Assembly (NCBI GenBank): GCA_025934775.1
Contig: JAICWO010000005.1
Location: forward strand, 186,001 to 250,000
Direction of reading: 5' to 3'
Length of the DNA stretch: 64,000 nucleotides
Source: Gemmatimonadaceae bacterium
GTDB taxonomy: Bacteria > Gemmatimonadota > Gemmatimonadetes > Gemmatimonadales > Gemmatimonadaceae
The position numbers were made by a program, and so were the translations under genes. Below the pieces are notes generated by a model, which worked only from the letters and a program-made list of their open reading frames with translations, had not been told where the DNA came from and ran no database searches. Numbering within the stretch: the first letter of the stretch is position 1; each line of letters opens with the position of its first letter. This document shows positions 1 through 64,000 of the stretch, one piece after another.

Positions 1-877
1 CCGCTCGACCGGCGTGACCGTGCAGTACCGCCTGCCGCGCGCCGACGAGCCGGTGACGATGGAGTTCCTCGATCCTGCCGGAAAGCTCATTCAGAAGTTC
101 TCATCGACCGACACCGTCGCGGCGAGCGGCGGGCGGGGCGGCGGCGGTGGACGCGGCGGCTTTGGAGCGCCGCAGCGCGTCGGCACGCGCGACGGCCTCA
201 ATCGGTACACGTGGAATCTCCAGTATCCCAACGCGGCCACGTTCCAGGGGATGATTCTCTGGCAGGGTTCGACGTCGGGTCCGTTCGCCGCGCCGGGCAC
301 GTACACGGTGCGCGTTACCGCCGGCGGCGACGCGCCAATCGCGAAGAAGTTCGTGGTGCGCAAGGATCCGCAGACGCGCGCCACGGTCGCCGACCTCGCC
401 GAGCAGCAGCGCTTCGCGCTCCAGATTCGCGATCGAGTGACCGCGGCCAACGACGCGGTGAAGACGATTCGCAACGTCCGCGGCCAGCTCGAGGACCGCG
501 CCGCGAAGATGAGCGGCAACGCGAGCTTCGGCTCGCTCGCCAAGACGTTCGAGGACCAACTCGCGGTGGCGGAAGACTCGCTCTACCAGACGCGGAATCG
601 GAGCGGCGAGGATCCGCTCAATTTCCCAATCCGCATCAACAACCAGATGGCCGCGCTGCTCGGCTTCGTCGAGAATGGCGAGCGCCGACCGCCCAAGCAG
701 TCGTACGACGTGTACGGGGTGCTGGAGCCGCAGCTCGAGACGCACCTGGCGCGCTACAAGCGCGTGCTCGACACCAATCTGCCGAAGGTGAACGCCGCGC
801 TCAAGGCGGCGGGGCAGCCAGTGATCGTACCGAGCACGAACGAGCCGCCGGCGAAGAATCCGGGGCCGATCAGTTGA
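1..877 (+). CDS. VPS10/sortilin-like secreted protein, C-terminal fragment (5' end outside window)
   Basis: The frame is open to the left edge and ends with TGA at 875-877, leaving about 291 residues. The visible part matches the C-terminal region of the large BNR/VPS10 (sortilin-like) beta-propeller proteins of Gemmatimonadota and relatives. A FlgD/immunoglobulin-like strand region (VTMEFLDPAGKLI, then GLNRYTWNLQYP and PGTYTVRV) is followed by a helical tail with YQTRNRSGEDPLNFPIRINN. A Gly/Arg-rich loop (GGRGGGGGRGGFG) sits near residue 45. The propeller itself is outside the window. Substrate unknown; the family is exported and is often annotated glycosyl hydrolase without biochemical proof. 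It converges on the lipoprotein gene ending at 995. Confidence 0.75.
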   Translation, partial: RSTGVTVQYRLPRADEPVTMEFLDPAGKLIQKFSSTDTVAASGGRGGGGGRGGFGAPQRVGTRDGLNRYTWNLQYPNAATFQGMILWQGSTSGPFAAPGTYTVRVTAGGDAPIAKKFVVRKDPQTRATVADLAEQQRFALQIRDRVTAANDAVKTIRNVRGQLEDRAAKMSGNASFGSLAKTFEDQLAVAEDSLYQTRNRSGEDPLNFPIRINNQMAALLGFVENGERRPPKQSYDVYGVLEPQLETHLARYKRVLDTNLPKVNAALKAAGQPVIVPSTNEPPAKNPGPIS

Positions 878-890
878 TGCGCCGCTAAGT

Positions 891-986
891 CATTCCGAGC
901 GAGCGAAGCGAGTCGAGGAATCTTCTGTCCGGGTCGTGTGGTCGGATCACCACAGGGTCGGAAGATTCCTCGCACCGCTCGGAATG
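891..986. repeat. Imperfect palindromic repeat between convergent genes (REP/MITE-like, possible bidirectional terminator)
   Basis: Three nested paired segments are visible: cattccgagcg (891-901) with cgctcggaatg (976-986), cgaggaatctt (914-924) with aagattcctcg (962-972), and tgtggt (937-942) with accaca (949-954). The whole could fold as a long interrupted hairpin. It sits exactly between two convergent genes, so it could end transcription from both sides. The outer wording cattccgagcg...gaggaatct resembles a dispersed intergenic repeat common in several soil phyla. Only one copy occurs in this window, so its repetitive nature is inferred. Confidence 0.55.
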
Positions 987-994
987 CCCGCGCG

Positions 995-2125
995 CTACGG
1001 CCGCCCCGGCGTGGTGTGCGAGTACCAACCGAGTCCGATCCCCAGCCGCGACACGATCCCGAACCGCACGCCGCCGTCGCGGTTCTTCTGCACCCACAGC
1101 CCCGGGCTGAACGGACCGTGGCCGAGCACGCCGGGATAGAGATTCACCATCGTGCCGTTGTCTCCGCCGCCTTTCGAGATCACGGAAAGGAGCAGCGACC
1201 CGTCGCGGTCGATGAACACGCCGGCGTTGGGCAGGAGCGTCGCGGTCTTGGCGCCCGAGTGCGGATCGACGACGGGATTCTCCGCCGGGTCCCATCCGCC
1301 GGACGCCGAGAGCCACAGCTTCGGCGTGAGCTGGCGCGAGATGCCGACGAGGAAGGCGTCGCCCATCGTCGTCATCACTTTCCAATTCTCGGAATGCGGG
1401 ATCGGCGCGCGGAACATCGCCATCATGTACGCGTTCTCCAGCCGCTTGGACGGCAGCGAGATGCTCGGCTGGCCGGGCCAATCAGTGAACTCTAATCGGC
1501 CGCTGTCGAACAAGTGCTTCATCCAGTGCTGGTTCCAGAGCACGATCGAGCCGGAATCGAACAGCAGCAGATCCGTCAGGCCGTCCTCGTCCTCGCAGCA
1601 CGTCCCGGACGTCTCCACCACCTCGGTGAGCAGGTACCACGCGTACACCGTCGCGCCGCCGAGGAGCTCCGGGTGCGACGTGAATCCGTGCTGCTCGTAC
1701 CACTCGACCGTCCGCGCGTACGTCATGCCGCCGGCGATGAGGTGCAGGTGGTAGTTCGGGTACCACTGGCCGCCGCCCGAGCCCTTGCCCGACAGCGGGA
1801 AGACTTCGTGCACGATCCAGTTGTGCCATCCGTAGTGGCGGAGCACCGGCTCGGGATCCGTGACCGAATGCCAGACCGAATGCCACCCGCTCCGATACCA
1901 GAGCGAGAAGACCTCGCGGTGCGGCCCGGTGCGCAGTTGGTCGTACCCGCCGTTGACGACGAGCGAGAACGGATTGAACTCCGCTTCCGCGCCGTAGTCC
2001 CGGCTCGCGTAGAATCGATGCGTGACGCGCGCGGTGTCCACGGGCGCCGAAACGACGGCTGGCGGCGTGTGGACGCACGCCCCCAGCAGCACAGCGCACA
2101 GCGTAATGAGAATTCTCTGATTCAC
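995..2125 (-). CDS. Putative lipoprotein of unknown function
   Basis: About 376 residues. I place the start at GTG 2125, two bases after the stop of the upstream M20 gene, because it gives a clean lipoprotein signal (NQRILITLCAVLLGAC) with a lipobox cysteine. The mature part is rich in Trp, Tyr and His (YRSGWHSVWHSV, RHYGWHNWIVHEVFPL) and ends in beta-strand-like segments (FGIVSRLGIGLGWYSH), which suggests an outer-membrane-associated or barrel-like protein. No family is recognised. The tight spacing to the M20 hydrolase suggests co-transcription and perhaps a shared role at the cell surface. Confidence 0.65.
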   Translation of the reverse strand: MNQRILITLCAVLLGACVHTPPAVVSAPVDTARVTHRFYASRDYGAEAEFNPFSLVVNGGYDQLRTGPHREVFSLWYRSGWHSVWHSVTDPEPVLRHYGWHNWIVHEVFPLSGKGSGGGQWYPNYHLHLIAGGMTYARTVEWYEQHGFTSHPELLGGATVYAWYLLTEVVETSGTCCEDEDGLTDLLLFDSGSIVLWNQHWMKHLFDSGRLEFTDWPGQPSISLPSKRLENAYMMAMFRAPIPHSENWKVMTTMGDAFLVGISRQLTPKLWLSASGGWDPAENPVVDPHSGAKTATLLPNAGVFIDRDGSLLLSVISKGGGDNGTMVNLYPGVLGHGPFSPGLWVQKNRDGGVRFGIVSRLGIGLGWYSHTTPGRP

Positions 2126-2126
2126 G

Positions 2127-3815
2127 TCAGGGCACGGCCTTCGTCGAATCACGCACCGTCGGGTACTTGATCCCGAGCTGATCGAGATACGTCTCGTACT
2201 TGGTGGGATCGTAATAGTACTTGCGCATCTCCGGACGGTACTTGTCCATGATCGCCTTGTTGAGCCAGATCGCCGGCTTGTCCTCGGGGCGCATGAGCGG
2301 GAAGTACTTGATCGTCTTCGTCTGCACGGTGTTGAAGTAGTCCCACGCCTGCGACACGACGGTGGGCTTGAGCAGCAGATCCAGCACCGTCATCGCCTGC
2401 ACCTTCGCGCCCGCCGTCACGCCCTTGTGCGCGATCGGCGTCGCCATTGCGATCGCGTTCGCCCAATTGTGTCCCGGCAGCCCCGGGATGTTCGCCGGAT
2501 AGCGCAGCGTCACTGTCGGCACGTTCCACGAGATGTCGCCGATGTCGTCGCTGCCGCCGCCGCGAAGATCTTCTTCGCGCGGCGGGGGCCGGAGCGAATC
2601 GGGCACCTGCGTCGTCAGGCCGCGCGGATTCTTCTGTCCCAGCTCGCGCTGGATCCCGCGGGCGAGCGTCTGATCCTTGTCGTCCCACGTCGGCATGCCG
2701 ACGGCTTTGATGTTCTGGAACATGTCCATCGCGATCGGCTTGCTGAAGTAGCCCGACCAGCCCGAGCCGAGGATGTCGACCGAGGCGAGCTGCGTGCTCG
2801 TCATCATCGCGGCGGCGCGCGCGATCGTGTCGCCGAGCGCGAAGAGCGCCTGCGTCTTGGGTGCGTCGGTCTCGCGGAAGTAGTACCAGACGGACGCCGT
2901 CGGCGGCACCACGTTCGGCTGATCGCCGCCGTCCGTGATCACGTAGTGCGAGCGCTGCGTGAGCGGCAGGTGCTCGCGGCGGAAGTTCCACGCGACGTCC
3001 ATCAGCTCGACGGCGTCGAGCGCGCTGCGGCCGGCCCACGGCGCGCCAGCCGCGTGCGAGCTCTTGCCGAGGAAGTTGAATCGCGCGCTGATCAGCGCGT
3101 TCTGTCCGGAGGTGCCGTACGACACGCCGAAGTCGGCGCTCACGTGGCAGAAGAGCACCGCATCAACATTTTTGAACAAGCCGGCCCGCACGTAGTACGC
3201 CTTCGCCGCCATCTGCTCTTCCGCAACGCCGGGCCAGAGCATCAACGTGCCGGGACTGTGATCGCGCTCCATGATCTTCTTCACCGCGATCGCGGCGGTG
3301 ATGTTGAGCGGCATTCCGGAGTTGTGTCCTTCGCCGTGTCCGGGTGCGCCCGCGACGAGCGGATCGTGATAGCCGACGCCCGGCTTCTGGTTGGCCTGTG
3401 GGATATCGTCGATGTCCGACCCGAGCGAGATCACGGGTTTCCCCGATCCCCACGTCGCCACGAACGCCGTCGGCACGCCGGCGACGCCGCGCGTCACCTT
3501 GAATCCGTTCTGCTCGAGAATGCCGGTGAGGTACTTCGACGTTTCGACTTCCTGCATGCCCAGCTCACCGAAGCTGAACACCTCGTCCACCATCTGCTGC
3601 GTGAACGTCGACATGCTGTCGACCATTCGCTCGGCGTCTTTCTTCAGCTTGGCGATGCGAGCGTCGTCGGCGGGGAGATTGACGGGGAACGTGACTTCGG
3701 GCCGCGCTTCGGCGCCGCCGCGGCCGCGCCCCTGCGCGAGCAGCGACGCGGGAATCGCGAGTCCGGCGACCACGCCGGTGCGAAGCGCGATACGTGAGAT
3801 CGAGGAGATGCGCAT
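2127..3815 (-). CDS. M20D-family amidohydrolase/peptidase, exported (AbgB-like)
   Basis: About 562 residues. The start at ATG 3815 gives a signal peptide (MRISSISRIALRTGVVAGLAIPASLLAQ) ending in Ala-Gln; longer upstream reading is discarded because it runs into low-complexity Arg-rich translation. M20 landmarks follow in order: SLGSDIDDIPQ (metal Asp strand), PGHGEGHNSGMP, WPGVAEEQMAAKAYYVRAG with the Glu-Glu pair, LFCHVSAD, and the dimerisation-domain start HAAGAPWAGRSALDAVELMDV. AbgB-type enzymes cleave p-aminobenzoyl-glutamate and related amides, but the substrate here is unknown. It lies 89 bp downstream of thrC and immediately upstream of the lipoprotein gene, probably in one leftward transcript. 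Confidence 0.85.
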   Translation of the reverse strand: MRISSISRIALRTGVVAGLAIPASLLAQGRGRGGAEARPEVTFPVNLPADDARIAKLKKDAERMVDSMSTFTQQMVDEVFSFGELGMQEVETSKYLTGILEQNGFKVTRGVAGVPTAFVATWGSGKPVISLGSDIDDIPQANQKPGVGYHDPLVAGAPGHGEGHNSGMPLNITAAIAVKKIMERDHSPGTLMLWPGVAEEQMAAKAYYVRAGLFKNVDAVLFCHVSADFGVSYGTSGQNALISARFNFLGKSSHAAGAPWAGRSALDAVELMDVAWNFRREHLPLTQRSHYVITDGGDQPNVVPPTASVWYYFRETDAPKTQALFALGDTIARAAAMMTSTQLASVDILGSGWSGYFSKPIAMDMFQNIKAVGMPTWDDKDQTLARGIQRELGQKNPRGLTTQVPDSLRPPPREEDLRGGGSDDIGDISWNVPTVTLRYPANIPGLPGHNWANAIAMATPIAHKGVTAGAKVQAMTVLDLLLKPTVVSQAWDYFNTVQTKTIKYFPLMRPEDKPAIWLNKAIMDKYRPEMRKYYYDPTKYETYLDQLGIKYPTVRDSTKAVP

Positions 3816-3904
3816 GTGAGTGGGGTGAGGGCGGGGAACTCGCCGCGCGGATGTGGCGCGCGGCCGCGCATATTTTCCATCCCGCGGACGCCCGCCGCAA
3901 CCGG

Positions 3905-5200
3905 CTAGGCGCGCGTCGTTGTCCGCAGCACGCGCTCCACCTCGGCGAGCCGCGGCTCGATCTCGATCGGGCGGTTCGCGAGCGGCGGCGCGGGCTCGGT
4001 CTCCTGATGATACCGGACCACCGACTCCGAATCTTTTAGGAGATGTCCCGTGAGCACGGCGACGACGCTCTCGCCGGCGTCGATCACGCCCGCACGCCGG
4101 AGGCTCGCCACCCCGGCGATACTCGCCGCGCTCGCCGGCTCGCACCCGACGCCCGCTGCGTCGATTACCGCCTTGGCCTCGAGGATCTCGGCGTCAGAGA
4201 CGTCGGTGACCACGCCATTCGTCTCGCGAATCGCGCGCACGGCGCGATCCCACGACGCGGGCGCGCCGATGCGGATCGCCGTCGCGACGGTCTCCGGCTC
4301 GACCGTGATGTGTCGCGCGAACTGCTCGCGAAAGCTCGCCGCGAATGGCGCCGCGCCGCGCGCCTGAATCGCCGCCAACCGCGGAACCCGATCGATCAAC
4401 CCGAGCGCACGCGCCTCGCGCAGCGATTTGCCGAACGCCGACGTGTTGCCGAGATTGCCGGCCGGAAGCGCGATCCAGTCCGGCGCGTTCCAGTCGAGCT
4501 GGTCGAGGAGCTCGAGCACGATCGTCTTCTGTCCCTCGAGCCGGAACGGGTTCACGGAGTTGAGTAACTGCACCCCTAGTGACTGTGATGCCTCGCGCGC
4601 GAGGGAGAGGCATTGATCGAAGTTGCCGCGCACCATCAAGGTGCGCGCACCGTAGGCGAGCGTCTGCGCGATCTTGGCCGCCGCGACCTTCCCGGCGGGA
4701 ACGAAGACGAGCGCGGGAATCCCTGCCTGCGCCGCGTACGCCGCGAGCGACGCCGACGTGTTGCCAGTCGAGGCGCACGCGACGGCGGCGGCGCCGGTGC
4801 GCCGCGCCTGGGTCATGGCGACCGTCATCCCGCGGTCCTTGAACGAGCCGGTCGGGTTGTGGCCTTCGTGCTTGATGAGTAAACGCTCAACACCGGCCCA
4901 CGCGCTCACGCGCGGGCGCGCGAACAGTGGCGTATTCCCTTCTGGATGAGAGACGATCTCCGCGTCGGTTGCGGACGGGAGCACGAGCTCGCGGTAGCGC
5001 CAGACGCCCGAGCTGTCGGTGCCCCTCATCGCCGCGCGCCGCGCCGCGAACGTGCGTCGCAGCAGATCGCGGTGCGCGTCAGCGAATTTGTGCGCCAACT
5101 CGAACAGCCCGCCGCAGCTCGGACACGCCGTTGCGGTCTCGCGCTCGTCGTACGTGGCGCCGCACCGCTCGCACACTTGCCGCGACTCGGCGGCGCTCAT
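3905..5200 (-). CDS. thrC: Threonine synthase
   Basis: About 431 residues. Converts O-phosphohomoserine to threonine with pyridoxal phosphate. The N-terminus holds a zinc-ribbon-like CERC...CPSC pair, found in one class of threonine synthases. The PLP lysine lies in HNPTGSFKDRG, and the phosphate-binding Ser/Thr segment is CASTGNTSASLAAYAAQ; LPAGNLGNTSAFGK is also characteristic. Start ATG 5200 is chosen because it overlaps the stop of homoserine kinase by 4 bp (ATGA, 5197-5200) and begins just before the Cys motif. Together with thrB it makes the last two steps from homoserine to threonine; hom and aspartokinase are not in the window. Confidence 0.95.
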   Translation of the reverse strand: MSAAESRQVCERCGATYDERETATACPSCGGLFELAHKFADAHRDLLRRTFAARRAAMRGTDSSGVWRYRELVLPSATDAEIVSHPEGNTPLFARPRVSAWAGVERLLIKHEGHNPTGSFKDRGMTVAMTQARRTGAAAVACASTGNTSASLAAYAAQAGIPALVFVPAGKVAAAKIAQTLAYGARTLMVRGNFDQCLSLAREASQSLGVQLLNSVNPFRLEGQKTIVLELLDQLDWNAPDWIALPAGNLGNTSAFGKSLREARALGLIDRVPRLAAIQARGAAPFAASFREQFARHITVEPETVATAIRIGAPASWDRAVRAIRETNGVVTDVSDAEILEAKAVIDAAGVGCEPASAASIAGVASLRRAGVIDAGESVVAVLTGHLLKDSESVVRYHQETEPAPPLANRPIEIEPRLAEVERVLRTTTRA

Positions 5201-6162
5201 CGGCTCGTGTCCCACGCGCCATCGTACTCGACGCGCGCGCCTTGCTCGTCGACGCACGTGATGCGGCCGGTGGCACGCACGCCGTTCGCGTCGTACGCCG
5301 CGATCATCGCCTCGAGTACGCGTTGCGCGACGCCGTCATCATCCACCAGCGCGAACGCCGACGGTCCGCCGCCGGAGATCGAGCAGCCGAGCGCGCCTGA
5401 ATCGAGCGCGGCGCGCTTGGCGCGAGTGAAGCCGGGGAGCAGCGGCGCGCGCGCCGGTTCCGCAATGCGATCGTCGACCGCGCCGCGGAGCAGGGAGAGA
5501 TCGCCCGTGCAGAATGCAGCGACCATCGCCGACACGGCCGACGCCTGCGCGAGCGCGCCCGCGCGGTCGATCGCAGCGGGAAGCACCGCGCGCGCTTCCG
5601 CGGTGCGCAATTCCATTTCCGGGTGCACGAGCACGATGCGCAACGCGGCGGGGACGGGAAGCCGGATGAAATCGAGCGGCTCGATCGAACGAATGAGCAG
5701 GATCCCGCCGAACAGTTCCGGCGCGAGATTGTCGATGTGCCGGCCCGACAGCCGCTCCTCTGATGCGAGCGCAGCGCGCAGCACGTCTGGTGCCTCGAGC
5801 GGATTACCGAGCAGCGCGTTCGCCGCGACGGCTCCCGCGACCGCCGATGCCGCGCTGCCGCCCTGGCCGCCGGCGAGGGGTAATCGCTTCTCGACGCGGA
5901 GCGCGATCCCGACGTCGCTCACATTTGCGAGACGGAGCACCGCGGCGGCGGCGATCGCCGATGCATGGCGTTCCGGATCGCGAGGGAGGGCAGGATGTCC
6001 GGGGTCATCCACGCGCACGCCCCGTTCCTGAATTCGAGACGCGACGACGCTGTCGCCGATGCCGGCGACGGCGCAGCCGAGGATGTCGAGGCCGGGGCCG
6101 AGATTGCCGATCCCGCCCGGTGCGGTGGCGCGGACGGTCGCGGCCCGTTCGTTCGAGTGCAT
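5197..6162 (-). CDS. thrB: Homoserine kinase
   Basis: About 321 residues; GHMP-kinase fold. Phosphorylates homoserine with ATP, supplying the next enzyme, threonine synthase, whose start overlaps this stop. Landmarks are the N-terminal strand ATVRATAPGGIGNLGPGLDILG, the nucleotide-binding loop PLAGGQGGSAASA, and the C-terminal SISGGGPSAFAL motif. Start ATG 6162 is preferred; upstream codons extend into a Met-poor, non-family leader. An AT-rich box (about 6229-6248) upstream, before the mobile element begins at 6271, probably contains the promoter, so the insertion left thrB expression signals in place. Confidence 0.93.
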   Translation of the reverse strand: MHSNERAATVRATAPGGIGNLGPGLDILGCAVAGIGDSVVASRIQERGVRVDDPGHPALPRDPERHASAIAAAAVLRLANVSDVGIALRVEKRLPLAGGQGGSAASAVAGAVAANALLGNPLEAPDVLRAALASEERLSGRHIDNLAPELFGGILLIRSIEPLDFIRLPVPAALRIVLVHPEMELRTAEARAVLPAAIDRAGALAQASAVSAMVAAFCTGDLSLLRGAVDDRIAEPARAPLLPGFTRAKRAALDSGALGCSISGGGPSAFALVDDDGVAQRVLEAMIAAYDANGVRATGRITCVDEQGARVEYDGAWDTSR

Positions 6163-6270
6163 CCCCCAAAATAGGGCGGGGTGGCGCGCCAGACCGGCGA
6201 CCGACTGCCCGCAGGCGACCCGCACGAAATGCATAAAATATAAGATCAAGCAGCCGAATCAGACTTCAGT

Positions 6271-6297
6271 CAGCGGCCGGCGTTGGGTCAATTTGAA
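6271..6297. repeat. Left target duplication (8 bp) plus left terminal inverted repeat (19 bp)
   Basis: cagcggcc (6271-6278) is followed by ggcgttgggtcaatttgaa (6279-6297). The 19-bp part is the exact reverse complement of 8952-8970. Beyond it the two ends diverge. Confidence 0.88.
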
Positions 6298-6334
6298 ATT
6301 GGAGAACTGCGACTCCGCTCGTTAGCTTGCGGTT

Positions 6335-6562
6335 ATGGCGAAGCTTCCGAAACGTCCGCGCGACACCGCGCAGCTCGCGAAGTTCATGGTCGAGATGGCG
6401 ACGGGCGAGCGCCCGAAAGACAGGCCGCAGCCGAGCGACGACGCTGCGGTGAGACGTGGGTTGGCACGCAAGGAAGCCCTGCCTCCTAAGCGACGAAAGG
6501 CGATTGCCAAAAAGGCCGCCTCTGCCCGCTGGAAGGGAAAGAAAGGCAAGGAAAGGGACTGA
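6335..6562 (+). CDS. Small basic protein with C-terminal Ala/Lys/Arg motif (passenger gene)
   Basis: 75 residues, strongly basic. The first half (MAKLPKRPRDTAQLAKFMVEMATGE) resembles short proteins found on many bacterial chromosomes and plasmids. The second half ends in a RRKAIAKKAASARW motif, which recurs at the C-terminus of small histone-like or KGG-like proteins. Function is unknown; nucleic-acid binding is plausible from charge alone. It begins 37 bp inside the left end of the element, reads towards the DUF3800 gene (convergent), and is therefore cargo. A start at ATG 6335 is the only good option. Confidence 0.7.
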   Translation: MAKLPKRPRDTAQLAKFMVEMATGERPKDRPQPSDDAAVRRGLARKEALPPKRRKAIAKKAASARWKGKKGKERD

Positions 6563-6644
6563 TCGGCCTTGCTACAGGCCTTCAAAGTCCGTATTCTTCA
6601 ACAAGAAAGACATACGGTGCTTGTTCGGGTTGCGGCTGACGACA

Positions 6645-6660
6645 AGAGCCCCTGGGCTCT
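6645..6660. terminator. Weak candidate terminator between convergent passenger genes
   Basis: agagcc (6645-6650), loop cctg, ggctct (6655-6660) form a 6-bp hairpin in the 139-bp gap between the small basic gene and the end of the DUF3800 gene. No long T-run follows on either strand, so this is weak. Confidence 0.3.
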
Positions 6661-6701
6661 GCTGGGTTTACCCCTGGCTAGTCAGCCGCTCCCCTTTTTA
6701 G

Positions 6702-7358
6702 CTAGTAGTAATGCGTCGTCCCGAACCGAAACGCATCAAATTCGGTGAAGACAGATTGCTGAATGTGGGCATATGAGCGGGTATCCCCGCGCTCCCACTT
6801 CCGCTGAATTGCCCAGCTGCAATAATCCGCGACCTGGAGACACGGCTCGGACGCAGCGCTCCAAAAGGCAACACGATGATTGACGTTGGTGGTCACCTGC
6901 CACATGACGTCTTGCACTGCGGCATGAAATACCTGCTGCTTCTTCTTCGTGCCGAGCGACGCACCAACCACCAAGAGATCATCATTCGCCTGCACAATCC
7001 TGGGCGTGACGAACTTCATGTGAAGAAACCAGGCCATCTGGTAGAAGCGGGCGTCGGACGGTCGGATGGACGGCTGGGCTTTCGACTTCTCTAAAATCGT
7101 CGTATCCACGCGAAACCCGCCCTGGGCAAGAATTGCGAACACATCGTCGCGAACGTCCTGGCGGTCGGTCGTCGCGTGAAACTCAGAGTCCAGGCCGCGA
7201 TTCTTCCAAGCCAATTCGCGCCGGAGATCGAGGACGGCCGCTCCCACGCGGCAGTCGGGCGGCGCGACGGTCGTCAAGATGAAATACTTCGAAGCGCTCT
7301 GGCCGCGCGAGAAGTCAAAATTCCCGCTCTCATCGGCGAAGACATACTTGCGCGCCAT
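6702..7358 (-). CDS. DUF3800 domain protein (passenger gene)
   Basis: 218 residues, the usual size for DUF3800. The N-terminal acidic motif FADESGNFDF, the internal LDSEFHATTDRQ, and the C-terminal VADYCSWAIQRKW match the conserved positions of the family, which is predicted to be an RNase H-like phosphohydrolase or nuclease. No member of this exact type is known to me by experiment. It starts 3 bp after the stop of the winged-helix-like gene, so the two are almost certainly one transcript. DUF3800 genes often occur on mobile elements and in accessory islands; here it is cargo of an IS1-family element. The acidic residues needed for metal binding appear intact. Confidence 0.82.
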   Translation of the reverse strand: MARKYVFADESGNFDFSRGQSASKYFILTTVAPPDCRVGAAVLDLRRELAWKNRGLDSEFHATTDRQDVRDDVFAILAQGGFRVDTTILEKSKAQPSIRPSDARFYQMAWFLHMKFVTPRIVQANDDLLVVGASLGTKKKQQVFHAAVQDVMWQVTTNVNHRVAFWSAASEPCLQVADYCSWAIQRKWERGDTRSYAHIQQSVFTEFDAFRFGTTHYY

Positions 7359-7361
7359 CGG

Positions 7362-7832
7362 CTACTCAGCGTCGCCCTTGGGCTTACCGCCGTACCAGTC
7401 GGCGAGGCCCCACTCCTTCGTCCTCGTCTTCACAAAATCCTTATTGCGCGTCAGTGCGGAGTAGACGTTGCCGTATGCGATCTTGGGATCTGCCGAATTG
7501 ATTTGGCCGCCAGTGTTCAAAGCGTCAGCAATCGCCGTCACTGGCTGCGGGCGCTTCATCATCCCCAAGTACTTCCGAATCGCGTCGGCCGTGTTCAACC
7601 CGAAGAACGTGTCGCTTTCAATCGTCGTCGCCTGACGCGCGGCTGCGGGCTTCGCGGCAGGCGCGGCGAGCGGTGCGACGGCTGGGGTTGATTCGCCAAT
7701 CGTACCGTCACCGTTGATCGCCACAACGTCCGCGCCGACCATAGCGCGAATGACCTCAATTGCGGCATCAATCTGCCCGCGCTTTGCTATGAGATCGGCA
7801 AGTACGGCATTGTAGTCGATGGGAGCGGTCAC
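7362..7832 (-). CDS. Small protein with N-terminal coiled helix and C-terminal winged-helix-like region (passenger gene)
   Basis: 156 residues starting at GTG 7832, with a strong GGAGG ribosome site at 7838-7842 (complement). Residues 5-32 form a likely amphipathic helix (VLADLIAKRGQIDAAIEVIRAM). An Ala/Pro-rich linker follows (about 45-70), then a region from FFGLNTADAIRKYLGMMKRP through VYSALTRNKDF that looks like a winged helix of the HARE-HTH type. DNA binding and control of its own operon are inferred, not shown. It is the first gene of the leftward passenger unit with DUF3800 and is transcribed away from the candidate RNA and the transposase. Confidence 0.68.
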   Translation of the reverse strand: MTAPIDYNAVLADLIAKRGQIDAAIEVIRAMVGADVVAINGDGTIGESTPAVAPLAAPAAKPAAARQATTIESDTFFGLNTADAIRKYLGMMKRPQPVTAIADALNTGGQINSADPKIAYGNVYSALTRNKDFVKTRTKEWGLADWYGGKPKGDAE

Positions 7833-7870
7833 GGTTGCCTCCAGCGTGCGTCGTGCGTTATATATTCGAC

Positions 7871-7936
7871 AGGTGGACAGCCGAAAGGCCCCACCGAGAG
7901 GTGGCTGGGCCGGGGATTAGCCGGCCGTCGTTTTTT
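7871..7936 (+). ncRNA. Candidate structured RNA with tetraloop hairpins and intrinsic terminator
   Basis: The top strand shows, in order, gcc-gaaa-ggc (a GNRA tetraloop hairpin, about 7880-7889), ccacc-gaga-ggtgg (7891-7904, another GNRA loop), then a GC stem ggccgg (7908-7913) / ccggcc (7921-7926) followed four bases later by TTTTTT (7931-7936). A TATATT box lies at 7861-7866, suitably placed upstream. No reading frame fits. It could be a small RNA of the element, or only a terminator that shields the transposase. The two tetraloops and T-run are seen directly; its expression is inferred. Confidence 0.4.
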
Positions 7937-8036
7937 GTGGTCATCTCTTTCTCCATGTCGGTCGTCGCTGCCCTGCCAAGAGAGGACGACCTTCGGAAGG
8001 TGTACGCGAACGCTACCACTGCTTGTTAGGCGGTGT

Positions 8037-8073
8037 CAAGAGGGGCGTAGAGAAATTCTCTACGCCCCTCTTG
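8037..8073. promoter_or_regulatory. Perfect 17-bp hairpin upstream of the transposase
   Basis: caagaggggcgtagaga (8037-8053), loop aat, tctctacgcccctcttg (8057-8073). In addition ggcggtgtcaag (8029-8040) is complementary to cttgacaccgcc (8116-8127), codons 4-7 of the transposase, so a read-through RNA could fold across the start codon at 8107. Such structures protect several insertion sequences from outside transcription. This role is inferred. Confidence 0.6.
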
Positions 8074-8099
8074 CTTTGCGTAGAGTGGTCAAGCATATT
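8071..8099 (+). promoter_or_regulatory. Possible transposase promoter
   Basis: TTGCTT (8071-8076), a 17-bp spacer, then CATATT (8094-8099). A transcript would start about 8106, right at the ATG of the transposase, giving a leaderless mRNA; no ribosome site is visible before that ATG. Match to the sigma-70 consensus is only moderate. Confidence 0.3.
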
Positions 8100-8106
8100 G
8101 TTCATT

Positions 8107-8961
8107 ATGAATAAGCTTGACACCGCCCGTCGCTCCGCTGTCGTGCGCGCCCTGATCGAAGGCAATTCCATTCGCGCGACCTGCCGCATTACTGGCACGG
8201 CGAAGGGAACTGTCTTGAGACTTCTTGAAGACATCGGCGCCGCGTGTCGTGAGTACCAGGACCGCGCGCTGCGTGAACTACCGTGCAGAGAACTTCAATG
8301 CGACGAGCTGTGGTCGTTTGTTGGTAAGAAGAACAAGCGAGCGACCGAGGCGGATAAGCGCGAAGGGCGTGGCGATGCTTGGATTTGGACGGCGATTGAC
8401 GCACAGTTGAAGATCATTCCTTGCTGGCACGTTGGCAGTCGCGATGCTGACGCGGCCTTCACCTTCATGGAGGATTTGGTATCGCGTCTCGCGAACCGCG
8501 TCCAGCTCACGACCGACGGGCTGAAGGTCTACGCGAAGGCTGTTGAAGACGCCTTCGGGTGGAACGGCGTGGACTACGCGATGCTGGTCAAACTCTATGG
8601 AGAGACGCCAGAAGCGCAGCGCCGCTATAGTCCGGCGCAGGTTATCGGGATTCAGAAGGACTGGGTTATGGGTCGCCCCGATCCCGATAAGGTGTCAACG
8701 TCCTTCGTTGAGTCGCACAATCTCACGATGCGGATGCGCAATCGCCGGCTGACCCGTTTAACGAATGCCTACAGCAAGAAGCTTGAGAATCACATGCACA
8801 GCCTGTCCCTCTACTTCATGGCCTATAATTTCGTCCATGTCCACCATACGCTCACGAAGGAACGTGGCGGCGTTCACACCACTCCAGCGATAGCAGCAGG
8901 TGTTAGCGATCACGTCTGGAAGGTCGACGAGATTGTACGGCTGCTGCCGGATTCAAATTGA
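8107..8961 (+). CDS. IS1-family transposase
   Basis: 284 residues. Start ATG 8107 matches the usual beginning of this single-frame IS1-type group (MNKLDTARRSAVVRALIEG), so the upstream extension through the hairpin is rejected. An N-terminal helix-turn-helix (SIRATCRITGTAKGTVLRLL) is followed by the catalytic acids: Asp in QCDELWSFVGKK, Asp in QLTTDGLKVY and Glu in STSFVESHNLTMRM. The stop codon lies inside the right terminal repeat. The gene is intact, with no frameshift signal, unlike classical IS1 with its InsA/InsB frameshift. It is the only transposition gene in the element. Confidence 0.92.
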   Translation: MNKLDTARRSAVVRALIEGNSIRATCRITGTAKGTVLRLLEDIGAACREYQDRALRELPCRELQCDELWSFVGKKNKRATEADKREGRGDAWIWTAIDAQLKIIPCWHVGSRDADAAFTFMEDLVSRLANRVQLTTDGLKVYAKAVEDAFGWNGVDYAMLVKLYGETPEAQRRYSPAQVIGIQKDWVMGRPDPDKVSTSFVESHNLTMRMRNRRLTRLTNAYSKKLENHMHSLSLYFMAYNFVHVHHTLTKERGGVHTTPAIAAGVSDHVWKVDEIVRLLPDSN

Positions 8962-8978
8962 CCCAACGCCCAGCGGCC
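8952..8978. repeat. Right terminal inverted repeat (19 bp) plus right target duplication (8 bp)
   Basis: ttcaaattgacccaacgcc (8952-8970) is followed by cagcggcc (8971-8978), identical to the 8 bp before the left repeat. The repeat overlaps the last codons and stop of the transposase. Confidence 0.88.
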
Positions 8979-9071
8979 TAACCGCGCACTGCTAAGCAAT
9001 TTGACTGCTCACACCGGTCCCGCCCCTAAATGTGACCACTCGGCGGTGAAAAGTGTTGAGAGGGAGGTATT

Positions 9072-9104
9072 ATGCAACGTTGTTGTAAATCCTCGCGAAC
9101 GTAA
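9072..9104 (+). CDS. Possible 10-codon leader ORF (MQRCCKSSRT) before the SusC gene
   Basis: A very good Shine-Dalgarno (agggagg, 9061-9067) lies 4 bp before ATG 9072, and the frame closes at TAA 9102-9104, 109 bp before the SusC start. It contains two adjacent Cys codons. The ribosome site is better than that of most genes nearby. It could be a leader peptide controlling susC or chance. Confidence 0.25.
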   Translation: MQRCCKSSRT

Positions 9105-9213
9105 GCCAACCCCGGGCGATTACATCGCCATTACCCAGCTCCGTTCCGACCTCGCCCGCTTTCGGACGGGGACCAGGCAGGTTCGACTCTCTTTTCACCT
9201 CTTGGGAGGCATC

Positions 9214-12165
9214 GTGCGGAAGTTCTCCGTGAGTGCGCTGGCGTGCGCGCTGTTAGCGATCGCAGCGAGCAGTGCATCGGCCCAGCGCCGGCTAACGGGA
9301 CGCGTCACCGCCACAACTGGCGAGCCGGTTCCATCGGCGACCGTCACCGTGCAGGGCATGACGATTGGTGCTACCACCGGCGCCGATGGGCGGTTTACTC
9401 TCGCCAACGTCGGCGACGGATCGAAGGTCGTGAACGTTCGCCGCATTGGCTACAAGCCGGCGACGATTACCGTTCCCGCCACGCAGAACGAAGTGAACGT
9501 GCAACTCGAGAAGGACGTGCTCCAACTCGAGTCGGTGGTCATCACCGGTGCGGCGACTTCCGTCTCCAGTGAGAACGCCGCGCAGGCCATCACGACGGTC
9601 AGCGCGGATCAGATCGAGAAGGCGCCGACGCCGATGCTCGAGAACGCGCTCCAGGGCAAGATCCCGGGCGCGATCATCACGACGAACTCAGGCGCGCCGG
9701 GCGGCGGCTCGCAGGTCCAGCTCCGCGGCACGACGTCGATCACCGCGAACGCGCAGCCGCTGTATGTGGTTGACGGCGTCCTGGTGAGCAACGCGCAGGT
9801 CGCGATCGGCCTCAACTCGGTGACCAACGCCGGCGGCGGCATCAACTCGTCGCAGGACCAGATGGCTAACCGCATCGCCGACTTGAACCCCGACGACATC
9901 GAGTCGATCGAAGTGCTGAAGGGTGCGTCGGCCGGCGCCATCTACGGATCCAAGGCGGCGGCGGGCGTCATCGTGATCACGACCAAGCGTGGCCAGGCGG
10001 GCAAGCCGGCGCTCAACGTCGCGCAGCGGCTCGGCCAGTTCTCGATGTCCAAGGAGCTCGGCACGCGCTGCTTCCACTCGGACGCCGAGGCGCTCGCGTG
10101 GTTCGGCGCGACGGACGACTCGCAGATGCCGTCGCCCTGGCAGCCGAACTGCAACGACTTCGAGAAGCAGTACTACAGCGGCAACCCGATGTCGTACGAG
10201 ACCGATCTCTCGGTTCGCGGCGGCACGACGGGCGGCACCACCTACTACCTCGGCGGCCTCGCCAAGCGCGACAACGCGATCGAGCCGAACACCTACTTCC
10301 AGAAGCAGTCGCTCGACGCGAACATCGGCCAGTTGATCGGCACGCGCTGGAATCTCCAGGTCAACAACAACTTCGTGCACTCGCTCACGGACCGCGGCAT
10401 CTCGGGCAACGACAACAGCCCGATCGTCTCGCCGGGCGACGTGTTCTCGGGCACGCCGTCGTTCTTCAATCTGCAGTCGGGCGTGCGCAATCCGTGGCTC
10501 ACGGAAGGCACGAATCCCTTCCAGACGTCGCAGAAACTCCGTTCGCCCGAAGAAGTATTTCGCTACATCGGCGGTGTGAACACGACGTACAGCGCCTACT
10601 CGTCGAGCAATCAGTCACTCGACTTCACGCTCATCGGCGGCGTCGACGCGTTCTCCGATCGCGGCCGAGTGATCTCGCCGGCTGACCTCTACTTCGAGCC
10701 GGCCGACGGCCTTCCGGGCACCGTCGTGCTCAGCAACGCGACCTCGACCAATGCGAACGTGAACGTGTCGGGTGTCGACAAGTTCACGTTCCGGTACGGG
10801 ACCGCGACGACCTCGTTCGGTCTTCGCAAGGAACAGCGCTATTTCGATCAGACGCTCAACCAGGCGCGCAACGTTCCGGCGGGTCTCGAGAACTTCGCGC
10901 TCGGTGCGCAGCAGGCCTCGAGTGAGGGCATCACCGAGATCAAGGACTTCGGCTACTACGTGCAGGAAGAGTTCTTCACGCTGCAGGATCGCCTGCTGCT
11001 CACGGCCGCCACGAACCTCGAGCGCTCGAGCGTCAACGGCGACGCGAACAAGTTCTATCAATACCCCAAGGCGTCGGCGTCGTACCGTCTGCCGTGGCTG
11101 CCCAAGTACACGGATGACTTCAAGATCCGCGCGGCGTACGGCAAGGCCGGCAATCAGCCGCCGTACGGCTACAAGTTCACGTCGCTCGTCGTTGGCGTGA
11201 ACGACGGTCTGCTCGGCGCCCGTCCCTCGACGACCGCCGGCAACCCTGACATTCGTCCCGAGACGTCGACCGAGACGGAAGGCGGCTTTGATGCGCAGTT
11301 CCTCGGCGGCCGCGCCGCGTTCAGCGCGACGTACTTCAACAAGAAGGTCGACGATCTGATTCTCGCGGCGAACGTCGCTCCGACCACGGGCTTTACGACG
11401 AAGTACGTGAACGGCGGCACGCTGGTGAACAAGGGTGTCGAGTTGAGCCTCGATGCAACGCCGCTGCAGATGCAGAACGGGCTGCAGTGGGTCTCGCGCA
11501 CGACGTTCTATCAGTACCGCGGCAAGGTGACGTCGCTCTCCGTTCCGCCGTTCATCCCGGGCGTGGGCTCGTTCGGCCAGCGCTTCGGTTCGCCGTGGAT
11601 TCAGGAGGGCTTCTCGCCGACGACGATCAGCGTGGTCGACGACTGCAAACAGCTCACGGCGTCGGGCACGTGCCCCGCGGCGAATCGCATCGTGCGGTAC
11701 AAGGAGAGCGCGCCCGATTACACGATGGGCTTCTCCAACCAGCTCAACTGGGGCCCGGTGTCGCTCTACGGCCTGTTCGATTGGCGCAAGGGCGGTCTCG
11801 CAGTCAACCTGACGAACGAGTACTTCGACGGGACAGGCCTGGGCAAGGACACGCTCGTTGCGCAGACGCGGCTCAAGAACTTCGCGGCGGGTAAGGCGGT
11901 GTACGTCGAGCCGGCCGGCTTCGTGAAGCTCCGCGAGCTCACGGCCACGTACAAGCTGCCGTCGCGGCTGACGAACCGCTTGTTCTCGCAGGGGAAGGAA
12001 GTCCGTCTCGAGGTCTCGGGCCGCAATCTGTGGACGAGCACGAAGTACACGGGCTACGATCCGGAAGTCTCGAACTTCTCGGATCAGAACGTCGGACGGT
12101 TCCAGGACGTGACGCCGTATCCGCCGAGCCGCAGCGTGTTCTTCTCCATTTCCGCCAACTTCTAA
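9214..12165 (+). CDS. SusC/RagA-family TonB-linked outer-membrane protein (pair 1)
   Basis: About 983 residues, within the family's usual range. Start GTG 9214 is chosen because gggagg (9204-9209) sits 4 bp upstream and it opens the signal peptide RKFSVSALACALLAIAASSASAQ. A carboxypeptidase-regulatory-like domain follows (about residues 25-105), then a plug domain with LYVVDGVLVSN and GAIYGSKAAAGVIVITTK, and a long beta-barrel ending in SVFFSISANF with terminal Phe. It imports oligomeric nutrients driven by TonB together with its SusD partner 30 bp downstream. Substrate unknown; no glycanase is adjacent. The mobile element lies 236 bp upstream and may affect its promoter. Confidence 0.92.
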   Translation: MRKFSVSALACALLAIAASSASAQRRLTGRVTATTGEPVPSATVTVQGMTIGATTGADGRFTLANVGDGSKVVNVRRIGYKPATITVPATQNEVNVQLEKDVLQLESVVITGAATSVSSENAAQAITTVSADQIEKAPTPMLENALQGKIPGAIITTNSGAPGGGSQVQLRGTTSITANAQPLYVVDGVLVSNAQVAIGLNSVTNAGGGINSSQDQMANRIADLNPDDIESIEVLKGASAGAIYGSKAAAGVIVITTKRGQAGKPALNVAQRLGQFSMSKELGTRCFHSDAEALAWFGATDDSQMPSPWQPNCNDFEKQYYSGNPMSYETDLSVRGGTTGGTTYYLGGLAKRDNAIEPNTYFQKQSLDANIGQLIGTRWNLQVNNNFVHSLTDRGISGNDNSPIVSPGDVFSGTPSFFNLQSGVRNPWLTEGTNPFQTSQKLRSPEEVFRYIGGVNTTYSAYSSSNQSLDFTLIGGVDAFSDRGRVISPADLYFEPADGLPGTVVLSNATSTNANVNVSGVDKFTFRYGTATTSFGLRKEQRYFDQTLNQARNVPAGLENFALGAQQASSEGITEIKDFGYYVQEEFFTLQDRLLLTAATNLERSSVNGDANKFYQYPKASASYRLPWLPKYTDDFKIRAAYGKAGNQPPYGYKFTSLVVGVNDGLLGARPSTTAGNPDIRPETSTETEGGFDAQFLGGRAAFSATYFNKKVDDLILAANVAPTTGFTTKYVNGGTLVNKGVELSLDATPLQMQNGLQWVSRTTFYQYRGKVTSLSVPPFIPGVGSFGQRFGSPWIQEGFSPTTISVVDDCKQLTASGTCPAANRIVRYKESAPDYTMGFSNQLNWGPVSLYGLFDWRKGGLAVNLTNEYFDGTGLGKDTLVAQTRLKNFAAGKAVYVEPAGFVKLRELTATYKLPSRLTNRLFSQGKEVRLEVSGRNLWTSTKYTGYDPEVSNFSDQNVGRFQDVTPYPPSRSVFFSISANF

Positions 12166-12195
12166 GCCGACCCACGCACAGAGGCGAAGCTTCCT

Positions 12196-13623
12196 ATGAT
12201 CAGACGTATCGCGACGTTGTTCGCGTCGGCCGCGCTGCTTGGCGCGTGTCACGACTCGCCCAACGTTCCCAACTTCAACGCAGTGTCCGCGGAGGCGTTG
12301 CAGGGCGCGCTGACCCCGTCGAGCGCGCAGCTGCTCGTCACCGGCCTTCTCAACCAGTACCGCAACACCGCCATCGGCAACCACATCGTGTTCCCCGAAA
12401 CGATGGCGCGCGATGCGGTGCGCATCGACAAAGCCGAAACGCGGTATCTCACGGAGCTCATCGGCCCGACGCAGCCGGACAACGGCGCGTTCACCGGGTC
12501 CGGCGACTTCACCGGATACTTCATCGGCATTCGTACGGCCAATACCCTGATCGATGCCGCGAAGGCGGCGACCGACGCATCGGGTCTGGACGCGGCGGCG
12601 CGCTCCGCGCTCGTCGGACTCGGACAGACGGTGAAGGCGCTGAATTACTGGAACGTGATGGAGATGCGCGATTCGATCGGTATGCCGATCGATCTCGATC
12701 ATGACATCAACGCTCCGCCGGCGCCGTGGGTGTGCAAGCAGAACGTGCTCGCGTACGTCTCGGCGCTCCTCGACAGCGGAGCGACGGCGCTTGCCGCGGG
12801 CGGCTCCGCATTCCCGGTGACGCTGCCGTCTGGCTATACGACGGTCGCCGGTACGCCGGCCGGTTTCGCGAAGTTCAACCGCGCGATCAAGGCGAAGGTG
12901 GAGCTGTACCGCGGTCTGAGTCGCGAAGGCGGCACGGGCGCGGCGGGCTTCAACGCCGCGGTCGCGGCACTTGGCCAGTCATTCATGCAAACAAGCGATC
13001 TCTCGCCGAGCGGCCTCGCGTTGGGCGTCTATGAGAACTACAGCACGGCGGCCGGTGAGACGCAGAATTCCCTCGTGGACGCGGCGCTGCATCTCAATCA
13101 GGCTGTGGGCGACAGCATCCAGCCCGGTGATTTGCGTGCGGTGAAGATCGTGAAGGCCGCCGCGCCGTACTCGATCAGCACCGCCGGCGCGACGGTCGTC
13201 ACGCAGTACGATTACGAGTTCAGCCTCGGCAGCACGAGCCTCACGCACCCGCTGCCGATCATGAAGAACGAAGAGCTGCTGCTGCTCCGCGCCCAGGCGG
13301 CGATCGAGCTGAACGACCTGGCCACGGCGACGCAGTTCCTGAACTTCGTGCGGGTGAACTCGGGCGGCCTCGCGCCGTACGCCACCTTCACGTCGCAGGC
13401 CGCGGCGCGCAACGCGCTGCTGTACGAGAAGCGGTATTCGCTGCTCATGGAAGGCCCGCAGCGCCTGCTCGACCTGCGCGCGTACAGCCGCTTGAACGCG
13501 ACGAACTTCCGGCCGGGTACCTCGAACTCGCCGTTCCCCGGCGACGTCTTCACGTCGGCGCTGCCGATTCCGGTGAACGAAGTGAACGCGCGTGGTGGCG
13601 CTCCGGCGCTCACGTGTTCGTGA
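12196..13623 (+). CDS. SusD/RagB-family nutrient-binding lipoprotein (pair 1)
   Basis: 475 residues. The signal peptide MIRRIATLFASAALLGAC has a lipobox Cys at 18. It is the surface lid of the SusC transporter encoded just before. The fold is mostly helical (TPR-like), with C-terminal landmarks MKNEELLLLRAQAAIELND and YEKRYSLLMEGPQRLLDLRAY, typical of SusD-like proteins. The segment ARNALLYEKRYSLLMEG leads into the usual conserved arginine-aspartate region. Transcription probably ends at the hairpin 13660-13691. Confidence 0.9.
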   Translation: MIRRIATLFASAALLGACHDSPNVPNFNAVSAEALQGALTPSSAQLLVTGLLNQYRNTAIGNHIVFPETMARDAVRIDKAETRYLTELIGPTQPDNGAFTGSGDFTGYFIGIRTANTLIDAAKAATDASGLDAAARSALVGLGQTVKALNYWNVMEMRDSIGMPIDLDHDINAPPAPWVCKQNVLAYVSALLDSGATALAAGGSAFPVTLPSGYTTVAGTPAGFAKFNRAIKAKVELYRGLSREGGTGAAGFNAAVAALGQSFMQTSDLSPSGLALGVYENYSTAAGETQNSLVDAALHLNQAVGDSIQPGDLRAVKIVKAAAPYSISTAGATVVTQYDYEFSLGSTSLTHPLPIMKNEELLLLRAQAAIELNDLATATQFLNFVRVNSGGLAPYATFTSQAAARNALLYEKRYSLLMEGPQRLLDLRAYSRLNATNFRPGTSNSPFPGDVFTSALPIPVNEVNARGGAPALTCS

Positions 13624-13659
13624 TGGCGTAGCAACAGTCGTGCAGAGATGACTGCCAGT

Positions 13660-13691
13660 GGAGGCGGTGGCGTTGTTCCGCCACCGCCTCC
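13660..13691. terminator. 13-bp hairpin after SusCD pair 1
   Basis: ggaggcggtggcg (13660-13672), loop ttgttc, cgccaccgcctcc (13679-13691): a perfect 13-bp GC stem 37 bp after the SusD stop. No T-run follows, as is common in very GC-rich genomes. Confidence 0.65.
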
Positions 13692-13736
13692 CTGCGTTTC
13701 GCGGAGAATTCCGACCCCTTGCGCCGGAGCGGCGGT

Positions 13737-14126
13737 ATGCGCGCGATGATCGTGGTGCTCGCGATCGGTATGATCGCGACCAGTGGCTGCACGCATGCCA
13801 GCGGAACGCCATCGGGCTCCCGCGCGCCCGGTGTGATCACACGCGAGCAAATCGAGCAAATCCATGCCGTGACGGCGCTGGATGCCGTGCAGCGCTATCG
13901 TGGCGACGTGCTCACGGCGCGGCCGCCGAGCTCCGTGCTGCTCGACAAGCAGCGGTACCCCGTCGTCTTTCTCGGCAGCCAGGTGCTCGGTCAGATCGAC
14001 GAGCTGCGGAACGTCGCCGCGGACGGCATCGAGGAGATCCGGTTCTATAGCGGCACCGAGGCGCTCAACCGGTTCGGCGCACAGTACGGCGGCGGCGTCA
14101 TCCAGATCATCCCGCGCACGAGCTGA
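13737..14126 (+). CDS. Small lipoprotein with stand-alone TonB-receptor-plug-like domain
   Basis: 129 residues from ATG 13737 (ggagcggcgg just upstream); a TTG at 13719 is a less likely start. A short signal peptide ends at the lipobox IATSGC. The rest corresponds to the second half of a TonB-receptor plug: an SSVLLDKQRYPVVFLG strand pair, then GIEEIRFYSGTEALNRFG and GGGVIQIIPRTS, as in IEVLKG...YG...GVIxITT of real receptors. No barrel follows. Such orphan plug proteins are seen in Gemmatimonadota; their role is unknown, perhaps surface binding or assembly with a SusC barrel. Confidence 0.7.
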   Translation: MRAMIVVLAIGMIATSGCTHASGTPSGSRAPGVITREQIEQIHAVTALDAVQRYRGDVLTARPPSSVLLDKQRYPVVFLGSQVLGQIDELRNVAADGIEEIRFYSGTEALNRFGAQYGGGVIQIIPRTS

Positions 14127-14444
14127 GTCGCCGCCGTTGCGCGTTTGCTCATTCAAAAAATAGCAAAATCCGGCCAAGCCCTGCTCGGGCGGCGAAGCAC
14201 GCGTTTGCACAACGCGTGAATTGATGGGCGCCAAAAGTCGAACTCTTTGCGGTTCAATGAGTTGCGGTGCTTGACAACTCGTCGTGCGGCGGGATACATC
14301 GGCCGAGTCGCGTGGCGAGTGGGACGTTCGCCATGATGACGAGAAATGCGCGACGTGCTGTTCCGCGTTTGTCGCGCCGTACGCGGGTCGAGTCGACTGG
14401 TCAGTGGTACCCCCCATCCCCACCCTCTCTCGCGAGGTGTCTCT
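14127..14444 (+). other. 318-bp noncoding stretch before SusCD pair 2
   Basis: No supported gene. It contains a perfect 8-bp hairpin, cacgcgtt (14198-14205) / aacgcgtg (14211-14218) with loop tgcac, and a promoter-like pair listed separately. Open frames here are Arg/Ser-rich shadows without ribosome sites. It likely holds the end of the plug-protein transcript and the promoter and leader of the second SusC gene. Confidence 0.5.
14271..14298 (+). promoter_or_regulatory. Possible promoter of SusCD pair 2
   Basis: A perfect TTGACA (14271-14276), a 16-bp spacer, then GATACA (14293-14298). The transcript would have a leader of roughly 140 nt before the GTG start at 14445. The -10 box is weak. 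Confidence 0.35.
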
Positions 14445-17400
14445 GTGCGTCGTTCCGCGGCAGCAGCACTCCTACTCTGTCTCTCGTCCGTGCCGCTTTT
14501 GGCGCAAGGGCGTGAGATCACCGGAAAGGTCACCGACGCTGGGACCGGCACTCCACTGACGGAGGCCACCATCGGCGTCGCCGGCTCGCAGGTCGGCGTG
14601 CGCACCAACGAGCGCGGCGAGTATCGCATTCGCGTCCCCGCGGGGGACATCACCCTCATGGCGCGCGCGATCGGGTTCAAGCGCACCGAGCTCAAAGTGC
14701 AGTCGGCGCAGAGCACGGCCGATTTCAAGCTCGACAAGGACGTGCTCGAGCTCGAGGGCGTGACGGTCACCGGCCAGGCGACCACCGTCGACCGGCGCAA
14801 CGCGACGACCGCGGTGGCGACGGTCTCGGCGGACGAGCTCATGACCGCGCCGGCAAAGTCGCTCGAGGGCAACCTCGCAGGCAAAGTGGTCGGCGCATCG
14901 ATCATGGAGAACAGCGGCGTCCCGGGCGGCGGCATGCAGATCCAGATCCGCGGCGCGACGTCGATCCTCGCGTCCGGCGATCCGCTCTATGTGGTCGACG
15001 GCGTGATCGTGTCGAACGCGTCGATCAGCGGCGGCCTCGCCTCGATCTCTCGCTCCTCGGGATCGACCGCATCGACGCAGGACCAGACGGTCAATCGTCT
15101 CGCGGATCTGAATCCGAACGACATCGAGAATATCGAAGTGCTCAAGTCGGCGGCGGCGACGGCCATCTACGGCTCGCGCGCGACGAACGGCGTGGTCGTG
15201 ATCACGACCAAGAAGGGCAAGGCCGGCCAGACGCACTACAACGTGACGCAGCGCATGGGCACGCAGCAGGCGAATCGCCTGCTCGGGTCGCGGCACTTCA
15301 CCTCGTACGATGAAGTGAAGCCGTACCTCGGCAGCTCGCCGCACGCGGATTCGATCGCCAAGGCGAACTGTACGCCGACCTGCTCGTGGTACGACTGGCA
15401 GAGCCAACTCTACGACCACACGTCGCCGGCGTTCGAGAGCGACCTGTCGACGTCGGGCGGCAGCGGGAGCACGCGCTACTACGGCTCGGCGAGCGATCGC
15501 CAGTCGCCGGGCATCGAGCGCAACTCCGGCGCGCGGCTCACGTCCGGCAACATCAACCTCGATCAGACGATCGGCACGAAGCTCACCGTGAGCGCGGGCG
15601 CGGACATCGCGCACAGCTTCGTGCAGGACGGCATCGGCAACAACGACAACGCCGGCATCAGCCCGATCTACACCTTTGGCTACGCGCCGGCGATCTACAA
15701 TCTGCAGCAGATCGATCCGGTGACCGGCCGGCTGGTGTCCATGTGGATGAACGGCGGCGGCACGGGCACGTCGAATCCATTCGACGTCGTGAACTCGATC
15801 ACGAACACCGAAGACACGTGGCGCCAGATGGGCAACATCCACGCGAGCTACGCGCTCATGTCGACGCCGAAGAACAACGTCAACGTGACCTACATCGGCG
15901 GCGTCGATCGGTTCCAGCTCGAGGGCAACCAGTACTCGCCGAACTACATGCAGTACGAGGGCGCGGACGGTTTCCTCGGCACGTCGCAGATTCTCACGGC
16001 GGACAGCCGGTACATCAACCAGAGCATGAACGGCGTCTGGACGTACACGCCGGGATGGGCGTGGCTCAACTCCGCGCAGACGTCGGTCGGCGGCACGTAC
16101 GAGACGCAGAAGCAGCGGACGTACAACATCCGCATGCGCGGCTTGACGCCGACGCGCGAGACGGCGGTCGGGGGCACCGACATCGCGACCGGCGACAACA
16201 TCCAGGAGTTCCGCGATCAGTCGCACTACTTCAACGAGCAGGTGATCGCGTTCAACGAGCGGCTCGCGCTGCAATACGGCGTGCGCGCCGACCGCAGCAG
16301 CGCCAACGGCGATCGCGGCAAGTATTACGCGTTCCCGAAGTATTCGGCGAGCTATCGCTTCGTCGAGCCGTTCACGCGGTTCACGTCGGCGATCGATGAA
16401 ATCAAGTTCCGTGCGTCGTACGGACAGTCGGGCAACCGCCCGAACTACGGCGTGCGCGACGTGACGATCTCGAGCGGCGGCACCATCGGCGGCATCGGCT
16501 CGCTCGTCGCGTCGAGCGGTCTCGGTAACACGGCGATCAAGCCCGAGGTGATGAACGAGCAGGAGTACGGCATCGACGGCACGTTCTTCCACGGCCGCGG
16601 CTCGCTCGAGCTGACGCACTACGAGCGCGTGATCAAGGACCTGCTCGTGACGTTCCCGCTGCCACCCAGCTCGGGCCTTGGCAGCGAAACGATCAATGGC
16701 GGCCAGATGTCGACCCGCGGCTTCGAGGGCGGGCTCAATCTCGTGCCGATCAGCAATCACACGCTGGAATGGACGTTCCGCACCACGTATCAGCACAACA
16801 CCCAGATGATGGACAAGCTGTCGGTGCCGGCGTTCGTCGCGCCGGGCGGCTCGTTCGGCTCGGCGTATGGCCGCAATCGCATCGCGGTCGGCACGCGTCC
16901 GACGTACATCTGGGGCAACCTGAAGTTCAGCTGCATCAACACGACGGATGGGAGCGGCCACGTCGTCGTCGGGACTGGCGCGGACGGCAAGCCGTGCCAC
17001 CAGCTCATTCCGGGTGAGACGGTCGCCAAGAGCGTGACGCGCGACTCGATCATCGCCGACGCCAACCCGATCGCGCAGATCTCGTTCCTGAACACGTTCA
17101 AGTTCAGCCGCTTCACGATCAGCGGACTGCTCGACTGGCGCGTCGCCGGCTACACGGCGGACATGACGAAGAACCTGTTCGACGAAGGCGGCCAGTCGCA
17201 CGACTTCGACTCGGCGTCTCCAATCGCCGGCACGCTGCTGGGCAATTACCGCTACACCACGTGGTCGGGCGGCAATATCTCGACCTACATCGATCCCGGC
17301 TCGTACGTGAAGCTGCGTGAGCTCAACGTCACGTACCAGGTGCCGTCGCGGTACGCGCAGTACCTGCGCACCAACGACATGCGCCTGTCGCTCCAGGGCC

Positions 17401-17543
17401 GCAATCTCTACATGTGGTCCAAGTATTGGAGCTTCGATCCGGAGTTCAACAACTTCGGCAATCAGAACTTCAATCGCTTCATTGATCTCGCGCCGTACCC
17501 CAGCAGCCGGCAGTTCTTCCTCAGCGTCGACTTGGGGTACTGA
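14445..17543 (+). CDS. SusC/RagA-family TonB-linked outer-membrane protein (pair 2)
   Basis: About 1,032 residues from GTG 14445 (cgagg 8 bp upstream). The start yields the signal peptide RRSAAAALLLCLSSVPLLAQ. Then come a carboxypeptidase-regulatory-like domain (REITGKVTDAGTGTPL), a plug with LYVVDGVIVSN and TAIYGSRATNGVVVITTK, and a barrel ending in RQFFLSVDLGY. It is clearly paralogous to the SusC at 9214 (shared SIxA...LYVVDGVxVSNA, DLNPxDIExIEVLK), but the barrels differ, suggesting different substrates. The SusD partner begins 3 bp after the stop, so the pair is tightly linked in translation. Confidence 0.92.
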   Translation: MRRSAAAALLLCLSSVPLLAQGREITGKVTDAGTGTPLTEATIGVAGSQVGVRTNERGEYRIRVPAGDITLMARAIGFKRTELKVQSAQSTADFKLDKDVLELEGVTVTGQATTVDRRNATTAVATVSADELMTAPAKSLEGNLAGKVVGASIMENSGVPGGGMQIQIRGATSILASGDPLYVVDGVIVSNASISGGLASISRSSGSTASTQDQTVNRLADLNPNDIENIEVLKSAAATAIYGSRATNGVVVITTKKGKAGQTHYNVTQRMGTQQANRLLGSRHFTSYDEVKPYLGSSPHADSIAKANCTPTCSWYDWQSQLYDHTSPAFESDLSTSGGSGSTRYYGSASDRQSPGIERNSGARLTSGNINLDQTIGTKLTVSAGADIAHSFVQDGIGNNDNAGISPIYTFGYAPAIYNLQQIDPVTGRLVSMWMNGGGTGTSNPFDVVNSITNTEDTWRQMGNIHASYALMSTPKNNVNVTYIGGVDRFQLEGNQYSPNYMQYEGADGFLGTSQILTADSRYINQSMNGVWTYTPGWAWLNSAQTSVGGTYETQKQRTYNIRMRGLTPTRETAVGGTDIATGDNIQEFRDQSHYFNEQVIAFNERLALQYGVRADRSSANGDRGKYYAFPKYSASYRFVEPFTRFTSAIDEIKFRASYGQSGNRPNYGVRDVTISSGGTIGGIGSLVASSGLGNTAIKPEVMNEQEYGIDGTFFHGRGSLELTHYERVIKDLLVTFPLPPSSGLGSETINGGQMSTRGFEGGLNLVPISNHTLEWTFRTTYQHNTQMMDKLSVPAFVAPGGSFGSAYGRNRIAVGTRPTYIWGNLKFSCINTTDGSGHVVVGTGADGKPCHQLIPGETVAKSVTRDSIIADANPIAQISFLNTFKFSRFTISGLLDWRVAGYTADMTKNLFDEGGQSHDFDSASPIAGTLLGNYRYTTWSGGNISTYIDPGSYVKLRELNVTYQVPSRYAQYLRTNDMRLSLQGRNLYMWSKYWSFDPEFNNFGNQNFNRFIDLAPYPSSRQFFLSVDLGY

Positions 17544-17546
17544 GCC

Positions 17547-19046
17547 ATGACGACCAACTTCAATCGCACCTCCGCCACCCGGAGACCGCATCAGATGCGC
17601 AAGCTGCTCGGCGCCACGGCCCTCGTCGTTCTCGCGGCGGGCTGCAAGACCGATCTCAACATCGACAACCCGAACAGCGCCACCGTGTCGGGCGCGACGT
17701 CGGACCCGAGCGCGCTGCAACTGCTCGCCACGGGCCTGTTCGTCGACCAGCGCGGCACGCGCTCCACGTTCATTCAGAACAACGGCATCTTCGCGCGGGA
17801 AGCGTACAACTTCCAGCCACAGGACGGCCGGTTCACCACGCATCCGCTCATCGGCATTTTCGTGGGCGGCGTGCAGAAGATCGATCCGACCGGCTTCGCC
17901 GTCGGGCCGTGGGGCGGCGAGTACGGCACGCTTCGCGACATTTACAATTTCAAGAACACGATCACCGCGAACACGACGCTCTCGGCGGCGCAGAAGTCGG
18001 CGTCGCTCGGCATCGCGCAGACGTTCGAGGGGTTGATGCTGCTCGAGATCGTGCAGACGCACGATTCGCTGGGCGGCATCACCGAGATCAAGCAAGATGC
18101 GTCGCAGCTCGCGCCGTTCGTGACGCGCGACTCGATGTATAAGTATATTCTGAACACGTTCGACGCCGCGGCGAAGAATCTGGGCGCCGGGGGCGGCACG
18201 TTCCCGTTCGCGCTGCCGCCGGGCTTCAAGGGCTTCGATACGCCGCCGACCTTCGCGCAGTTCACGATGGCGCTCAAAGCACGCGCCGCGGCGAACTATG
18301 CGACCCGGGGCGGCGGGACAGCGGCGTGGCAGGCGGCGCTCTCCGCGCTCCAGGCCTCGTTCCTGAACGCCGCCGCGAGCTCGCGCGCCGCCTTCGACGT
18401 CGGCGTCTACGACACGTACGGCGCGTCGCCCGATTCGCCAAACCCGTTGTCGTCCGCGACGAACACCAACCTCTACGCGCACATGTCCATCGTGGCCGAC
18501 GCGCAGAAGAAGGCCGACGGCTCACCGGACGATCGGTACACCGCCAAGATTCGGACCGGCCTGCAGTCGCGGCAGGGGCCGATCACGGCGGACGGGCCGA
18601 CGAGCGCCTCATCGACGATCGGGTTCAGCATTTGGCCCGCATTGAACTCACCGATTCCGGTGATCCGAAACGAGGAGTTGATCCTCCTGCGCGCCGAAGC
18701 ACGGCTCGCGACGGGCGACAAGGCAGGCGCGATCGCGGACATCAATCAGGTTCGCGTGAACTCCGGCGGTCTTCCGCCGTCGACGTTGACGGCCGGCTCG
18801 TCGACTGACGATATCCTCAGCGGAATTCTCTATGAGAAGCGCATATCGCTGCTCATGGAGGGGCAGCGGTGGCCGGACATGCGCCGCTACGGCCGGCTCA
18901 ACCAGCTTCCGCTCGACGTCAGCTCCGGACCGAACAAGAACTTCGTGGCGATCGTGAATCCCGTGCCGCAGACCGAGTGCCTCGTGCGAGTCGGCGCGGC
19001 GGGTGCGTTGCTTGGACCAAGCGGATTGAACGACTGCGCGCCCTGA
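17547..19046 (+). CDS. SusD/RagB-family nutrient-binding lipoprotein (pair 2)
   Basis: 499 residues from ATG 17547, 3 bp past the SusC stop. An internal ATG at 17595 with ggaga 9 bp upstream is an alternative that would give a standard short signal peptide (MRKLLGATALVVLAAGC); both keep the lipobox. SusD landmarks: VIRNEELILLRAEARLATGD, ADINQVRVNSGG and LYEKRISLLMEGQRWPDMRRYG. It should cap the SusC barrel of pair 2 at the cell surface. Only moderately similar to the pair-1 SusD, in line with a different ligand. Confidence 0.9.
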   Translation: MTTNFNRTSATRRPHQMRKLLGATALVVLAAGCKTDLNIDNPNSATVSGATSDPSALQLLATGLFVDQRGTRSTFIQNNGIFAREAYNFQPQDGRFTTHPLIGIFVGGVQKIDPTGFAVGPWGGEYGTLRDIYNFKNTITANTTLSAAQKSASLGIAQTFEGLMLLEIVQTHDSLGGITEIKQDASQLAPFVTRDSMYKYILNTFDAAAKNLGAGGGTFPFALPPGFKGFDTPPTFAQFTMALKARAAANYATRGGGTAAWQAALSALQASFLNAAASSRAAFDVGVYDTYGASPDSPNPLSSATNTNLYAHMSIVADAQKKADGSPDDRYTAKIRTGLQSRQGPITADGPTSASSTIGFSIWPALNSPIPVIRNEELILLRAEARLATGDKAGAIADINQVRVNSGGLPPSTLTAGSSTDDILSGILYEKRISLLMEGQRWPDMRRYGRLNQLPLDVSSGPNKNFVAIVNPVPQTECLVRVGAAGALLGPSGLNDCAP

Positions 19047-19085
19047 GCGCGTGATCGTGCGCACGACGTTAGTTTGAGCATCCAA

Positions 19086-19117
19086 GCCGGAGATCGGATG
19101 TGTACCCGGTCTCCGGC
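19086..19117. terminator. 12-bp hairpin after SusCD pair 2
   Basis: gccggagatcgg (19086-19097), loop atgtgtac, ccggtctccggc (19106-19117); one G-T pair, otherwise perfect. It lies 40 bp after the SusD stop with no T-run. Confidence 0.55.
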
Positions 19118-19155
19118 GTGGCGTTCGATACCCTCCTCGCGGTAATCTCCGTCGT

Positions 19156-19941
19156 ATGCAGCTCCTCTCCCTCCGCCGACTCGCGATCACCACGTCCGCG
19201 ATTGCGCTCGCTGCTTCCACCGCGCTCGCGCAGACGTCGGGAGCGCCGACCGCGAAGCAGTACGGCACGATCGACGGCTTCGTCAGCGACACGTCGCTCA
19301 CGCCGCTCCACGCCGCATTCGTGTCGATCCTCGGCACGTCGATCCGCATCGGCACCGGGCCGAATGGCCGCTTTCGGATCACGCACATTCCCGCGGGCGA
19401 GTATCTCGTCATCGTGAAGCGGGTCGGCTATCGGCCGACGTCGGGCGTGGTCGAGGTGCCGGCGTCCGATACCGTGCGCTTGTCGTACACGCTCCAAACC
19501 GCGCCGGTGGAGCTCAGCGCGGTGGTCACCACGGAGAAGGTGCAGTCGGATCGCATGAAGGGCTTCCAGGCGCGCAAGGCGCTCGGCGTCGGCCACTTCA
19601 TGACGCAGGACGAGATTCAGGCGCGGAACTCCGTCTATCCGACGGAATTGTTCCGCGCGTTTCAGGAGATCAACGTCTCACCGAATCGGCAGTCGGTGAA
19701 CACGGAGTATTACGCGTTGAGCGCGCGCGAGGGCGGCAATCCGAGCGTCGGCGCGTGCCCCATGCAGGTGGTGCTCGACGAGGTGCCGCTGCCGACGCCC
19801 TTCAATCTGGATCTGCTGCCGCCACCGCGAGACCTCGCCGGCATCGAAGTGTATGCCGGCGCGGCGACGATCCCCGAGCAGTTCAACGGCTACAACCGCG
19901 GGTGCGGCGTGATCGTCGTGTGGACCAAGGACGGCTACTGA
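19156..19941 (+). CDS. Exported protein with carboxypeptidase-regulatory-like and plug-like domains, no barrel
   Basis: 261 residues. The signal peptide MQLLSLRRLAITTSAIALAASTALAQ is followed by a beta-sandwich domain (GTIDGFVSDTSLTPLHAAFVS to RLSYTLQTAPVELSAVVTT), the same as at the N-terminus of SusC receptors. The rest is plug-like: ACPMQVVLDEVPLPTP, then DLAGIEVYAGAATIPEQF and GCGVIVVWTKDGY. It ends where a receptor barrel would begin. Many such truncated receptor-like proteins occur in Gemmatimonadota, so this is probably a real gene type and not a remnant. Function unknown. Confidence 0.72.
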   Translation: MQLLSLRRLAITTSAIALAASTALAQTSGAPTAKQYGTIDGFVSDTSLTPLHAAFVSILGTSIRIGTGPNGRFRITHIPAGEYLVIVKRVGYRPTSGVVEVPASDTVRLSYTLQTAPVELSAVVTTEKVQSDRMKGFQARKALGVGHFMTQDEIQARNSVYPTELFRAFQEINVSPNRQSVNTEYYALSAREGGNPSVGACPMQVVLDEVPLPTPFNLDLLPPPRDLAGIEVYAGAATIPEQFNGYNRGCGVIVVWTKDGY

Positions 19942-19957
19942 GCGTTTCGAGCGCTCA
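19939..19957. terminator. Short hairpin spanning two convergent stop codons
   Basis: tgagcg (19939-19944) and cgctca (19952-19957) pair around loop tttcgag; the first holds the stop of the plug-like gene and the second the stop of the amidohydrolase on the other strand. Short, so termination is uncertain. Confidence 0.3.
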
Positions 19958-21214
19958 CGGCTGCTTGTAGATCACGCCGCCCTTCATCACGAACGGCACC
20001 TGACTCAGCGCGTTGATGTCCTTGGTCGGGTCGCCTTTCACCGCGATCAGATCCGCGAGAAAGCCCGTCTTCACGGCGCCGAGGCGGTCGTCCCAGTGCA
20101 TCATCTTCGCGTCGTTGACCGTGGCGGCGCGGAGTGCCTGGAGCGGAGTGAGGCCGTCCGCCACGAGTCCCTCGACCTCTTTCGCGTTGTCGCCGTGCGC
20201 GAGTGGGCCCGCATCGGCGCCGTTGCAGATCGTCACGCCGGCCTCGATCGCGTTCTTGAGGATCGTGGCCTTGTTGCGGTTGCCGACTGATACGGTCGGC
20301 ACGTAACAGATGCCCTTCTGCGCCATCATCTTCAAAATGTCCGGCGTGAGGCCGTCGCCGTGCTCGATCGTGTTCACGCCGGCGACCACCGCGCGCCGCG
20401 CGCCTTCGGTCGTCGTGGTGTGTACCGCAACCGGCCGTCCCGAGCTGTGCGCGATGTCGACGGCCTCGTTCATCTCGTCCTGCGTGAAGCCGGGCATCGC
20501 TTCGCCGTTCGGGCCCCAGCGATAGTCGGCGTAGAGCTTGATCCAATCGGCGCCGTGCTGGATCTGGCTGCGGACGACGCGTGCGACGCCGTCGGGACCA
20601 TCGGCTTCTTCGGCGCCCTGCGGCATCTCGCCCTGATACTCGGTCGCGAAACCCTTGGGTGCGTACTCGCCCGTGACGACGATGGCGCGCGTGGCGACCT
20701 GCATCCGTGGACCGGGGATGATGCCCTGGTTGATCGCATCGCGAAGTCCGACGTCGGTGTACATCGCGCCTTCGGTGCCGAGGTCGCGCTCAGCGGTGAA
20801 TCCGGCGAGGAGCTCGTTGCGGACGTGATTGGTCGCGCGCGCCACGCGCAGTCCCAGCGGCTCGTGGAGCACCTGATCGTTCCACGGCGTCTCGTTATAC
20901 GGATGGAGCAGCTCGTGGCCATGGCCCTCGGTCATGCCGGGCATGAGCGTGGTGCCGGGGAGCGTGATCGTCTTCGCGTCCGAGGGGACGGAGATCTGGC
21001 CGCGCGGACCGACAGCCTCGATGCGATCCCCGCGAACGAGCACCGCCCAGCCGTCGTGCGGCGCGTCGTCCACGGCGTTCCAGACGCGATCGGGCACGAG
21101 GAGCACGGGCGGGCCGGCGGGCGCCGCGGCGGCCGCGCGGCCGCGGCCCTGCGCCGCGAGCAGGCCGGGCGCGGCGACGGCGGCGCACAGGGCGAATGAT
21201 GATATGCGAATCAT
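19955..21214 (-). CDS. Exported metal-dependent amidohydrolase (imidazolonepropionase/prolidase-like)
   Basis: 419 residues. Signal peptide MIRISSFALCAAVAAPGLLAAQ with the Ala-Gln end shared by several exported enzymes here. Amidohydrolase landmarks: TLMPGMTEGHGHELL (metal-binding His region after beta-strand 1), WIKLYADYRWG (metal-bridging Lys region), AVHTTTTEGARRAV, NTIEHGDGL and NGADAGPLAHGD with the catalytic Asp. Related enzymes cleave dipeptides or organophosphates; the substrate here is unknown. It lies 24 bp downstream of the metallo-beta-lactamase/rhodanese gene and may be co-transcribed with it. Confidence 0.85.
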   Translation of the reverse strand: MIRISSFALCAAVAAPGLLAAQGRGRAAAAAPAGPPVLLVPDRVWNAVDDAPHDGWAVLVRGDRIEAVGPRGQISVPSDAKTITLPGTTLMPGMTEGHGHELLHPYNETPWNDQVLHEPLGLRVARATNHVRNELLAGFTAERDLGTEGAMYTDVGLRDAINQGIIPGPRMQVATRAIVVTGEYAPKGFATEYQGEMPQGAEEADGPDGVARVVRSQIQHGADWIKLYADYRWGPNGEAMPGFTQDEMNEAVDIAHSSGRPVAVHTTTTEGARRAVVAGVNTIEHGDGLTPDILKMMAQKGICYVPTVSVGNRNKATILKNAIEAGVTICNGADAGPLAHGDNAKEVEGLVADGLTPLQALRAATVNDAKMMHWDDRLGAVKTGFLADLIAVKGDPTKDINALSQVPFVMKGGVIYKQP

Positions 21215-21238
21215 AATATTTAGATTATTGAAGTGTGA

Positions 21239-22654
21239 TCAAATGGATTCCGCGTCGAGCGGCAGGCCGGCCGCCTTGCAGGCGCGCATGCCGCCCGCGA
21301 CGTTTGCCACATTGGTGAATCCGCGCGCCTGAAGCAAGCTGGCGGCGATGGCCGACCGCGTTCCGCCCTCGCACATGACGGCGATCGGCGTGTCGCGCGG
21401 CAGTTCGGCGACGAGGGTCTCGAGATCGCCGAGAAAGAAGTGTCGCGCGAAGGGCAGGTGGCCGGCGCGCCAATCGACGGCGCCGCGCACATCCATCACC
21501 AGTCGCTCGCCGTGCTCCGGGAATTCCGCCGGCGCCATGCGCGCGACCGTGCCGAGGCGGCCTCCGCTCGCGGACCACGCGGCACGAAGCGCCGCTCCGC
21601 CGCGCGCGACGACGCGATCCAACCCAATCGCGGTGAGAAGCCGGCGCCCCTCCGCGATTCGCTCCTCGTCGTCCGCGAGAATGACGAGAGCGCGGTCGTA
21701 CGGGAGCAGCGAGCCGGCCCACGTGGCGAACGAGGTGCCGACGGGAATGTTGAGCGTTCCCGGAATGTGTTCCGCGGCGAATGCCGCGGTCGAGCGCACG
21801 TCGATGACCGGCGTCCCATCCGTGAGCGCGTACCGCAGCGCCTCGAGCGAGAGCTCCGGCAGATCCCCACGCGGTGCGGACGGCGGACCGTCGCGGTTGA
21901 TCGCCTTCATCTGCGCGAAGTAGCGAGGCGGCTCGGACTGTCCGGCGAGCACCTGGTCCACGAACGATTGCTCGTCATCGCACCCGAACGCCCAGTTCGC
22001 GAGCCGCTCGTATCCCAGGGTCGTGCAAGGCATCGCGCCGAGCGCCTTCCCGCACGCGGAGCCGGCGCCGTGCCCGGGCCACAGTTGGAGATGGTCCGGC
22101 AGGTCGCGCATCGCGACGATCGAGCGATAGAGAGCGCGCGCGAGGGTTTCAGCGGTCCCGTGGGCGTTCGCGGCGCGCTCGAGCAGGTCGGGCCGGCCGA
22201 CGTCTCCGACGAAAATGAAGTCGCCCGTGAACATGCCGATCGGCACGTTGGACGCGGCGCGGTCTGTCACGACGAAGCAGACGTGCTCCGGCGTGTGGCC
22301 GGGCGTGTGTCGAACTCGCAAGCGAGCGGCGCCGACGTCGATCGTGTCACCATCGCGAATGAGCCGCGCGCCGTCTGATGCGGCGAACCGGTACTGCCAG
22401 TCCTCGCCTCCCTCGCGGGAGAGCAGCAGTTGGGCGCCGGTGGCGCGCGCGAGGTCGCGTGCGCCGGAGACAAAATCGGCGTGAATGTGCGTCTCGGTCA
22501 CGTACGCGATGCGCAGCCCCTCGCGCTGAGCGGCCGCGAGATACGTCGAGATGTTGCGATTGGGATCGACGACGATTCCGACCGCGGCTTGTTGGCAGCC
22601 GAGCACGTAGCTCCCCTGGGCCAGGAATCGATCGTAGAAATGCTCGAGAATCAT
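21239..22654 (-). CDS. Metallo-beta-lactamase fold/rhodanese fusion (persulfide dioxygenase-like)
   Basis: About 471 residues. The N-terminal MBL domain carries THIHADFVSG, HTPGHTPEHV, FTGDFIFVGDVGRPD and LWPGHGAGSACG, the pattern of ETHE1/BlhA-type sulfur enzymes. Two rhodanese-like domains follow. The first (DGTPVIDVRSTAAFAAEHIPG) lacks a loop cysteine and is probably inactive. The second has the active-site loop VMCEGGTRSA. It likely handles persulfide or glutathione-bound sulfur in the cytoplasm; no signal peptide is seen. ATG 22654 gives the usual family start (MILEHFYDRFLAQ); ATG 22660 is possible. Confidence 0.87.
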   Translation of the reverse strand: MILEHFYDRFLAQGSYVLGCQQAAVGIVVDPNRNISTYLAAAQREGLRIAYVTETHIHADFVSGARDLARATGAQLLLSREGGEDWQYRFAASDGARLIRDGDTIDVGAARLRVRHTPGHTPEHVCFVVTDRAASNVPIGMFTGDFIFVGDVGRPDLLERAANAHGTAETLARALYRSIVAMRDLPDHLQLWPGHGAGSACGKALGAMPCTTLGYERLANWAFGCDDEQSFVDQVLAGQSEPPRYFAQMKAINRDGPPSAPRGDLPELSLEALRYALTDGTPVIDVRSTAAFAAEHIPGTLNIPVGTSFATWAGSLLPYDRALVILADDEERIAEGRRLLTAIGLDRVVARGGAALRAAWSASGGRLGTVARMAPAEFPEHGERLVMDVRGAVDWRAGHLPFARHFFLGDLETLVAELPRDTPIAVMCEGGTRSAIAASLLQARGFTNVANVAGGMRACKAAGLPLDAESI

Positions 22655-22700
22655 GCGCATGAGAATGGCTTGCCGCGCTCTGGGCCGCAACGCACGTTTG

Positions 22701-24065
22701 ATGATGCGAATTCTCGCGACCGGAGCGCTCGTCGCCCTCGCGTCGACCGCCGCCGCGGCCCAAAGCATCGAGACGCCGCAAGCGTTCGACGCCGCGCATC
22801 GCGTCATGGCCGTGACCCCCGGCTTGGCGGACCGGCTGCATCTCACGCCTCCGCTCTGGCCCGCTGCCGCACCCTACCGCGAAGTGCGTCTCTACGCCGT
22901 GCAGCCGGGCGGCGGATTCGTGCTCGTCGTACTCCGGCCGACGGGCGTGCTGGAGCGATACGCGCTCACCGATGCGCAACGGAGCGCGCTCGAGACGACC
23001 ATCGATTCCGCGGAGAGCGTCTCCGGGCGACCGGGCGGCGAGATCTCGGCGGACATCGTGTCGGAACCGGCAGGGAACGCGTTCGCGCGAACGCAGGGTC
23101 TGCTCGGTGTGACGGTGTACGGGCCGATTGCCGCGTCGCTGGCTGACGACGCGAACGTGGGAACGGGCCTCTATCTGCTCGTCGCCGGCGGAAGTTTCTT
23201 CGTGGCGTACGGCTCGGCGCAGCAGGAGCCATTCACGCGCGCGCAGAGTGATCTCGCCGCGGGCCTCGGGCTCGCCGCCGGGACCGGCGGTTGGCTTGCC
23301 GGCTACGCCGCGAGCGGCGCCTCCGACAAGAGCGTGCGCGTGCTTTCGCTCGCGTCGGCATTCGCGGGAACGATCGCCGGCGCGCAGATCGGCAGAACGT
23401 TGAGCGATGCCGAAGCGCACGGCGGTGTGTTCGGACTCGAGACCGGCGCGGCATTCGCGCTCGACGCCTCGGCGATCGCTGGGCTGTCGGGCCGTGCTGC
23501 CGCCGCGTTCGCCACCGTCGGCGGCGCAGCTGGGCTTCCGCTCGGACTCGGCTATCCGCGTCACGCCGCATACAACGTGACAGCGGGCGACGCGCAGAGC
23601 ATCGGCACAGCCGGACTCGTGGGAGCGGTCGTTGGCGGCGCGGTCGGCATCGGCAAGCACGCGAGTGCGCGACAGACGGAGCTCGCGTTGACGACCGGTT
23701 ATCTCGCGGGTGAGCTCGTGGGTGAGCGGGCGTTGGCGCGGCCGCTCGACCTCACGCAATCGCAAGCGAATTTGCTCAAGCTGGGCGCGTTCGCCGGCGC
23801 GCTCCTGGGGGTCGCGGTGCCGACGCTCGGCGGCTCCGAAAACATGCACTTGGTTCTCGGTGCAGCTGGCGCGGGCGCAGCGCTGGCGGTGGCCGGACTC
23901 GCCGCCTCATTCCCAAGTCATGCGGAGTCCGTCGGCGCGCCTGCGCGCACCGGGAGCGGGTCTCGTTCGACCAGCCGCATCACATTCGATGTTCCGACCG
24001 CGTCGATTTTCGGACTCGCCGCGCGGCGGCGTGGCGAGTATCCGTTGCTTCGCGTGACCTTCTGA
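22701..24065 (+). CDS. Exported glycine-zipper-rich protein of unknown function
   Basis: 454 residues from ATG 22701. The signal peptide MMRILATGALVALASTAAAAQ ends in Ala-Gln. After a 120-residue N-terminal part without recognised motifs, several alternating segments of small-residue helices appear (AGLGLAAGTGGWLAGYAAS, GTAGLVGAVVGGAVGIG, LLKLGAFAGALLGVAVPTL, GAAGAGAALAVAGLAASF) separated by short polar stretches such as GDAQSIG and TQSQANLL. This spacing of Gly every 3-4 residues suggests packed transmembrane or amphipathic helices. No family is recognised. It is divergent from the MBL/rhodanese gene, with 46 bp between the starts. Confidence 0.7.
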   Translation: MMRILATGALVALASTAAAAQSIETPQAFDAAHRVMAVTPGLADRLHLTPPLWPAAAPYREVRLYAVQPGGGFVLVVLRPTGVLERYALTDAQRSALETTIDSAESVSGRPGGEISADIVSEPAGNAFARTQGLLGVTVYGPIAASLADDANVGTGLYLLVAGGSFFVAYGSAQQEPFTRAQSDLAAGLGLAAGTGGWLAGYAASGASDKSVRVLSLASAFAGTIAGAQIGRTLSDAEAHGGVFGLETGAAFALDASAIAGLSGRAAAAFATVGGAAGLPLGLGYPRHAAYNVTAGDAQSIGTAGLVGAVVGGAVGIGKHASARQTELALTTGYLAGELVGERALARPLDLTQSQANLLKLGAFAGALLGVAVPTLGGSENMHLVLGAAGAGAALAVAGLAASFPSHAESVGAPARTGSGSRSTSRITFDVPTASIFGLAARRRGEYPLLRVTF

Positions 24066-24162
24066 CGCATCAACGCCGTCTGGACGGCGCTCGTAACCAG
24101 GCGTACGGTTCATGGCCGCCAATCCTCACGCTCTTTTCCCCCCCCAAAGCCGCAGGCGCATT

Positions 24163-27132
24163 ATGAGACCGATCGCCAGGAGACTGGCCGTCATCGCGAC
24201 GACTGTGTTCGTGCTGCCCACCGCCGCGCACGCGCAGAAGAAAGTCCTCACGCAAGCCGACTGGGACATCTGGAAGTGGATCAACGCACCCGTTCTCACG
24301 AACGACGGGAGCTGGGCGGTCTACACGCTCATTCCGCTCGTTGGCGACGGCGAGACGGTGATCCGGTCGACGCACGCGAGCACGGAGTATCGCGTGCCGC
24401 GGGGCTTCCTCGGCCGGCCGAACAACACGCCAGGCGGGCTGCGACCGCCCGGACGTGGCGGCCCGGGAGCGCAAGACGGCCCGCCGGCGCCCTCTATCAC
24501 CGCGGACAGCCGCTACGTGATCGTGACCACGCAGCCGACGCAGGCCGAGGTGGAGCGCGAGTCGCGCGGTCGCGCGGGGCGCGGAAGCGCTGCCGGCAAT
24601 CGGCAGTCGATCGTGATCGTGAGTCTCGCCGATGGCCATCAAACTCCGATCGAGAACGTGCGATCGTTCCGCATCGCGACCGACGCGGGCGACTGGCTCG
24701 CGTACGTGCCCGGCGACTCGGCGGCGAATGATTCGACCAATCGCGGCGCGACCGGTCGCGGCGGACGCGGTGGCCGCGGCGGCGCGACGGGACCGCGCCG
24801 CCAGTTCGGATTGCCGCTCGTGCTGCGCAATCTCGCGACGGGCGCCGAAGAGAAGCTCGGCGACGTGCTCACGTTCGCGTTCGACGACAGCGCCAAGTAT
24901 CTGGGCTACACCGTCGTTTCGCACGACTCGACGAAGGACGGCGCGTTCGTCCGCAACCTGGCGAGCGGCGCCACGAGCACGCTGGTCACTGGCAACGGCG
25001 ACTATAAAGATCTCACATTCGATCGCGCGGGCGCGCAGGTCGCGTTCGTCGCCGATCGCGACGAGTTCGGCCAACAGAAGCCGCGCTACACGTTGTACGA
25101 AGCGTCGCTGAAGAATGGATCGGCGCAAGCGGTCGTGACGCCGGCGCAGGTGCCGACCGGGCTGCATGTCGCGGACGGGGGGGCCATCGCGTTCACCCGC
25201 GACGGCAACGCCATCACGCTCAACATCGCGCCGCCGCCGATCGATTCGGTGCCGGCGGACTCGCTCGTTGGCAAAGCAGTATTCGATCTCTGGCATTACA
25301 AGGATCCCGTGCTCCAGCCGACGCAGAAGCTCCAGGCCGCACGGGATCGCAACAAGTCGTACGAGGCCGTGTACCTGATCGGCCCGAAGAAGCTCGTGCA
25401 GCTCACCGACGACTCCCTCACGAGCGTCGCGATATCCCACGATGCGAAGGTCGGGCTCGGCACGTCGCGCGAGCGGTACATGATCGAGACGATGTGGGGC
25501 GATGGCGGCACGGACGTGTACGCGATCGACCCCGCGACGGGTGCGCGCAAGCTGGTCCGCGAGAAGATCAGCGGCAACGCGCAACTCTCGCCGGACGCCA
25601 AGTACATCGCGTTCTTCGACAAGGCGCACTGGTACGCGTACAACACGATCAGCGGCAAGACCGCGGACGTGACCGGAAACCTGAAAGGCGTGGATTTCGA
25701 GAACGAGACGACCGACACGCCGAGCATCCCGGCGGCGTGGGGAATCGCCGGCTGGACGCCGGGCGACAAGTCGATGCTCGTGTACGATCACTACGACATC
25801 TGGGAGCTCGACCCGAACGGCGTGAAGCCGGCGGTCATGGTCACCGACTCGGCGGGCCGGCGCGACTCGATTCAATTCCGCCTCTCGCTCGAAGGATTGC
25901 GCGGCGGACGCGGCGGCGGCCGCGGGGCCGCGGCGAGCGCCGACCGCGGCGTGGTGGATCCGAACAAGCCGCTGCTCCTGAGCGCGGTCAACGAGCAGAC
26001 GATGGCGAGCGGGTTCTATCGCGACCAGCTCGGCGTGAAGCGCGCGCCGGAGAAGATCGTGATGGCCGACGAGGCGTACGGCACGCCGATCAAGGCGTCG
26101 AAGGCCGACGAGTACATGATCACGAAGAGCACGTTCGAAGAGTTTCCGGACTTGTGGGTGGGCCCGTCGCTCACGCAGCTCACACGGATCTCGGACGCCA
26201 ACCCGCAGCAGAAGGATTACAACTGGGGGACGGTGGAGCTGGTGCACTGGACGAGCTCGGACGGCAAGCCGCTCAAGGGCATGCTCTTCAAGCCCGAGAA
26301 CTTCGATCCACACAAGAAGTACCCGATGATCACGTACTTCTACGAGAAGCTGTCGAACAACCTGCACAGCTACGTGCCGCCCAACGGCCGCAACGTGATC
26401 AACTACACGCACTACGTGTCGAACGGCTACTTGGTGTTCGTACCAGATATTGAATACGAGGTTGGATATCCCGGCCCGAGCTCGGTGAACTGTGTCGTGC
26501 CCGGCGTGGAGATGCTGCTCGCGCGCGGCTATGTGGACCCGAAGGGTCTCGGCATCCAGGGCCAGTCGTGGGGCGGGTATCAGACGGCGTTCATCGTCAC
26601 GCAGACGCACCTCTTCAGCGCGGCGATGGCCGGCGCGCCGGTCGCGAACATGACGAGCGCCTACGGCGGCATCCGCTGGGGATCGGGCCTGGCGCGCGCG
26701 TTCCAGTACGAAGTCGGCCAGAGCCGCATCGGCAAGTCGCTGATCGAGGCGCCGCAGCTCTACATCCAGAACTCGCCGCTCTTCTGGCTCGACCGCGTGA
26801 CCACGCCGCTCTTCATCATGACGAACGATGCCGACGAAGACGTTCCGTGGTATCAGGGTATCGAGCTCTTCGTCGGGATGCGGCGGCTGGGCAAGGAGGT
26901 GTACATGATCGAATACAACAACGAGAATCACAATCCCGCCGGCCGCGCGAACCAGAAGGACATCGCCATGCGGATGCAGCAGTTCTTCGACAACAAGTTG
27001 AAGGGAGCGCCGGCGCCCGACTGGATGGTGCACGGCATCCCCTACGTGGCGAAGGGCCGCGACCAGTTGCACGCCGCGCCGGCGGCCGTGCAGGCGGGGA
27101 GCACCGAACCTCAGACGGAGAGAAAGCCGTGA
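24163..27132 (+). CDS. S9 family (prolyl oligopeptidase-type) peptidase, exported
   Basis: About 989 residues. ATG 24163 opens a signal peptide (RPIARRLAVIATTVFVLPTAAHAQ); the upstream codons are not family-like. The N-terminal two thirds are beta-propeller-like with Gly/Arg-rich loops (GRGGRGGRGGATG, GGRGGGRGAA). The C-terminal alpha/beta-hydrolase holds the triad: Ser802 in GQSWGGYQ, Asp in NDADEDVPW, His in NENHNP. The long Gly/Arg insertions are typical of Gemmatimonadota versions. It degrades peptides outside the cytoplasm. Its stop overlaps the next start by 4 bp (GTGA). Confidence 0.92.
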   Translation: MRPIARRLAVIATTVFVLPTAAHAQKKVLTQADWDIWKWINAPVLTNDGSWAVYTLIPLVGDGETVIRSTHASTEYRVPRGFLGRPNNTPGGLRPPGRGGPGAQDGPPAPSITADSRYVIVTTQPTQAEVERESRGRAGRGSAAGNRQSIVIVSLADGHQTPIENVRSFRIATDAGDWLAYVPGDSAANDSTNRGATGRGGRGGRGGATGPRRQFGLPLVLRNLATGAEEKLGDVLTFAFDDSAKYLGYTVVSHDSTKDGAFVRNLASGATSTLVTGNGDYKDLTFDRAGAQVAFVADRDEFGQQKPRYTLYEASLKNGSAQAVVTPAQVPTGLHVADGGAIAFTRDGNAITLNIAPPPIDSVPADSLVGKAVFDLWHYKDPVLQPTQKLQAARDRNKSYEAVYLIGPKKLVQLTDDSLTSVAISHDAKVGLGTSRERYMIETMWGDGGTDVYAIDPATGARKLVREKISGNAQLSPDAKYIAFFDKAHWYAYNTISGKTADVTGNLKGVDFENETTDTPSIPAAWGIAGWTPGDKSMLVYDHYDIWELDPNGVKPAVMVTDSAGRRDSIQFRLSLEGLRGGRGGGRGAAASADRGVVDPNKPLLLSAVNEQTMASGFYRDQLGVKRAPEKIVMADEAYGTPIKASKADEYMITKSTFEEFPDLWVGPSLTQLTRISDANPQQKDYNWGTVELVHWTSSDGKPLKGMLFKPENFDPHKKYPMITYFYEKLSNNLHSYVPPNGRNVINYTHYVSNGYLVFVPDIEYEVGYPGPSSVNCVVPGVEMLLARGYVDPKGLGIQGQSWGGYQTAFIVTQTHLFSAAMAGAPVANMTSAYGGIRWGSGLARAFQYEVGQSRIGKSLIEAPQLYIQNSPLFWLDRVTTPLFIMTNDADEDVPWYQGIELFVGMRRLGKEVYMIEYNNENHNPAGRANQKDIAMRMQQFFDNKLKGAPAPDWMVHGIPYVAKGRDQLHAAPAAVQAGSTEPQTERKP

Positions 27133-27932
27133 GAGCGGACGAAATCGACTATCGTATCATCGGCGACGACTTGCAGGCGGTGATCATCACGCTCGATCCC
27201 GGCGAGATGGTGCAGGCCGAGGCGGGCTCCATGATGTACATGCAGGACGGGATCGTGCTGAACACCACGCTCGATCCCAACGCGCAGGGCGGCGGCATGC
27301 TCGGCAAGTTGTTTCAGGGCGCCAAACGCGCGCTGTCCGGCGACACGTTCTTCGTCACGACGTTCGCGAACGCGGCGAACCGCCGGCAGGACGTCGCGTT
27401 CTCGTCGCATTTCCCCGGGAAGATTCGCCCGATCGATCTGCGCGAGTGGGGCGGCATGATCATCGGCCAGAAGGATTCGTTCCTCTGTGCGGCGCGCGGC
27501 ATCAACGTGACGATCGCGTTCACGCGGCGAATCGGCGCCGGCTTCTTCGGCGGCGAAGGCTTCATTCTGCAGCGGATCGAGGGCGACGGGCTCGCGTTCC
27601 TGCACGCGTCGGGCACGCTGCACGAGATGACGCTCGGGCCGGGCGAGAGCCTGCGCGTCGACACCGGCTGCATCGTCGCGATGGAGCAGCACATCGACTA
27701 CGACATCCAGATGGTGCCGGGAATCAAGACCGCGCTGTTCGGCGGCGAAGGGCTGTTCTTCGCGACGCTGCGCGGGCCCGGCCGCGTGCTGCTCCAGACG
27801 ATGCCGTTCTCGCGGCTCGCCGATCGCATTCTCGCGGCGGCGCCGCACGCGGGACGGCGCGAGGAGCGCGTCGGGCTGGGCGGCGCGGTGGTGGGGGGCG
27901 TCCTCGGCTCGCTGCTCGACAACAACGGCTGA
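27129..27932 (+). CDS. AIM24 / TIGR00266-family protein
   Basis: 267 residues from GTG 27129, overlapping the S9 stop by 4 bp. The family pattern is clear: YRIIGDDLQAVIITLDPGE, MVQAEAGSMMYMQDGI, a Gly-rich AQGGGMLGKLFQGAKRALSG, TGCIVAMEQHIDYDIQ and GLFFATLRGPGRVLLQTMP. The C-terminus GGAVVGGVLGSLLDNNG is usual. The fold is a triple-barrel beta structure; bacterial function is unknown. No signal peptide. Coupling to an exported peptidase is unusual and not explained by known roles. Confidence 0.88.
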   Translation: MRADEIDYRIIGDDLQAVIITLDPGEMVQAEAGSMMYMQDGIVLNTTLDPNAQGGGMLGKLFQGAKRALSGDTFFVTTFANAANRRQDVAFSSHFPGKIRPIDLREWGGMIIGQKDSFLCAARGINVTIAFTRRIGAGFFGGEGFILQRIEGDGLAFLHASGTLHEMTLGPGESLRVDTGCIVAMEQHIDYDIQMVPGIKTALFGGEGLFFATLRGPGRVLLQTMPFSRLADRILAAAPHAGRREERVGLGGAVVGGVLGSLLDNNG

Positions 27933-27954
27933 TCGGATTTAGTAGCAATATGCA

Positions 27955-27990
27955 TATAATTACGACCGTCGCCATCCGCTGATGGCGACG
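27955..27990 (+). promoter_or_regulatory. pdxH promoter -10 box and start-codon hairpin
   Basis: A perfect TATAAT lies at 27955-27960. Just after it cgtcgccat (27967-27975) pairs with atggcgacg (27982-27990) around loop ccgctg, and the second arm is the pdxH start codon with codons 2-3. A transcript starting near 27967 would have its start codon inside the hairpin. No Shine-Dalgarno is visible. No good -35 box is seen. Confidence 0.5.
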
Positions 27991-28581
27991 CAGACGATTG
28001 ATGAACCGATCGCGCGCTTCGAGGCGCTGCTCGACCGCGCCAGGGCGCTGCCGCGCGATGTCCTGCCCGAGCCGACGGCGATGGCGCTCGGCACTGTCGA
28101 CGAGCGCGGCAACCCGAGCGTGCGCATCGTGCTGCTCAAGGCCGTCGACGAGCGAGGCTTCGTGTTCTACACCAACTTCGAGAGTCGCAAGGGACGCGAC
28201 TTGCTGACGACGCGCCGCGCCGCGCTGTGCTTTCACTGGCAGCGTCTCGAGGAGCAGGTGCGCGTGGAAGGACGCGTCGAGACGGTGAGTGTGGGCGAAG
28301 CGGACGCGTATTTCGCGTCGCGCGCACGCGGCAGCCAGCTCGGCGCGTGGGCGTCGCTGCAGAGTCAGCCGATGGATGATCCCGGCGCGCTCGAGGCGCG
28401 CCTCGCCGACGTGACGGCGCGATACGACGGGCAGCCGGTGCCGCGTCCGCCGCACTGGTCGGGTTTCCGCGTTGTGCCGGAGCGGATCGAATTCTGGCGC
28501 AACATGCCGAGCCGCCTGCACGTGCGGCACGCGTACACGCGCGACGAACGGGGATGGTCGGTGCAGCAGCTCTTTCCGTGA
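27982..28581 (+). CDS. pdxH: Pyridoxamine 5'-phosphate oxidase
   Basis: 199 residues, close to the family's usual 200-220. Oxidises pyridoxine or pyridoxamine phosphate to pyridoxal phosphate with FMN in the cytoplasm. FMN and substrate motifs: SVRIVLLKAVDERGFVFYTN, ESRKGRDL, RGSQLGAWASLQSQ, and the C-terminal ERIEFWRNMPSRLHVRHAY. It starts inside a hairpin right after a TATAAT box (separate entry), which suggests its own promoter and perhaps RNA-level control. The product feeds PLP enzymes such as the arginine decarboxylase encoded next and ThrC. Confidence 0.94.
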   Translation: MATQTIDEPIARFEALLDRARALPRDVLPEPTAMALGTVDERGNPSVRIVLLKAVDERGFVFYTNFESRKGRDLLTTRRAALCFHWQRLEEQVRVEGRVETVSVGEADAYFASRARGSQLGAWASLQSQPMDDPGALEARLADVTARYDGQPVPRPPHWSGFRVVPERIEFWRNMPSRLHVRHAYTRDERGWSVQQLFP

Positions 28582-28647
28582 TCGCTCCCGCGATCGCGGC
28601 CGAGCTCGGGCATTTCGCTCGCCGTCGGCGTCGTTAAACTTACGCCC

Positions 28648-30606
28648 ATGGCTACTCGCATCGCGGAGACCGCGCCGGCTGATCCGGGGACGAACTGGAC
28701 GATCGATTCGGCGCGCGCCCTGTACAACGTCGAAGGGTGGGGCGCCGGCTTCTTCGACGTGAACGAGAACGGGCACGTGATCGTGCGGCCGGACAAAGAA
28801 CGGCCCGATCTCGTCGTCGACCTGTTCGAGGTCACGAACGATCTCGAGGAGCAGGGGATCGCGCTGCCGGTGCTGCTTCGTTTTTCCGACATACTCCGCT
28901 CGCGCATCGAGTCGCTCACGACGCGATTCGAGCAGGCGCGCGAGGAATTCGGCTACACCGGCGGCTACACCACCGTGTATCCGATCAAGGTGAATCAGCA
29001 GCGGCACGTGGTCGAAGAGATCGTGGAGTTCGGCAAGGCGCACAAGGTGGGGCTCGAGTGCGGGAGCAAGCCGGAGCTGCAGGCGATCCTCGGCATGTCG
29101 GAGTCGGCAGACCACATGATCGTCTGCAACGGCTACAAGGACGAGGAGTTCATGCGCCTCGCCCTGATGGGCCAGAAGCTCGGACACGACGTCTTCATCG
29201 TAATCGAGCAGTTGAGCGAGATCGACGTGCTGCTCCAGATCGCCGACGAGATGGGCGTCACGCCCAAAGCGGGCGTGCGGATCAAGCTCGCGTCGCGCGG
29301 CTTTGGACGGTGGAAGGAATCGGGCGGCGAGAAGTCGAAGTTCGGACTCAACGCCGCGCAGCTCGTGCAGGCCATCGACAAGCTGCGGAGCGCCGGACGG
29401 CTCGACATGGTGAAGCTGATCCACTTCCACCTCGGCTCGCAGATCACCGACATCCGCTTCATCAAGCTCGGTCTGCAGGAGCTCACGCGCTTCTACGTTG
29501 AGCTGCGCAAGGAAGGCCTCGACATCACACACGTCGACGTGGGCGGCGGTCTTGGTGTCGACTACGACGGCACCAACTCCACGTCGGACGCGAGCGTGAA
29601 CTACTCGCTCCAGGAGTACGCGAACGACGTGGTGTACACGCTCGCCGAAGCGTGCCGCGAGCACGAGATCCCGATGCCGCACATCGTCAGCGAGTCGGGA
29701 CGCGCGCTCACCGCGCACCACGCGCTGCTGCTGATCAAGGTGATCGACGTCGAGTCGCAAGCCGACCGGCCCGTGCCGGATCTCTCCGAGGACGATCACG
29801 CCCTCCTGCACGAGATGCTCGCCGACTATCGCGACGCATCGCGCAAGAACGTGTCGCGCCGGCGCGTCCGCGAGATCTTCCACGACTTGACGTTCGACAA
29901 GGAGCGGGCGCAGGAGCTGTTCAATACCGGCGTGTTCTCGCTGCGCGAGCGGGCGCTCTCCGAGCAGATCTACTTTGGAACGTCGAACGTGCTCGCGCGC
30001 TACGTCGAGCGGAACCGGGACGAGTTCGAGGACATCTCGTCCGATCTCGACGCCACGCTCGTCGACCGATACTTCTGCAACTTCTCGCTCTTCCAGTCGC
30101 TGCCCGACAGTTGGGCGATCGACCAGCTCTTCCCGATCATGCCGATCCATCGATTGGCCGAGGAGCCGACGCGCCGCGGCACGATCCAGGACGTCACGTG
30201 CGACTCGGACGGGAAGATCGATCGCTTCGTCGGAGACAAAGCGGGGAGCCCCAGTCTCGAGCTCCACGAGTTCCACGACGGCGAGCCGTACATGCTCGGC
30301 GTCTTCCTCACCGGCGCGTATCAGGAAATTCTCGGCGACCTGCACAATCTGTTCGGCGACACGAACGCGGTGCACATCCGGCTCGGCCCGAACGGCGGCT
30401 ACGAGGTGACGGATCTCGTCCACGGCGACACGGTGACCGAGGTGTTGAATTACGTCCAGTTTCGCGCGTCGGATCTGCTCCAGACGTTCCGCCGAAAGGT
30501 CGCGAGCGCGAAGCACCTCAGCCGGCAGGAAGCGAATACATTCATCGCCGACTACGTGGCCGGTCTCGAAGGCTACACGTATCTCGAGGGCGAAGCCGCG
30601 CAGTAG
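28648..30606 (+). CDS. speA: Biosynthetic arginine decarboxylase
   Basis: 652 residues, full length for SpeA. Converts arginine to agmatine for polyamine synthesis, PLP-dependent. The PLP lysine is Lys114 in YPIKVNQQRH. Further motifs are IHFHLGSQI, VDVGGGLGVDYDG, VSESGRALTAHHALLL and the catalytic Cys region DVTCDSDGKID near the C-terminus. Start ATG 28648 is 66 bp after pdxH, so the two may share a transcript. Agmatinase is not in the window. Confidence 0.95.
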   Translation: MATRIAETAPADPGTNWTIDSARALYNVEGWGAGFFDVNENGHVIVRPDKERPDLVVDLFEVTNDLEEQGIALPVLLRFSDILRSRIESLTTRFEQAREEFGYTGGYTTVYPIKVNQQRHVVEEIVEFGKAHKVGLECGSKPELQAILGMSESADHMIVCNGYKDEEFMRLALMGQKLGHDVFIVIEQLSEIDVLLQIADEMGVTPKAGVRIKLASRGFGRWKESGGEKSKFGLNAAQLVQAIDKLRSAGRLDMVKLIHFHLGSQITDIRFIKLGLQELTRFYVELRKEGLDITHVDVGGGLGVDYDGTNSTSDASVNYSLQEYANDVVYTLAEACREHEIPMPHIVSESGRALTAHHALLLIKVIDVESQADRPVPDLSEDDHALLHEMLADYRDASRKNVSRRRVREIFHDLTFDKERAQELFNTGVFSLRERALSEQIYFGTSNVLARYVERNRDEFEDISSDLDATLVDRYFCNFSLFQSLPDSWAIDQLFPIMPIHRLAEEPTRRGTIQDVTCDSDGKIDRFVGDKAGSPSLELHEFHDGEPYMLGVFLTGAYQEILGDLHNLFGDTNAVHIRLGPNGGYEVTDLVHGDTVTEVLNYVQFRASDLLQTFRRKVASAKHLSRQEANTFIADYVAGLEGYTYLEGEAAQ

Positions 30607-30609
30607 CGC

Positions 30610-31821
30610 TCAGGCGACGCCGCGCGGCAGTCCGCTCACGCCGAGCCGCTCGAGCAGCGGTGAGATGGTGAGCCCTTGAATGAGAATCGAGAGCACGACG
30701 ACGCCGATCGTCATCGTGATGACGAGGTCGCGCTGCGGCATGGCCGCGGGGAGACTGAGCGCGAGGACCATCGAGAGACTTCCGCGAAGTCCGCTCCACG
30801 CGAGCACCGCGGTCCAGCGCGGCGGAATCCGATGCTTGGGCGGCTGCGCGGCCACGAACGCGTACGTCACGATGAGCCGAACGATGGTGACGACCACGTA
30901 CGCGGCGACGATCGCGCGCCACTCGGCCAGCAGCGCCGGGACGCGCGCTTGAAAGCCGATCAACAGAAACACGAGCGAGTTGAGCGCGAACGCGGCGTAT
31001 TCCCAGAAGATGTGGAGCGCCGCGCGATGCTCTTCGGTGAGCGCCGACTGCACCGCATGCGTGCCGGCGAGGAGACCGGCCGTCACCGCGGCGATCACGC
31101 CTGAGGCGCCGATGCCGTCCGTGAGGACGAACGAACCGTACGCGGCGGTCGTCGTCACCATGATCATGATCATGGGGTCATCGAGGCGCCTGAGCAGCCG
31201 CGCCGCCGCCAAGCCGATCGCGCCTCCGATGATGACGGCCATCGTGATCTGGTAAATGAACTGACCGGCCAGCGCGAGCACGGTGGCATGGCCGCCGAGG
31301 ACGTAGGTGACCGCGACGGCGAACGACACGGCAGCGGTGCCGTCGTTGAGCAAGCTCTCACCTTCGATGACGATCCCGAGTCGCGCCGGCGCGCCGAGCG
31401 TACGCACGATCGCGACCACGGCGATGGGATCGGTCGCGGCGATGAGTGTGGCGAAGACGAACGCGGGTCCCCAGGCAATCTGATTTGGCGCGGCGAGCGA
31501 ACGCGATCCGATCTCGAGTGTGGCGGCGATCAACACGGTCGCGACGACGACGGCGGGGAGCGCCAGCGAGAAAAGCGTGAGTCGATTGCGCCAGAACTCC
31601 TCGGCCTCGAGCTGGAACGCGGCCTCGAACAGCAGCCCGGGGAGGAAGACGGCGAATAGCAGCTCTTTGGTGAGCGGCGGAGCGTGCACCAGCCCCGTGG
31701 CGCCGACGCCGAGTCCCGCGACGACGAGCGCAACCGTGTACGGCACGCGCATCCGCCGGGCGAGAATCGCCACGGCGGATGCGAGGAGGAAGAGCAGGAC
31801 CAGCGTGCCGCTGAGCGCCAT
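30610..31821 (-). CDS. Cation:proton antiporter, CPA1 (NhaP-like)
   Basis: 403 residues, about 12 membrane helices, no long cytoplasmic C-terminal domain. The ion-binding signature ATLIAATDPIAVVAIV with the Thr-Asp-Pro turn and the adjoining IEGESLLNDGTAAV with Asn-Asp are those of CPA1 sodium/proton antiporters. It exchanges Na+ or K+ for protons at the inner membrane. It converges on speA with only 3 bp between stops, so transcription must end inside coding sequence or by collision. Confidence 0.9.
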   Translation of the reverse strand: MALSGTLVLLFLLASAVAILARRMRVPYTVALVVAGLGVGATGLVHAPPLTKELLFAVFLPGLLFEAAFQLEAEEFWRNRLTLFSLALPAVVVATVLIAATLEIGSRSLAAPNQIAWGPAFVFATLIAATDPIAVVAIVRTLGAPARLGIVIEGESLLNDGTAAVSFAVAVTYVLGGHATVLALAGQFIYQITMAVIIGGAIGLAAARLLRRLDDPMIMIMVTTTAAYGSFVLTDGIGASGVIAAVTAGLLAGTHAVQSALTEEHRAALHIFWEYAAFALNSLVFLLIGFQARVPALLAEWRAIVAAYVVVTIVRLIVTYAFVAAQPPKHRIPPRWTAVLAWSGLRGSLSMVLALSLPAAMPQRDLVITMTIGVVVLSILIQGLTISPLLERLGVSGLPRGVA

Positions 31822-31881
31822 GCCGTCAAGCTACATGGATTCAGCAGAGCACGTTGGCCTCCGCTTGGCTACCGCGACCGA

Positions 31882-32304
31882 TCAGCGAAACGTGTCGTGG
31901 ACGGACATCCGCGGCGAGAGCGCGTCACTCGGGATCACCAACTCGATCGTCTGTGACTTGGCGACCGAGTACGGGCCGAGCCGCTCGCGAATCGCGGTGT
32001 GCTCGGGCTCCACGCTCAGCTCGAGACCGCTCGCCGGAAAGAGATTCGGGTCGAGCACGAAGCTCTTCTCGCCGTTCGCCGGGGCTTCGGCGATGTACGA
32101 CTTCTGGCCGCCCAGAATGGCGTAGATGCGGACGTCGCCCGGATAGCTGTTCTGGACGCGCAGGATCGCCGTGCGCGTGGCGCTGAGCGAGTCGATCGCG
32201 ATGTCGCCGGGCGCGGGGCCGTTCGAGCCGGCGTACGGATGCGTGCACGCGAGCGCGCAGAGCATCGTGCCGGATATAACGTATGGTAATAATGAAAGTC
32301 GCAT
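31882..32304 (-). CDS. Small lipoprotein of unknown function
   Basis: 140 residues. Start ATG 32304 has GGAGG 5 bp upstream (cctcc at 32309-32313). The signal peptide (RLSLLPYVISGTMLCALAC) ends in a lipobox Cys. The mature domain looks like a small beta-sandwich (AILRVQNSYPGDVRIYAIL, KSFVLDPNLFPASGLELSV, SQTIELVIPSD). No family is recognised. It is divergent from the amidohydrolase gene, with 153 bp between. Confidence 0.7.
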   Translation of the reverse strand: MRLSLLPYVISGTMLCALACTHPYAGSNGPAPGDIAIDSLSATRTAILRVQNSYPGDVRIYAILGGQKSYIAEAPANGEKSFVLDPNLFPASGLELSVEPEHTAIRERLGPYSVAKSQTIELVIPSDALSPRMSVHDTFR

Positions 32305-32457
32305 GAATCCTCCGTGTCGCGCGCGGTGGCGCTCCCGGGCCAAACGGGCAGGAAGGGTGCCGGGAGCACCGCGTGAGGCGCGATGGTCCCGTCGGGGCCG
32401 GTCTTGCCGGCGCGGCCGCCGGTGCGCAGCTTCACGCGACTTCTCCGGTGGACCGTC

Positions 32458-33693
32458 ATGCTTCGCCCGATCGCCCTGCTCGCTGTTGGCCTCCCGCTCG
32501 CGAGCGCCGCGCTCTACGCGCAAAATTCACCGCTCACGCCGCGCGATACCGGGCCGATCACGGTTCACGCGGCGCGAGCGCTCGACGGCCGCGGAGCGCG
32601 GATCAACGACGTGCTCGTCACCGTGCGCGGCGGAAAGATCGTGTCGGTGCGGGCGAACGCGGGCCCGGCCGCGGCGCGCGCGACGTACGAGCTTGGCGAC
32701 GCGACCCTCATGCCCGGCCTGATCGACGCCCACGTGCATCCGGGCTGGTACATCAATCGCGCGGGCGCGCTGCACACGCCCCGCGACGGCGATACGCCGG
32801 CGCAGTCCGCGCTCGCGCGGGCCGGGAATCTCTACGCGACGTTGATGGCGGGGTTCACCACGGTTCAGAGCGTCGGCGGCCCGGAGGATCTCGACCTGCG
32901 CGACGCGGTGAATCGCTGGCAGATCCCGGGGCCGCGCATTCTCACCTCGATCACGCAGCTCACCGATACGAGCCTGTCGCCGGACTCGCTCCGCGGCGTC
33001 GTGCGCGCGCTCGAGGCGCGCGGCGCGGATCTCATCAAGCTCTTCGCGTCGTCGGGTCTGGGCGCCGGCGGGCAGCGCACGTTCTCCGATGCGCAGCTCG
33101 AGGCGATCTGCGGGGAAGCCAAAACGCAGGGGCTGCGCACGGTCGTCCACGCGATCAGCGCGGCGAGCGTGCGAGCGGCGACGCTCGCCGGATGCATGGA
33201 GATCGAGCACGGCACCTTCGCGACGGACGCCGAGCTCCAGCTCATGGCGGCGCACGGCACGATCTTCGATCCGCAGGTGTGCCTCGTGTTCCAGAACTAC
33301 ATCGACCATCGCGACATCTACGCGCGCTCCGGCTTCACCGGCGCGGCCTTCACCGCGCTCGCCGACGCGATCCCGAAAGCGACCGAGATGTTCAGGCACG
33401 CGCTCGCGACACCGAACCTGCGCATCATCTTCGGCACCGATGCGGTGGCGCTCGCGCACGGGCGAAACGAGGAGGAGCTGATCTGCCGCGTGCACGCCGG
33501 GCAGCCGCCGATCGATGCGCTCACGAGCGCGGAGTCGCGCACCGCGGACGCGCTCGGCCTCGGCGATCGCGTGGGATCGCTCGTCGCCGGATACGACGCC
33601 GACCTCGTCGCCGTGCGCGGCGATCCCACACGCGACATCGCCGCGATCAGGAACGTGACGTTCGTGATGCGCGGCGGTGAGGTATTTAAATAA
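32458..33693 (+). CDS. Exported amidohydrolase family protein
   Basis: About 411 residues. ATG 32458 begins a signal peptide (MLRPIALLAVGLPLASAALYAQ). Active-site landmarks: MPGLIDAHVHPGW with the first His-X-His pair, LIKLFASSGLGAGG with the bridging Lys, VVHAISAASVRAATLAG, EIEHGTF, and IIFGTDAVALAHGRN with the catalytic Asp. The fold is the imidazolonepropionase/prolidase-like TIM barrel with a beta-sandwich end (VGSLVAGYDADLVAVRGDP). The substrate is unknown. It is a distant paralogue of the enzyme at 19955-21214, but with a complete HVH motif. Confidence 0.87.
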   Translation: MLRPIALLAVGLPLASAALYAQNSPLTPRDTGPITVHAARALDGRGARINDVLVTVRGGKIVSVRANAGPAAARATYELGDATLMPGLIDAHVHPGWYINRAGALHTPRDGDTPAQSALARAGNLYATLMAGFTTVQSVGGPEDLDLRDAVNRWQIPGPRILTSITQLTDTSLSPDSLRGVVRALEARGADLIKLFASSGLGAGGQRTFSDAQLEAICGEAKTQGLRTVVHAISAASVRAATLAGCMEIEHGTFATDAELQLMAAHGTIFDPQVCLVFQNYIDHRDIYARSGFTGAAFTALADAIPKATEMFRHALATPNLRIIFGTDAVALAHGRNEEELICRVHAGQPPIDALTSAESRTADALGLGDRVGSLVAGYDADLVAVRGDPTRDIAAIRNVTFVMRGGEVFK

Positions 33694-33728
33694 TACTCGT
33701 ACTACTTCTGGTACGACCGGCCGTCCGA

Positions 33729-34325
33729 CTACAAGCGCTGGGAGACCGCGTCCCAGTCGACGACGTTCCACCAGGCGGCGACGTAGTCGGGCCGGCGGTT
33801 CTGGTACTTGAGGTAGTACGCGTGCTCCCAGACGTCGAGCCCCATGAGCGGCTGTTTGCCGTCCATGAGCGGATTGTCCTGGTTCGGCGTGCTCGTGATC
33901 GCGACCTTGCCGCCGTCGCTGACGAGCCACGCCCAGCCCGACCCGAACCGGCTTCCGGCCGCGGCGGCGAACTGCTCTTTGAATTTACTGAAGTCGCCGA
34001 ACGACGACTTGATCGCGTCCGCGAGCTTGCCCGTCGGCTCACCGCCCTTGTTCTTGCCCATGATCTGCCAGAACAAGCTGTGGTTCCAATGGCCGCCGCC
34101 GTTGTTGCGCACCGCCGTGCGCACCGCGTCCGGCACGCTGTTGATGCCCTTCATCAAGTCGTCGAGCGACTTGTTCGCGAGCTCCGGCGCCTTCTCGATC
34201 GCGGCGTTGAGATTGTTCACGTACGCCTGATGATGCTTGGTGTAGTGAATCTCCATCGTGCGCGCGTCGATGTGCGGCTCGAGGGCGTCGTACGCATAGG
34301 GCAGCGGCGGCAGAGTGAAAGCCAT
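33729..34325 (-). CDS. sodA: Superoxide dismutase, Mn-type signature
   Basis: 198 residues. Dismutes superoxide. Metal ligands are His27, His82 ([11 protein letters not shown]), Asp164 and His168 ([10 protein letters not shown]). The Gly-Gly before HWNH and the Gln149 in [10 protein letters not shown] are the residues that usually mark manganese over iron enzymes; metal use is inferred. No signal peptide, so cytoplasmic. It converges with the amidohydrolase gene (35-bp gap, no clear hairpin) and lies downstream of the DedA gene on the same strand, with 17 bp between. Confidence 0.95.
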
Positions 34326-34342
34326 ATCGGTTCTCCTGTGTT

Positions 34343-34993
34343 TCAGGCGTCGGATCCGCGCGACGCGGCCGACGACTTCGTTCGAGTCCGCATCCAGCCG
34401 ATGATGCCCGGCATGAGCGAGACGAGAATCACGAGCGCGATCACCGTCTCGATGTGCCGGTCCACTCCCGGAATGTAGCGACCCAGGAAGTAGCCGATGA
34501 ACAGCATGGCCCAGATCCAGCCCAAGCCGCCGATGACGTTGTAGATCGTGTAGCGCCGATAATCCATTCGGGCCATGCCGGCCACGACCGGTACGAAGGT
34601 GCGCACGATCGGCATGAATCGCGCAATGATGACTGTGGCACCGCCGTGCCGTTCGTAGAACTCGTGCGCGCGATACAGATGCTTCTTGTTGAACAGCAGC
34701 GAATTCTCACGTGTGAACAGGCGCGGGCCGGTCGCGCGGCCGATCGCGTACCCCGCCGAGTTTCCGAGAATCGACGCCACGGTGAGCAGCACGCCGACCC
34801 AGTACACGTTGAACACGCCACTCGTCGCGGCCAGCAGCCCCGCGGTCACGAGCAGCGAATCGCCGGGGAGAAAGAACCCGATCAGCAGCCCGGTTTCGGC
34901 GAAGATGATGGCCGTCAGGCCGACGTAGCCGCCCCACGCGATGAGCGCACGCACGTCGCGGACGCGATGAATGAAATCGAGCAGCCAGTGCAT
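34343..34993 (-). CDS. DedA family membrane protein
   Basis: 216 residues. Inner-membrane protein of the DedA/VTT family, some members of which transport lipid carriers or phospholipids. Family marks: [19 protein letters not shown], and the re-entrant/Arg motif [24 protein letters not shown], with [17 protein letters not shown]. Start ATG 34993 ([11 protein letters not shown]). It is divergent from the M15-like gene (30 bp apart) and is probably transcribed with sodA. Confidence 0.9.
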
Positions 34994-35023
34994 GCGGGCG
35001 CGCGTGAAGAGTGAGGCCGAGCG

Positions 35024-35995
35024 ATGAGCACCGGAAGTTCGACGGTGGAGCGGCCTGAAGCAACGGCGCTGCGCCGTGAGCGCGTCGTCGACGTGGGCGG
35101 CGCGCTCGTGTTGTTCGCGTTGGCGCTCGGATGGGTATGGTCGCTCGTCAATGCGCGCGCCCTTGGCGCGTCGTCGATGGCAGGAAGCCCAGCGACCGGC
35201 ATCATGGTCGCGGGTTTGACGCACGCACACGCGCCGACCACGGCGTATCTCACCGATGCCGCGCTGAACGTCGCCGCCAGGAACGCGACAAAACCCGCGG
35301 CACGGAGCAACAGTGTGGTCAGCCGCATCATGGGCCTGAGCACCATGATCCTGCTGCCGTTCTCCACGAAGGTGAACGGCCACATCGGCACCTACTTCGT
35401 CGGCAACTGGCCGAGCGAGCACGGGGTGCGCGGGCCCGCCAAAGCGCCGGCGGGCGCCTACGCGAATCCGGCCGGATTTTTCGAAGTCACCGACGCGAAC
35501 CGGAGCACGCCCGTCTCCCAGCATTTCAAGCTTGGCGACTTCGTGACCCACGATCAGCCGAACGTGTGGCCGAAGTACATCGTGCTCCAGCAGAGAATTC
35601 TCGACAAGCTCGAGCTCGTGCTCGCCGACCTCGAGGCGCGCGGCTACGACGTGCACGGTGTGAAGGTGATGAGCGGCTTTCGCTCGCCGGAGTACAACTA
35701 TACCGGCGGCAACACGGCCGGCCGCGCCAACCTCAGCCGGCACATGTACGGCGACGCGTCCGACATCTACATCGACGACGACGGCGACGGGCAGATGGAC
35801 GACCTCAACCATGACGGGAAGATCAGCATCGACGACGCGCGGGTGATTCTCCAGTCGGTGGATCGCGTGGAAGCGGCGCATCCGGAATTGATTGGCGGCG
35901 CAGGCGTGTATACGGCCGCGCCCGGGCACGGACCTTTCATTCACATTGATGCGCGCGGCTACCGTGCGCGCTGGTCGGGGACCTCAGGAGGCTGA
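35024..35995 (+). CDS. Membrane-anchored M15-like peptidase with EF-hand-like insert
   Basis: 323 residues, start ATG 35024 with gagg upstream. One N-terminal membrane segment (GGALVLFALALGWVWSLVNA) places the rest outside the inner membrane. The catalytic part matches D-Ala-D-Ala carboxypeptidase-like M15/DUF882 enzymes: VMSGFRSPEYNYTGG, LSRHMYGDASDIYID with His and Asp ligands, and HGPFIHIDARG with the last His. Between them lies an insert with two Ca-binding-like loops, DDDGDGQMDDL and DLNHDGKISIDD. Likely a peptidoglycan-remodelling enzyme; calcium dependence is inferred from the insert. Confidence 0.78.
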   Translation: MSTGSSTVERPEATALRRERVVDVGGALVLFALALGWVWSLVNARALGASSMAGSPATGIMVAGLTHAHAPTTAYLTDAALNVAARNATKPAARSNSVVSRIMGLSTMILLPFSTKVNGHIGTYFVGNWPSEHGVRGPAKAPAGAYANPAGFFEVTDANRSTPVSQHFKLGDFVTHDQPNVWPKYIVLQQRILDKLELVLADLEARGYDVHGVKVMSGFRSPEYNYTGGNTAGRANLSRHMYGDASDIYIDDDGDGQMDDLNHDGKISIDDARVILQSVDRVEAAHPELIGGAGVYTAAPGHGPFIHIDARGYRARWSGTSGG

Positions 35996-35996
35996 C

Positions 35997-36560
35997 GTGC
36001 TGGAGCAACGACGCATCTCGGACAGCGGTACGGTGACCGAAGTGCACGACACGACGTACGACGCGACGGGTGAGGTTCGGGACGGGAAGCCCGATCGCCC
36101 GCAGGACCGCGAGATTCGCGAGGTCCGCGCGACGGACATCGAGCCGTACACGGGGCTCCGATACCTATCCAAGCTCTTCCGCTTCATGGCGGTGATTCTC
36201 GTGCTGCTGCTCGTGGCCGAGGTGGCCACCGGCATCTACACGCAGGGGAGCGCGTCGATTCCGACGCTCCTTGGAGAAGCCAGCCGTCTCATCGTGCTCG
36301 CGGGCGTGCTCTGGGGGACGGGCGATCTCGCGCATCTCCTGATCGACGTGGGCCACGATGTGCGCGCGGGCCGCATTCTCATGGCGCGGGTCGCGCACGC
36401 CGCCAAGGTTGCTCCGCTGAGCGCGCCACGAACCGCGGCGGAGCGCGCAATCGATCGCGGTCCCGTCGCGCGTCCAGCCGACGTGCGCGTCGAACGGCCC
36501 GCAGCGGGCCCAAGCAGCGATCACGACGACGGCGGCGGCAAAGCGCCTCCGGTGCCATGA
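35997..36560 (+). CDS. Two-helix membrane protein of unknown function
   Basis: 187 residues from GTG 35997, two bases after the M15-like stop, with an excellent aggagg site (35984-35989). The N-terminal 60 residues are charged and soluble, followed by two membrane helices (FMAVILVLLLVAEVATGIY and SRLIVLAGVLWGTGDLAHLL), then a Pro/Asp/Gly-rich tail. No family is recognised. Its coupling to the M15-like peptidase suggests a role in envelope maintenance. Confidence 0.68.
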   Translation: MLEQRRISDSGTVTEVHDTTYDATGEVRDGKPDRPQDREIREVRATDIEPYTGLRYLSKLFRFMAVILVLLLVAEVATGIYTQGSASIPTLLGEASRLIVLAGVLWGTGDLAHLLIDVGHDVRAGRILMARVAHAAKVAPLSAPRTAAERAIDRGPVARPADVRVERPAAGPSSDHDDGGGKAPPVP

Positions 36561-36642
36561 CCCCGCGTCGACCGCTTAGTCCGGTACGACAGTTGCCTTC
36601 AGGCGGACCGAACGCGGGACGAACCGTCATCCGGAGATCAAC

Positions 36643-36795
36643 ATGTTGATAACGCTGGCTATCATACTTCTCATCTTGTGGGCGCTAGGCTTCCTGGCGT
36701 TCCACGTCGCGGGCGGGTTCATTCACATCCTGCTCGTGATCGCCTTGATCATCATCGTCGTGCGGTTGATCACCGGCAGGCGTCCCGTGGTGTGA
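36643..36795 (+). CDS. Small lmo0937/DUF5670-type membrane protein
   Basis: 50 residues with ggag 7 bp before ATG 36643. Almost the whole protein is two hydrophobic segments (MLITLAIILLILWALGFLAF and FIHILLVIALIIIVVRLI) joined by HVAGG and ending in Arg-Arg-Pro-Val-Val. This is the pattern of the lmo0937/DUF5670 family of tiny stress-linked membrane proteins; function unknown. Independent of the neighbours as far as spacing shows. Confidence 0.72.
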   Translation: MLITLAIILLILWALGFLAFHVAGGFIHILLVIALIIIVVRLITGRRPVV

Positions 36796-36878
36796 GCGCG
36801 CGGTCACTTGCGCGTAGTGCACGGCCGCGACGAATATCGCCGCGGCCGTTTTGTTTGTCCTCACCGCATTGGACGCAC

Positions 36879-39518
36879 ATGGCACTCGAGGCGCACCTCG
36901 TCACGCACACGCACTGGGATCGCGAGTGGTATTTGCCGTTCGAGCGCTTCCGGCAGCGACTCGTCGCTCTCGTCGACGAGTTGCTCGACGATCCGCCGCG
37001 CGCAGGCGAGAGCTTTCTGCTCGACGGGCAGGCAATCGTGCTCGAGGACTACCTCGCGGTGAAGCCCGAGCGCGCGAACGCGGTCCGCGCGCTGCTCGCC
37101 GACGGACGCCTCGAGGCCGGCCCGTGGTACGTGCTCGCGGATGAGCTGATCCCGAGCGGCGAAGCACTCGTTCGCAACTTGCTCGCTGGTCGCCGCACGC
37201 TCCATCGACTCGGCGCCGAATCGCCGCCCGTGCTGTACTGTCCGGATTCGTTCGGGCATCCCGCCGCGCTTCCCGCGATCGCCGCCGGGTTCGGACTGCC
37301 CGTGATCGTCCTCTGGCGCGGCTACGGCGGCCCGCAGTCGCCGTCGGGCGACACCGCTCGTTGGGCAGCGCCAAACGGCGACGAAGTCCTGCTCTTTCAT
37401 CTTCCCCGCGACGGCTACGAGTTCGGCTCTCACCTGCCGGCAGACGACGTGCATGCGGAGGAGCGCTGGCGCCGAATGCGCACCGAGCTGGTTGCGCGAT
37501 CGACGACCGGTGTCATGCTCGTGCCGCACGGCGCCGATCATCACGCGCGTCAGGCGAATCACGATGCGGCGGTCGCGGCGCTCGAGCGCGCGGGCGCGGC
37601 CGACGACGTTCGACGGAGCTCACTCGCGGCGTTCACCCGACGACTGACGGAACGCGCGTCGTCCCATCGGCTGCCGCAGGTGCGAGGCGAGCTGCGCGAC
37701 TCGGCTGGGCATACCTGGTCGCTTCAAGGCACGTTCGGCACGCGCGCGCACGAGAAGCGCGCGAATGCGATCGCCGAACGTGCGCTGCTGCGTGAAGCGG
37801 AGCCTTGGAGTGCCCTGGCGGTGGTGCAGCGCAGGGCACGCTCCCGCCAGTCGCTCGTGCATGAAGCGTGGCGAACGCTGCTCACGACGCATCCGCACGA
37901 CACGCTGTGTGGTTGCTCGATCGATGAAGTCGCTCGGGGAATGGAGCTGCGTCAGCGCGCCGCGCTCGTGCAGGCGAACGGAATACGCGACGATGCGGTG
38001 CTCGATCTCATCGAGCATGATCCAGTCGCCGCTCGGACGAATCGTGACGCCTGGGTTCCGATCGTGATCCTTCGCAACGCTACACCTCGCGCGCGCAGTG
38101 GCGTCGCACTGATCGAGGTCGAAGAATGGCTCGCAGATGTTCCCGTCGGTCCCGGCTCCGCGAATGCGGCGCAGCCCGCACCCGATGCTCCGCGGCGCCG
38201 TCCAACGATCCCGTCGCTCGGCGCACTGCAGGTGCTGGAGCGGACGTCGCGCCATTCGCGCACGGAGTCGCCGCGACATTACCCCGATAACGATCTCGTC
38301 GCCGTCACGACCGTCGCCGCGTGGATTCACGAGATCCCGGCGTACGGGATCGCGAGTCATCGGATTGGTGCAGGGGATGGCCGGCGGCCGCGACCATCGC
38401 AGCCGGTTGCCGTCGGCGACGACTCGTTGAGCAACGCCGCGCTCCGTGTATCCGTCGATGCAGATGGACGGGTGGCGATCGAGCATCTCGCCTCCGGCCG
38501 CCGCATCGACGATGCGCTCGGCTTCGTCGATGAGATCGACGCCGGCGATCTGTACACGCCATCGCCGCGCCGCCGTCCGTTCACGATCGAATATCGCGGT
38601 GCGCGGCGCGCGCATCGCGGACCGCTGCTTGGGCAGCTCGATCTCCGATATCGCATGCGTGTTGGCGAGAACGGCTCAGGCCCCGCGATGATCGATGTGC
38701 GAGTGAGCCTCATTCTCGGCGCCGACGCACCGTTTCTCCGGATCGCCGTGGCCGGGGAGAATCGGGGGCGCGACCATCGGCTTCGATTGCTGATCCGCGG
38801 CGATGTACCGGGTTCTGTCGTGTGGGCGGATGCGGCATTTGGTCCGGTGCGTCGCGCTCCCGCGCCACCAGCTCCCGCGGATTGGACGGCCGAGCAGCCG
38901 CTGCCGACGGCGCCGCTGCATCGCTACGTCTCCAGATTCACCGAGCAACTCGGCTTCACCGTGTACAGTGACGGTCTCGCGGAATACGAATTACGCGAGG
39001 ATGGCGCGCTGCTCGTCACGCTCGTTCGCTCGGTTGGCGAGCTCTCCAAGAATGATTTACCGGAGCGTCCCGGTCACGCCGGCTGGCCCACTCCGACGCC
39101 GGAAGCACAGTGCCTCGGCGCGTTCGGGGGGGAATTCGCGGTCTTGATGCACGGGCCGCGCACCGCGGCCGTGGTCGACGAGATCGAGCGAACCGCGGAA
39201 GACGTGCTGCTTCCAATCGTGGGAACTACGCTGCGATCGGCGCTGCGCCATCCGGCGCCGGTGTGCGGGGCGCGTCTTGCCGGTCAGGGCCTGTCGTGCA
39301 GCGCCATCAAGGAGAGCGAGGACGGCGCGTGGCTGGCGCTGCGCTGCGTCAACGTGCGCGAGGAGGAAGTCGCCGGGACGTGGGAGCTGTCATTCGATCC
39401 GGCCGAGGTCTGCCTTGCGCTGCTTGACGAAACAAGAATTAGCAAATTGGAATCACGGGGTCGCGAGGTTGGCTTTGTCGCGCCGCCGCACGGGATCGTG
39501 ACGATTCTCGCCCGCTAG
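36879..39518 (+). CDS. Alpha-mannosidase, glycoside hydrolase family 38
   Basis: 879 residues from ATG 36879. Retaining alpha-mannosidase; zinc-dependent. The N-terminal catalytic domain begins with THTHWDREWYLPFERF and contains the nucleophile motif YCPDSFGHPAALP and LVPHGADHH. The middle helical domain has TTHPHDTLCGCSIDEVARGM, typical of GH38. The remaining 500 residues are the usual beta-sandwich domains. No signal peptide, so it probably cleaves imported mannosides in the cytoplasm. It converges with the permease genes at 39541, which could supply oligosaccharides, but this link is only positional. Confidence 0.92.
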   Translation: MALEAHLVTHTHWDREWYLPFERFRQRLVALVDELLDDPPRAGESFLLDGQAIVLEDYLAVKPERANAVRALLADGRLEAGPWYVLADELIPSGEALVRNLLAGRRTLHRLGAESPPVLYCPDSFGHPAALPAIAAGFGLPVIVLWRGYGGPQSPSGDTARWAAPNGDEVLLFHLPRDGYEFGSHLPADDVHAEERWRRMRTELVARSTTGVMLVPHGADHHARQANHDAAVAALERAGAADDVRRSSLAAFTRRLTERASSHRLPQVRGELRDSAGHTWSLQGTFGTRAHEKRANAIAERALLREAEPWSALAVVQRRARSRQSLVHEAWRTLLTTHPHDTLCGCSIDEVARGMELRQRAALVQANGIRDDAVLDLIEHDPVAARTNRDAWVPIVILRNATPRARSGVALIEVEEWLADVPVGPGSANAAQPAPDAPRRRPTIPSLGALQVLERTSRHSRTESPRHYPDNDLVAVTTVAAWIHEIPAYGIASHRIGAGDGRRPRPSQPVAVGDDSLSNAALRVSVDADGRVAIEHLASGRRIDDALGFVDEIDAGDLYTPSPRRRPFTIEYRGARRAHRGPLLGQLDLRYRMRVGENGSGPAMIDVRVSLILGADAPFLRIAVAGENRGRDHRLRLLIRGDVPGSVVWADAAFGPVRRAPAPPAPADWTAEQPLPTAPLHRYVSRFTEQLGFTVYSDGLAEYELREDGALLVTLVRSVGELSKNDLPERPGHAGWPTPTPEAQCLGAFGGEFAVLMHGPRTAAVVDEIERTAEDVLLPIVGTTLRSALRHPAPVCGARLAGQGLSCSAIKESEDGAWLALRCVNVREEEVAGTWELSFDPAEVCLALLDETRISKLESRGREVGFVAPPHGIVTILAR

Positions 39519-39540
39519 GAACGCAGGCGCTCACGCGCGC

Positions 39541-40401
39541 TCAGGCGCGCTCGCGCAGCGTCATCGCGGCCTCGCCGGCGAGCCGGTCCCGCAGCGCATC
39601 GCCGAGCAGCGTACAGGCGAGCACTGTCGCGATGAGCACGAGCCCGGGCGCGATCGCCACCCAGGGTGCGACGACGATCAGGTCGCGGCCGCCGGCGATC
39701 ATGTTGCCCCAACTCGGCTGCGGCGGTTGAATCCCGAGTCCGAGAAACGACAGGCCGCTCTCGAGCAGAATCGCGTTTCCGACGCCGAGCGTCGTCGCGA
39801 CGATCGCCGGTCCGAGCGCGTTCGGCAGCGCGTGCCGCCACAGGATCCGCAGCGACGGCGCGCCGAGCGCGGTCGCCGCGTCGACGTACGGCTGCGCGCG
39901 CACGCCAAGCATCTCGGCGCGGACCATGCGCGACACGCCCATCCATCCCGTCGCGATGAGCACGATCACGACGGTCGTCAGCCCTGGTCGCCAGAGTGCC
40001 GCGCAGACGAGGAGCAGCACGAGTCGTGGAATCGCGAGCAGCGCATCGGCGACGGCCATCAGCACGCGATCTACCCACCCGCCGGCCCACGCCGAGACGG
40101 CACCGAACGCCGTTCCGATAGCGCCGGCCAGCACGGAGCCGACGATACCGACCGCGAGCGACACCCGGCCGGCGAGCATCATGCGCACGAACAGATCGCG
40201 CCCGAAGCGGTCGGTGCCAAGCAGATGAAACGCGCCATGCGTGTCCGTTGCACCGGGCGGCAGCAGACGCAGCGCGAGCACATCGCCGATCGCGATCGGG
40301 TCTTGGTGTGAGAGGAGCGGCACGACGATCACGGCGCTCGCGAGCACGACGAGAGCGGCGAGGGCCCACGTCGAGATCGACCAGCGGCGGGCAGCGATCA
40401 C
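39541..40401 (-). CDS. ABC transporter permease, DppC/OppC type
   Basis: About 286 residues from GTG 40401, whose GTGA overlaps the stop of the upstream permease. Inner-membrane subunit with a short N-terminal helix (WALAALVVLASAVIVVPLLS), HLLGTDRFGRDLFVRMM (the DppC-type periplasmic motif), and the ATPase-contact loop EMLGVRAQPYVDAATALGAP with LPNALGPAIV. Pairs with the DppB-type protein. The ATP-binding subunits are not in the window, so they must be elsewhere or shared. Confidence 0.88.
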   Translation of the reverse strand: MIAARRWSISTWALAALVVLASAVIVVPLLSHQDPIAIGDVLALRLLPPGATDTHGAFHLLGTDRFGRDLFVRMMLAGRVSLAVGIVGSVLAGAIGTAFGAVSAWAGGWVDRVLMAVADALLAIPRLVLLLVCAALWRPGLTTVVIVLIATGWMGVSRMVRAEMLGVRAQPYVDAATALGAPSLRILWRHALPNALGPAIVATTLGVGNAILLESGLSFLGLGIQPPQPSWGNMIAGGRDLIVVAPWVAIAPGLVLIATVLACTLLGDALRDRLAGEAAMTLRERA

Positions 40402-41384
40402 GAGCGGCGCCGCGGGTCGACGAGCGGGAGCGCGACGTCGCCCGCGAGATTGGCCAGAATCACGAGCGCGGCGTACACCGCCGCCGCGCCCATGATCACC
40501 GGGTAATCGCGCGCGGTGATCGCGTTGACCATGAGCTTTCCCATACCAGGCCATGCGAATACCGATTCGATGAAGATCGAACCGGCGACGAGGCCGGGGA
40601 GGGAGAGCGCGAAGAGCACGATCAGCGCCGGGAGCACGGTCGCGAGCACGTGGCGGAAATACACGCGGGCCGGCGTGGCGCCCTTCGCCCGCGCGGTGCG
40701 GACGAAATCCGCCGCGAGGACGTCGGCCACGCTCGAGCGGGCGAACCGCGCGATCCCCGCCGCGCCAATCCCGCCGAGAATTCCCACCGGCAGAATCGAG
40801 TGGCGCGCGAGATCGGCCGCGGCGATCCAGCCGTGCAGCTCGACCCCTGGCGCGTGCAGTCCGAACGCCGGCAGTCGCAGCCAGAGCGGCAGTCCCCACG
40901 CCGAAGCGCCGTAAGTGAACACCGCGACGAGGGCGAGCGCGATCCAGAAGCTCGGCGCCGCGTAGACCGTCGTCGTCGCGATCGTGAGAATGTGGTCGGC
41001 CGCGCGGCCGCGCCGCACCGCCTGAACCACTCCCACCGGAACGCCAACGAGATACGTGAGAATGAGCGATGCCGCGCCCAGCCCGAGCGAGACGGGGATC
41101 GCGTCGGCCAGCGCGCGCGTCACCGGTACGTGGAGCGCGAAACTCTCGCCGAGATCGCCGTGCAGCAGCCGCCCCCACCAGTGTGCATATTGCACGAACA
41201 CGGACTGATCGAGGCCGAGCTGGGCGCGGATGCGCCCCACCTCGGCCGCGGTCGCCCCGGGCGGAATGAGAAAAGTCGCCGCATCACCCGGAGCGAGGCG
41301 GATGAGCGCGAACGTGATCGTCAACACGAGCCAGAGCAGCACCAACGCGCCGCCCATGCGGCGCAGCACGGCCGGAGGATGCAC
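40398..41384 (-). CDS. ABC transporter permease, DppB/OppB type
   Basis: 328 residues from GTG 41384; ATG 41357 is an alternative that would avoid overlap with the divergent solute-binding gene (ATG 41379) but would remove the N-terminal LRR typical of the family. Marks: ALIRLAPGDAATFL, FALHVPVTRALADAIPVSL, and the EAA-like loop DFVRTARAKGATPARVYFRHVL. It forms the channel with the DppC-type protein for peptides, opines or oligosaccharides. Confidence 0.88.
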   Translation of the reverse strand: MHPPAVLRRMGGALVLLWLVLTITFALIRLAPGDAATFLIPPGATAAEVGRIRAQLGLDQSVFVQYAHWWGRLLHGDLGESFALHVPVTRALADAIPVSLGLGAASLILTYLVGVPVGVVQAVRRGRAADHILTIATTTVYAAPSFWIALALVAVFTYGASAWGLPLWLRLPAFGLHAPGVELHGWIAAADLARHSILPVGILGGIGAAGIARFARSSVADVLAADFVRTARAKGATPARVYFRHVLATVLPALIVLFALSLPGLVAGSIFIESVFAWPGMGKLMVNAITARDYPVIMGAAAVYAALVILANLAGDVALPLVDPRRRS

Positions 41385-42995
41385 GCGTTGAACCTGCGTT
41401 GGCCTCGCCGCCTGTCAACTCTCGCGCTCGCGGCTGCCGGATCGATCGCTATCGGCTCGTGCACGCCGGCGCGGCCGGCGAATGTCGCCGTGTACGCGTC
41501 CGGCACCGATCTCGAATCCGGCAATCCGCTCGTCACGATTCATTCGCTCTCACGCCAGATTCAACGATACGCGCTCTTCGTCACGGTCGCGCAGTACGAC
41601 TCCGCGCTTGCGGCGAAACCGTATTACGCGCGTCGCTGGGACTGGTCCGGCGATCGTCGGGCGCTCACGCTCCACCTCGCGCCGGATCTCAGATGGGATG
41701 ACGGCCAACCGACGACCGCGCGCGACGTCGCGTACACGCTCGACGCGGCACGCGATCCGGCGACGGGCTTCTTTCGAGCGAGCGATCTCGCTGCTGTCAG
41801 TCGGGTGGATGTGCTCGACGACACCACGGTCACGATCCGCTTCGACGAGCCGCAACCCGGGTTCCCGCTGGTGCTCTGCGAGCTTCCCATCGTCCCCGCT
41901 CACTTGCTCGCCAGCACGCCGCACGCGGAGGTCGGGCGGGCGGCGTTCAATCTCGCGCCCGTCGGTAATGGCCCGTTCAAATTCGTCGAGCGGCGTGCCG
42001 GCGCGCGCTGGACGTTCGCCCGCAACCCGGCGTTTCCAGCGTCGCTTGGCGGCCCGCCGAAACTCGATGGGATCGTCGTCACCGTCGTCGACGAGCCCAC
42101 GACCAAGTTCGCCGGCCTGGCGAGCGGCGAGCTCGACGTGGCGGGCATCGCGCCCACGATGGCCTCGCTCGCCGCGCACGATCCGTCGCTGCGCGTCGTG
42201 AGCTATCCCATCCTGTTCACCACAGGATTGGTATTCAACGTTCATAAACATCCCTTTGACGACGTACGCGTACGGCGCGCGATCTCGCTCTCGATCGATC
42301 GCGAGCGAATCGTTCGCGCCGCGCTCGCGGGATACGGCACACCCGCGGCTGGCCCGGTGCCCCCGGAGAGCCCGTTGTCGCTCGGCGGCTCGCCGGCGCA
42401 CGACACCGCGCGCGCCGACTCGCTGCTCGATGCGGCCGGTTGGCGCCGCGGCCCCGATCGTGTGCGACGCCGCGGAACGGCGCCGCTGTCGTTCGAGCTC
42501 TCCACGGTGGGCAGCGGCGACAACGCGCTCGAGCAGCTCGTACAGGCCGATCTCGCGAGCCGCGGTATTCAGGTGCGGATTCGACAAATCGAGCTGGGCA
42601 CGTTCCTCACCGCCGCACGCGCGGCGCACAAGACGTTCGATGTGTTGGTGGCCGGAATTCCAGGCGATGTCACGCTCGCGTATCTCGGCGCAATGTTCGA
42701 CTCGCGCCAAGCCGGCGGTACGTTGGACTACGCCGGCTATCACACGCCGCGGCTCGATTCGCTCTTCGCCGCCGCGCGCGCCGCGTCGAGCGACAGCGCG
42801 CGGGTGCGGGACTGGAAGGACGTACAGCGCCAGCTCGCGACGGACGCGCCCGTCGCCTGGATCTACCATTCGCGTGGGGTGCAAGGCATCTCGGCGAGAC
42901 TGCGAAACGTGGTGATGGATCTCCGCGGCGAGATGGTCAGCGTCGCGCGTTGGCAGATCGCCGGCGCGCCGGCGGCGCGGGTTGCCGCGCGATGA
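41379..42995 (+). CDS. ABC transporter solute-binding lipoprotein, SBP family 5
   Basis: 538 residues from ATG 41379 (gccggagg just upstream). Lipobox IAIGSC follows an N-terminal signal segment. The family-5 pattern is visible: DLRWDDGQPTTARDVAYTLD, FNLAPVGNGPFKFVER, FNVHKHPFDDVRVRRAISLSIDRERIV. It binds the substrate for the divergent DppB/DppC permeases. Its stop overlaps the start of the heparinase-like gene (ATGA), linking uptake with degradation. Confidence 0.9.
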   Translation: MHALNLRWPRRLSTLALAAAGSIAIGSCTPARPANVAVYASGTDLESGNPLVTIHSLSRQIQRYALFVTVAQYDSALAAKPYYARRWDWSGDRRALTLHLAPDLRWDDGQPTTARDVAYTLDAARDPATGFFRASDLAAVSRVDVLDDTTVTIRFDEPQPGFPLVLCELPIVPAHLLASTPHAEVGRAAFNLAPVGNGPFKFVERRAGARWTFARNPAFPASLGGPPKLDGIVVTVVDEPTTKFAGLASGELDVAGIAPTMASLAAHDPSLRVVSYPILFTTGLVFNVHKHPFDDVRVRRAISLSIDRERIVRAALAGYGTPAAGPVPPESPLSLGGSPAHDTARADSLLDAAGWRRGPDRVRRRGTAPLSFELSTVGSGDNALEQLVQADLASRGIQVRIRQIELGTFLTAARAAHKTFDVLVAGIPGDVTLAYLGAMFDSRQAGGTLDYAGYHTPRLDSLFAAARAASSDSARVRDWKDVQRQLATDAPVAWIYHSRGVQGISARLRNVVMDLRGEMVSVARWQIAGAPAARVAAR

Positions 42996-45685
42996 CGCTG
43001 CTCGTCACGAGCGAGACACTCGCCGGACGACGCGCGATAGCCGCTGGGCCGCTCGCTCCGCTCGCGCAGTCGCTCGCCGAAGAGCTGCGCCCGCTGCTCG
43101 AGCGCGAGGTGTATTTCCCAACACGGAAAGCGCTGCTCTCGCGCGAGGGCGGCCGGTGCGCGCGCGACGGCGCGCTGCTCGACTTCGATCCGTTCAGTCC
43201 GCACGAGCATCGCTGCCCCACGTGCGGCGAGGTCTATCGCGGCGAGCTGCACGACCGCTTCTGGATCTATTGGTATCAGCTCTGGCTCGCCGAGCGCGCG
43301 GTGCACGCGTCGCTCTTCACCGCGCTCGGTGACGATCGCTTCGCGGCGCTCGCTGGCGCGATCCTCGATGGCTACGTCGAACGGTACGATACGTATCCGA
43401 ACGTCGACAACGTGCTCGGTCCGACGCGCCTGTTTTTCAGCACCTATCTCGAAGCCATCTGGCTTCTCCAGATCTGCATCGCGACGGATCTGCTCGACGG
43501 AATCGATCCGGCACTGGCGGCGCGCGTGCGCGACCGGATCATCGAGCCGAGTCGGCGCATCATCGCGGAGTACGACGAGGGCGCCTCCAACCGTCAGGTG
43601 TGGAACGATGCGGCGCTCTTCGCCGCCGCGCGGCTGCTCGGGGACCAGCATGCCGCCGAGGAGGCGCTGTTCGGCCGATCCGGCATCGTGTCGCATCTCG
43701 AGAATGGGCTGCTGGCGGATGGCACGTGGTACGAGGGTGAGAACTACCACCTCTTCGCGCATCGCGGCTTGTGGTATGGCGTGACGATGGCCGAGCGGGC
43801 GGGCATGAGTGTTCAGAGATCGCTCATCGAGCGATTTCAGCGCGGCTTCGCGGCGCCGCTGCTCACCGCGCTGCCGGACTACACGCTCCCGTCGCGCCGC
43901 GATTCGCAGTATGCGATCTCGCTTCGGCAGTGGCGAATCGCGGAGCACATCGAGCTCGGTCTCGCGCGCGAGCGGGATCCGATGCTCGTCGGTGCGCTCG
44001 CACGTTTATATGGCGACGATGTTCCGCGCCGTGATACGCGGCGCCGCACGTCGTCCGCGGACGTCGAGCGCAACGCGCCGTCGTCGTCGCTCGCGCGCGC
44101 CGACATGAGCTGGCGCGGCTTGCTCTGCGCATTGCCCGAGCTGCCGCCGCTCGAGCGCGTTCCGCCGTCGTCCGCGCTGCTGGATGCGCAGGGCATCGCC
44201 GTGTTTCGGCGGGATCACGGCCGCGGCTATGTCGCGCTGGATTACGGCCACCCGGGCGGAGGGCACGGCCACCCCGATCGCTTGAACCTCCTCGTCGCCG
44301 ACGCGGACACGCGTTGGCTCGATGACTTTGGCACCGGCTCGTACGTCGATCCCACCCTGCACTGGTATCGCAGCACGCTCGCCCACAATGCGCCGCTGGT
44401 CGACGGCCATTCGCAGGACCGCGTGAGCGGCGAGCTGCTCGCGCACGACGAGCGGGGGGGCGCCGGGTGGATCGCCGCGCGGGTGCGCGGCATCGCGCCG
44501 GGCGTGGACGTCGAACGCACGCTCGTCGTGATGCCGAGCTATGTCATCGATCTCGTCGCCTGGCGCGCGACGCGCGAATGCACCTTCGATCTGCCGCTGC
44601 ACGCTGACGCCACAGTCGTTGAAGGATGCACCGCGTCCGACTCGGCGGCGCTCGCCGGCGGCTCCGGTGTGGAAGACGGCTTCAACTTCGTGGACGAGAC
44701 CGCCGTGCAACTCGCGCGCGCTCGCGCACCGGTGGACGCGCGGGCGATGAGCGAGTCCGGACGCGAGCTCGCGCTGTGGGCATCTTCGTCGAGCGATACC
44801 GAGTGGTGGCTCGCAACGGCACCGGGACCACCGGGACACGGTGAGCACCGGTTCAGAGTCCTCCGCACGACGACTCCGTCGGGCGAGCATCAACTCGTAT
44901 GGTCGTGGCTCGACGACGTCGCGAGCGTCGCGTTCGGCGATGGCATTCGCGTTGCACTCCGCGACGGCACCGTGCACGAGCATCGGCGAGACGCCGCCGG
45001 CTGGCACGTACGCATCATCGCCGGCACGTCGAGCGACGGCATCGAGCTCGGCGGATGTCGCGGCGCGGTGATACCGGAACTAGTATTCGAAAACGCTCAT
45101 TTGAACGATCGCGCGGCAATTCGGCTCCCGGCCGCGATCGCACTGGCCAAAGCGCACTACCGGCGGTCGGAGGAATCGTGGAACCCGGCGCGCCATCCGA
45201 CGGCCCGTCTTACGCTGGATTGGCGCGAGCAGAGCCTTCGGATCGATATCGATGTGCGCGACAGCGATCGCAATTTCGCGCCGGCAGACGCCGTCAACCG
45301 CTACGACAACGAACCCGCCGCCATCAACGGGGATGGCGTGCAGCTCTATCTCGAGACCACGTCGGGCGCACACGCGTGGATGCTCGTGCCGGAGCGAGGC
45401 GGCGATCGCGTGCGCGTTCGGCCGATCGCCGAGTGGGGGGCATCGCACCCGATCGTCGCGTCCTGGCGCGAAACCGCGACCGGCTACGCGATGTCGATCA
45501 CCGTGCCTTTCACCGCCGGCGAGCGGCCAACGGGCATCGATGTCATCGTCAACGAGATGCCTGCCGGTCGCGAGCGGCGCCGCGGGCAGCTCGTGCTGAG
45601 CGGTGCACATGCCGAGTTCGTGTATCTTCGTGGGGACCGCCACGACCCGAGCCGTCTGCTCGCGCTCCAACTTCCCGATGCCTGA
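42992..45685 (+). CDS. Heparinase II/III-family protein with C-terminal CBM9-like domain
   Basis: 897 residues from ATG 42992. N-terminal all-helical barrel (about 60-330) with a Cys pair HRCPTCGEVYRGELHDRFW; then a beta-sandwich of the heparinase II/III type with GHPGGGHGHPDRLNLLV, DFGTGSYVDPTLHWYRST and LAHNAPLVDGHSQD, the usual active-site region for uronate-containing glycan lyases. The C-terminal 180 residues look like a CBM9/DOMON-like sugar-binding domain (DSDRNFAPADAV, AINGDGVQLYLE). No signal peptide is evident, so the site of action is unclear. It lies between a solute-binding gene and trmJ. Confidence 0.85.
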   Translation: MTLLVTSETLAGRRAIAAGPLAPLAQSLAEELRPLLEREVYFPTRKALLSREGGRCARDGALLDFDPFSPHEHRCPTCGEVYRGELHDRFWIYWYQLWLAERAVHASLFTALGDDRFAALAGAILDGYVERYDTYPNVDNVLGPTRLFFSTYLEAIWLLQICIATDLLDGIDPALAARVRDRIIEPSRRIIAEYDEGASNRQVWNDAALFAAARLLGDQHAAEEALFGRSGIVSHLENGLLADGTWYEGENYHLFAHRGLWYGVTMAERAGMSVQRSLIERFQRGFAAPLLTALPDYTLPSRRDSQYAISLRQWRIAEHIELGLARERDPMLVGALARLYGDDVPRRDTRRRTSSADVERNAPSSSLARADMSWRGLLCALPELPPLERVPPSSALLDAQGIAVFRRDHGRGYVALDYGHPGGGHGHPDRLNLLVADADTRWLDDFGTGSYVDPTLHWYRSTLAHNAPLVDGHSQDRVSGELLAHDERGGAGWIAARVRGIAPGVDVERTLVVMPSYVIDLVAWRATRECTFDLPLHADATVVEGCTASDSAALAGGSGVEDGFNFVDETAVQLARARAPVDARAMSESGRELALWASSSSDTEWWLATAPGPPGHGEHRFRVLRTTTPSGEHQLVWSWLDDVASVAFGDGIRVALRDGTVHEHRRDAAGWHVRIIAGTSSDGIELGGCRGAVIPELVFENAHLNDRAAIRLPAAIALAKAHYRRSEESWNPARHPTARLTLDWREQSLRIDIDVRDSDRNFAPADAVNRYDNEPAAINGDGVQLYLETTSGAHAWMLVPERGGDRVRVRPIAEWGASHPIVASWRETATGYAMSITVPFTAGERPTGIDVIVNEMPAGRERRRGQLVLSGAHAEFVYLRGDRHDPSRLLALQLPDA

Positions 45686-46427
45686 ATCGCTGCTCGACTC
45701 CGTCGTCGTCGTCCTCTACGAGCCGCAGGATCCCGTCAACATCGCCGCCACGGTGCGCGCGATGAAGAACATGGGCGTAGGTCGTCTCCGCCTCGTGCGC
45801 CCGGTCGCGTACGACGTGATTCGCCTCGAGGGGATCGCGCACGGCACGATGGATCTCATCGAGCGGATCGAACATTATGAGGATTTTGATACGGCGGTCG
45901 CCGATTGCGTGCGCGTGCTCGGGTTCACCGCGCGCCGGCGTGCGGCCAAGCTCCGCATGATCGATCCCAAGGCCGCCGCGGATGAGCTCCTGGCTGCCGC
46001 CGCCGACGGCCCGGTCGCGATCGTCTTCGGGCGGGAGGACAGCGGCCTGCCGAACGAGATCCTCGATCGGGTGCGCGCCGCGGTCACGATTCCCACGACC
46101 GAACATGCGTCGCTGAATCTCGCGCAGGCGGCGCTCGTCGCGCTGTACGAGCTGCATCTCGCCGCAGCGGACGCCACGCGCACCCTCGCGCCGCCGCGCA
46201 AGGACGCGCCGCCGCCGACGAACGAGCAGTTCGAGCAATACTTCGCCGACACGCAGCGCTCGCTCGACGCGATCCAGTTCTTCAAGACGCGATACCCCGA
46301 GCACATCATGCGAACGCTTCGTTCGCTCACCTTCCGGGCCGCGCCGAACGCGCGCGAGCTCTCGCTCATGCGCGCCATGGCCATTGAGGTGATCAATTTT
46401 CTGAACCGGACACGGCGCCTCGAGTAG
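45678..46427 (+). CDS. trmJ: RNA methyltransferase, TrmJ-like (SpoU/TrmH superfamily)
   Basis: 249 residues from ATG 45678, overlapping the heparinase-like stop by 8 bp (atgcctga). SPOUT trefoil-knot enzyme; homologues methylate the 2'-O of nucleotide 32 in tRNA. Motifs: YEPQDPVNIAATVRAMKNMG, VAIVFGREDSGLPNEIL and IPTTEHASLNLAQAALVALYEL. Its presence in a catabolic gene run is odd and is probably due to operon-like packing and not shared function. Confidence 0.88.
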   Translation: MPESLLDSVVVVLYEPQDPVNIAATVRAMKNMGVGRLRLVRPVAYDVIRLEGIAHGTMDLIERIEHYEDFDTAVADCVRVLGFTARRRAAKLRMIDPKAAADELLAAAADGPVAIVFGREDSGLPNEILDRVRAAVTIPTTEHASLNLAQAALVALYELHLAAADATRTLAPPRKDAPPPTNEQFEQYFADTQRSLDAIQFFKTRYPEHIMRTLRSLTFRAAPNARELSLMRAMAIEVINFLNRTRRLE

Positions 46428-46462
46428 TTTCGAGCCAGCACTGGCGCGAGTAGTTTGTCGGC

Positions 46463-47806
46463 ATGCCATTCCGTCGATTCTTCGATCGCGGCGCGAAGGG
46501 AGCCGAGCCCGCTCCAGCCGCGGAGCAGCCAGACGAGAGCATCGCCGACGAGGCGATGGATGAAGGCGAATCGCTCGACGCGGAAGCCATTCCCGCCGAA
46601 CACGATGAAGCGGATTGGCGCACCCGCGCAGCGGCGGTGCTGCCCACCGGCGCTTCCACGGGCAGTAAGCGCGTCGCCGCGCTCTATGGCGACGAGAATG
46701 CGCTCGGGCCGACGCACTTCGTGCAGGCGGTCGGCAGTCGCGTGGTCGACGTCGACGGAAACGAATACGTGGACTGCACGATGGCCCTCGGCTCCGTCGC
46801 GCTCGGATACGCCGAGCCGAACGTCACGCGCGCCGTCGTCGATGCCATCGCGGCGGGCAACGTCAGTGCGCTCTCGAGTTATCGCGAAGTCGATATCGCC
46901 GAGCGGCTGTGCGGCGTAATTTCGTGCGCGGACAAGGTGCAGTTCCTGAAGACGGGAGCGGAAGCGATTGCCGCCGCCGTGCGTATCGCGCGCACGTATA
47001 CCGGCCGCGAGCTGGTGATCGCATGCGGATATTTCGGCTGGCTCGACTGGTGCGCTGACGAAACAGCCGGCGTTCCGCAGGGCACGTGCGCGGTGACGCG
47101 GCGCGTTCCATACGACGACGTCGCGGCGCTCGAGAGCGCGGTGTCGGACGCCGGGCAGCGCCTGGCGGCGATCGTCATCGAGCCGGTGATCGAGCGCCTG
47201 CCGTCGAAGGAGTGGATCGAGAGGGCGCGCGCGCTCGCCACGAGTGCGGGAGCGGTGCTGATCTTCGATGAGATCAAGACGGGGTTTCGGCTGCGGCTCG
47301 GCGGCTACCAGGCATACGCCGACGTGGTGCCCGATCTCGCCGCGTTCGGCAAAGCGATGGCGAATGGATTTCCGCTCTCCGCGGTGATGGGCGACCGCGA
47401 CGTCATGGACGCCGCACGCAAGACGTGGATCTCGTCCACGCTCGCGAGCGAGGCGTCGGCGCTCGCCGCGGCAGGTGCCGTGCTCGATTGGCACGACACC
47501 GGCGACGTGTGCGGATCGCTCTGGACGATCGGCGCCGAGATGTGCGGTGCCGTGCGAGACGCGATCGCATCGGCCGCACTCAGCGGCGTGAGTGTCGAAG
47601 GTCTCGATCCGATGTGGATGCTGCGCTGGGATTCGCCGAGTCGCGAGCGACGGTTTCTCGAGTTGGCCGCGTCGCACGGCGTGCTGATCAAGCGCGGCGC
47701 GTACAACTATCCCGCGCTCGCGCACGATGAAGACGCGATGCGGGCGATCGAGGCGGGCGTGAGCGCGGCGTTCGTCGATCTGCGGGAAGAGGAATCGAAT
47801 CAGTGA
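46463..47806 (+). CDS. Class III aminotransferase, glutamate-1-semialdehyde aminomutase-like
   Basis: 447 residues. The first 50 are an acidic, probably disordered extension (EPAPAAEQPDESIADEAMDE) not usual in the family. The PLP fold follows: FLKTGAEAIAAAVRIARTYTG, CGYFGWLDWCADE, IFDEIKTGFRLRLGG and the Schiff-base lysine in AAFGKAMANGFPLSAVMG. The active site is closest to GSAM-type enzymes acting on amino sugars or beta-amino acids. It is coupled to the amidohydrolase by a GTGA overlap, so it probably acts in the same pathway and not in heme synthesis. Confidence 0.85.
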   Translation: MPFRRFFDRGAKGAEPAPAAEQPDESIADEAMDEGESLDAEAIPAEHDEADWRTRAAAVLPTGASTGSKRVAALYGDENALGPTHFVQAVGSRVVDVDGNEYVDCTMALGSVALGYAEPNVTRAVVDAIAAGNVSALSSYREVDIAERLCGVISCADKVQFLKTGAEAIAAAVRIARTYTGRELVIACGYFGWLDWCADETAGVPQGTCAVTRRVPYDDVAALESAVSDAGQRLAAIVIEPVIERLPSKEWIERARALATSAGAVLIFDEIKTGFRLRLGGYQAYADVVPDLAAFGKAMANGFPLSAVMGDRDVMDAARKTWISSTLASEASALAAAGAVLDWHDTGDVCGSLWTIGAEMCGAVRDAIASAALSGVSVEGLDPMWMLRWDSPSRERRFLELAASHGVLIKRGAYNYPALAHDEDAMRAIEAGVSAAFVDLREEESNQ

Positions 47807-48690
47807 GCGCGGCGCGGTCGGCGCAGGCACCACTCGCCGGCAGCGAGCCGCTGATCGACGCGCATGCGCACTTCTATCACGCCGCGGCGGGACGCGCCGA
47901 TTGGGCCGACGTCAACGCGGCCCGCTTTCGCGCTGGTGAGCGAATTGGCATTACATATCACGTCGCCTCGGTGCTCGGCAGCTACGGCTTCTCGTCGCCG
48001 ACGTACTTCCCGTCGCCGCGTGACGTGACCGTCGGCAACGACGCGATGCTCGATCTCTGCGCGCGCGAGCCGGACCGCGTTCGCATGTTCGTGACGGTGA
48101 ACCCGAATTACACCGACCACGCGCTTTCCGAGATCGAGCGCTGCGCGGCGCGCGGTGCGATCGGCATCAAGCTGCTGGCGAGCCGCCGCGCGGATGATCC
48201 CTTGCTCGACCCGATCGCCGCGGAAGCCGCTGCGCGCGGCATGCCGGTGCTGCATCACATCTGGCAGCATCGCCGCCGCGAGTGGCCGTCGCAGGAGATT
48301 TCCGACGGGGCCGATCTGGCGCGGCTCGCCTCGAGGCATCCCAAGGCCACGTTCATTCTCGCCCACATCGGCGGCGGCGGAGATTACATGCATACGTTTC
48401 CCGCCATCGCCGATCACCCGAACATTTTGCCGGACATTTCGGGGAGCGGCGTCGATCGCGGCATGCTCGATGCGGCGGTCGCCGCGCTCGGCGCGTCGCG
48501 TTTGCTCTGGGGATGCGATCTCACGATGGAAACCGGTCTGGCCAAGTTGCGCGCACTCGATGCGATCGAGCTGACGAGCGACGAACGTTCGGCGATTCGT
48601 TGGCGGAACGCCGCGCGCATCTTTCCGCGCGGCGCATTTCCACGCTGCGCGTCGCTCGACGGCGCGAACCCCGACGCGCGCGCCCGATGA
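47803..48690 (+). CDS. Amidohydrolase family protein (PF04909-type TIM barrel), intact metal motif
   Basis: 295 residues from GTG 47803, overlapping the aminotransferase stop. The metal motif near the N-terminus is intact (PLIDAHAHFYH). Other positions: LHHIWQHRRREWPSQ, HPKATFILAHIGGGG and RLLWGCDLTMETG with the catalytic Asp. The family includes decarboxylases and lactonases such as those of uronate or aromatic pathways. It overlaps its degenerate neighbour by ATGA. Confidence 0.83.
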   Translation: MSAARSAQAPLAGSEPLIDAHAHFYHAAAGRADWADVNAARFRAGERIGITYHVASVLGSYGFSSPTYFPSPRDVTVGNDAMLDLCAREPDRVRMFVTVNPNYTDHALSEIERCAARGAIGIKLLASRRADDPLLDPIAAEAAARGMPVLHHIWQHRRREWPSQEISDGADLARLASRHPKATFILAHIGGGGDYMHTFPAIADHPNILPDISGSGVDRGMLDAAVAALGASRLLWGCDLTMETGLAKLRALDAIELTSDERSAIRWRNAARIFPRGAFPRCASLDGANPDARAR

Positions 48691-49487
48691 TCGACGTCAA
48701 CGCGTTGATTGGCTCGTACCCGTTCCGGTACGTCCCGCACCCGGAACCCGGTGTGCTCGTTCGGGTCATGGATCGCGAGGGAATCGACATCGCGTGGGTG
48801 GGGCATCTGCCGTCCGCGTTCTATCGCGATCCTGCGCCGGGGAACGTGGAGCTCGTGCGCGAGCTGGCGCCGTTTGGATCGCGATTGCGGCCCGTGCCGA
48901 CCATTCGGCCGGACTGGCCACGCTGGGAGCACGCGGTGCGTGCGGCGCGCGAGCATGGCGCGCCGGCGATTCGCGTCTATCCGCCGCAGTGGGGCGTCGG
49001 CCCGGGCGATGAGCGAATGCGCGAGCTGGCGCTCGCCGCGGGCGAGCAGGGGCTCGCGCTCGTGCTCACGGTGAAATTCGAGGATCTTCGGCAGCGGCAT
49101 CCGATGGACACGGCCGGTGATCTCACCGCGGCCGCGATTCGGGACATCGCGCGCGCCGGCGGCGCCGTACGGCTCGTGGTGGCGGCGGCCGGTCGCGAGA
49201 TGATCGAGGAAGTGCACTGGGGCCTCACGCCCGATGAGCAGCAGCGCGTGTACTGGGACATCTCGTGGATCTGGGGCCCGCCCGAAGATCATCTGGCGAA
49301 GCTGCTGCGCACGATCGGACCGGAGCGATTCGTGTTCGGGACGCAGTGGCCGCTCCGTCTCACGCAGTCGCCGCGGTCCAATCTCGATTTACTGCCGGAC
49401 GATCTTCGAGGTGTGTCGCTGGCGCGCGGCGAAGCGATTTGCGGTGCCGCGTCAGCGTCTCGCGTTGCACGTGCGACGCGCGCATGA
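48687..49487 (+). CDS. Amidohydrolase-like protein with altered metal motif
   Basis: 266 residues from ATG 48687. It has the fold of the preceding gene product but starts MIDVNALIGSYPFR where active relatives have DxHxH; the first His is Asn and the second Leu. The segment RFVFGTQWPLRL also lacks the usual catalytic Asp after GT. It probably cannot bind the standard metal pair and may be a partner subunit or use another chemistry. The ATGA overlap with the intact paralogue ensures roughly equal synthesis. Confidence 0.78.
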   Translation: MIDVNALIGSYPFRYVPHPEPGVLVRVMDREGIDIAWVGHLPSAFYRDPAPGNVELVRELAPFGSRLRPVPTIRPDWPRWEHAVRAAREHGAPAIRVYPPQWGVGPGDERMRELALAAGEQGLALVLTVKFEDLRQRHPMDTAGDLTAAAIRDIARAGGAVRLVVAAAGREMIEEVHWGLTPDEQQRVYWDISWIWGPPEDHLAKLLRTIGPERFVFGTQWPLRLTQSPRSNLDLLPDDLRGVSLARGEAICGAASASRVARATRA

Positions 49488-49590
49488 CGACGCGCGCGAC
49501 AGAATCGATTAGGATTACTCGCGGCGACGCATGTTTTGTCGCCCTTGCATGTGTGCATAGGTCTGTTCAGATTTACCGCTCGGTCCCGAC

Positions 49591-49612
49591 GCTTGTGAAT
49601 TTCTTCACAAGC
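49591..49612. promoter_or_regulatory. CRP/FNR-family-like operator before alternative complex III
   Basis: gcttgtgaa (49591-49599) and ttcacaagc (49604-49612) form a perfect 9-bp palindrome with spacer tttc. The inner core TGTGA-N6-TCACA (49594-49609) is the consensus of CRP/Vfr proteins and close to FNR-type sites. Its centre is about 43 bp before the actA start at 49645. No clear ribosome site follows, and no other hairpin function such as T-run termination is visible. The regulator is not in this window. Confidence 0.6.
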
Positions 49613-49644
49613 CGCTGTTGACCCGACCACATCACCCGATCGCG

Positions 49645-50334
49645 ATGACCAAGCGAAGGAAGTGGACCGCCATCCCAGGGCTCCTCGCCCTGGCCGTCGG
49701 CGCCGTCATGCTCTCCGCATACAGTGGCGCCTCCTCCTCGCAAAACTATTCGCCCGAGCAGCCAATCCATTTTCCGCACACGGTCCACGTGCAGAAGCTC
49801 GGGATGAATTGCCTCTACTGCCACAACGCGGCGAACAAGTCGATGGACCCGGGACTTCCCGCGGTGTCGACGTGCATGGGCTGTCACAAGCTCATTGGCC
49901 CCGACCGCCCGGCGAACGATCTCCACGACAACAAGCCGTATCACAGCACGGAGATCGAGAAGCTATATAAGTTTGCTGATGTGAAGTCCATGGGCATGGA
50001 CATGGGACCGAACGCGAAGCCCATTCCCTGGAACCGGCTGCACAAGCTGCCCGAGTACGTGCACTTCCCGCACACGCGGCACATCAACGCCGGCGTCACC
50101 TGTCAGACCTGCCACGGCCAGATCCAGAAGATGCAGCAGGTCTATCAGTACGCGAGCCTGAACATGGGCTGGTGCATCAGCTGCCACGTGAACGGCTACA
50201 GCGCCCAAGAAGGCGAAGAAGCCGCGGGCTACGCCGCGCAGCAGCAGGGAGCCGGCGCCAGTCCGGCCGCCGTGACGACCGCGTCGACCGAGCGCAAGAA
50301 GGCGCGCTACGACTGCGCGAACTGCCACTACTGA
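49645..50334 (+). CDS. actA: Alternative complex III pentaheme cytochrome c subunit
   Basis: 229 residues. Five CxxCH sites are seen at Cys56, 77, 153, 177 and 224 (CLYCH, CMGCH, CQTCH, CISCH, CANCH), the expected number for ActA. An N-terminal hydrophobic segment (GLLALAVGAVMLSAYSG) anchors it so the hemes face the periplasm. It passes electrons from quinol oxidation towards the cytochrome oxidase. First gene of actABCDEF. Start ATG 49645 has no Shine-Dalgarno, which fits a short or absent leader. Confidence 0.93.
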   Translation: MTKRRKWTAIPGLLALAVGAVMLSAYSGASSSQNYSPEQPIHFPHTVHVQKLGMNCLYCHNAANKSMDPGLPAVSTCMGCHKLIGPDRPANDLHDNKPYHSTEIEKLYKFADVKSMGMDMGPNAKPIPWNRLHKLPEYVHFPHTRHINAGVTCQTCHGQIQKMQQVYQYASLNMGWCISCHVNGYSAQEGEEAAGYAAQQQGAGASPAAVTTASTERKKARYDCANCHY

Positions 50335-50336
50335 TC

Positions 50337-53300
50337 ATGAGCCAGGATACCCCAAAATCCGGCGTCAAGCGCCGCGAGTTCCTCAAGGTCCTCGGCGCGT
50401 CGAGCGCGGCCATCGCCGCCGCGGGCTGCGCACGAGAGCCGAGCGGAAAGTTGATGCCGTATCTCGTCTCGCCCGACGAGACGGTGCCCGGCGTCTCCAA
50501 CTACTACGCCACCACCTGCCGCGAATGCGCCGCGTCGTGCGGCCTCATCGCCGAAACGCGCGACGGCCGCGTCATCAAGCTCGAGGGCAACCCCGAGCAT
50601 CCGTTGAATCGCGGCGCGATCTGCGTGCGCGGGCAGGCGGGTGTGCAGGGATTGTACAACCCGGACCGTTTTCGCGGCCCGCTCGCGCGCGACGGCAACA
50701 CGTGGAAGGAGATCACGTGGAACGACGCGCTCACGCGCCTGAGCCAGGCGGTCGCCGCGGCGCGCGGCAAGCAGTCAGTGTTCTTGAATCAGCACGAGAG
50801 CGGCAGCTTCTCGACGTTTCTCGACGCGTGGCTCGCGAGCTTCGGCTTCGCGCCGCATCTCAGCGTCGACTTCGAGGCGAACGCGGCGACGATCGAAGCC
50901 AACCGCCGCACGTACGGCGTCGCGTGGCCGGGGCTGAGCTTCCAGGACGCGAAGCTGATCATCTCGTTCGGCGCCGACTTCCTCGATAGCTGGGGCGCGA
51001 GCGTTGCGCATCAGCTCGACTTCGCCGACGCGCGCGCGAAGCTCGACGGTGCGCCGCGGATGGTCTACATCGGTCCGCGCCGCTCGCTCACCGGGTTGAA
51101 CGCCGACGAGTGGATCGCGTGCAAGCCGGGCGGCGAGCTGGTGATCGCGAACGCGCTCGCGGGCAAGGCGACGATCTCACAGGCGGCGGCGGAGAGCGGC
51201 GCGGATGCCGCGGCGCTCCAGCGGCTCGCGAGCGAGCTGGCGTCGTCGAAGCCGGTGCTGGCGCTCGCCGGCACGACGGGCCCCGATGCGCTCGAGGTCG
51301 CGCTCGCGGTGGCGGCGATCAACCAGGGCGGGGGCGCGGTGGGCGTGACGATCAAGCCCGCCGAGGCGATCACGGCGTTCGAGGGGATGGCGCGGCCCGA
51401 TCAGGTGCTCACGGCCGTGGAGCAGATGCGATCCGGCGCCGTGGGAATCCTGTTCGTGCGCGGCGTGAACCCGGTGCACTCGCTGCCCAAGGCGGCGAAC
51501 GTCGCCGACGCGATCAAGAAAGTTGGTATTAAAGTTTCCTTCTCGAGCTATCCGGACGAGACCACGGAGCTCTGCGACCTGATCATTCCCGACCTGCACG
51601 CGCTCGAGTCGTGGGGCGACGCGGAGCCGGTCAAGGGGACGCTGTCGCTCCAGCAGCCGGGGATGGATCCCGTGTTTCCGACGATCGGCGGCTCGACCGG
51701 CGACGCCTTGATCACGGTCGCGAAGAAGGACGCCGCGGTCGGTGCGAAATATCCGGCGGCGGACTACCGGACGTGGTTCATCTCCAACTTCGCGGGCGGC
51801 GCGCAGGCGCTCGCCGCCGCGCTGCCCAAGGGCGTGGTGGCCGGGACGCTGCCGGCGCGCACCGTTCCTGCCGCGGCACCCATGGCGGCAAAGCCGGCAC
51901 CGGCGAGCCAGGGCGACTTCTTTCTCATTACATATCCGTCAGTGTCGCTCGGCGACGGACGCGGCGCCAACAAGCCGTGGCTCCAGGAGCTGCCCGATCC
52001 CGTCACGAAGGTGTGCTGGACGTCATGGGTCGAAGTGCATCCCGAGACGGCGCAGCGGCTCGGCGTGGATCGGGGCGACATCGTCGAGGTGAAGACGGCG
52101 AACGGCAGCGTGAAAGCGCCGGTCTTCGTCTACATGGGCGTGCACAAGGACGCGATCGCGATGCCGCTCGGCTGGGGGCATCGCGCGGCCGCGCCGGTGC
52201 CGACGTTCAATCCGATGAAGCACAAGATCACGGATCTCCAATGGGGCTACGGCCGCTACGCGCGCGATCTGAGCGTGAATCCGCTCGATCTGCTGCCGGT
52301 CGCGACCGACGGCGCCGGCGACGTCGTGCTCACCGTGACGAAGGCGTCGGTCTCCAAGACCGGCGACAACATGATCCTGCCGAGCAACGAAGGCTCGGCG
52401 CGACAGCACGGGCGCGGCATCGCGCAGGCGGTGACCGTCGATGAGCTGAACCATCCGCAGGAGCGCGAGAAGGAGGAGCTGCCGGGCGACGCGAGTCACG
52501 CGTTCCTGCCGGGGCTTCGCTCGCCGGTGGCGGCCGACGCGCAGGGTGAGCTGGGCGCGCCGACGGCGGCGGATCACGGCACCTATAAGGGGCTGTACGA
52601 TCCGAACGATCCGCGCGGCATGACCAAGCGCCGCTGGGCGATGACGGTCGATCTCGCGCGGTGCACCGGATGCTCGGCGTGCGTGACGGCGTGCTACGCG
52701 GAGAACAACATCCCGACGGTCGGTGCGTTCTGGCAGAACGCGACGTACTGGGCGGATCAGAAGCCGGGCTTCAACATCGCGCGTGGCCGCGAGATGAACT
52801 GGATTCGTCTCGAGCGCTACTTCGAGGGGAATCTCGACGGCAAGTTCGGGGTCGATTTCGAAGCGCGGTTCGTGCCGATGCTCTGCCAGCACTGCGGCAA
52901 CGCGCCGTGCGAGCCGGTGTGTCCGGTGTACGCGACGTACCACTCGCCCGACGGCCTGAACGTGCAGGTCTACAATCGCTGCGTGGGCACGCGCTACTGC
53001 TCGAACAACTGCCCATACAAGGTTCGCTACTTCAATTGGTTCGGCTACGGCGAGCCGGATCGCAAGCAGTACGCGTTCCCCGAGCCGCTCGACTGGCAGC
53101 TCAATCCGGACGTCACGGTGCGGGGGAAGGGCGTGATGGAGAAGTGCTCGTTCTGCGTGCAGCGCATTCGCGAGGCGGAGAATCGCGCCGCGCTCGAGCA
53201 TCGCGACGTGAAGGTGGATGAATTCACGACGGCGTGCGCGCAGGCGTGTCCCTCGCGCGCGATCACCTTCGGCGACGCGGCGGACCCGAATTGGTCGGTG

Positions 53301-53426
53301 GCGCAACTCGCGAAGGACCGGCGCGCCTATCACGTGTTCGAGGAGCTCAACACTTACACCGCGGTGGTCTACTTGAGGAAGGTCAACCATCCGGCGGCTG
53401 GCGCAGCGGCGCCGGCGGCGAACTAA
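50337..53426 (+). CDS. actB: Alternative complex III iron-sulfur subunit, ActB
   Basis: 1,029 residues from ATG 50337, two bases after actA. A Tat signal (KRREFLKV) leads into a possible lipobox Cys31 (AAAGC). A molybdopterin-oxidoreductase-like domain without evident cofactor loss signs fills residues 40-750; in ActB it usually lacks molybdenum. The C-terminal ferredoxin-like domain carries the cluster motifs CTGCSACVTACYAE, CQHCGNAPCEPVCP, CVGTRYCSNNCPY and CSFCVQRI with CAQACPSRA. It faces the periplasm and receives electrons with ActA and ActC. Confidence 0.94.
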   Translation: MSQDTPKSGVKRREFLKVLGASSAAIAAAGCAREPSGKLMPYLVSPDETVPGVSNYYATTCRECAASCGLIAETRDGRVIKLEGNPEHPLNRGAICVRGQAGVQGLYNPDRFRGPLARDGNTWKEITWNDALTRLSQAVAAARGKQSVFLNQHESGSFSTFLDAWLASFGFAPHLSVDFEANAATIEANRRTYGVAWPGLSFQDAKLIISFGADFLDSWGASVAHQLDFADARAKLDGAPRMVYIGPRRSLTGLNADEWIACKPGGELVIANALAGKATISQAAAESGADAAALQRLASELASSKPVLALAGTTGPDALEVALAVAAINQGGGAVGVTIKPAEAITAFEGMARPDQVLTAVEQMRSGAVGILFVRGVNPVHSLPKAANVADAIKKVGIKVSFSSYPDETTELCDLIIPDLHALESWGDAEPVKGTLSLQQPGMDPVFPTIGGSTGDALITVAKKDAAVGAKYPAADYRTWFISNFAGGAQALAAALPKGVVAGTLPARTVPAAAPMAAKPAPASQGDFFLITYPSVSLGDGRGANKPWLQELPDPVTKVCWTSWVEVHPETAQRLGVDRGDIVEVKTANGSVKAPVFVYMGVHKDAIAMPLGWGHRAAAPVPTFNPMKHKITDLQWGYGRYARDLSVNPLDLLPVATDGAGDVVLTVTKASVSKTGDNMILPSNEGSARQHGRGIAQAVTVDELNHPQEREKEELPGDASHAFLPGLRSPVAADAQGELGAPTAADHGTYKGLYDPNDPRGMTKRRWAMTVDLARCTGCSACVTACYAENNIPTVGAFWQNATYWADQKPGFNIARGREMNWIRLERYFEGNLDGKFGVDFEARFVPMLCQHCGNAPCEPVCPVYATYHSPDGLNVQVYNRCVGTRYCSNNCPYKVRYFNWFGYGEPDRKQYAFPEPLDWQLNPDVTVRGKGVMEKCSFCVQRIREAENRAALEHRDVKVDEFTTACAQACPSRAITFGDAADPNWSVAQLAKDRRAYHVFEELNTYTAVVYLRKVNHPAAGAAAPAAN

Positions 53427-53439
53427 GGGAGGCACGCGC

Positions 53440-54899
<1,460 letters not shown>

Positions 54900-54900
<1 letters not shown>

Positions 54901-55400
54901 TGCAAGGCGTTCTCGGAGCGTTTCACGAGCTCGACTCCGCGGTCGAAGCGATCGAGGAGTTGAAGCAGAACAAGGTCGGCGACATCACGGTCTACACGCC
55001 GACGCCGCGGCACGAGTTCGAGCACGTGATGAAGCATCCGCCCAGCCGGGTGCGCGTCTTCACGTTGATCTTCGGCCTGTGCGGCGTGACGTTCGGCTAC
55101 TGGATCCCGGTGTGGATCTCGGACTACTGGCCGATCGTCGTCGGCGGCAAGGCCATCGCGACCTGGGTGCCGTTCACGATCCTCGGGTTCGAGGTGATGG
55201 TGCTCATCGGCGGATTGATGACCGTGTTCGCGATGTTCGGACTCGCGCACATTCCGCGACTCACGACGACCGTGGGCTACGACCCGCGGTTCAGCAGCGG
55301 CCATTTCGGCGTGTGGGTGGAAGCCGACCCGGACCGCGTGGACGAGGCGATGACGATTTTGCGCAAGCATGGTGCGGAGGAGGTTCGTCGTGAGCGATAG
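54900..55400 (+). CDS. actD: Alternative complex III subunit ActD (DUF3341)
   Basis: 166 residues from ATG 54900, overlapping actC by one base. DUF3341 family: N-terminal soluble part (VLGAFHELDSAVEAIEELK), two membrane helices (VFTLIFGLCGVTFGYW and MVLIGGLMTVFAMFG) and the C-terminal strand region SSGHFGVWVEADPDRVDEAM. A structural subunit without cofactors. Confidence 0.93.
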
Positions 55401-56232
55401 CATCGAGAGTGGAGCGAGGAGAGTCGAGAGTCGAGAGCGCGCCGTTCGGCCACTCTTCACGCTCCACTCTCTCGCCCTACCAGCGCTGCTCGGCGGACTC
55501 GTGCTCTCCGGCTGTTCCTGGTTCACCGACTTCAAGCAGCAGCCGAAGATCGATCCGTGGGAGACGGCGGCGGACACGATTCCGTTCCGCGGAAACCCGC
55601 AGAACTCCGTGCCGGTGTACGGGTCGGCGGCGCCCGGGTTCATCTATGCGCGTACGCCGATGGGACTCCCGGCGACCTCGCCGTTCAATGCGATCAAGAA
55701 TCCCATCCCGGCGGATTCGGCGTCGATCGCGCGCGGACGCGTGAATTTCCAGATCAATTGCGCCGTGTGCCACGGCCCGCTCGGACATGGCGATGGTCCG
55801 GCGACCAAATACGGCATGGCGGGTCTCAACATCGGCGGCTCGACCGCGGCCGCGACGACGTACAGCGACGGCTACATCTTCGGCATGATTCGGAATGGCC
55901 GCGGCTTCATGCCGTCGTACAACCGCATCGAAGAGCCGGACCGCTGGGACATCATCAACTACCTGCGCACGCTGCAGGGCAAGACCGGCTTTGCCGTCGA
56001 CACGACGCACGGGCGCCCGGGCGAAAATGGCGTGCTGGTACCGGCGGCGACGCAGCAGGGGCCAACGCGCCCGTCGCCGTATAACGACGCCACGATGCAA
56101 GAGTACATGGCGAGCAGCGGACCGCCGCCGGGAGCCGCGGCCGTTGGCGCTGCCGCGCCGGCCAAGGGCGCGGCCGACACGACGAAGAAGCCGATGACCG
56201 ATACGACGAAGAAGCCGGAGCAGAAGCCGTGA
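55390..56232 (+). CDS. actE: Alternative complex III monoheme cytochrome c lipoprotein (ActE)
   Basis: 280 residues from GTG 55390, preferred over ATG 55369 because ggaggagg (55376-55383) lies 6 bp upstream; the start overlaps actD. The lipobox LVLSGC marks a lipoprotein. One heme site CAVCH with distal Met in NGRGFMPSY. After the cytochrome domain an Ala/Pro/Lys-rich tail (about 50 residues, TKKPMTDTTKKPEQKP) is added, of unknown use. Donates electrons to the oxidase. Confidence 0.92.
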   Translation: MSDSIESGARRVESRERAVRPLFTLHSLALPALLGGLVLSGCSWFTDFKQQPKIDPWETAADTIPFRGNPQNSVPVYGSAAPGFIYARTPMGLPATSPFNAIKNPIPADSASIARGRVNFQINCAVCHGPLGHGDGPATKYGMAGLNIGGSTAAATTYSDGYIFGMIRNGRGFMPSYNRIEEPDRWDIINYLRTLQGKTGFAVDTTHGRPGENGVLVPAATQQGPTRPSPYNDATMQEYMASSGPPPGAAAVGAAAPAKGAADTTKKPMTDTTKKPEQKP

Positions 56233-57557
56233 GCCTCCATACTCCCCGCGTTCCGACGGCGAACGAAGTCCTCGCGGCGTCGAGCAAGCCAATTCCGAAG
56301 TCCTTCAAGACGACCATGGCGGTGCTCTTCGCCATTGGCGTGATCGTGTTCATCATCGGGTTGTTCGCCGCGCCGGACCGCGTGTGGCGCGCATGGCACG
56401 CGAACTGGCTGTTCTGGGCCGCGCTGTCGCAGGCGGGCATCGTCGTCGTCGCCGTGCAGCGGATCACCACGGCGCGGTGGTCGCGCGCGGTGATCCGTTT
56501 CATGGAAGGCTACGTCGCGTTCCTGCCCGTGGCGTTCATCTTCCTCCTGATCACGTTCTTCGCCGGGAAGCGCTACGTCTTCCCGTGGGCGACCGAAGCG
56601 TATCCCAATCCGGAGAAGGCGACCTACTACAACCCGGTGTTCATGTTCACGCGCGACATCGTGATCTACGGGTTGATGGTGACGCTCGGCATCTGGTACG
56701 TCTACAAGTCCGTGCGACTCGACGTCGGGCATCTGCCGGAGTGGGGCGCCGGGTGGGCCGCCGGCATCCGGGCGCGCATGCGCGACGGCTTCCGCGACGA
56801 GCGCCGGGAGATCCACTCGACGCACTCGCTGCAGGGCAAGATCGCCGTCTGGACGGTGATCCTGTTCGGCATGGGATGGTCGGTGCTGGCGTGGGATCTC
56901 TCGATGGGGCTCACGCTGCACTTCCAGAGCACGCTCTATAGCTGGTGGTTCTTCATGGGCGCGTGGCTGTGCGCGCTCATGCTCTTCGGCGTCATCGTGA
57001 TGGGGTGGGATCGCTTCCTCGGCTCGGCCGACGGCCTGATCACCGAGACCCACTATCACGATATTGGAAAGCTCTGCTTCGCGTTCACCGCGTTCTGGGG
57101 CTATCTGACCTTCGGCCAGTACCTCGTGATCTGGTACGGCAACATGGGCGAGGAGACGTGGTTCATGCGGCTCCGCCTCATCTCACCGTGGAAGTGGGTG
57201 ACGGTCGCCTCCGTCGTGCTCGTGTTCTTCTTCCCGTTCTTCGGCCTTCTGTCGCGCGCGGCCAAGGTCTTCAAGCCCACGATGCTGCTGTTCGCGCTGT
57301 GCAGCTTGGTCGGCATGTGGCTGATGCGGTACATCGAGATGTACCCGTCGGGCTACGGCGTCGTCCCGAACCTGCCGTTCGGCCTCTGGGAGATCGGCGT
57401 GCTGCTCCTCTACATCGGCGCGTGGGGCTGGTCGTATGCGGTGTTCATGGATGCGTTCCCGCGCATGCGCGTGACACTCATGACGTCGCCGTACCGGGAT
57501 GAAGTGCAGGTTCCGGTGAATCCGGAGACGATGGAACCGCTCCCGGCGCACGAGTAG
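56229..57557 (+). CDS. actF: Alternative complex III membrane subunit ActF
   Basis: 442 residues from GTG 56229, overlapping actE by 4 bp. About ten membrane helices with no heme motifs; the conserved WVTVASVVLVFFFPFFGLLSR and the polar YNPVFMFTRDIVIYG are typical of ActF. Last gene of the set; ActG and oxidase genes do not follow directly, since the operon ends at a strong hairpin. Confidence 0.92.
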   Translation: MSLHTPRVPTANEVLAASSKPIPKSFKTTMAVLFAIGVIVFIIGLFAAPDRVWRAWHANWLFWAALSQAGIVVVAVQRITTARWSRAVIRFMEGYVAFLPVAFIFLLITFFAGKRYVFPWATEAYPNPEKATYYNPVFMFTRDIVIYGLMVTLGIWYVYKSVRLDVGHLPEWGAGWAAGIRARMRDGFRDERREIHSTHSLQGKIAVWTVILFGMGWSVLAWDLSMGLTLHFQSTLYSWWFFMGAWLCALMLFGVIVMGWDRFLGSADGLITETHYHDIGKLCFAFTAFWGYLTFGQYLVIWYGNMGEETWFMRLRLISPWKWVTVASVVLVFFFPFFGLLSRAAKVFKPTMLLFALCSLVGMWLMRYIEMYPSGYGVVPNLPFGLWEIGVLLLYIGAWGWSYAVFMDAFPRMRVTLMTSPYRDEVQVPVNPETMEPLPAHE

Positions 57558-57566
57558 CGCTGGAGC

Positions 57567-57603
57567 GGGGCGGCGGCTTAGCGACGCGCTAAGCCGTCGC
57601 CCC
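57567..57603. terminator. 17-bp bidirectional terminator between actF and trxC
   Basis: ggggcggcggcttagcg (57567-57583), loop acg, cgctaagccgtcgcccc (57587-57603); 17 pairs, one of them G-T. It lies between two convergent genes and covers the trxC stop. Confidence 0.75.
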
Positions 57604-58044
57604 GTTCATCGCCTTGCCGATCAACCCCTCGAGGGCGGCTTTCGGCACCGCACCTGACTGCCTCGCCACTTCGCGTCCGCCGAAGAACACGATCGAGGTG
57701 GGAATCCCGCGGATGTTGAATGCGCTCGCCGTCCGCTGTGCCCGGTCGGTGTCGAGCTTGGCGACGAGTACCGCACCCTGCTGCTCGCGCGCGAGCTCGT
57801 CCACGTACGGCGCCATCATCTTACACGGCCCGCACCAGTCCGCGTAGAAGTCGACGAGCACCGGAACATCGGTCTCGGCGATCGTGCGTGCAAAGCTCTC
57901 ATCGTCGAGCTTCACCGGACGATCGAGCAGCATCGGCTTTCCGCACTTGCCGCACTTTGGCCGGTCGGCGGCGCGAGCCGCATCGACGCGATTCCACGTT
58001 TCACAGAACTGACAACGAATCGTCAGGTGTCTCTCTTCGGACAT
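57589..58044 (-). CDS. trxC: Thioredoxin 2 (zinc-ribbon thioredoxin)
   Basis: 151 residues from ATG 58044. Reduces protein disulfides in the cytoplasm. The N-terminal zinc ribbon is formed by Cys11, Cys14, Cys31 and Cys34; the active site is WCGPC at 70-74, followed by the cis-Pro loop GIPTSIVFFGG. The ribbon distinguishes TrxC from TrxA. It converges with actF, sharing the terminator. Confidence 0.93.
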   Translation of the reverse strand: MSEERHLTIRCQFCETWNRVDAARAADRPKCGKCGKPMLLDRPVKLDDESFARTIAETDVPVLVDFYADWCGPCKMMAPYVDELAREQQGAVLVAKLDTDRAQRTASAFNIRGIPTSIVFFGGREVARQSGAVPKAALEGLIGKAMNGATA

Positions 58045-58138
58045 TGCTCGATCCTGTCGGCGATGAGGTAGCGCTGTCGTAAGATCATACCCCGTTCCAG
58101 TCCCCGCAGGCCGGCCGAGCTCGACGGGGGCCAAGTGC

Positions 58139-59314
58139 TCACCGAGCGGCTGCTCCCGGCTGCAACGGGATTGCCGACGCGTACGCCGCCTCGACCTGCG
58201 CGGCGACTTCTGGCCACGCGTACGGCGGCCGGCCAGAACGATTGCGTGCCGCGATCGAGGCGCGTAGATCGCCATCGCCCGCGAGCCTGGCGAGCGCCTT
58301 GGCGAGATCGTCGTCGCTGCGACCGAGCAAGCCGTTCTCACCGTCGATCACGAAATCCTCAACGCCTGTGTCGCGCCGCGCGAGCACGGGAAGGCCCGCG
58401 GACATCGCCTCGAGCGCCGCGATGCCGAACGATTCCATCCGCGTCGGGAGGAGAAACACATGCGATTGCGCGAGGAGCCGGGCGATCGCGTCGCGCTCGA
58501 GCCAGCCGTGGAGGCGCACCTGTCCGGCGCGTTCGCGCGCGAGCCGCTCGATGGCGGGTCGCTCCACGCCGTCGCCAACGATGTCGAGGCTGATCTTCAC
58601 GTCGGGCCCAGCCATTCGCTGTGCGCGATCGACGATCGTGAACAACGCGCGAGCACGTTTGCGCGGGTGCAGCCGCATGACGCTCACGACACGCAGCTCG
58701 CCATCGAAGCGCGTCGGCTCGTGCCGGCGCCACGCGTCGATGTCGATGCCGTTCGGGAGGACGAGCACCTCGCGCAGTCCGAGCGTCTCACGCGTCTCCC
58801 GCGCGACGAACCGGCTTACCGCGCTCCACACGATCGGGAGGTCGCGTGCCGCACCGATCCAGCCCAGCGCGCGCAACGCCGGCCGCAGGTAGTCGTAGAT
58901 GCTGTGAAACGTGAACACCGCGGGCAGGCCGGCGCTGGCCGCGATCCTCGCGGCGCCGTAGGCGAGCGGGGCGATGATGCCGGAGTGCACGTGGACAACG
59001 TCGAACTGCCGCGAGCCAAGGGTCGCGCGCAGCTCGGCGAATTGCCGGGTGGACGCCGTCACGCCCGCGAGCGGGATGCGAAAGCCGGGGAGGCGATGCA
59101 CGCGGATGCCGTCGAGCCACGGATCGCCGGGCATCGCGGTGATGATCTCGACCGCGTGTCCGTGCCGCATCTGCTCGGCGGCGAGTCCGGCGAGCTGCAT
59201 CTCGATGCCACCGCGGCGCGGTGCACACCAGTCCGACACGTGCGCGATGCGGAGCGGCGTCGCGGCGCGGCGCGTACGATCGTGCGTGAGCTGAGCTTCG
59301 CCGGTCGCTGTCAC
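58139..59314 (-). CDS. Glycosyltransferase family 4
   Basis: About 391 residues from GTG 59314. GT-B fold, retaining. The N-terminal acceptor domain begins HVSDWCAPRRGGIEMQLAGL; HVHSGIIAPLAYGAARIAA follows. The donor domain has VLPNGIDIDAW, SVMRLHPRKRARAL and the EX7E region PTRMESFGIAALEAMSAGLP. It transfers a sugar from a nucleotide donor to a lipid or polysaccharide; substrate unknown. Divergent from the epimerase gene, with which it may share a pathway; 52 bp between. Confidence 0.9.
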   Translation of the reverse strand: MTATGEAQLTHDRTRRAATPLRIAHVSDWCAPRRGGIEMQLAGLAAEQMRHGHAVEIITAMPGDPWLDGIRVHRLPGFRIPLAGVTASTRQFAELRATLGSRQFDVVHVHSGIIAPLAYGAARIAASAGLPAVFTFHSIYDYLRPALRALGWIGAARDLPIVWSAVSRFVARETRETLGLREVLVLPNGIDIDAWRRHEPTRFDGELRVVSVMRLHPRKRARALFTIVDRAQRMAGPDVKISLDIVGDGVERPAIERLARERAGQVRLHGWLERDAIARLLAQSHVFLLPTRMESFGIAALEAMSAGLPVLARRDTGVEDFVIDGENGLLGRSDDDLAKALARLAGDGDLRASIAARNRSGRPPYAWPEVAAQVEAAYASAIPLQPGAAAR

Positions 59315-59366
59315 GGGGCGTAGTTTAGAGCGTGTCCAACTCCTGCGCGACCGCGCGCCGAGGCGA

Positions 59367-60362
59367 ATGATTCTTGTCACGGGTGCGACCGGACTGCTCG
59401 GCAACAACCTCGTGCGCCGGCTTCTGGCGCGGCGCGAGCGTGTGCGCGTGCTGGTGCGCGATCCTGCCGCGCCAGCGCTCGACGGCCTGGACGTCGACGT
59501 AATGGTCGGTGACGTCACCGACCCGCGGGCGGTGGAGCGCGCAGTCGCCGGCGCCACGCTGGTGGTGCATGCCGCGGCGCTCGTTCGAATCGGGCGGCGC
59601 GACCTCGACGAGATGCGCCGCGTGAATGTCCGCGGGACAGCGAATGTCGCGAGCGCGTGCCACCGTGCGGCAATCCGGCTCGTTCACGTCTCGTCTGTCG
59701 ACGCTCTGGGATGGGGGACCGCGGCGGCCCCCGGCCATGAGGATTCCGCGACGACGCCGGATCACGGAATCGCGTATGTGAAGACGAAGCGCGAAGCATT
59801 TCATGTGGTGCGCGGCTTCGTCGAGCAGGGGCTCGACGCGCGGATCGTACACCCCGCGTTCATGCTGGGCCGCTACGACTGGCGCCCGTCGTCCGGCCGG
59901 CTCGTGCTCGAGGCCGTGCGGCGGCCATGGCTGCCCGCGCCGCCCGGCGGCAACGATTTCTGCCATGTGGACGATGTGATCGCCGGGATCATAGCTGCCG
60001 CGGAGTCAGGCGCTCGGGGCAGGGACTACGTGCTCGCGGGCCCGCATCACAGCTACCGATCCGCGTATGTGGAGTTTCGGCGCGCGGCGGGACTCGCGCC
60101 TCGGGCGTGGGCGGTTCCGCGATTGGTGCTCTTCGCCGCCGGGGTAGCGGGCGATGTCGCGGGTGCGCTGTTAGGAGAAGAACCGGCGATCAACACCGGC
60201 GCGGTGGCCGCATCGTGTCACGAGCACCACTTCGACGATGCGCGTGCGTGCCGGGAATTGGGCTATCGCGCGCGGCCGTTGTCGGAGTCAGCGCGCGACG
60301 TCGTGGATTGGTTCGCCGAGCGCGGCGCACTCGCTCGGCCGGGGCTACATTCGAGCTCGTAG
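59367..60362 (+). CDS. NAD-dependent epimerase/dehydratase (extended SDR)
   Basis: 331 residues. The Rossmann motif TGATGLLG is at residues 5-12 and the catalytic YxxxK at Tyr137-Lys141 (YVKTK). The middle part VHPAFMLGRYDW and the C-terminal domain VIAGIIAAAESGARGRDYVL resemble dihydroflavonol-reductase/sugar-epimerase types. It may act on nucleotide sugars for the divergent glycosyltransferase or on another ketone substrate. Start ATG 59367 has no clear ribosome site. Confidence 0.87.
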   Translation: MILVTGATGLLGNNLVRRLLARRERVRVLVRDPAAPALDGLDVDVMVGDVTDPRAVERAVAGATLVVHAAALVRIGRRDLDEMRRVNVRGTANVASACHRAAIRLVHVSSVDALGWGTAAAPGHEDSATTPDHGIAYVKTKREAFHVVRGFVEQGLDARIVHPAFMLGRYDWRPSSGRLVLEAVRRPWLPAPPGGNDFCHVDDVIAGIIAAAESGARGRDYVLAGPHHSYRSAYVEFRRAAGLAPRAWAVPRLVLFAAGVAGDVAGALLGEEPAINTGAVAASCHEHHFDDARACRELGYRARPLSESARDVVDWFAERGALARPGLHSSS

Positions 60363-60385
60363 CACCACTATGTTGAACGAGTTAC

Positions 60386-60458
60386 GGGGCGTTAGCTCAG
60401 CTGGGAGAGCGCCTGGTTTGCAACCAGGAGGTCATCGGTTCGATCCCGATACGCTCCA
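60386..60458 (+). tRNA. tRNA-Ala (anticodon TGC)
   Basis: 73 nt. Acceptor ggggcgt pairs with acgctcc (one G-T); D-arm tagctcagctgggagagc; anticodon stem cctgg/ccagg with loop tttgcaa, anticodon TGC at 60419-60421; T-arm with ggttcgatcc. The discriminator is A; CCA is not encoded. A single, intact tRNA with no integrase nearby. Confidence 0.97.
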
Positions 60459-60490
60459 TGCACCGTGACTAGGCGGCACGCCGAGCCCGA

Positions 60491-61045
60491 TCACTCGACT
60501 TCCGTCAGCTCCATGTCGAACACGAGCACCGAGTTCGGCGGAATGCTCCCGGCGCCCTTCGCGCCGTAGCCGAGGTCCGGCGGGACGACGAGTCGTCTGC
60601 GACCGCCCACCCGCATCCCGAGCAGCCCTTCTTCCCAGCCCGGGATCACGCCTTTGCTGCCTAGGGTGACGGTGATCTCCCCATTATCGAACTGCGTTCC
60701 GTCGGGCAGGGATCCGGTGTACCGCACGACGAGTGTCTTTCCGCGGAGTGCAATCGCGCCCGTGCCGACGGTGAGGTCCTGCACATAGAGACCCGACGGA
60801 TGCCGGAGCATCCGGTCGAGCTGCACCTCGAGCGCGGGCGCGAACGTGGTCTGCCTGACGACGTCGTCGACCGCGACGGGCGCCGGCGCCGGCACCGGCG
60901 CTGGCGTCACGGCCGCACTGGTTCGTGCGGGCACCGGCGTTGCTTCGGGCGGATTGCTGTGCGCGCAGGCGCCCGCCGCCGCAGCGACCGCCAGCATCAG
61001 CGGAATCGCACGGCGGTTCGCCCGGCGGGATGTTTTGCGTGTCAC
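60491..61045 (-). CDS. FKBP-type peptidyl-prolyl isomerase lipoprotein
   Basis: 184 residues from GTG 61045. A lipoprotein signal ends at Cys27 (AAAGAC). An Ala/Pro-rich linker is followed by the FKBP domain: VVRYTGSLPDGTQFDNG, GVIPGWEEGLLGMRVGGRRRL, PDLGYGAKGAGSIPPNSVLVFD. It helps fold proteins in the periplasm. It is divergent from the peroxiredoxin gene with a 31-bp gap that must hold both promoters. Confidence 0.92.
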   Translation of the reverse strand: MTRKTSRRANRRAIPLMLAVAAAAGACAHSNPPEATPVPARTSAAVTPAPVPAPAPVAVDDVVRQTTFAPALEVQLDRMLRHPSGLYVQDLTVGTGAIALRGKTLVVRYTGSLPDGTQFDNGEITVTLGSKGVIPGWEEGLLGMRVGGRRRLVVPPDLGYGAKGAGSIPPNSVLVFDMELTEVE

Positions 61046-61076
61046 GCGTTCTTTTGCCAATCGAGGGTCACACAAG

Positions 61077-61556
61077 ATGACGAGCACCGCGACGCAGTCG
61101 CCGATTCCGATGGTAGGGCAGGAGGCACCCGACTTCACGCTTCCGTCCACGTCAGGTGAGAAAATTACGCTGTCCGCGCTCCGCGGCACACCGGTGCTAA
61201 TGGCTTTTTTCCCTCTCGCCTTCTCGAGCACGTGCACGGCGGAACTGTGCGAGATGCGCGACGATTACGACCAGTTCGCCGGCCGCGGTGTCACAATTCT
61301 GCCCATCAGCGTTGACTCCACGTATTCGCTCAAAGAGTATAAGAATAAATACGATATGAAGGTCAACCTCTTAAGTGACTTCAAGCGAGATGTGTCGCGG
61401 CGGTACGGGGTGCTGAACGAAGACCGGTTCTTCTCCAACCGCGCCTATTTTCTCATCGATCGCGACGGGACGATCCAGTGGGAGCACGTCGAGGAGAACC
61501 CCGGCCTTCGCCGTGAGGACACCGAGCTCCTGGCCGCAATCGATCGATTGCGGTAG
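61077..61556 (+). CDS. Peroxiredoxin (AhpC/TSA family, AhpE/BCP-like)
   Basis: 159 residues from ATG 61077. Thiol peroxidase. The peroxidatic Cys is in FPLAFSSTCTAELCEM, with a second Cys five residues on; the family's GQEAPDFTLPSTSGEKITL opens the protein. Reduces peroxides in the cytoplasm, perhaps with the thioredoxin encoded nearby. Not clearly coupled to the downstream kinase. Confidence 0.92.
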   Translation: MTSTATQSPIPMVGQEAPDFTLPSTSGEKITLSALRGTPVLMAFFPLAFSSTCTAELCEMRDDYDQFAGRGVTILPISVDSTYSLKEYKNKYDMKVNLLSDFKRDVSRRYGVLNEDRFFSNRAYFLIDRDGTIQWEHVEENPGLRREDTELLAAIDRLR

Positions 61557-61667
61557 TACGGCGGCGACCCAATAGTTAGCGAACGGTTGCGAACGGCTCA
61601 GGTACGCGTCATACCTGAGCTGTTCGGTCATCTTGTCCTGCCCCTACCAACCCCGGCCCACGCCGAC

Positions 61668-63239
61668 GTGTCCGAGGTTTTGAGCCCTCCCCCCGCGAAG
61701 CACCGACTCAGTAAGCCGATTCCGCGTACGCTCACGGCGATCGCGGAGATCGCTGCTGCGCTGGCGACCGGCGACTCGATCGGTGCGGTGATGCCCGGCA
61801 TCCTCGCCGCCGTCGCGAGCGAGCTGGATGGAACACAGGCCACGCTCTGGCTTCGCGGCCTGGACGGTCTTCGACGAGCGTGGTTCGTCGCGGCCGACGA
61901 TACGCCTCCCTCCGACGTGGAGCACGCGCTCAGATCCGGCGACGGCACGGCCGAGGCCGGATTCGTCGTGTGCCGGCTGCTCGCCGGCCGACAGGAGCTC
62001 GGTGCGATCTCCGCGCGTCCGGGACGCGACCTCGTGGGCGAGGACTCGCTCTTCCTCTCCGCCGTGGCCGACATGCTCGCGCCCGCGCTTCGCGACGCGG
62101 AGTATGCGCACCGGCTGGAGTCGGAAGTCGCGGCGCGCACGCGTGAGATCGACGAGCAGCGGCGCTTCATCGAGAAGATCATCGACTCGCTTCCGGTCGG
62201 TCTCTATGTGATCGACCGGGGATACCGCATTCAGGCGTGGAATCGAAAGCGCGAGACCGGACTTCAGGGCGTTTCGCGCGAGGAGGCGATCGGGCGCACG
62301 ATCTTCGAGATCCTCCATCGCCAGCCGGCCGAGCTGCTGCGCAGCGAGTTCGAGAGCGTGTTCGAGACCGGCGAGATGCAGCAGTTTCCGATCGAGTCGA
62401 CGGCGTTCGGTGAGTCGCGCACGTACCGGATCACGAAAATTCCGATGCAGGTCGATGACACCGGCGACGTGTCGCACGTGATCACGATCGGCGAGGACAT
62501 CACCGAGTGGCGCCAGGCCGAGGAGCGATTCGCGCAGGCCGAGAAGCTCGCGGCGATCGGAACGCTCGCCGCGGGCGTGATGCACGAGATCAACAACCCG
62601 CTCGCGACGATCGGTGCCTGCGCGGAGAGCATGACGCTCGGCATCGACGAAGGCACACTGGACCTCGCCAACGACAAGGCGGAAGTGAAGGAGTCGCTCT
62701 CGTTGATCCAGGAGGAAGTGCATCGCTGCAAGGGGATCATCGACGGACTGCTCGATTTCAGCCGTCCCAAGCCAACGACGAAGTCGGTCGTCGATCTGAA
62801 CGGCGTGGTGGAGAAGACGCTCTCGCTCGTGCGGCATCACCCGCGCTTCCGGCGCGTGCTCGTGGGACTCGAACCCACGAAGGAATTGCGCTCGATCTGG
62901 GCGAACGACGAGCAGATGGTGCAGGTGCTCATGGCGCTCCTGCTGAACGCGCTCGACGCCATGGAAGACAAGGGCGTCATCACGATTCGCACGCGAAACG
63001 AGGACAAGGACGACTGCGTGATCGTCGAAGTCGTCGACCACGGCCACGGCATTCGCGGCGCCGACAAATCGAAGATCTTCGAGCCGTTCTACACGACCAA
63101 GGCGCCGAGCCGCGGGATGGGTCTCGGTCTCTCGATCTGCTATGCGATCGTTACGGAGCACGGCGGCCGCATCGAGGTCGACAGTGTGGTCGGCGAAGGG
63201 AGCGTGTTCCGCATGATCCTTCCGGCGACGAACCCGTGA
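61668..63239 (+). CDS. PAS-domain sensor histidine kinase
   Basis: About 523 residues if started at GTG 61668; TTG 61587 is possible, as no ribosome site decides. A GAF-like N-terminal part (about 20-150) is followed by a coiled linker, a PAS domain (SLPVGLYVIDRGYRIQAWN) and the HisKA helix with phospho-acceptor His306 in AAGVMHEINNPLATIGA. The HATPase domain contains LLNALDAMEDKGVI, DHGHGI and GMGLGLSICYAIV. No membrane segments, so a cytoplasmic sensor. It overlaps its response regulator by GTGA. Confidence 0.9.
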   Translation: MSEVLSPPPAKHRLSKPIPRTLTAIAEIAAALATGDSIGAVMPGILAAVASELDGTQATLWLRGLDGLRRAWFVAADDTPPSDVEHALRSGDGTAEAGFVVCRLLAGRQELGAISARPGRDLVGEDSLFLSAVADMLAPALRDAEYAHRLESEVAARTREIDEQRRFIEKIIDSLPVGLYVIDRGYRIQAWNRKRETGLQGVSREEAIGRTIFEILHRQPAELLRSEFESVFETGEMQQFPIESTAFGESRTYRITKIPMQVDDTGDVSHVITIGEDITEWRQAEERFAQAEKLAAIGTLAAGVMHEINNPLATIGACAESMTLGIDEGTLDLANDKAEVKESLSLIQEEVHRCKGIIDGLLDFSRPKPTTKSVVDLNGVVEKTLSLVRHHPRFRRVLVGLEPTKELRSIWANDEQMVQVLMALLLNALDAMEDKGVITIRTRNEDKDDCVIVEVVDHGHGIRGADKSKIFEPFYTTKAPSRGMGLGLSICYAIVTEHGGRIEVDSVVGEGSVFRMILPATNP

Positions 63240-64000
63240 GCGAAGGCCCGGGCGTCGGCCGGATCCGCGTTCTCATCGCCGAGGACGAGGAGAATCTCGC
63301 GCAGATTCTCTCGACGTTCTTGCGCGGGCGCGGACATCACGTGGTGTGTGTCGGCGACGGCCGCGCGGCGCTTCAGGCGGTGCGGGACGAATCGTTCGAC
63401 GTAGCGCTCTTCGACATCGTGATGCCCGAGATGGACGGTCTCGAGGCGCTGAAGCAGCTCCGCGCCGAACCCGATCCGCCCGAGGTCATCATCATCACCG
63501 GCAACGGCACGATCGAGACGGCGATCACGGCGATGAAGCTCGGCGCCTACGACTACATGGCGAAGCCGTACCGCATGGCGGAGATCGACGTCCTCGTGCG
63601 GCGTGCATGGGAGAAGCGCCAGCTCGCGCGCGAGAATCGCTACCTGCAGGCGCGGCTGTCGCGCGTGGATGCCACGCCCGAGGTGATCACCCAGTATGCG
63701 CCGATGCACGCCGTGCTCTCGCTGCTCGAGCGTGTGGCGACGACCGATTCTCCCGTGCTCATCACGGGCGAGTCCGGCACGGGAAAGACGCTGCTCGCGC
63801 GCGCGATTCACCGCCTCTCGGGGCGCGTCGGACCGATGGTCGAAGCGGATGCGACGGTGCTCGCCGAGAGCGTGCTCGACGTCGAATTGTTCGGACACGA
63901 GCGCGGCGCGTTCACGGGTGCGGTCGCGCGCAAAGCGGGGCTCATCGAGCTCGCGTCGAGCGGCACGCTGTTCGTCGACGGCGTGGGCGTGCTCAGCGCG
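63236..64000 (+). CDS. NtrC-type sigma-54-dependent response regulator (3' end outside window)
   Basis: First 255 residues, open to the right edge. Start GTG 63236 overlaps the kinase stop. The receiver domain holds the phospho-acceptor Asp60 (ALFDIVMPEMDG) and the Lys in AKPYR. The AAA+ domain begins with Walker A GESGTGKT (178-185) and includes the sigma-54-contact loop ERGAFTGA. It activates sigma-54 promoters when phosphorylated by the adjacent kinase; target genes are not evident here. Confidence 0.9.
   Translation, partial: MSEGPGVGRIRVLIAEDEENLAQILSTFLRGRGHHVVCVGDGRAALQAVRDESFDVALFDIVMPEMDGLEALKQLRAEPDPPEVIIITGNGTIETAITAMKLGAYDYMAKPYRMAEIDVLVRRAWEKRQLARENRYLQARLSRVDATPEVITQYAPMHAVLSLLERVATTDSPVLITGESGTGKTLLARAIHRLSGRVGPMVEADATVLAESVLDVELFGHERGAFTGAVARKAGLIELASSGTLFVDGVGVLSA

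Follow-up and report, generated by a model that had tools for sequence, protein, structure and literature searches.

An IS1-type transporter insertion sequence with an exchangeable defence/toxin–antitoxin-like cassette in a Gemmatimonadaceae bacterium

A complete mobile element between thrB and susC

The window analysed here, a 64,000-nucleotide stretch of a Gemmatimonadaceae contig, contains at positions 6279-8970 a complete element of 2,692 bp with perfect 19-bp inverted ends and an exact 8-bp target duplication (Table 1). From left to right it encodes a basic ORF on the forward strand, a DUF3800 protein and a winged-helix protein on the reverse strand, and, beyond a divergent promoter region, a forward-strand transposase whose stop codon sits inside the right end. 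A perfect 19-bp inverted pair that directly abuts a perfect 8-bp repeat is no chance event, and dozens of relatives repeat the arrangement. As in a transporter IS, the passenger genes are enclosed by a single pair of IS ends with a target duplication around them. An earlier note on this DNA, made from the letters alone, had described a complete IS1-family element with these ends, this duplication, an intact transposase ending inside the right end and non-transposition genes within; the sequence, a match to PF03400 and an alignment with InsB bear this out.

Table 1. Features of the element and its borders in the window
Feature	Position	Strand	Basis
Target-site duplication, left copy, CAGCGGCC	6271..6278	.	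Sequence; 8-bp duplications recur across the family
Terminal inverted repeat, left, GGCGTTGGGTCAATTTGAA	6279..6297	+	Sequence; near to the ends of the closest relative, L049
75-aa basic protein, hallmark of the family, with motif ...ARKEALPPKRRKAIAKKAASARWK	6335..6562	+	Alignment A1; HMM matches
Cargo gene 2: putative nuclease of RNase-HII fold (DUF3800), DESG motif	6702..7358	-	PF12686, PADLOC, AF2
Cargo gene 1: winged-helix (HARE-HTH-like) protein, low-confidence fold	7362..7832	-	Homologues in L099, L049, L081 and L082; model, PDB search
Perfect 37-bp palindrome, 18-bp arms, CGTAGAG/CTCTACG half sites	8037..8073	.	Longest perfect palindrome of the window
Predicted transposase promoter, TTGCTT-17-CATATT, third CGTAGAG copy in spacer	8071..8099	+	Consensus match only
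IS1-type DDE transposase, single ORF, 284 aa (ATG 8107, TGA 8961)	8107..8961	+	PF03400, alignment A2, hhalign to InsB
Terminal inverted repeat, right, perfect complement of left; includes transposase stop codon	8952..8970	-	Sequence
Target-site duplication, right copy, CAGCGGCC	8971..8978	.	Sequence

The element is single-copy, as no second copy was found in its own genome. In four of five congeners the order thrC-thrB-susC is kept (with susD too in three) and the element is absent. In these four, the alignable portions of thrB and susC are separated by only about 0.2-0.4 kb, and no ends, transposase or passengers were found in the interval, although the exact empty site is not alignable because the intergenic DNA of the congeners has diverged. 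The element was inserted recently, as the earlier note had proposed from the intact ends and duplication. The same note had named passengers sitting at this place without ends and transposase as a pattern that would speak against its reading, and the congeners have no passengers there. We regard the element as complete, IS1-type and potentially active.

The transposase

In searches with family models, the transposase scored 31.2 bits (E 3.1e-7) against Pfam DDE_Tnp_IS1 (PF03400, cut-off 24.1) and 66.3 bits against the NCBIfam IS1 equivalog NF033558, below the cut-off of 100. It could be aligned with E. coli InsB by hhalign (E 1.4e-8) with the catalytic triad aligned, and the triad residues D66, D137 and E202 are invariant in 20 relatives (alignment A2). 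Terminal inverted repeats and an 8-bp target duplication agree with the IS1 family, for which duplications of 8-10 bp are expected. The programmed-frameshift layout of InsA/InsB, a trait of classical IS1 only, was not found, the transposase being one continuous ORF, and a PDB sequence search with the transposase profile gave no match. Close plasmid relatives in Mesorhizobium, Hoeflea and Acidiphilium are publicly annotated as 'IS1 family transposase'. Separately, we noted an unannotated IS1-type transposase akin to the family (34% identity) at 174797-175666 of the jumbo phage genome of Brevundimonas phage Gurke (ON529850.1).

A family with fixed end modules and a variable centre

We searched 395 genomes from the phylum, 39 of which gave matches, together with GTDB contigs (31 loci), plasmids and IMG/VR (233 relatives, 80 kept). 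In all, these sources yielded 58 distinct complete elements with lengths of 1,323-4,254 bp (median 2,848), among them, by record title, ones from Gemmatimonadota, Chloroflexota, Pseudomonadota, Acidobacteriota and Binataceae. The earlier note had named a lack of further loci with the same ends as an argument against its reading, and loci bearing ends of this kind do exist. As the relatives had been ranked by how closely they resemble a single query, frequencies among them are not population estimates. The ends follow the GGTAGTGG-TCAGTTTGAA type and the target duplication, wherever found, is 8 bp; exact duplications with matching ends were seen in 19 of 21 complete elements in a first set and in 32 of 40 in a second. 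In 33 of the 58 elements the transposase stop is situated 9 bp within the right end. In 14 complete elements (L065, L142, L186, L208, L212 and others) stop and right end are 190-570 bp apart, and some of them have a further small ORF in that interval.

A basic protein of about 75-95 aa, usually at the left end, is encoded in all complete elements; in 39 of 58 its ORF starts no more than 100 bp from the left end, and in 55 of 58 our small-ORF HMM matches it at E<1e-5 (the match in L207, on the opposite strand, is doubtful). Outside the training set the HMM matched 39 of 42 elements at the same threshold, and in 437 kb of flanking DNA, scanned as a control, it gave one match. An NCBIfam search with the small ORF returned no match, nor did tblastn against plasmids, for which low-complexity filtering is the probable reason; on a Mesorhizobium plasmid the ORF is annotated as 'histone H1'. 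The small basic ORF is a constant component of the family, not cargo. Of the three-gene cargo claimed in the earlier note, the DUF3800 and winged-helix genes therefore stand, and the 75-aa ORF is to be counted with the invariant parts.

Where two transposases are 80-95% identical in amino acid sequence, the DNA of their elements aligns in just two stretches: the left end plus the small ORF, and the right-hand part made up of the promoter, the transposase and the right end. The cargo in between is unrelated: P63C in L062 versus DUF5343 in L064, different genes in L052 and L053, PD-Lambda-5 in L057 versus HTH-M78 in L069, and P63C in L058 versus none in L059 (of L058, L059 and L069, only the left end is seen). 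On the transposase tree, at least seven changes must be assumed for the four labelled cargo classes. A cargo ORF of at least 100 aa is present in 56 of 58 elements, and L177 is a cargo-free bare chassis of 1,323 bp. The family is thus built from a fixed left module (end, small basic protein), a fixed right module (transposase, end) and a variable centre.

The family is widespread and, apparently, unrecognised. The earlier note held such a carrier to be undescribed, which agrees with our finding no literature description in a search that reached little of the ISfinder-type IS literature; the element is, however, no single oddity but belongs to a large family whose cargo slot is exchangeable. 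The ISMhu11 group of IS1 in ISfinder has sizes well over 1 kb, and cargo-bearing kin may already be listed there.

The two cargo genes in the window

The winged-helix and DUF3800 genes form, in this order, a leftward two-gene operon with a 3-nt gap. In published work, DUF3800 proteins have been assigned an RNase-H-type nuclease fold, tied to defence loci and placed in CRISPR loci (PMC10910872, PMC12669027). The protein in the window matches PF12686 (E 3.5e-9) and, modestly, the PADLOC profile DUF3800_VII (E 2.3e-8), and a PDB sequence search with its profile gave no match. Its AF2 model (pLDDT 90) resembles RNase HII (1eke; Z 12.9, rmsd 3.2, 167 residues aligned), and D9, E10, G12, D85 and D178 are invariant (alignment A6), so that both an RNase-HII-like fold and the DE-G active-site motif were found. 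On the strength of this model we assign it with confidence as an RNase HII-like enzyme and putative nuclease. Relatives 55-62% identical are found at other places in the phylum where this transposase is missing, so the DUF3800 gene was recruited. One of these, at 62% identity (L123:2210-3447, genome G092), lies beside two IS3-type-transposase-like ORFs.

A type VII retron, which has a reverse transcriptase and an msr-msd RNA next to DUF3800, was ruled out, as the element has no ORF of reverse transcriptase size and no Rfam family scored above threshold. It speaks against the defence reading that the PADLOC DUF3800 match is modest and that its parent system, the type VII retron, needs the reverse transcriptase that is absent here. 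The Rfam scan of 5500-9500 gave sub-threshold matches only and no DUF3800-type RNA motif; among these, a tpke11 match was rejected as simply the palindrome.

For the winged-helix protein, also called as such in the earlier note, we obtained a weak match to the RNAP-delta profile (E 0.006) and a model of medium confidence (pLDDT 61), for which winged helices of RNAP delta and forkhead proteins were the top PDB matches. The fold is a lead of low confidence, and the earlier call is upheld to this extent. Homologues in L049, L081 and L082 have no obvious nuclease partner. Another homologue (L104:6350-6727, genome G054), near which no IS1-type transposase was seen, adjoins two large ORFs (814 and 1090 aa) that may form a defence operon.

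Operator-like motifs at the transposase promoter

The divergent promoter region between the winged-helix gene and the transposase spans 274 bp. Its palindrome was rejected as a terminator, as there is no T-run on either strand and it lies at the upstream edge of the predicted promoter. The second-longest perfect palindrome of the window (13660-13691, 13-bp arms) directly follows a SusD-like gene and is probably a terminator. Across the family, TTGAC is found about 35 nt before the transposase start in 37 of 58 elements (shuffled mean 3.3); the promoters also tend to have a GCTTGA motif, and in some a full palindrome lies between -35 and -10. In the window and in L099, from the same genus, CGTAGAG copies (three in each) replace the family promoter motif, in the spacer and in the upstream palindrome. 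CGTAGAG is absent from L049 and L081, which have GCCCTATA three times and twice instead (counts that none of 500 shuffles attained in either case).

The winged-helix proteins are 56% identical between the window and L099, 60% between L049 and L081, and about 35% across the two pairs, whereas the closest transposase to that of the window is in L049 (73%, versus 60% for L099). The motif thus tracks the winged-helix gene, not the transposase, in a comparison of four elements and two winged-helix clades for which the motifs were picked by eye after looking. This is the basis for the idea that the cargo regulator also controls the transposase, and the comparison is suggestive of such control.

The overlap of the operator-like motif with the predicted transposase promoter, and the presence of the winged-helix gene without the nuclease in L049, L081 and L082, would also fit cargo genes that are transposition accessories with no benefit to the host: the winged-helix protein would act as a repressor or targeting factor and the RNase-HII-fold protein would process intermediates. 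We consider this unlikely, as cargo is freely exchanged among elements with near-identical transposases, the minimal element has no cargo, DUF3800 relatives with 62% identity are found on their own in other parts of the phylum, not near this transposase, and the cargo of other elements is defence- or toxin–antitoxin-like.

Cargo across the family

Certain cargo classes recur. An HTH-M78 (ImmA/IrrE-like) protein is present in up to 18 elements, with differing partner families (11 and 3 members), and P63C proteins are found in eight. PADLOC profiles matched 15 cargo proteins as PD-Lambda-2_B (best E 1e-49) and 12 as RmrA (best E 1e-151), though such labels on HTH-M78 proteins are no proof of defence, because HTH-M78 proteins can be plain regulators. 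PD-Lambda-5 occurs in two elements, with A and B each confirmed in L057 (E 1e-110 and 1e-122). In L099, a HEC-09 match (E 9e-58) adjoins the winged-helix protein related to that of the window, and Fic and PIN cargo was seen in partly delimited elements. In a control scan of 98 flank ORFs, no family had more than three members. We read this recurrence as an enrichment for defence- and toxin–antitoxin-like genes as judged from profile matches, not as functional proof; that the cargo consists of modules of these types is likely.

Singleton cargo is highly varied and includes proteases and a substrate-binding protein, a range that could be expected if cargo consisted of neutral passengers caught by chance, for example in one-ended events, and kept only while an element is young. 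The strong recurrence of a few cargo classes from unrelated hosts, the different make-up of flank genes and the intact, compact cargo ORFs make this improbable, and somewhat more so than the accessory role discussed above.

Relation to known systems

With E. coli IS1 and single-ORF IS1-like elements, the element shares an InsB-homologous DDE transposase, short inverted ends and a target duplication in the IS1 range. It differs in having a single ORF in place of the InsA/InsB frameshift, an extra constant basic protein and a size of 2-4 kb with cargo, and in a transposase that falls below the NCBIfam IS1 equivalog cut-off. The transporter IS (tIS) concept is best known from the IS1595 family (PMC9330008, PMC3129680), and in it IS-type ends, transposase and passenger genes move as one unit. 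For our element, of which its genome has no second copy, such joint movement is implied by the target duplication around the whole and by the element-free loci of the congeners. It differs in its transposase family, a constant small ORF and a slot with recurring defence/TA-like modules. That it is an ordinary IS1595-type transporter IS wrongly placed in IS1 is very improbable, although elements of that type typically have 8-bp duplications and passenger genes: IS1 models matched the transposase, neither Pfam nor NCBIfam gave an IS1595 match at E<=1, and the catalytic residues of the transposase align with those of E. coli InsB.

In Tn3-family transposons, toxin–antitoxin (TA) modules of several families are exchanged at one fixed position next to the transposition genes and their regulatory DNA (PMC7157771). 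Modules are likewise swapped at a fixed position in the present family; its transposase, in contrast, is unrelated, it lacks both resolvase and res site, it is much smaller, and its cargo includes full anti-phage systems. Cargo of other elements matched RosmerTA, PD-Lambda-2, PD-Lambda-5 and HEC-09 profiles mostly over their full length. In RosmerTA, one ImmA-type antitoxin type pairs with different toxins (PMC10440598), a partner swapping that the HTH-M78 cargo resembles; the DUF3800 and winged-helix pair in the window is none of these four systems. Its gene order and operator-like palindrome would fit a type II toxin–antitoxin operon, in which a DNA-binding antitoxin that regulates its own operon neutralises the toxin.

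Proposed mechanism and significance

Our verdict is that the element is a transporter IS of the IS1 type whose defence/toxin–antitoxin-like cassette is exchangeable. For the reading as a whole, in which fixed modules carry an exchangeable anti-phage or TA-like cassette and the winged-helix protein represses both its operon and the transposase, we estimate a probability of roughly 70%. As the anatomy of many copies suggests, the transposase would cut and join the approximately 19-bp ends and duplicate 8 bp of target. The two-gene cassette is most likely an anti-phage or toxin–antitoxin-like module, by analogy with the ImmA/IrrE-type antitoxin-like proteins and their partners, PD-Lambda-5, the HEC-09-like nuclease, PIN and Fic in other elements, and would pay for, or enforce, retention of the transposon. 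In the divergent promoter region, the CGTAGAG palindrome is probably the binding site of the winged-helix protein, and binding would repress the winged-helix/DUF3800 operon and the transposase alike, for which the comparison of elements offers some support.

More tentatively, the family may be a minimal vehicle for interchangeable immune or addiction cassettes, in which the DNA-binding protein of each cassette places the transposase promoter under an operator of its own. If this is true, the cassette on board also decides when the transposon jumps. The hopping of single defence or toxin–antitoxin cassettes between distant bacteria is poorly understood, and a 2-4 kb family in which the chassis stays fixed and one slot is free would be a simple carrier for them. 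The combination of ends, small basic ORF and IS1-type transposase gives a search signature for new defence modules, and the family offers a testable case of cargo that regulates its own transposition.

Follow-up and report, generated by a model that had tools for sequence, protein, structure and literature searches.

A small IS1-like transposon in the window (the whole 64,000-nucleotide stretch of DNA analyzed here) carries a gene for a DUF3800 protein and, behind it, a predicted RNA. Comparative analysis shows that this RNA is a conserved, strongly covarying three-way junction that follows DUF3800 across phyla. Comparison of loci also shows that DUF3800 and the RNA travel together in two types of transposon, and that the winged-helix and small basic proteins encoded nearby do not travel with DUF3800. 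The first-pass annotation had joined these three proteins in a possible defense or addiction module. Its genes and coordinates (6335-6562 on the plus strand, 6702-7358 and 7362-7832 on the minus strand) were confirmed, as was carriage on a minimal transposon (19-bp ends, 8-bp duplication, transposase), but it overlooked the conserved partner of DUF3800, the RNA at 6632-6690 on the minus strand, which accompanies 74 of 91 DUF3800 relatives (11 viral plus the best 80 of 148). We tentatively favor the view that DUF3800 is a nuclease paired with a cognate RNA, perhaps in a toxin and RNA-antidote arrangement, and that the pair is exchangeable transposon cargo. The relevant features are:

6279-8970: transposon, 2,692 bp, with perfect 19-bp ends and an 8-bp target duplication
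6271-6278: left copy of the target-site duplication, CAGCGGCC, an exact match to 8971-8978
8971-8978: right copy of the target-site duplication, CAGCGGCC
6279-6297, plus strand: left terminal inverted repeat, complementary at 19 of 19 positions to 8952-8970, with an end motif shared by sister elements
8952-8970, minus strand: right terminal inverted repeat, the perfect 19-bp partner of 6279-6297
6335-6562, plus strand: 75-aa small basic protein, detected by HMM at 30 of 31 transposase loci and at none of 91 DUF3800 loci (11 viral plus the best 80 of 148 genomic)
6632-6690, minus strand: predicted three-way-junction RNA, 59 nt, starting 11 nt past the stop codon of DUF3800; 70.1 bits, E = 7.7e-15, with the window one of 21 seeds
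6702-7358, minus strand: 218-aa DUF3800 protein, by prediction an RNase HII-like nuclease (PF12686, AlphaFold, fold search)
7362-7832, minus strand: 156-aa protein with a coiled coil and a winged helix (HARE-HTH/RNAP-delta-like), carried by 4 of the 31 transposase loci
8037-8073: inverted repeat of 18 bp, perfect and separated by 1 nt, that lies 33 nt ahead of the transposase ATG
8107-8961, plus strand: IS1-related DDE transposase of 284 aa, encoded in one frame (PF03400, 31.2 bits; cut-off 24.1)

Elements of the IS1 family have inverted ends and an 8-9 bp target duplication, and the window element shares both traits (19-bp ends, 8-bp duplication). Canonical IS1 has two overlapping frames, InsA and InsB; the window transposase frame at 8107-8961, in contrast, is single and open, without this split, and its product scores 66.3 bits against the NCBIfam IS1 profile, for which the cut-off is 100. 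The transposon is present as one copy in its 4.9-Mb genome. When four congeners were compared for an empty site, the left flank was present in all four, and the other flank was not collinear. No inverted repeat as long as that at 8037-8073 was found in 23 other loci scanned; shorter hairpins occupy the pre-transposase spot in other elements, and the hairpin of L200 repeats the terminal motif.

The DUF3800 protein is matched by PF12686 over residues 5-187 (38 bits; cut-off 21) and by the PADLOC model DUF3800_VII (E = 2.3e-8), with no sequence match to PDB chains. Its AlphaFold model (pLDDT 93.7) aligns over 172 residues with RNase HII (1eke_B; Z = 12.8, rmsd 3.9); rows 1-16 of the structure search are all RNase HII/H2/H3, and Foldseek gave E = 1.7e-6. 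The RNase H-like assignment of the first-pass annotation is therefore borne out as an RNase HII fold, while its statement that the acidic motifs are intact is only partly so. All 40 of the 40 aligned sequences have D9, E10, and D178 (and likewise G12, F16, R70, K91, Y179, W182, A183, R186, K187, and W188), but the alignment lacks a conserved acid where strand 127-133, the fourth strand, ends, a position at which RNase H enzymes carry one; this call comes from alignment and model, without residue-level superposition. Catalytic members of RNase HII have four catalytic carboxylates, whereas the conserved ones seen in DUF3800 are D9, E10, and D178. A structural check of the active site, which had been suggested at the outset, thus gives a modeled RNase HII fold in which one expected catalytic acid seems to be missing, and the model points to a protein with most but not all of the expected acidic residues. 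The absent fourth-strand acid agrees with the "catalytic rearrangement" that part of PMC10910872 reports for a DUF3800 protein. Sections of PMC10910872 and PMC12669027 also describe DUF3800 as an accessory of some Cas12a2 loci, with a reported RNase H fold and links to noncoding RNA.

Folding the 3' stretches of DUF3800 relatives gave one common shape, which opens with stem P1, continues through unpaired letters that include CUA to hairpins P2 and P3 (P3 of the AGAGCCC...GGGCUCU type), and returns to P1 by a UC-containing joint. The window RNA folds at -31.1 kcal/mol (z = -3.5), and the letters CUA and CUU-UC, outside the stems, are near-invariant. Run unguided on 21 sequences, RNAalifold recovered P1 only, with compensatory changes in nine of nine pairs; P2 and P3 were placed by hand from single folds. 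The covariance model, R1, was built from 21 sequences, window included. Among 79 aligned matches, both sides vary in 18 of the 21 pairs; cells with such two-sided changes number 263, compared with 95.1 for shuffles (none of 500 reaching the observed value), and covariation is 0.368 against at most 0.125 for slid versions, in an alignment that was fitted to R1, which favors the covariation score. This covariation rules out chance structure. Since no run of U follows the window RNA, it is not a plain terminator. A known Rfam RNA was also rejected as the identity of 6632-6690: no family matched window positions 6200-9100 at E ≤ 10, and none matched 34 further loci at the gathering score or seven relatives at E ≤ 5. 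A literature search of partial coverage found no paper naming this RNA or this IS1-like cargo group.

We searched with R1 a set of 91 DUF3800 loci (11 viral contigs plus the best 80 of 148 in genome contigs), among which the nearest relatives of the window's protein are from Gemmatimonadota. The 74 matches 3' of the gene (68 at E ≤ 0.01) all lie on its strand, 6-166 nt behind it (median 24); 20 of them are model seeds, and the non-seed loci give 54 of 71. Seventeen loci have no match, four of them with sequence that ends <100 nt past the gene, which leaves 13 misses in 87 loci with enough sequence; one of these, L048, shows the motif by eye. Beyond these, the search returned the window itself, two weak matches on the reverse strand, and a second copy each in L050 and L063. 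The second copies (L050:5911-5988 and L063:5914-5991; 2 of 91 loci) lie in tandem, ~170 nt behind the first. R1 gave no matches in 35 loci without DUF3800 and 11 matches in 14 further DUF3800 loci, two of which (L121, L122) are on the opposite strand.

Across 395 genomes of the phylum, R1 matched in 17, once in each. Twelve of these matches directly adjoin DUF3800 (10 on the same strand; those of G179 and G242 on the opposite one), the match in G016 lies next to a DUF3800 remnant (HMM E = 1.4e-9), and four genomes (G041, G162:C33, G250, G361) have the RNA alone, with no DUF3800. The stand-alone copies are at L221:609-667, L222:2672-2730, L223:544-595, and L224:2729-2784; two are near-identical, come from related genomes, and have a HAD-like gene beside them. 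Between the window element and L205/L206, DNA similarity covers ~6632-7358 (the reading frame plus ~70 nt behind it) and no other significant part; L044 and L078 share DNA from 3 nt before the ATG to 13 nt past the RNA, and in other pairs homology runs far beyond the RNA. The DUF3800-RNA unit is found in Gemmatimonadota, Acidobacteriota, Chloroflexota, Bacillota, Pseudomonadota, and other phyla; isolates with it include Litorimonas cladophorae, Mangrovicella endophytica, and Fertoeibacter niger.

The other type of transposon that carries the unit is IS1595-like. A transposase of this type adjoins 16 of the 91 DUF3800 loci (11 viral plus the best 80 of 148), with L011 and L076 being the same sequence; the other 75 have none in the searched stretch. 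Ends and an exact duplication surround seven of the 16 (L025, L031, L035, L048, L059, L064, L076), and the RNA lies within five of these seven bounded elements; apart from the transposase and a tiny gene, that of L064 holds little but DUF3800 and its RNA. One locus without the transposase, L016, also gave an ends-plus-duplication match, as chance predicts (0-1 per shuffle). In a DUF3800 tree of 82 of the 91 rows plus the window, which includes 12 of the 16 IS1595-linked loci, at least four label changes are forced, with gains of the linkage indistinguishable from losses. The tiny divergent gene (~50 aa) was rejected as a general DUF3800 partner, as it is present at only 9 of the 91 loci (11 viral plus the best 80 of 148); these are L031, L035, L064, L076, and five others, nearly all IS1595-linked. 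Elsewhere, DUF3800 is mostly beside housekeeping-type genes, and around the loci without IS1595, 80 flanking proteins fall into 60 families, none seen more than twice among the 25 families listed. The earlier idea of toxin- or defense-type cargo remains plausible, as sister elements of the window transposon have toxin-type genes, but no DUF3800-linked defense island was seen, nor any defense enrichment among the 80 flanking proteins (families listed).

Of 395 genomes from the same phylum, 39 have relatives of the window transposase, which also occur in 17 plasmid records and in viral contigs. From 32 loci, we kept 31 as the transposase-locus set (L169 has no transposase match). By one search rule, 17 of the 31 have ends (≤4/20 mismatches) and an exact 8-bp duplication, compared with one such match in 620 tries (20 x 31) on shuffled flanks; L163, L164, and L170 have more divergent ends and duplications seen by eye. 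The small basic gene matches in all but one of the 31 loci, of which seven are seeds of its profile and some were picked since the gene was already visible. It is also present in 11 of 12 loci from plasmids and viral contigs that were fetched by the transposase alone (L180-L183, L185-L187, L189, and L200-L204, with L181/L182 counted as one), the sole exception being L189 (30% identity). Because it is so constant in both sets, we regard the gene as part of the transposon; by gene content, it is a core or hallmark gene of this IS1-like group. The protein has no Pfam match and a weak phrog_2384 match (E = 4e-4), and it probably binds DNA as an accessory to transposition. Its distribution, 30 of 31 transposase loci vs 0 of 91 DUF3800 loci (11 viral plus the best 80 of 148), takes it out of the module in which it had been placed with DUF3800. 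The cargo of sister elements, which lies either past the transposase or in the gap separating it from the small gene, includes:

HTH plus IrrE-type peptidase: L168, L177, L179, L180, L185, L186 (peptidase match below the cut-off in L177 and L179)
PIN: L163
Fic: L171
HipA-like kinase (sub-threshold DUF3037 match) plus PemK: L201
GNAT: L162, L200
NYN, a sub-threshold match: L203
Proteases: L170, L187, L200
DUF6471: L183

Toxin-type families, a label given by our own judgment, occur in 12 of the 23 IS1-like elements with cargo read, a count that stands without a background rate; the 23 are the 17 bounded elements plus L163, L164, L170, L168, L179, and L202. Among the IS1-like elements, DUF3800 is in the window's element only. 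This shows a transposon group that swaps toxin-type cargo and has the small basic gene as its hallmark. P63C-domain genes are found in the IS1595-type elements L048 and L059 (beside DUF3800) and in the IS1-like L182, and DUF6471 in both L025 and L183; the sharing of these genes between the two element types is a sign of a common cargo pool. The L183 transposase (L183:4737-5573) reads as a chimera of an IS1595-type zinc-ribbon N-terminal half and an IS1-like C-terminal half, and it sits within perfect IS1-like ends and an exact 8-bp duplication. The IS1-like element of L186 has, at its right end, a pair of genes for 78 and 201 aa (L186:4931-5769), the larger of which looks by eye like an ADP-ribosyltransferase-type toxin and has no Pfam match. 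An IS1-like end motif at L116:3555-3573 lies ~1.4 kb from a transposase-less DUF3800-RNA unit, possibly a decayed element.

The winged-helix gene is on the same strand as DUF3800, and the 3-bp gap given for them by the first-pass annotation is confirmed (7359-7361); from this spacing, the two are likely co-expressed. Among the 31 transposase loci, it is carried by the window, L159, L160, and L162, all from the same phylum. A profile seeded with these four proteins found no match at the 91 DUF3800 loci (11 viral plus the best 80 of 148 genomic), and the protein was not found in plasmids or viral contigs. With four carriers among the transposase loci and none among the DUF3800 loci, it appears to be an optional transposon gene. 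No DUF3800 was seen at the other strong winged-helix loci, L159, L160, L162, and L174, in the last of which the gene adjoins a broken IS1595-type transposase; thus, in the loci searched, co-occurrence of the proposed protein pair was found nowhere else, an outcome that the first-pass annotation had itself named as counting against its module. The winged-helix-like proteins of L164, L167, and L202 were rejected as homologues, being unsupported by hhalign, and L178 is weak. Profile matches weakly suggest the HARE-HTH/RNA-polymerase-delta domain as the best affinity: the domain matches TIGR04567 below the curated cut-off (E = 0.006, 16.7 of 42 bits), the top three PDB sequences are RNA polymerase delta subunits (E = 0.007-0.012), and the homologue in L174 matches HARE-HTH at E = 0.01, also sub-cut-off. 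A single-sequence structure model was unusable (pLDDT 39.9). The protein probably acts in transcriptional regulation and, in this element, happens to be encoded first in the DUF3800 operon.

We propose that the transposon cargo would be a two-part unit, an RNase HII-fold DUF3800 with a structured RNA behind it on the same strand. The RNA would be made from the DUF3800 transcript and bound by the nuclease, and, in what is the least certain step, it would restrain the nuclease as an RNA antidote; the pair could then act as addiction- or defense-type cargo that helps the transposon persist. A toxin with an RNA antidote is favored because the RNA is sometimes kept alone, the protein is seldom without the RNA, and the sister transposons have toxin-type genes. 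The cases of RNA without DUF3800, taken with the RNA at most DUF3800 genes, give the asymmetry expected of an antidote, though the stand-alone RNAs may be mere relics. The single RNA copy behind the gene, the 13 misses in 87 loci, two opposite-strand cases in 12, the one seemingly missing acid, and the mostly housekeeping-type surroundings of DUF3800 elsewhere speak against this reading. The RNA could instead act solely in cis within the DUF3800 messenger, as a signal for processing or decay and perhaps as the enzyme's own autoregulatory cleavage site. Its position on the same strand, a median of 24 nt behind the gene, fits such a role, which we judge to be rather unlikely given the RNA without DUF3800 in four genomes, the opposite-strand copies in two, and the lack of a U run behind the window RNA.

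Another role for the RNA is that of a cofactor, with DUF3800 as a compact ribonucleoprotein nuclease activated or guided by RNA, as in TnpB/IscB. An RNase-H-type nuclease with a conserved structured RNA 3' of its gene, in transposons, resembles such a system, the near-invariant unpaired letters (CUA, CUU-UC) suggest protein contact, and the accessory role at Cas12a2 loci and noncoding RNA links of DUF3800 (in parts of PMC10910872 and PMC12669027) point the same way. However, 218 aa is small for guided recognition of a double strand, a guide-like variable stretch was not identified, and homology stops at or just past the RNA in some pairs and far beyond it in others; overall, a cofactor seems unlikely. 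We are equally doubtful of a minimal RNA-dependent nuclease, an RNase HII-fold enzyme that would work only in complex with its own 3' RNA; IS1-like and IS1595-type transposons would have carried this system as cargo into many phyla, and some genomes would have kept just the RNA. It is very improbable that DUF3800 and the RNA aid transposition itself (for example, by processing intermediates or transcripts) rather than being selfish or defensive cargo: two transposase families whose elements show 8-bp duplications are linked to DUF3800, but other IS1-like elements do without it, and 75 of 91 DUF3800 loci (11 viral plus the best 80 of 148) are without an IS1595-type transposase in the searched stretch. 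There is similarly little to recommend the winged-helix protein and DUF3800 as a dedicated toxin-antitoxin or defense pair, as first proposed. The 3-bp spacing on one strand and another small helical protein directly before DUF3800 in the IS1595-type element L025 would suit such a pair; yet the L025 protein is unsupported as a homologue (hhalign probability 7%), 0 of 91 DUF3800 loci (11 viral plus the best 80 of 148) carry a winged-helix gene, and the homologues in L159, L160, and L162 occur without DUF3800.

DUF3800 is widespread, and earlier work had noted links to RNA but no mechanism for them. With a compact covarying RNA that tracks one DUF3800 lineage, and with mobile carriage, whether the protein binds, cuts, or depends on the RNA becomes testable. 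The motif D-E-x-G is the N-terminal motif of RNase HII, and DUF3800 shares both this motif and the fold of RNase HII/RNase H2 (Z = 12.8, 172 residues); it differs in having no conserved fourth-strand acid and in its additional invariant R70, K91, W182, and RKW 186-188. TnpB/IscB are RNase-H-type nucleases spread by transposons, with an omega RNA encoded on the 3' side. DUF3800 is likewise an RNase-H-type nuclease by prediction, with a 3'-side RNA and transposon spread, but it is far smaller, has no guide architecture shown, and rides DDE elements. In type III toxin-antitoxin systems, the RNA is a tandem repeat that precedes an endoribonuclease gene, whereas the DUF3800 RNA is behind the gene, with a second copy at only 2 of 91 loci (11 viral plus the best 80 of 148). 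Type II systems are defined by a conserved protein pair; here, in contrast, the winged-helix gene is beside none of the same 91 DUF3800 relatives (11 viral plus the best 80 of 148).

The series of DUF3800-associated RNA motifs runs from I to XI, with the original description reportedly by Weinberg in 2017. These motifs are likewise structured RNAs that adjoin a DUF3800 gene; the window RNA differs as a compact ~59-nt three-way junction behind the gene, with no Rfam match at E ≤ 10. Part of PMC11701678 gives the Rfam names DUF3800-I (RF02969) and DUF3800-IX (RF02968). In Tn3-family transposons, toxin-antitoxin systems are passenger genes, and the toxins are mostly of the RNase type (PMC7157771, in part). 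The window group differs from these in being IS1-related and in its small basic gene, and DUF3800 and its RNA are absent from the families listed in the relevant part of PMC7157771; like the Tn3-family passengers described there, however, the window group has exchangeable toxin-type cargo in a transposon backbone.
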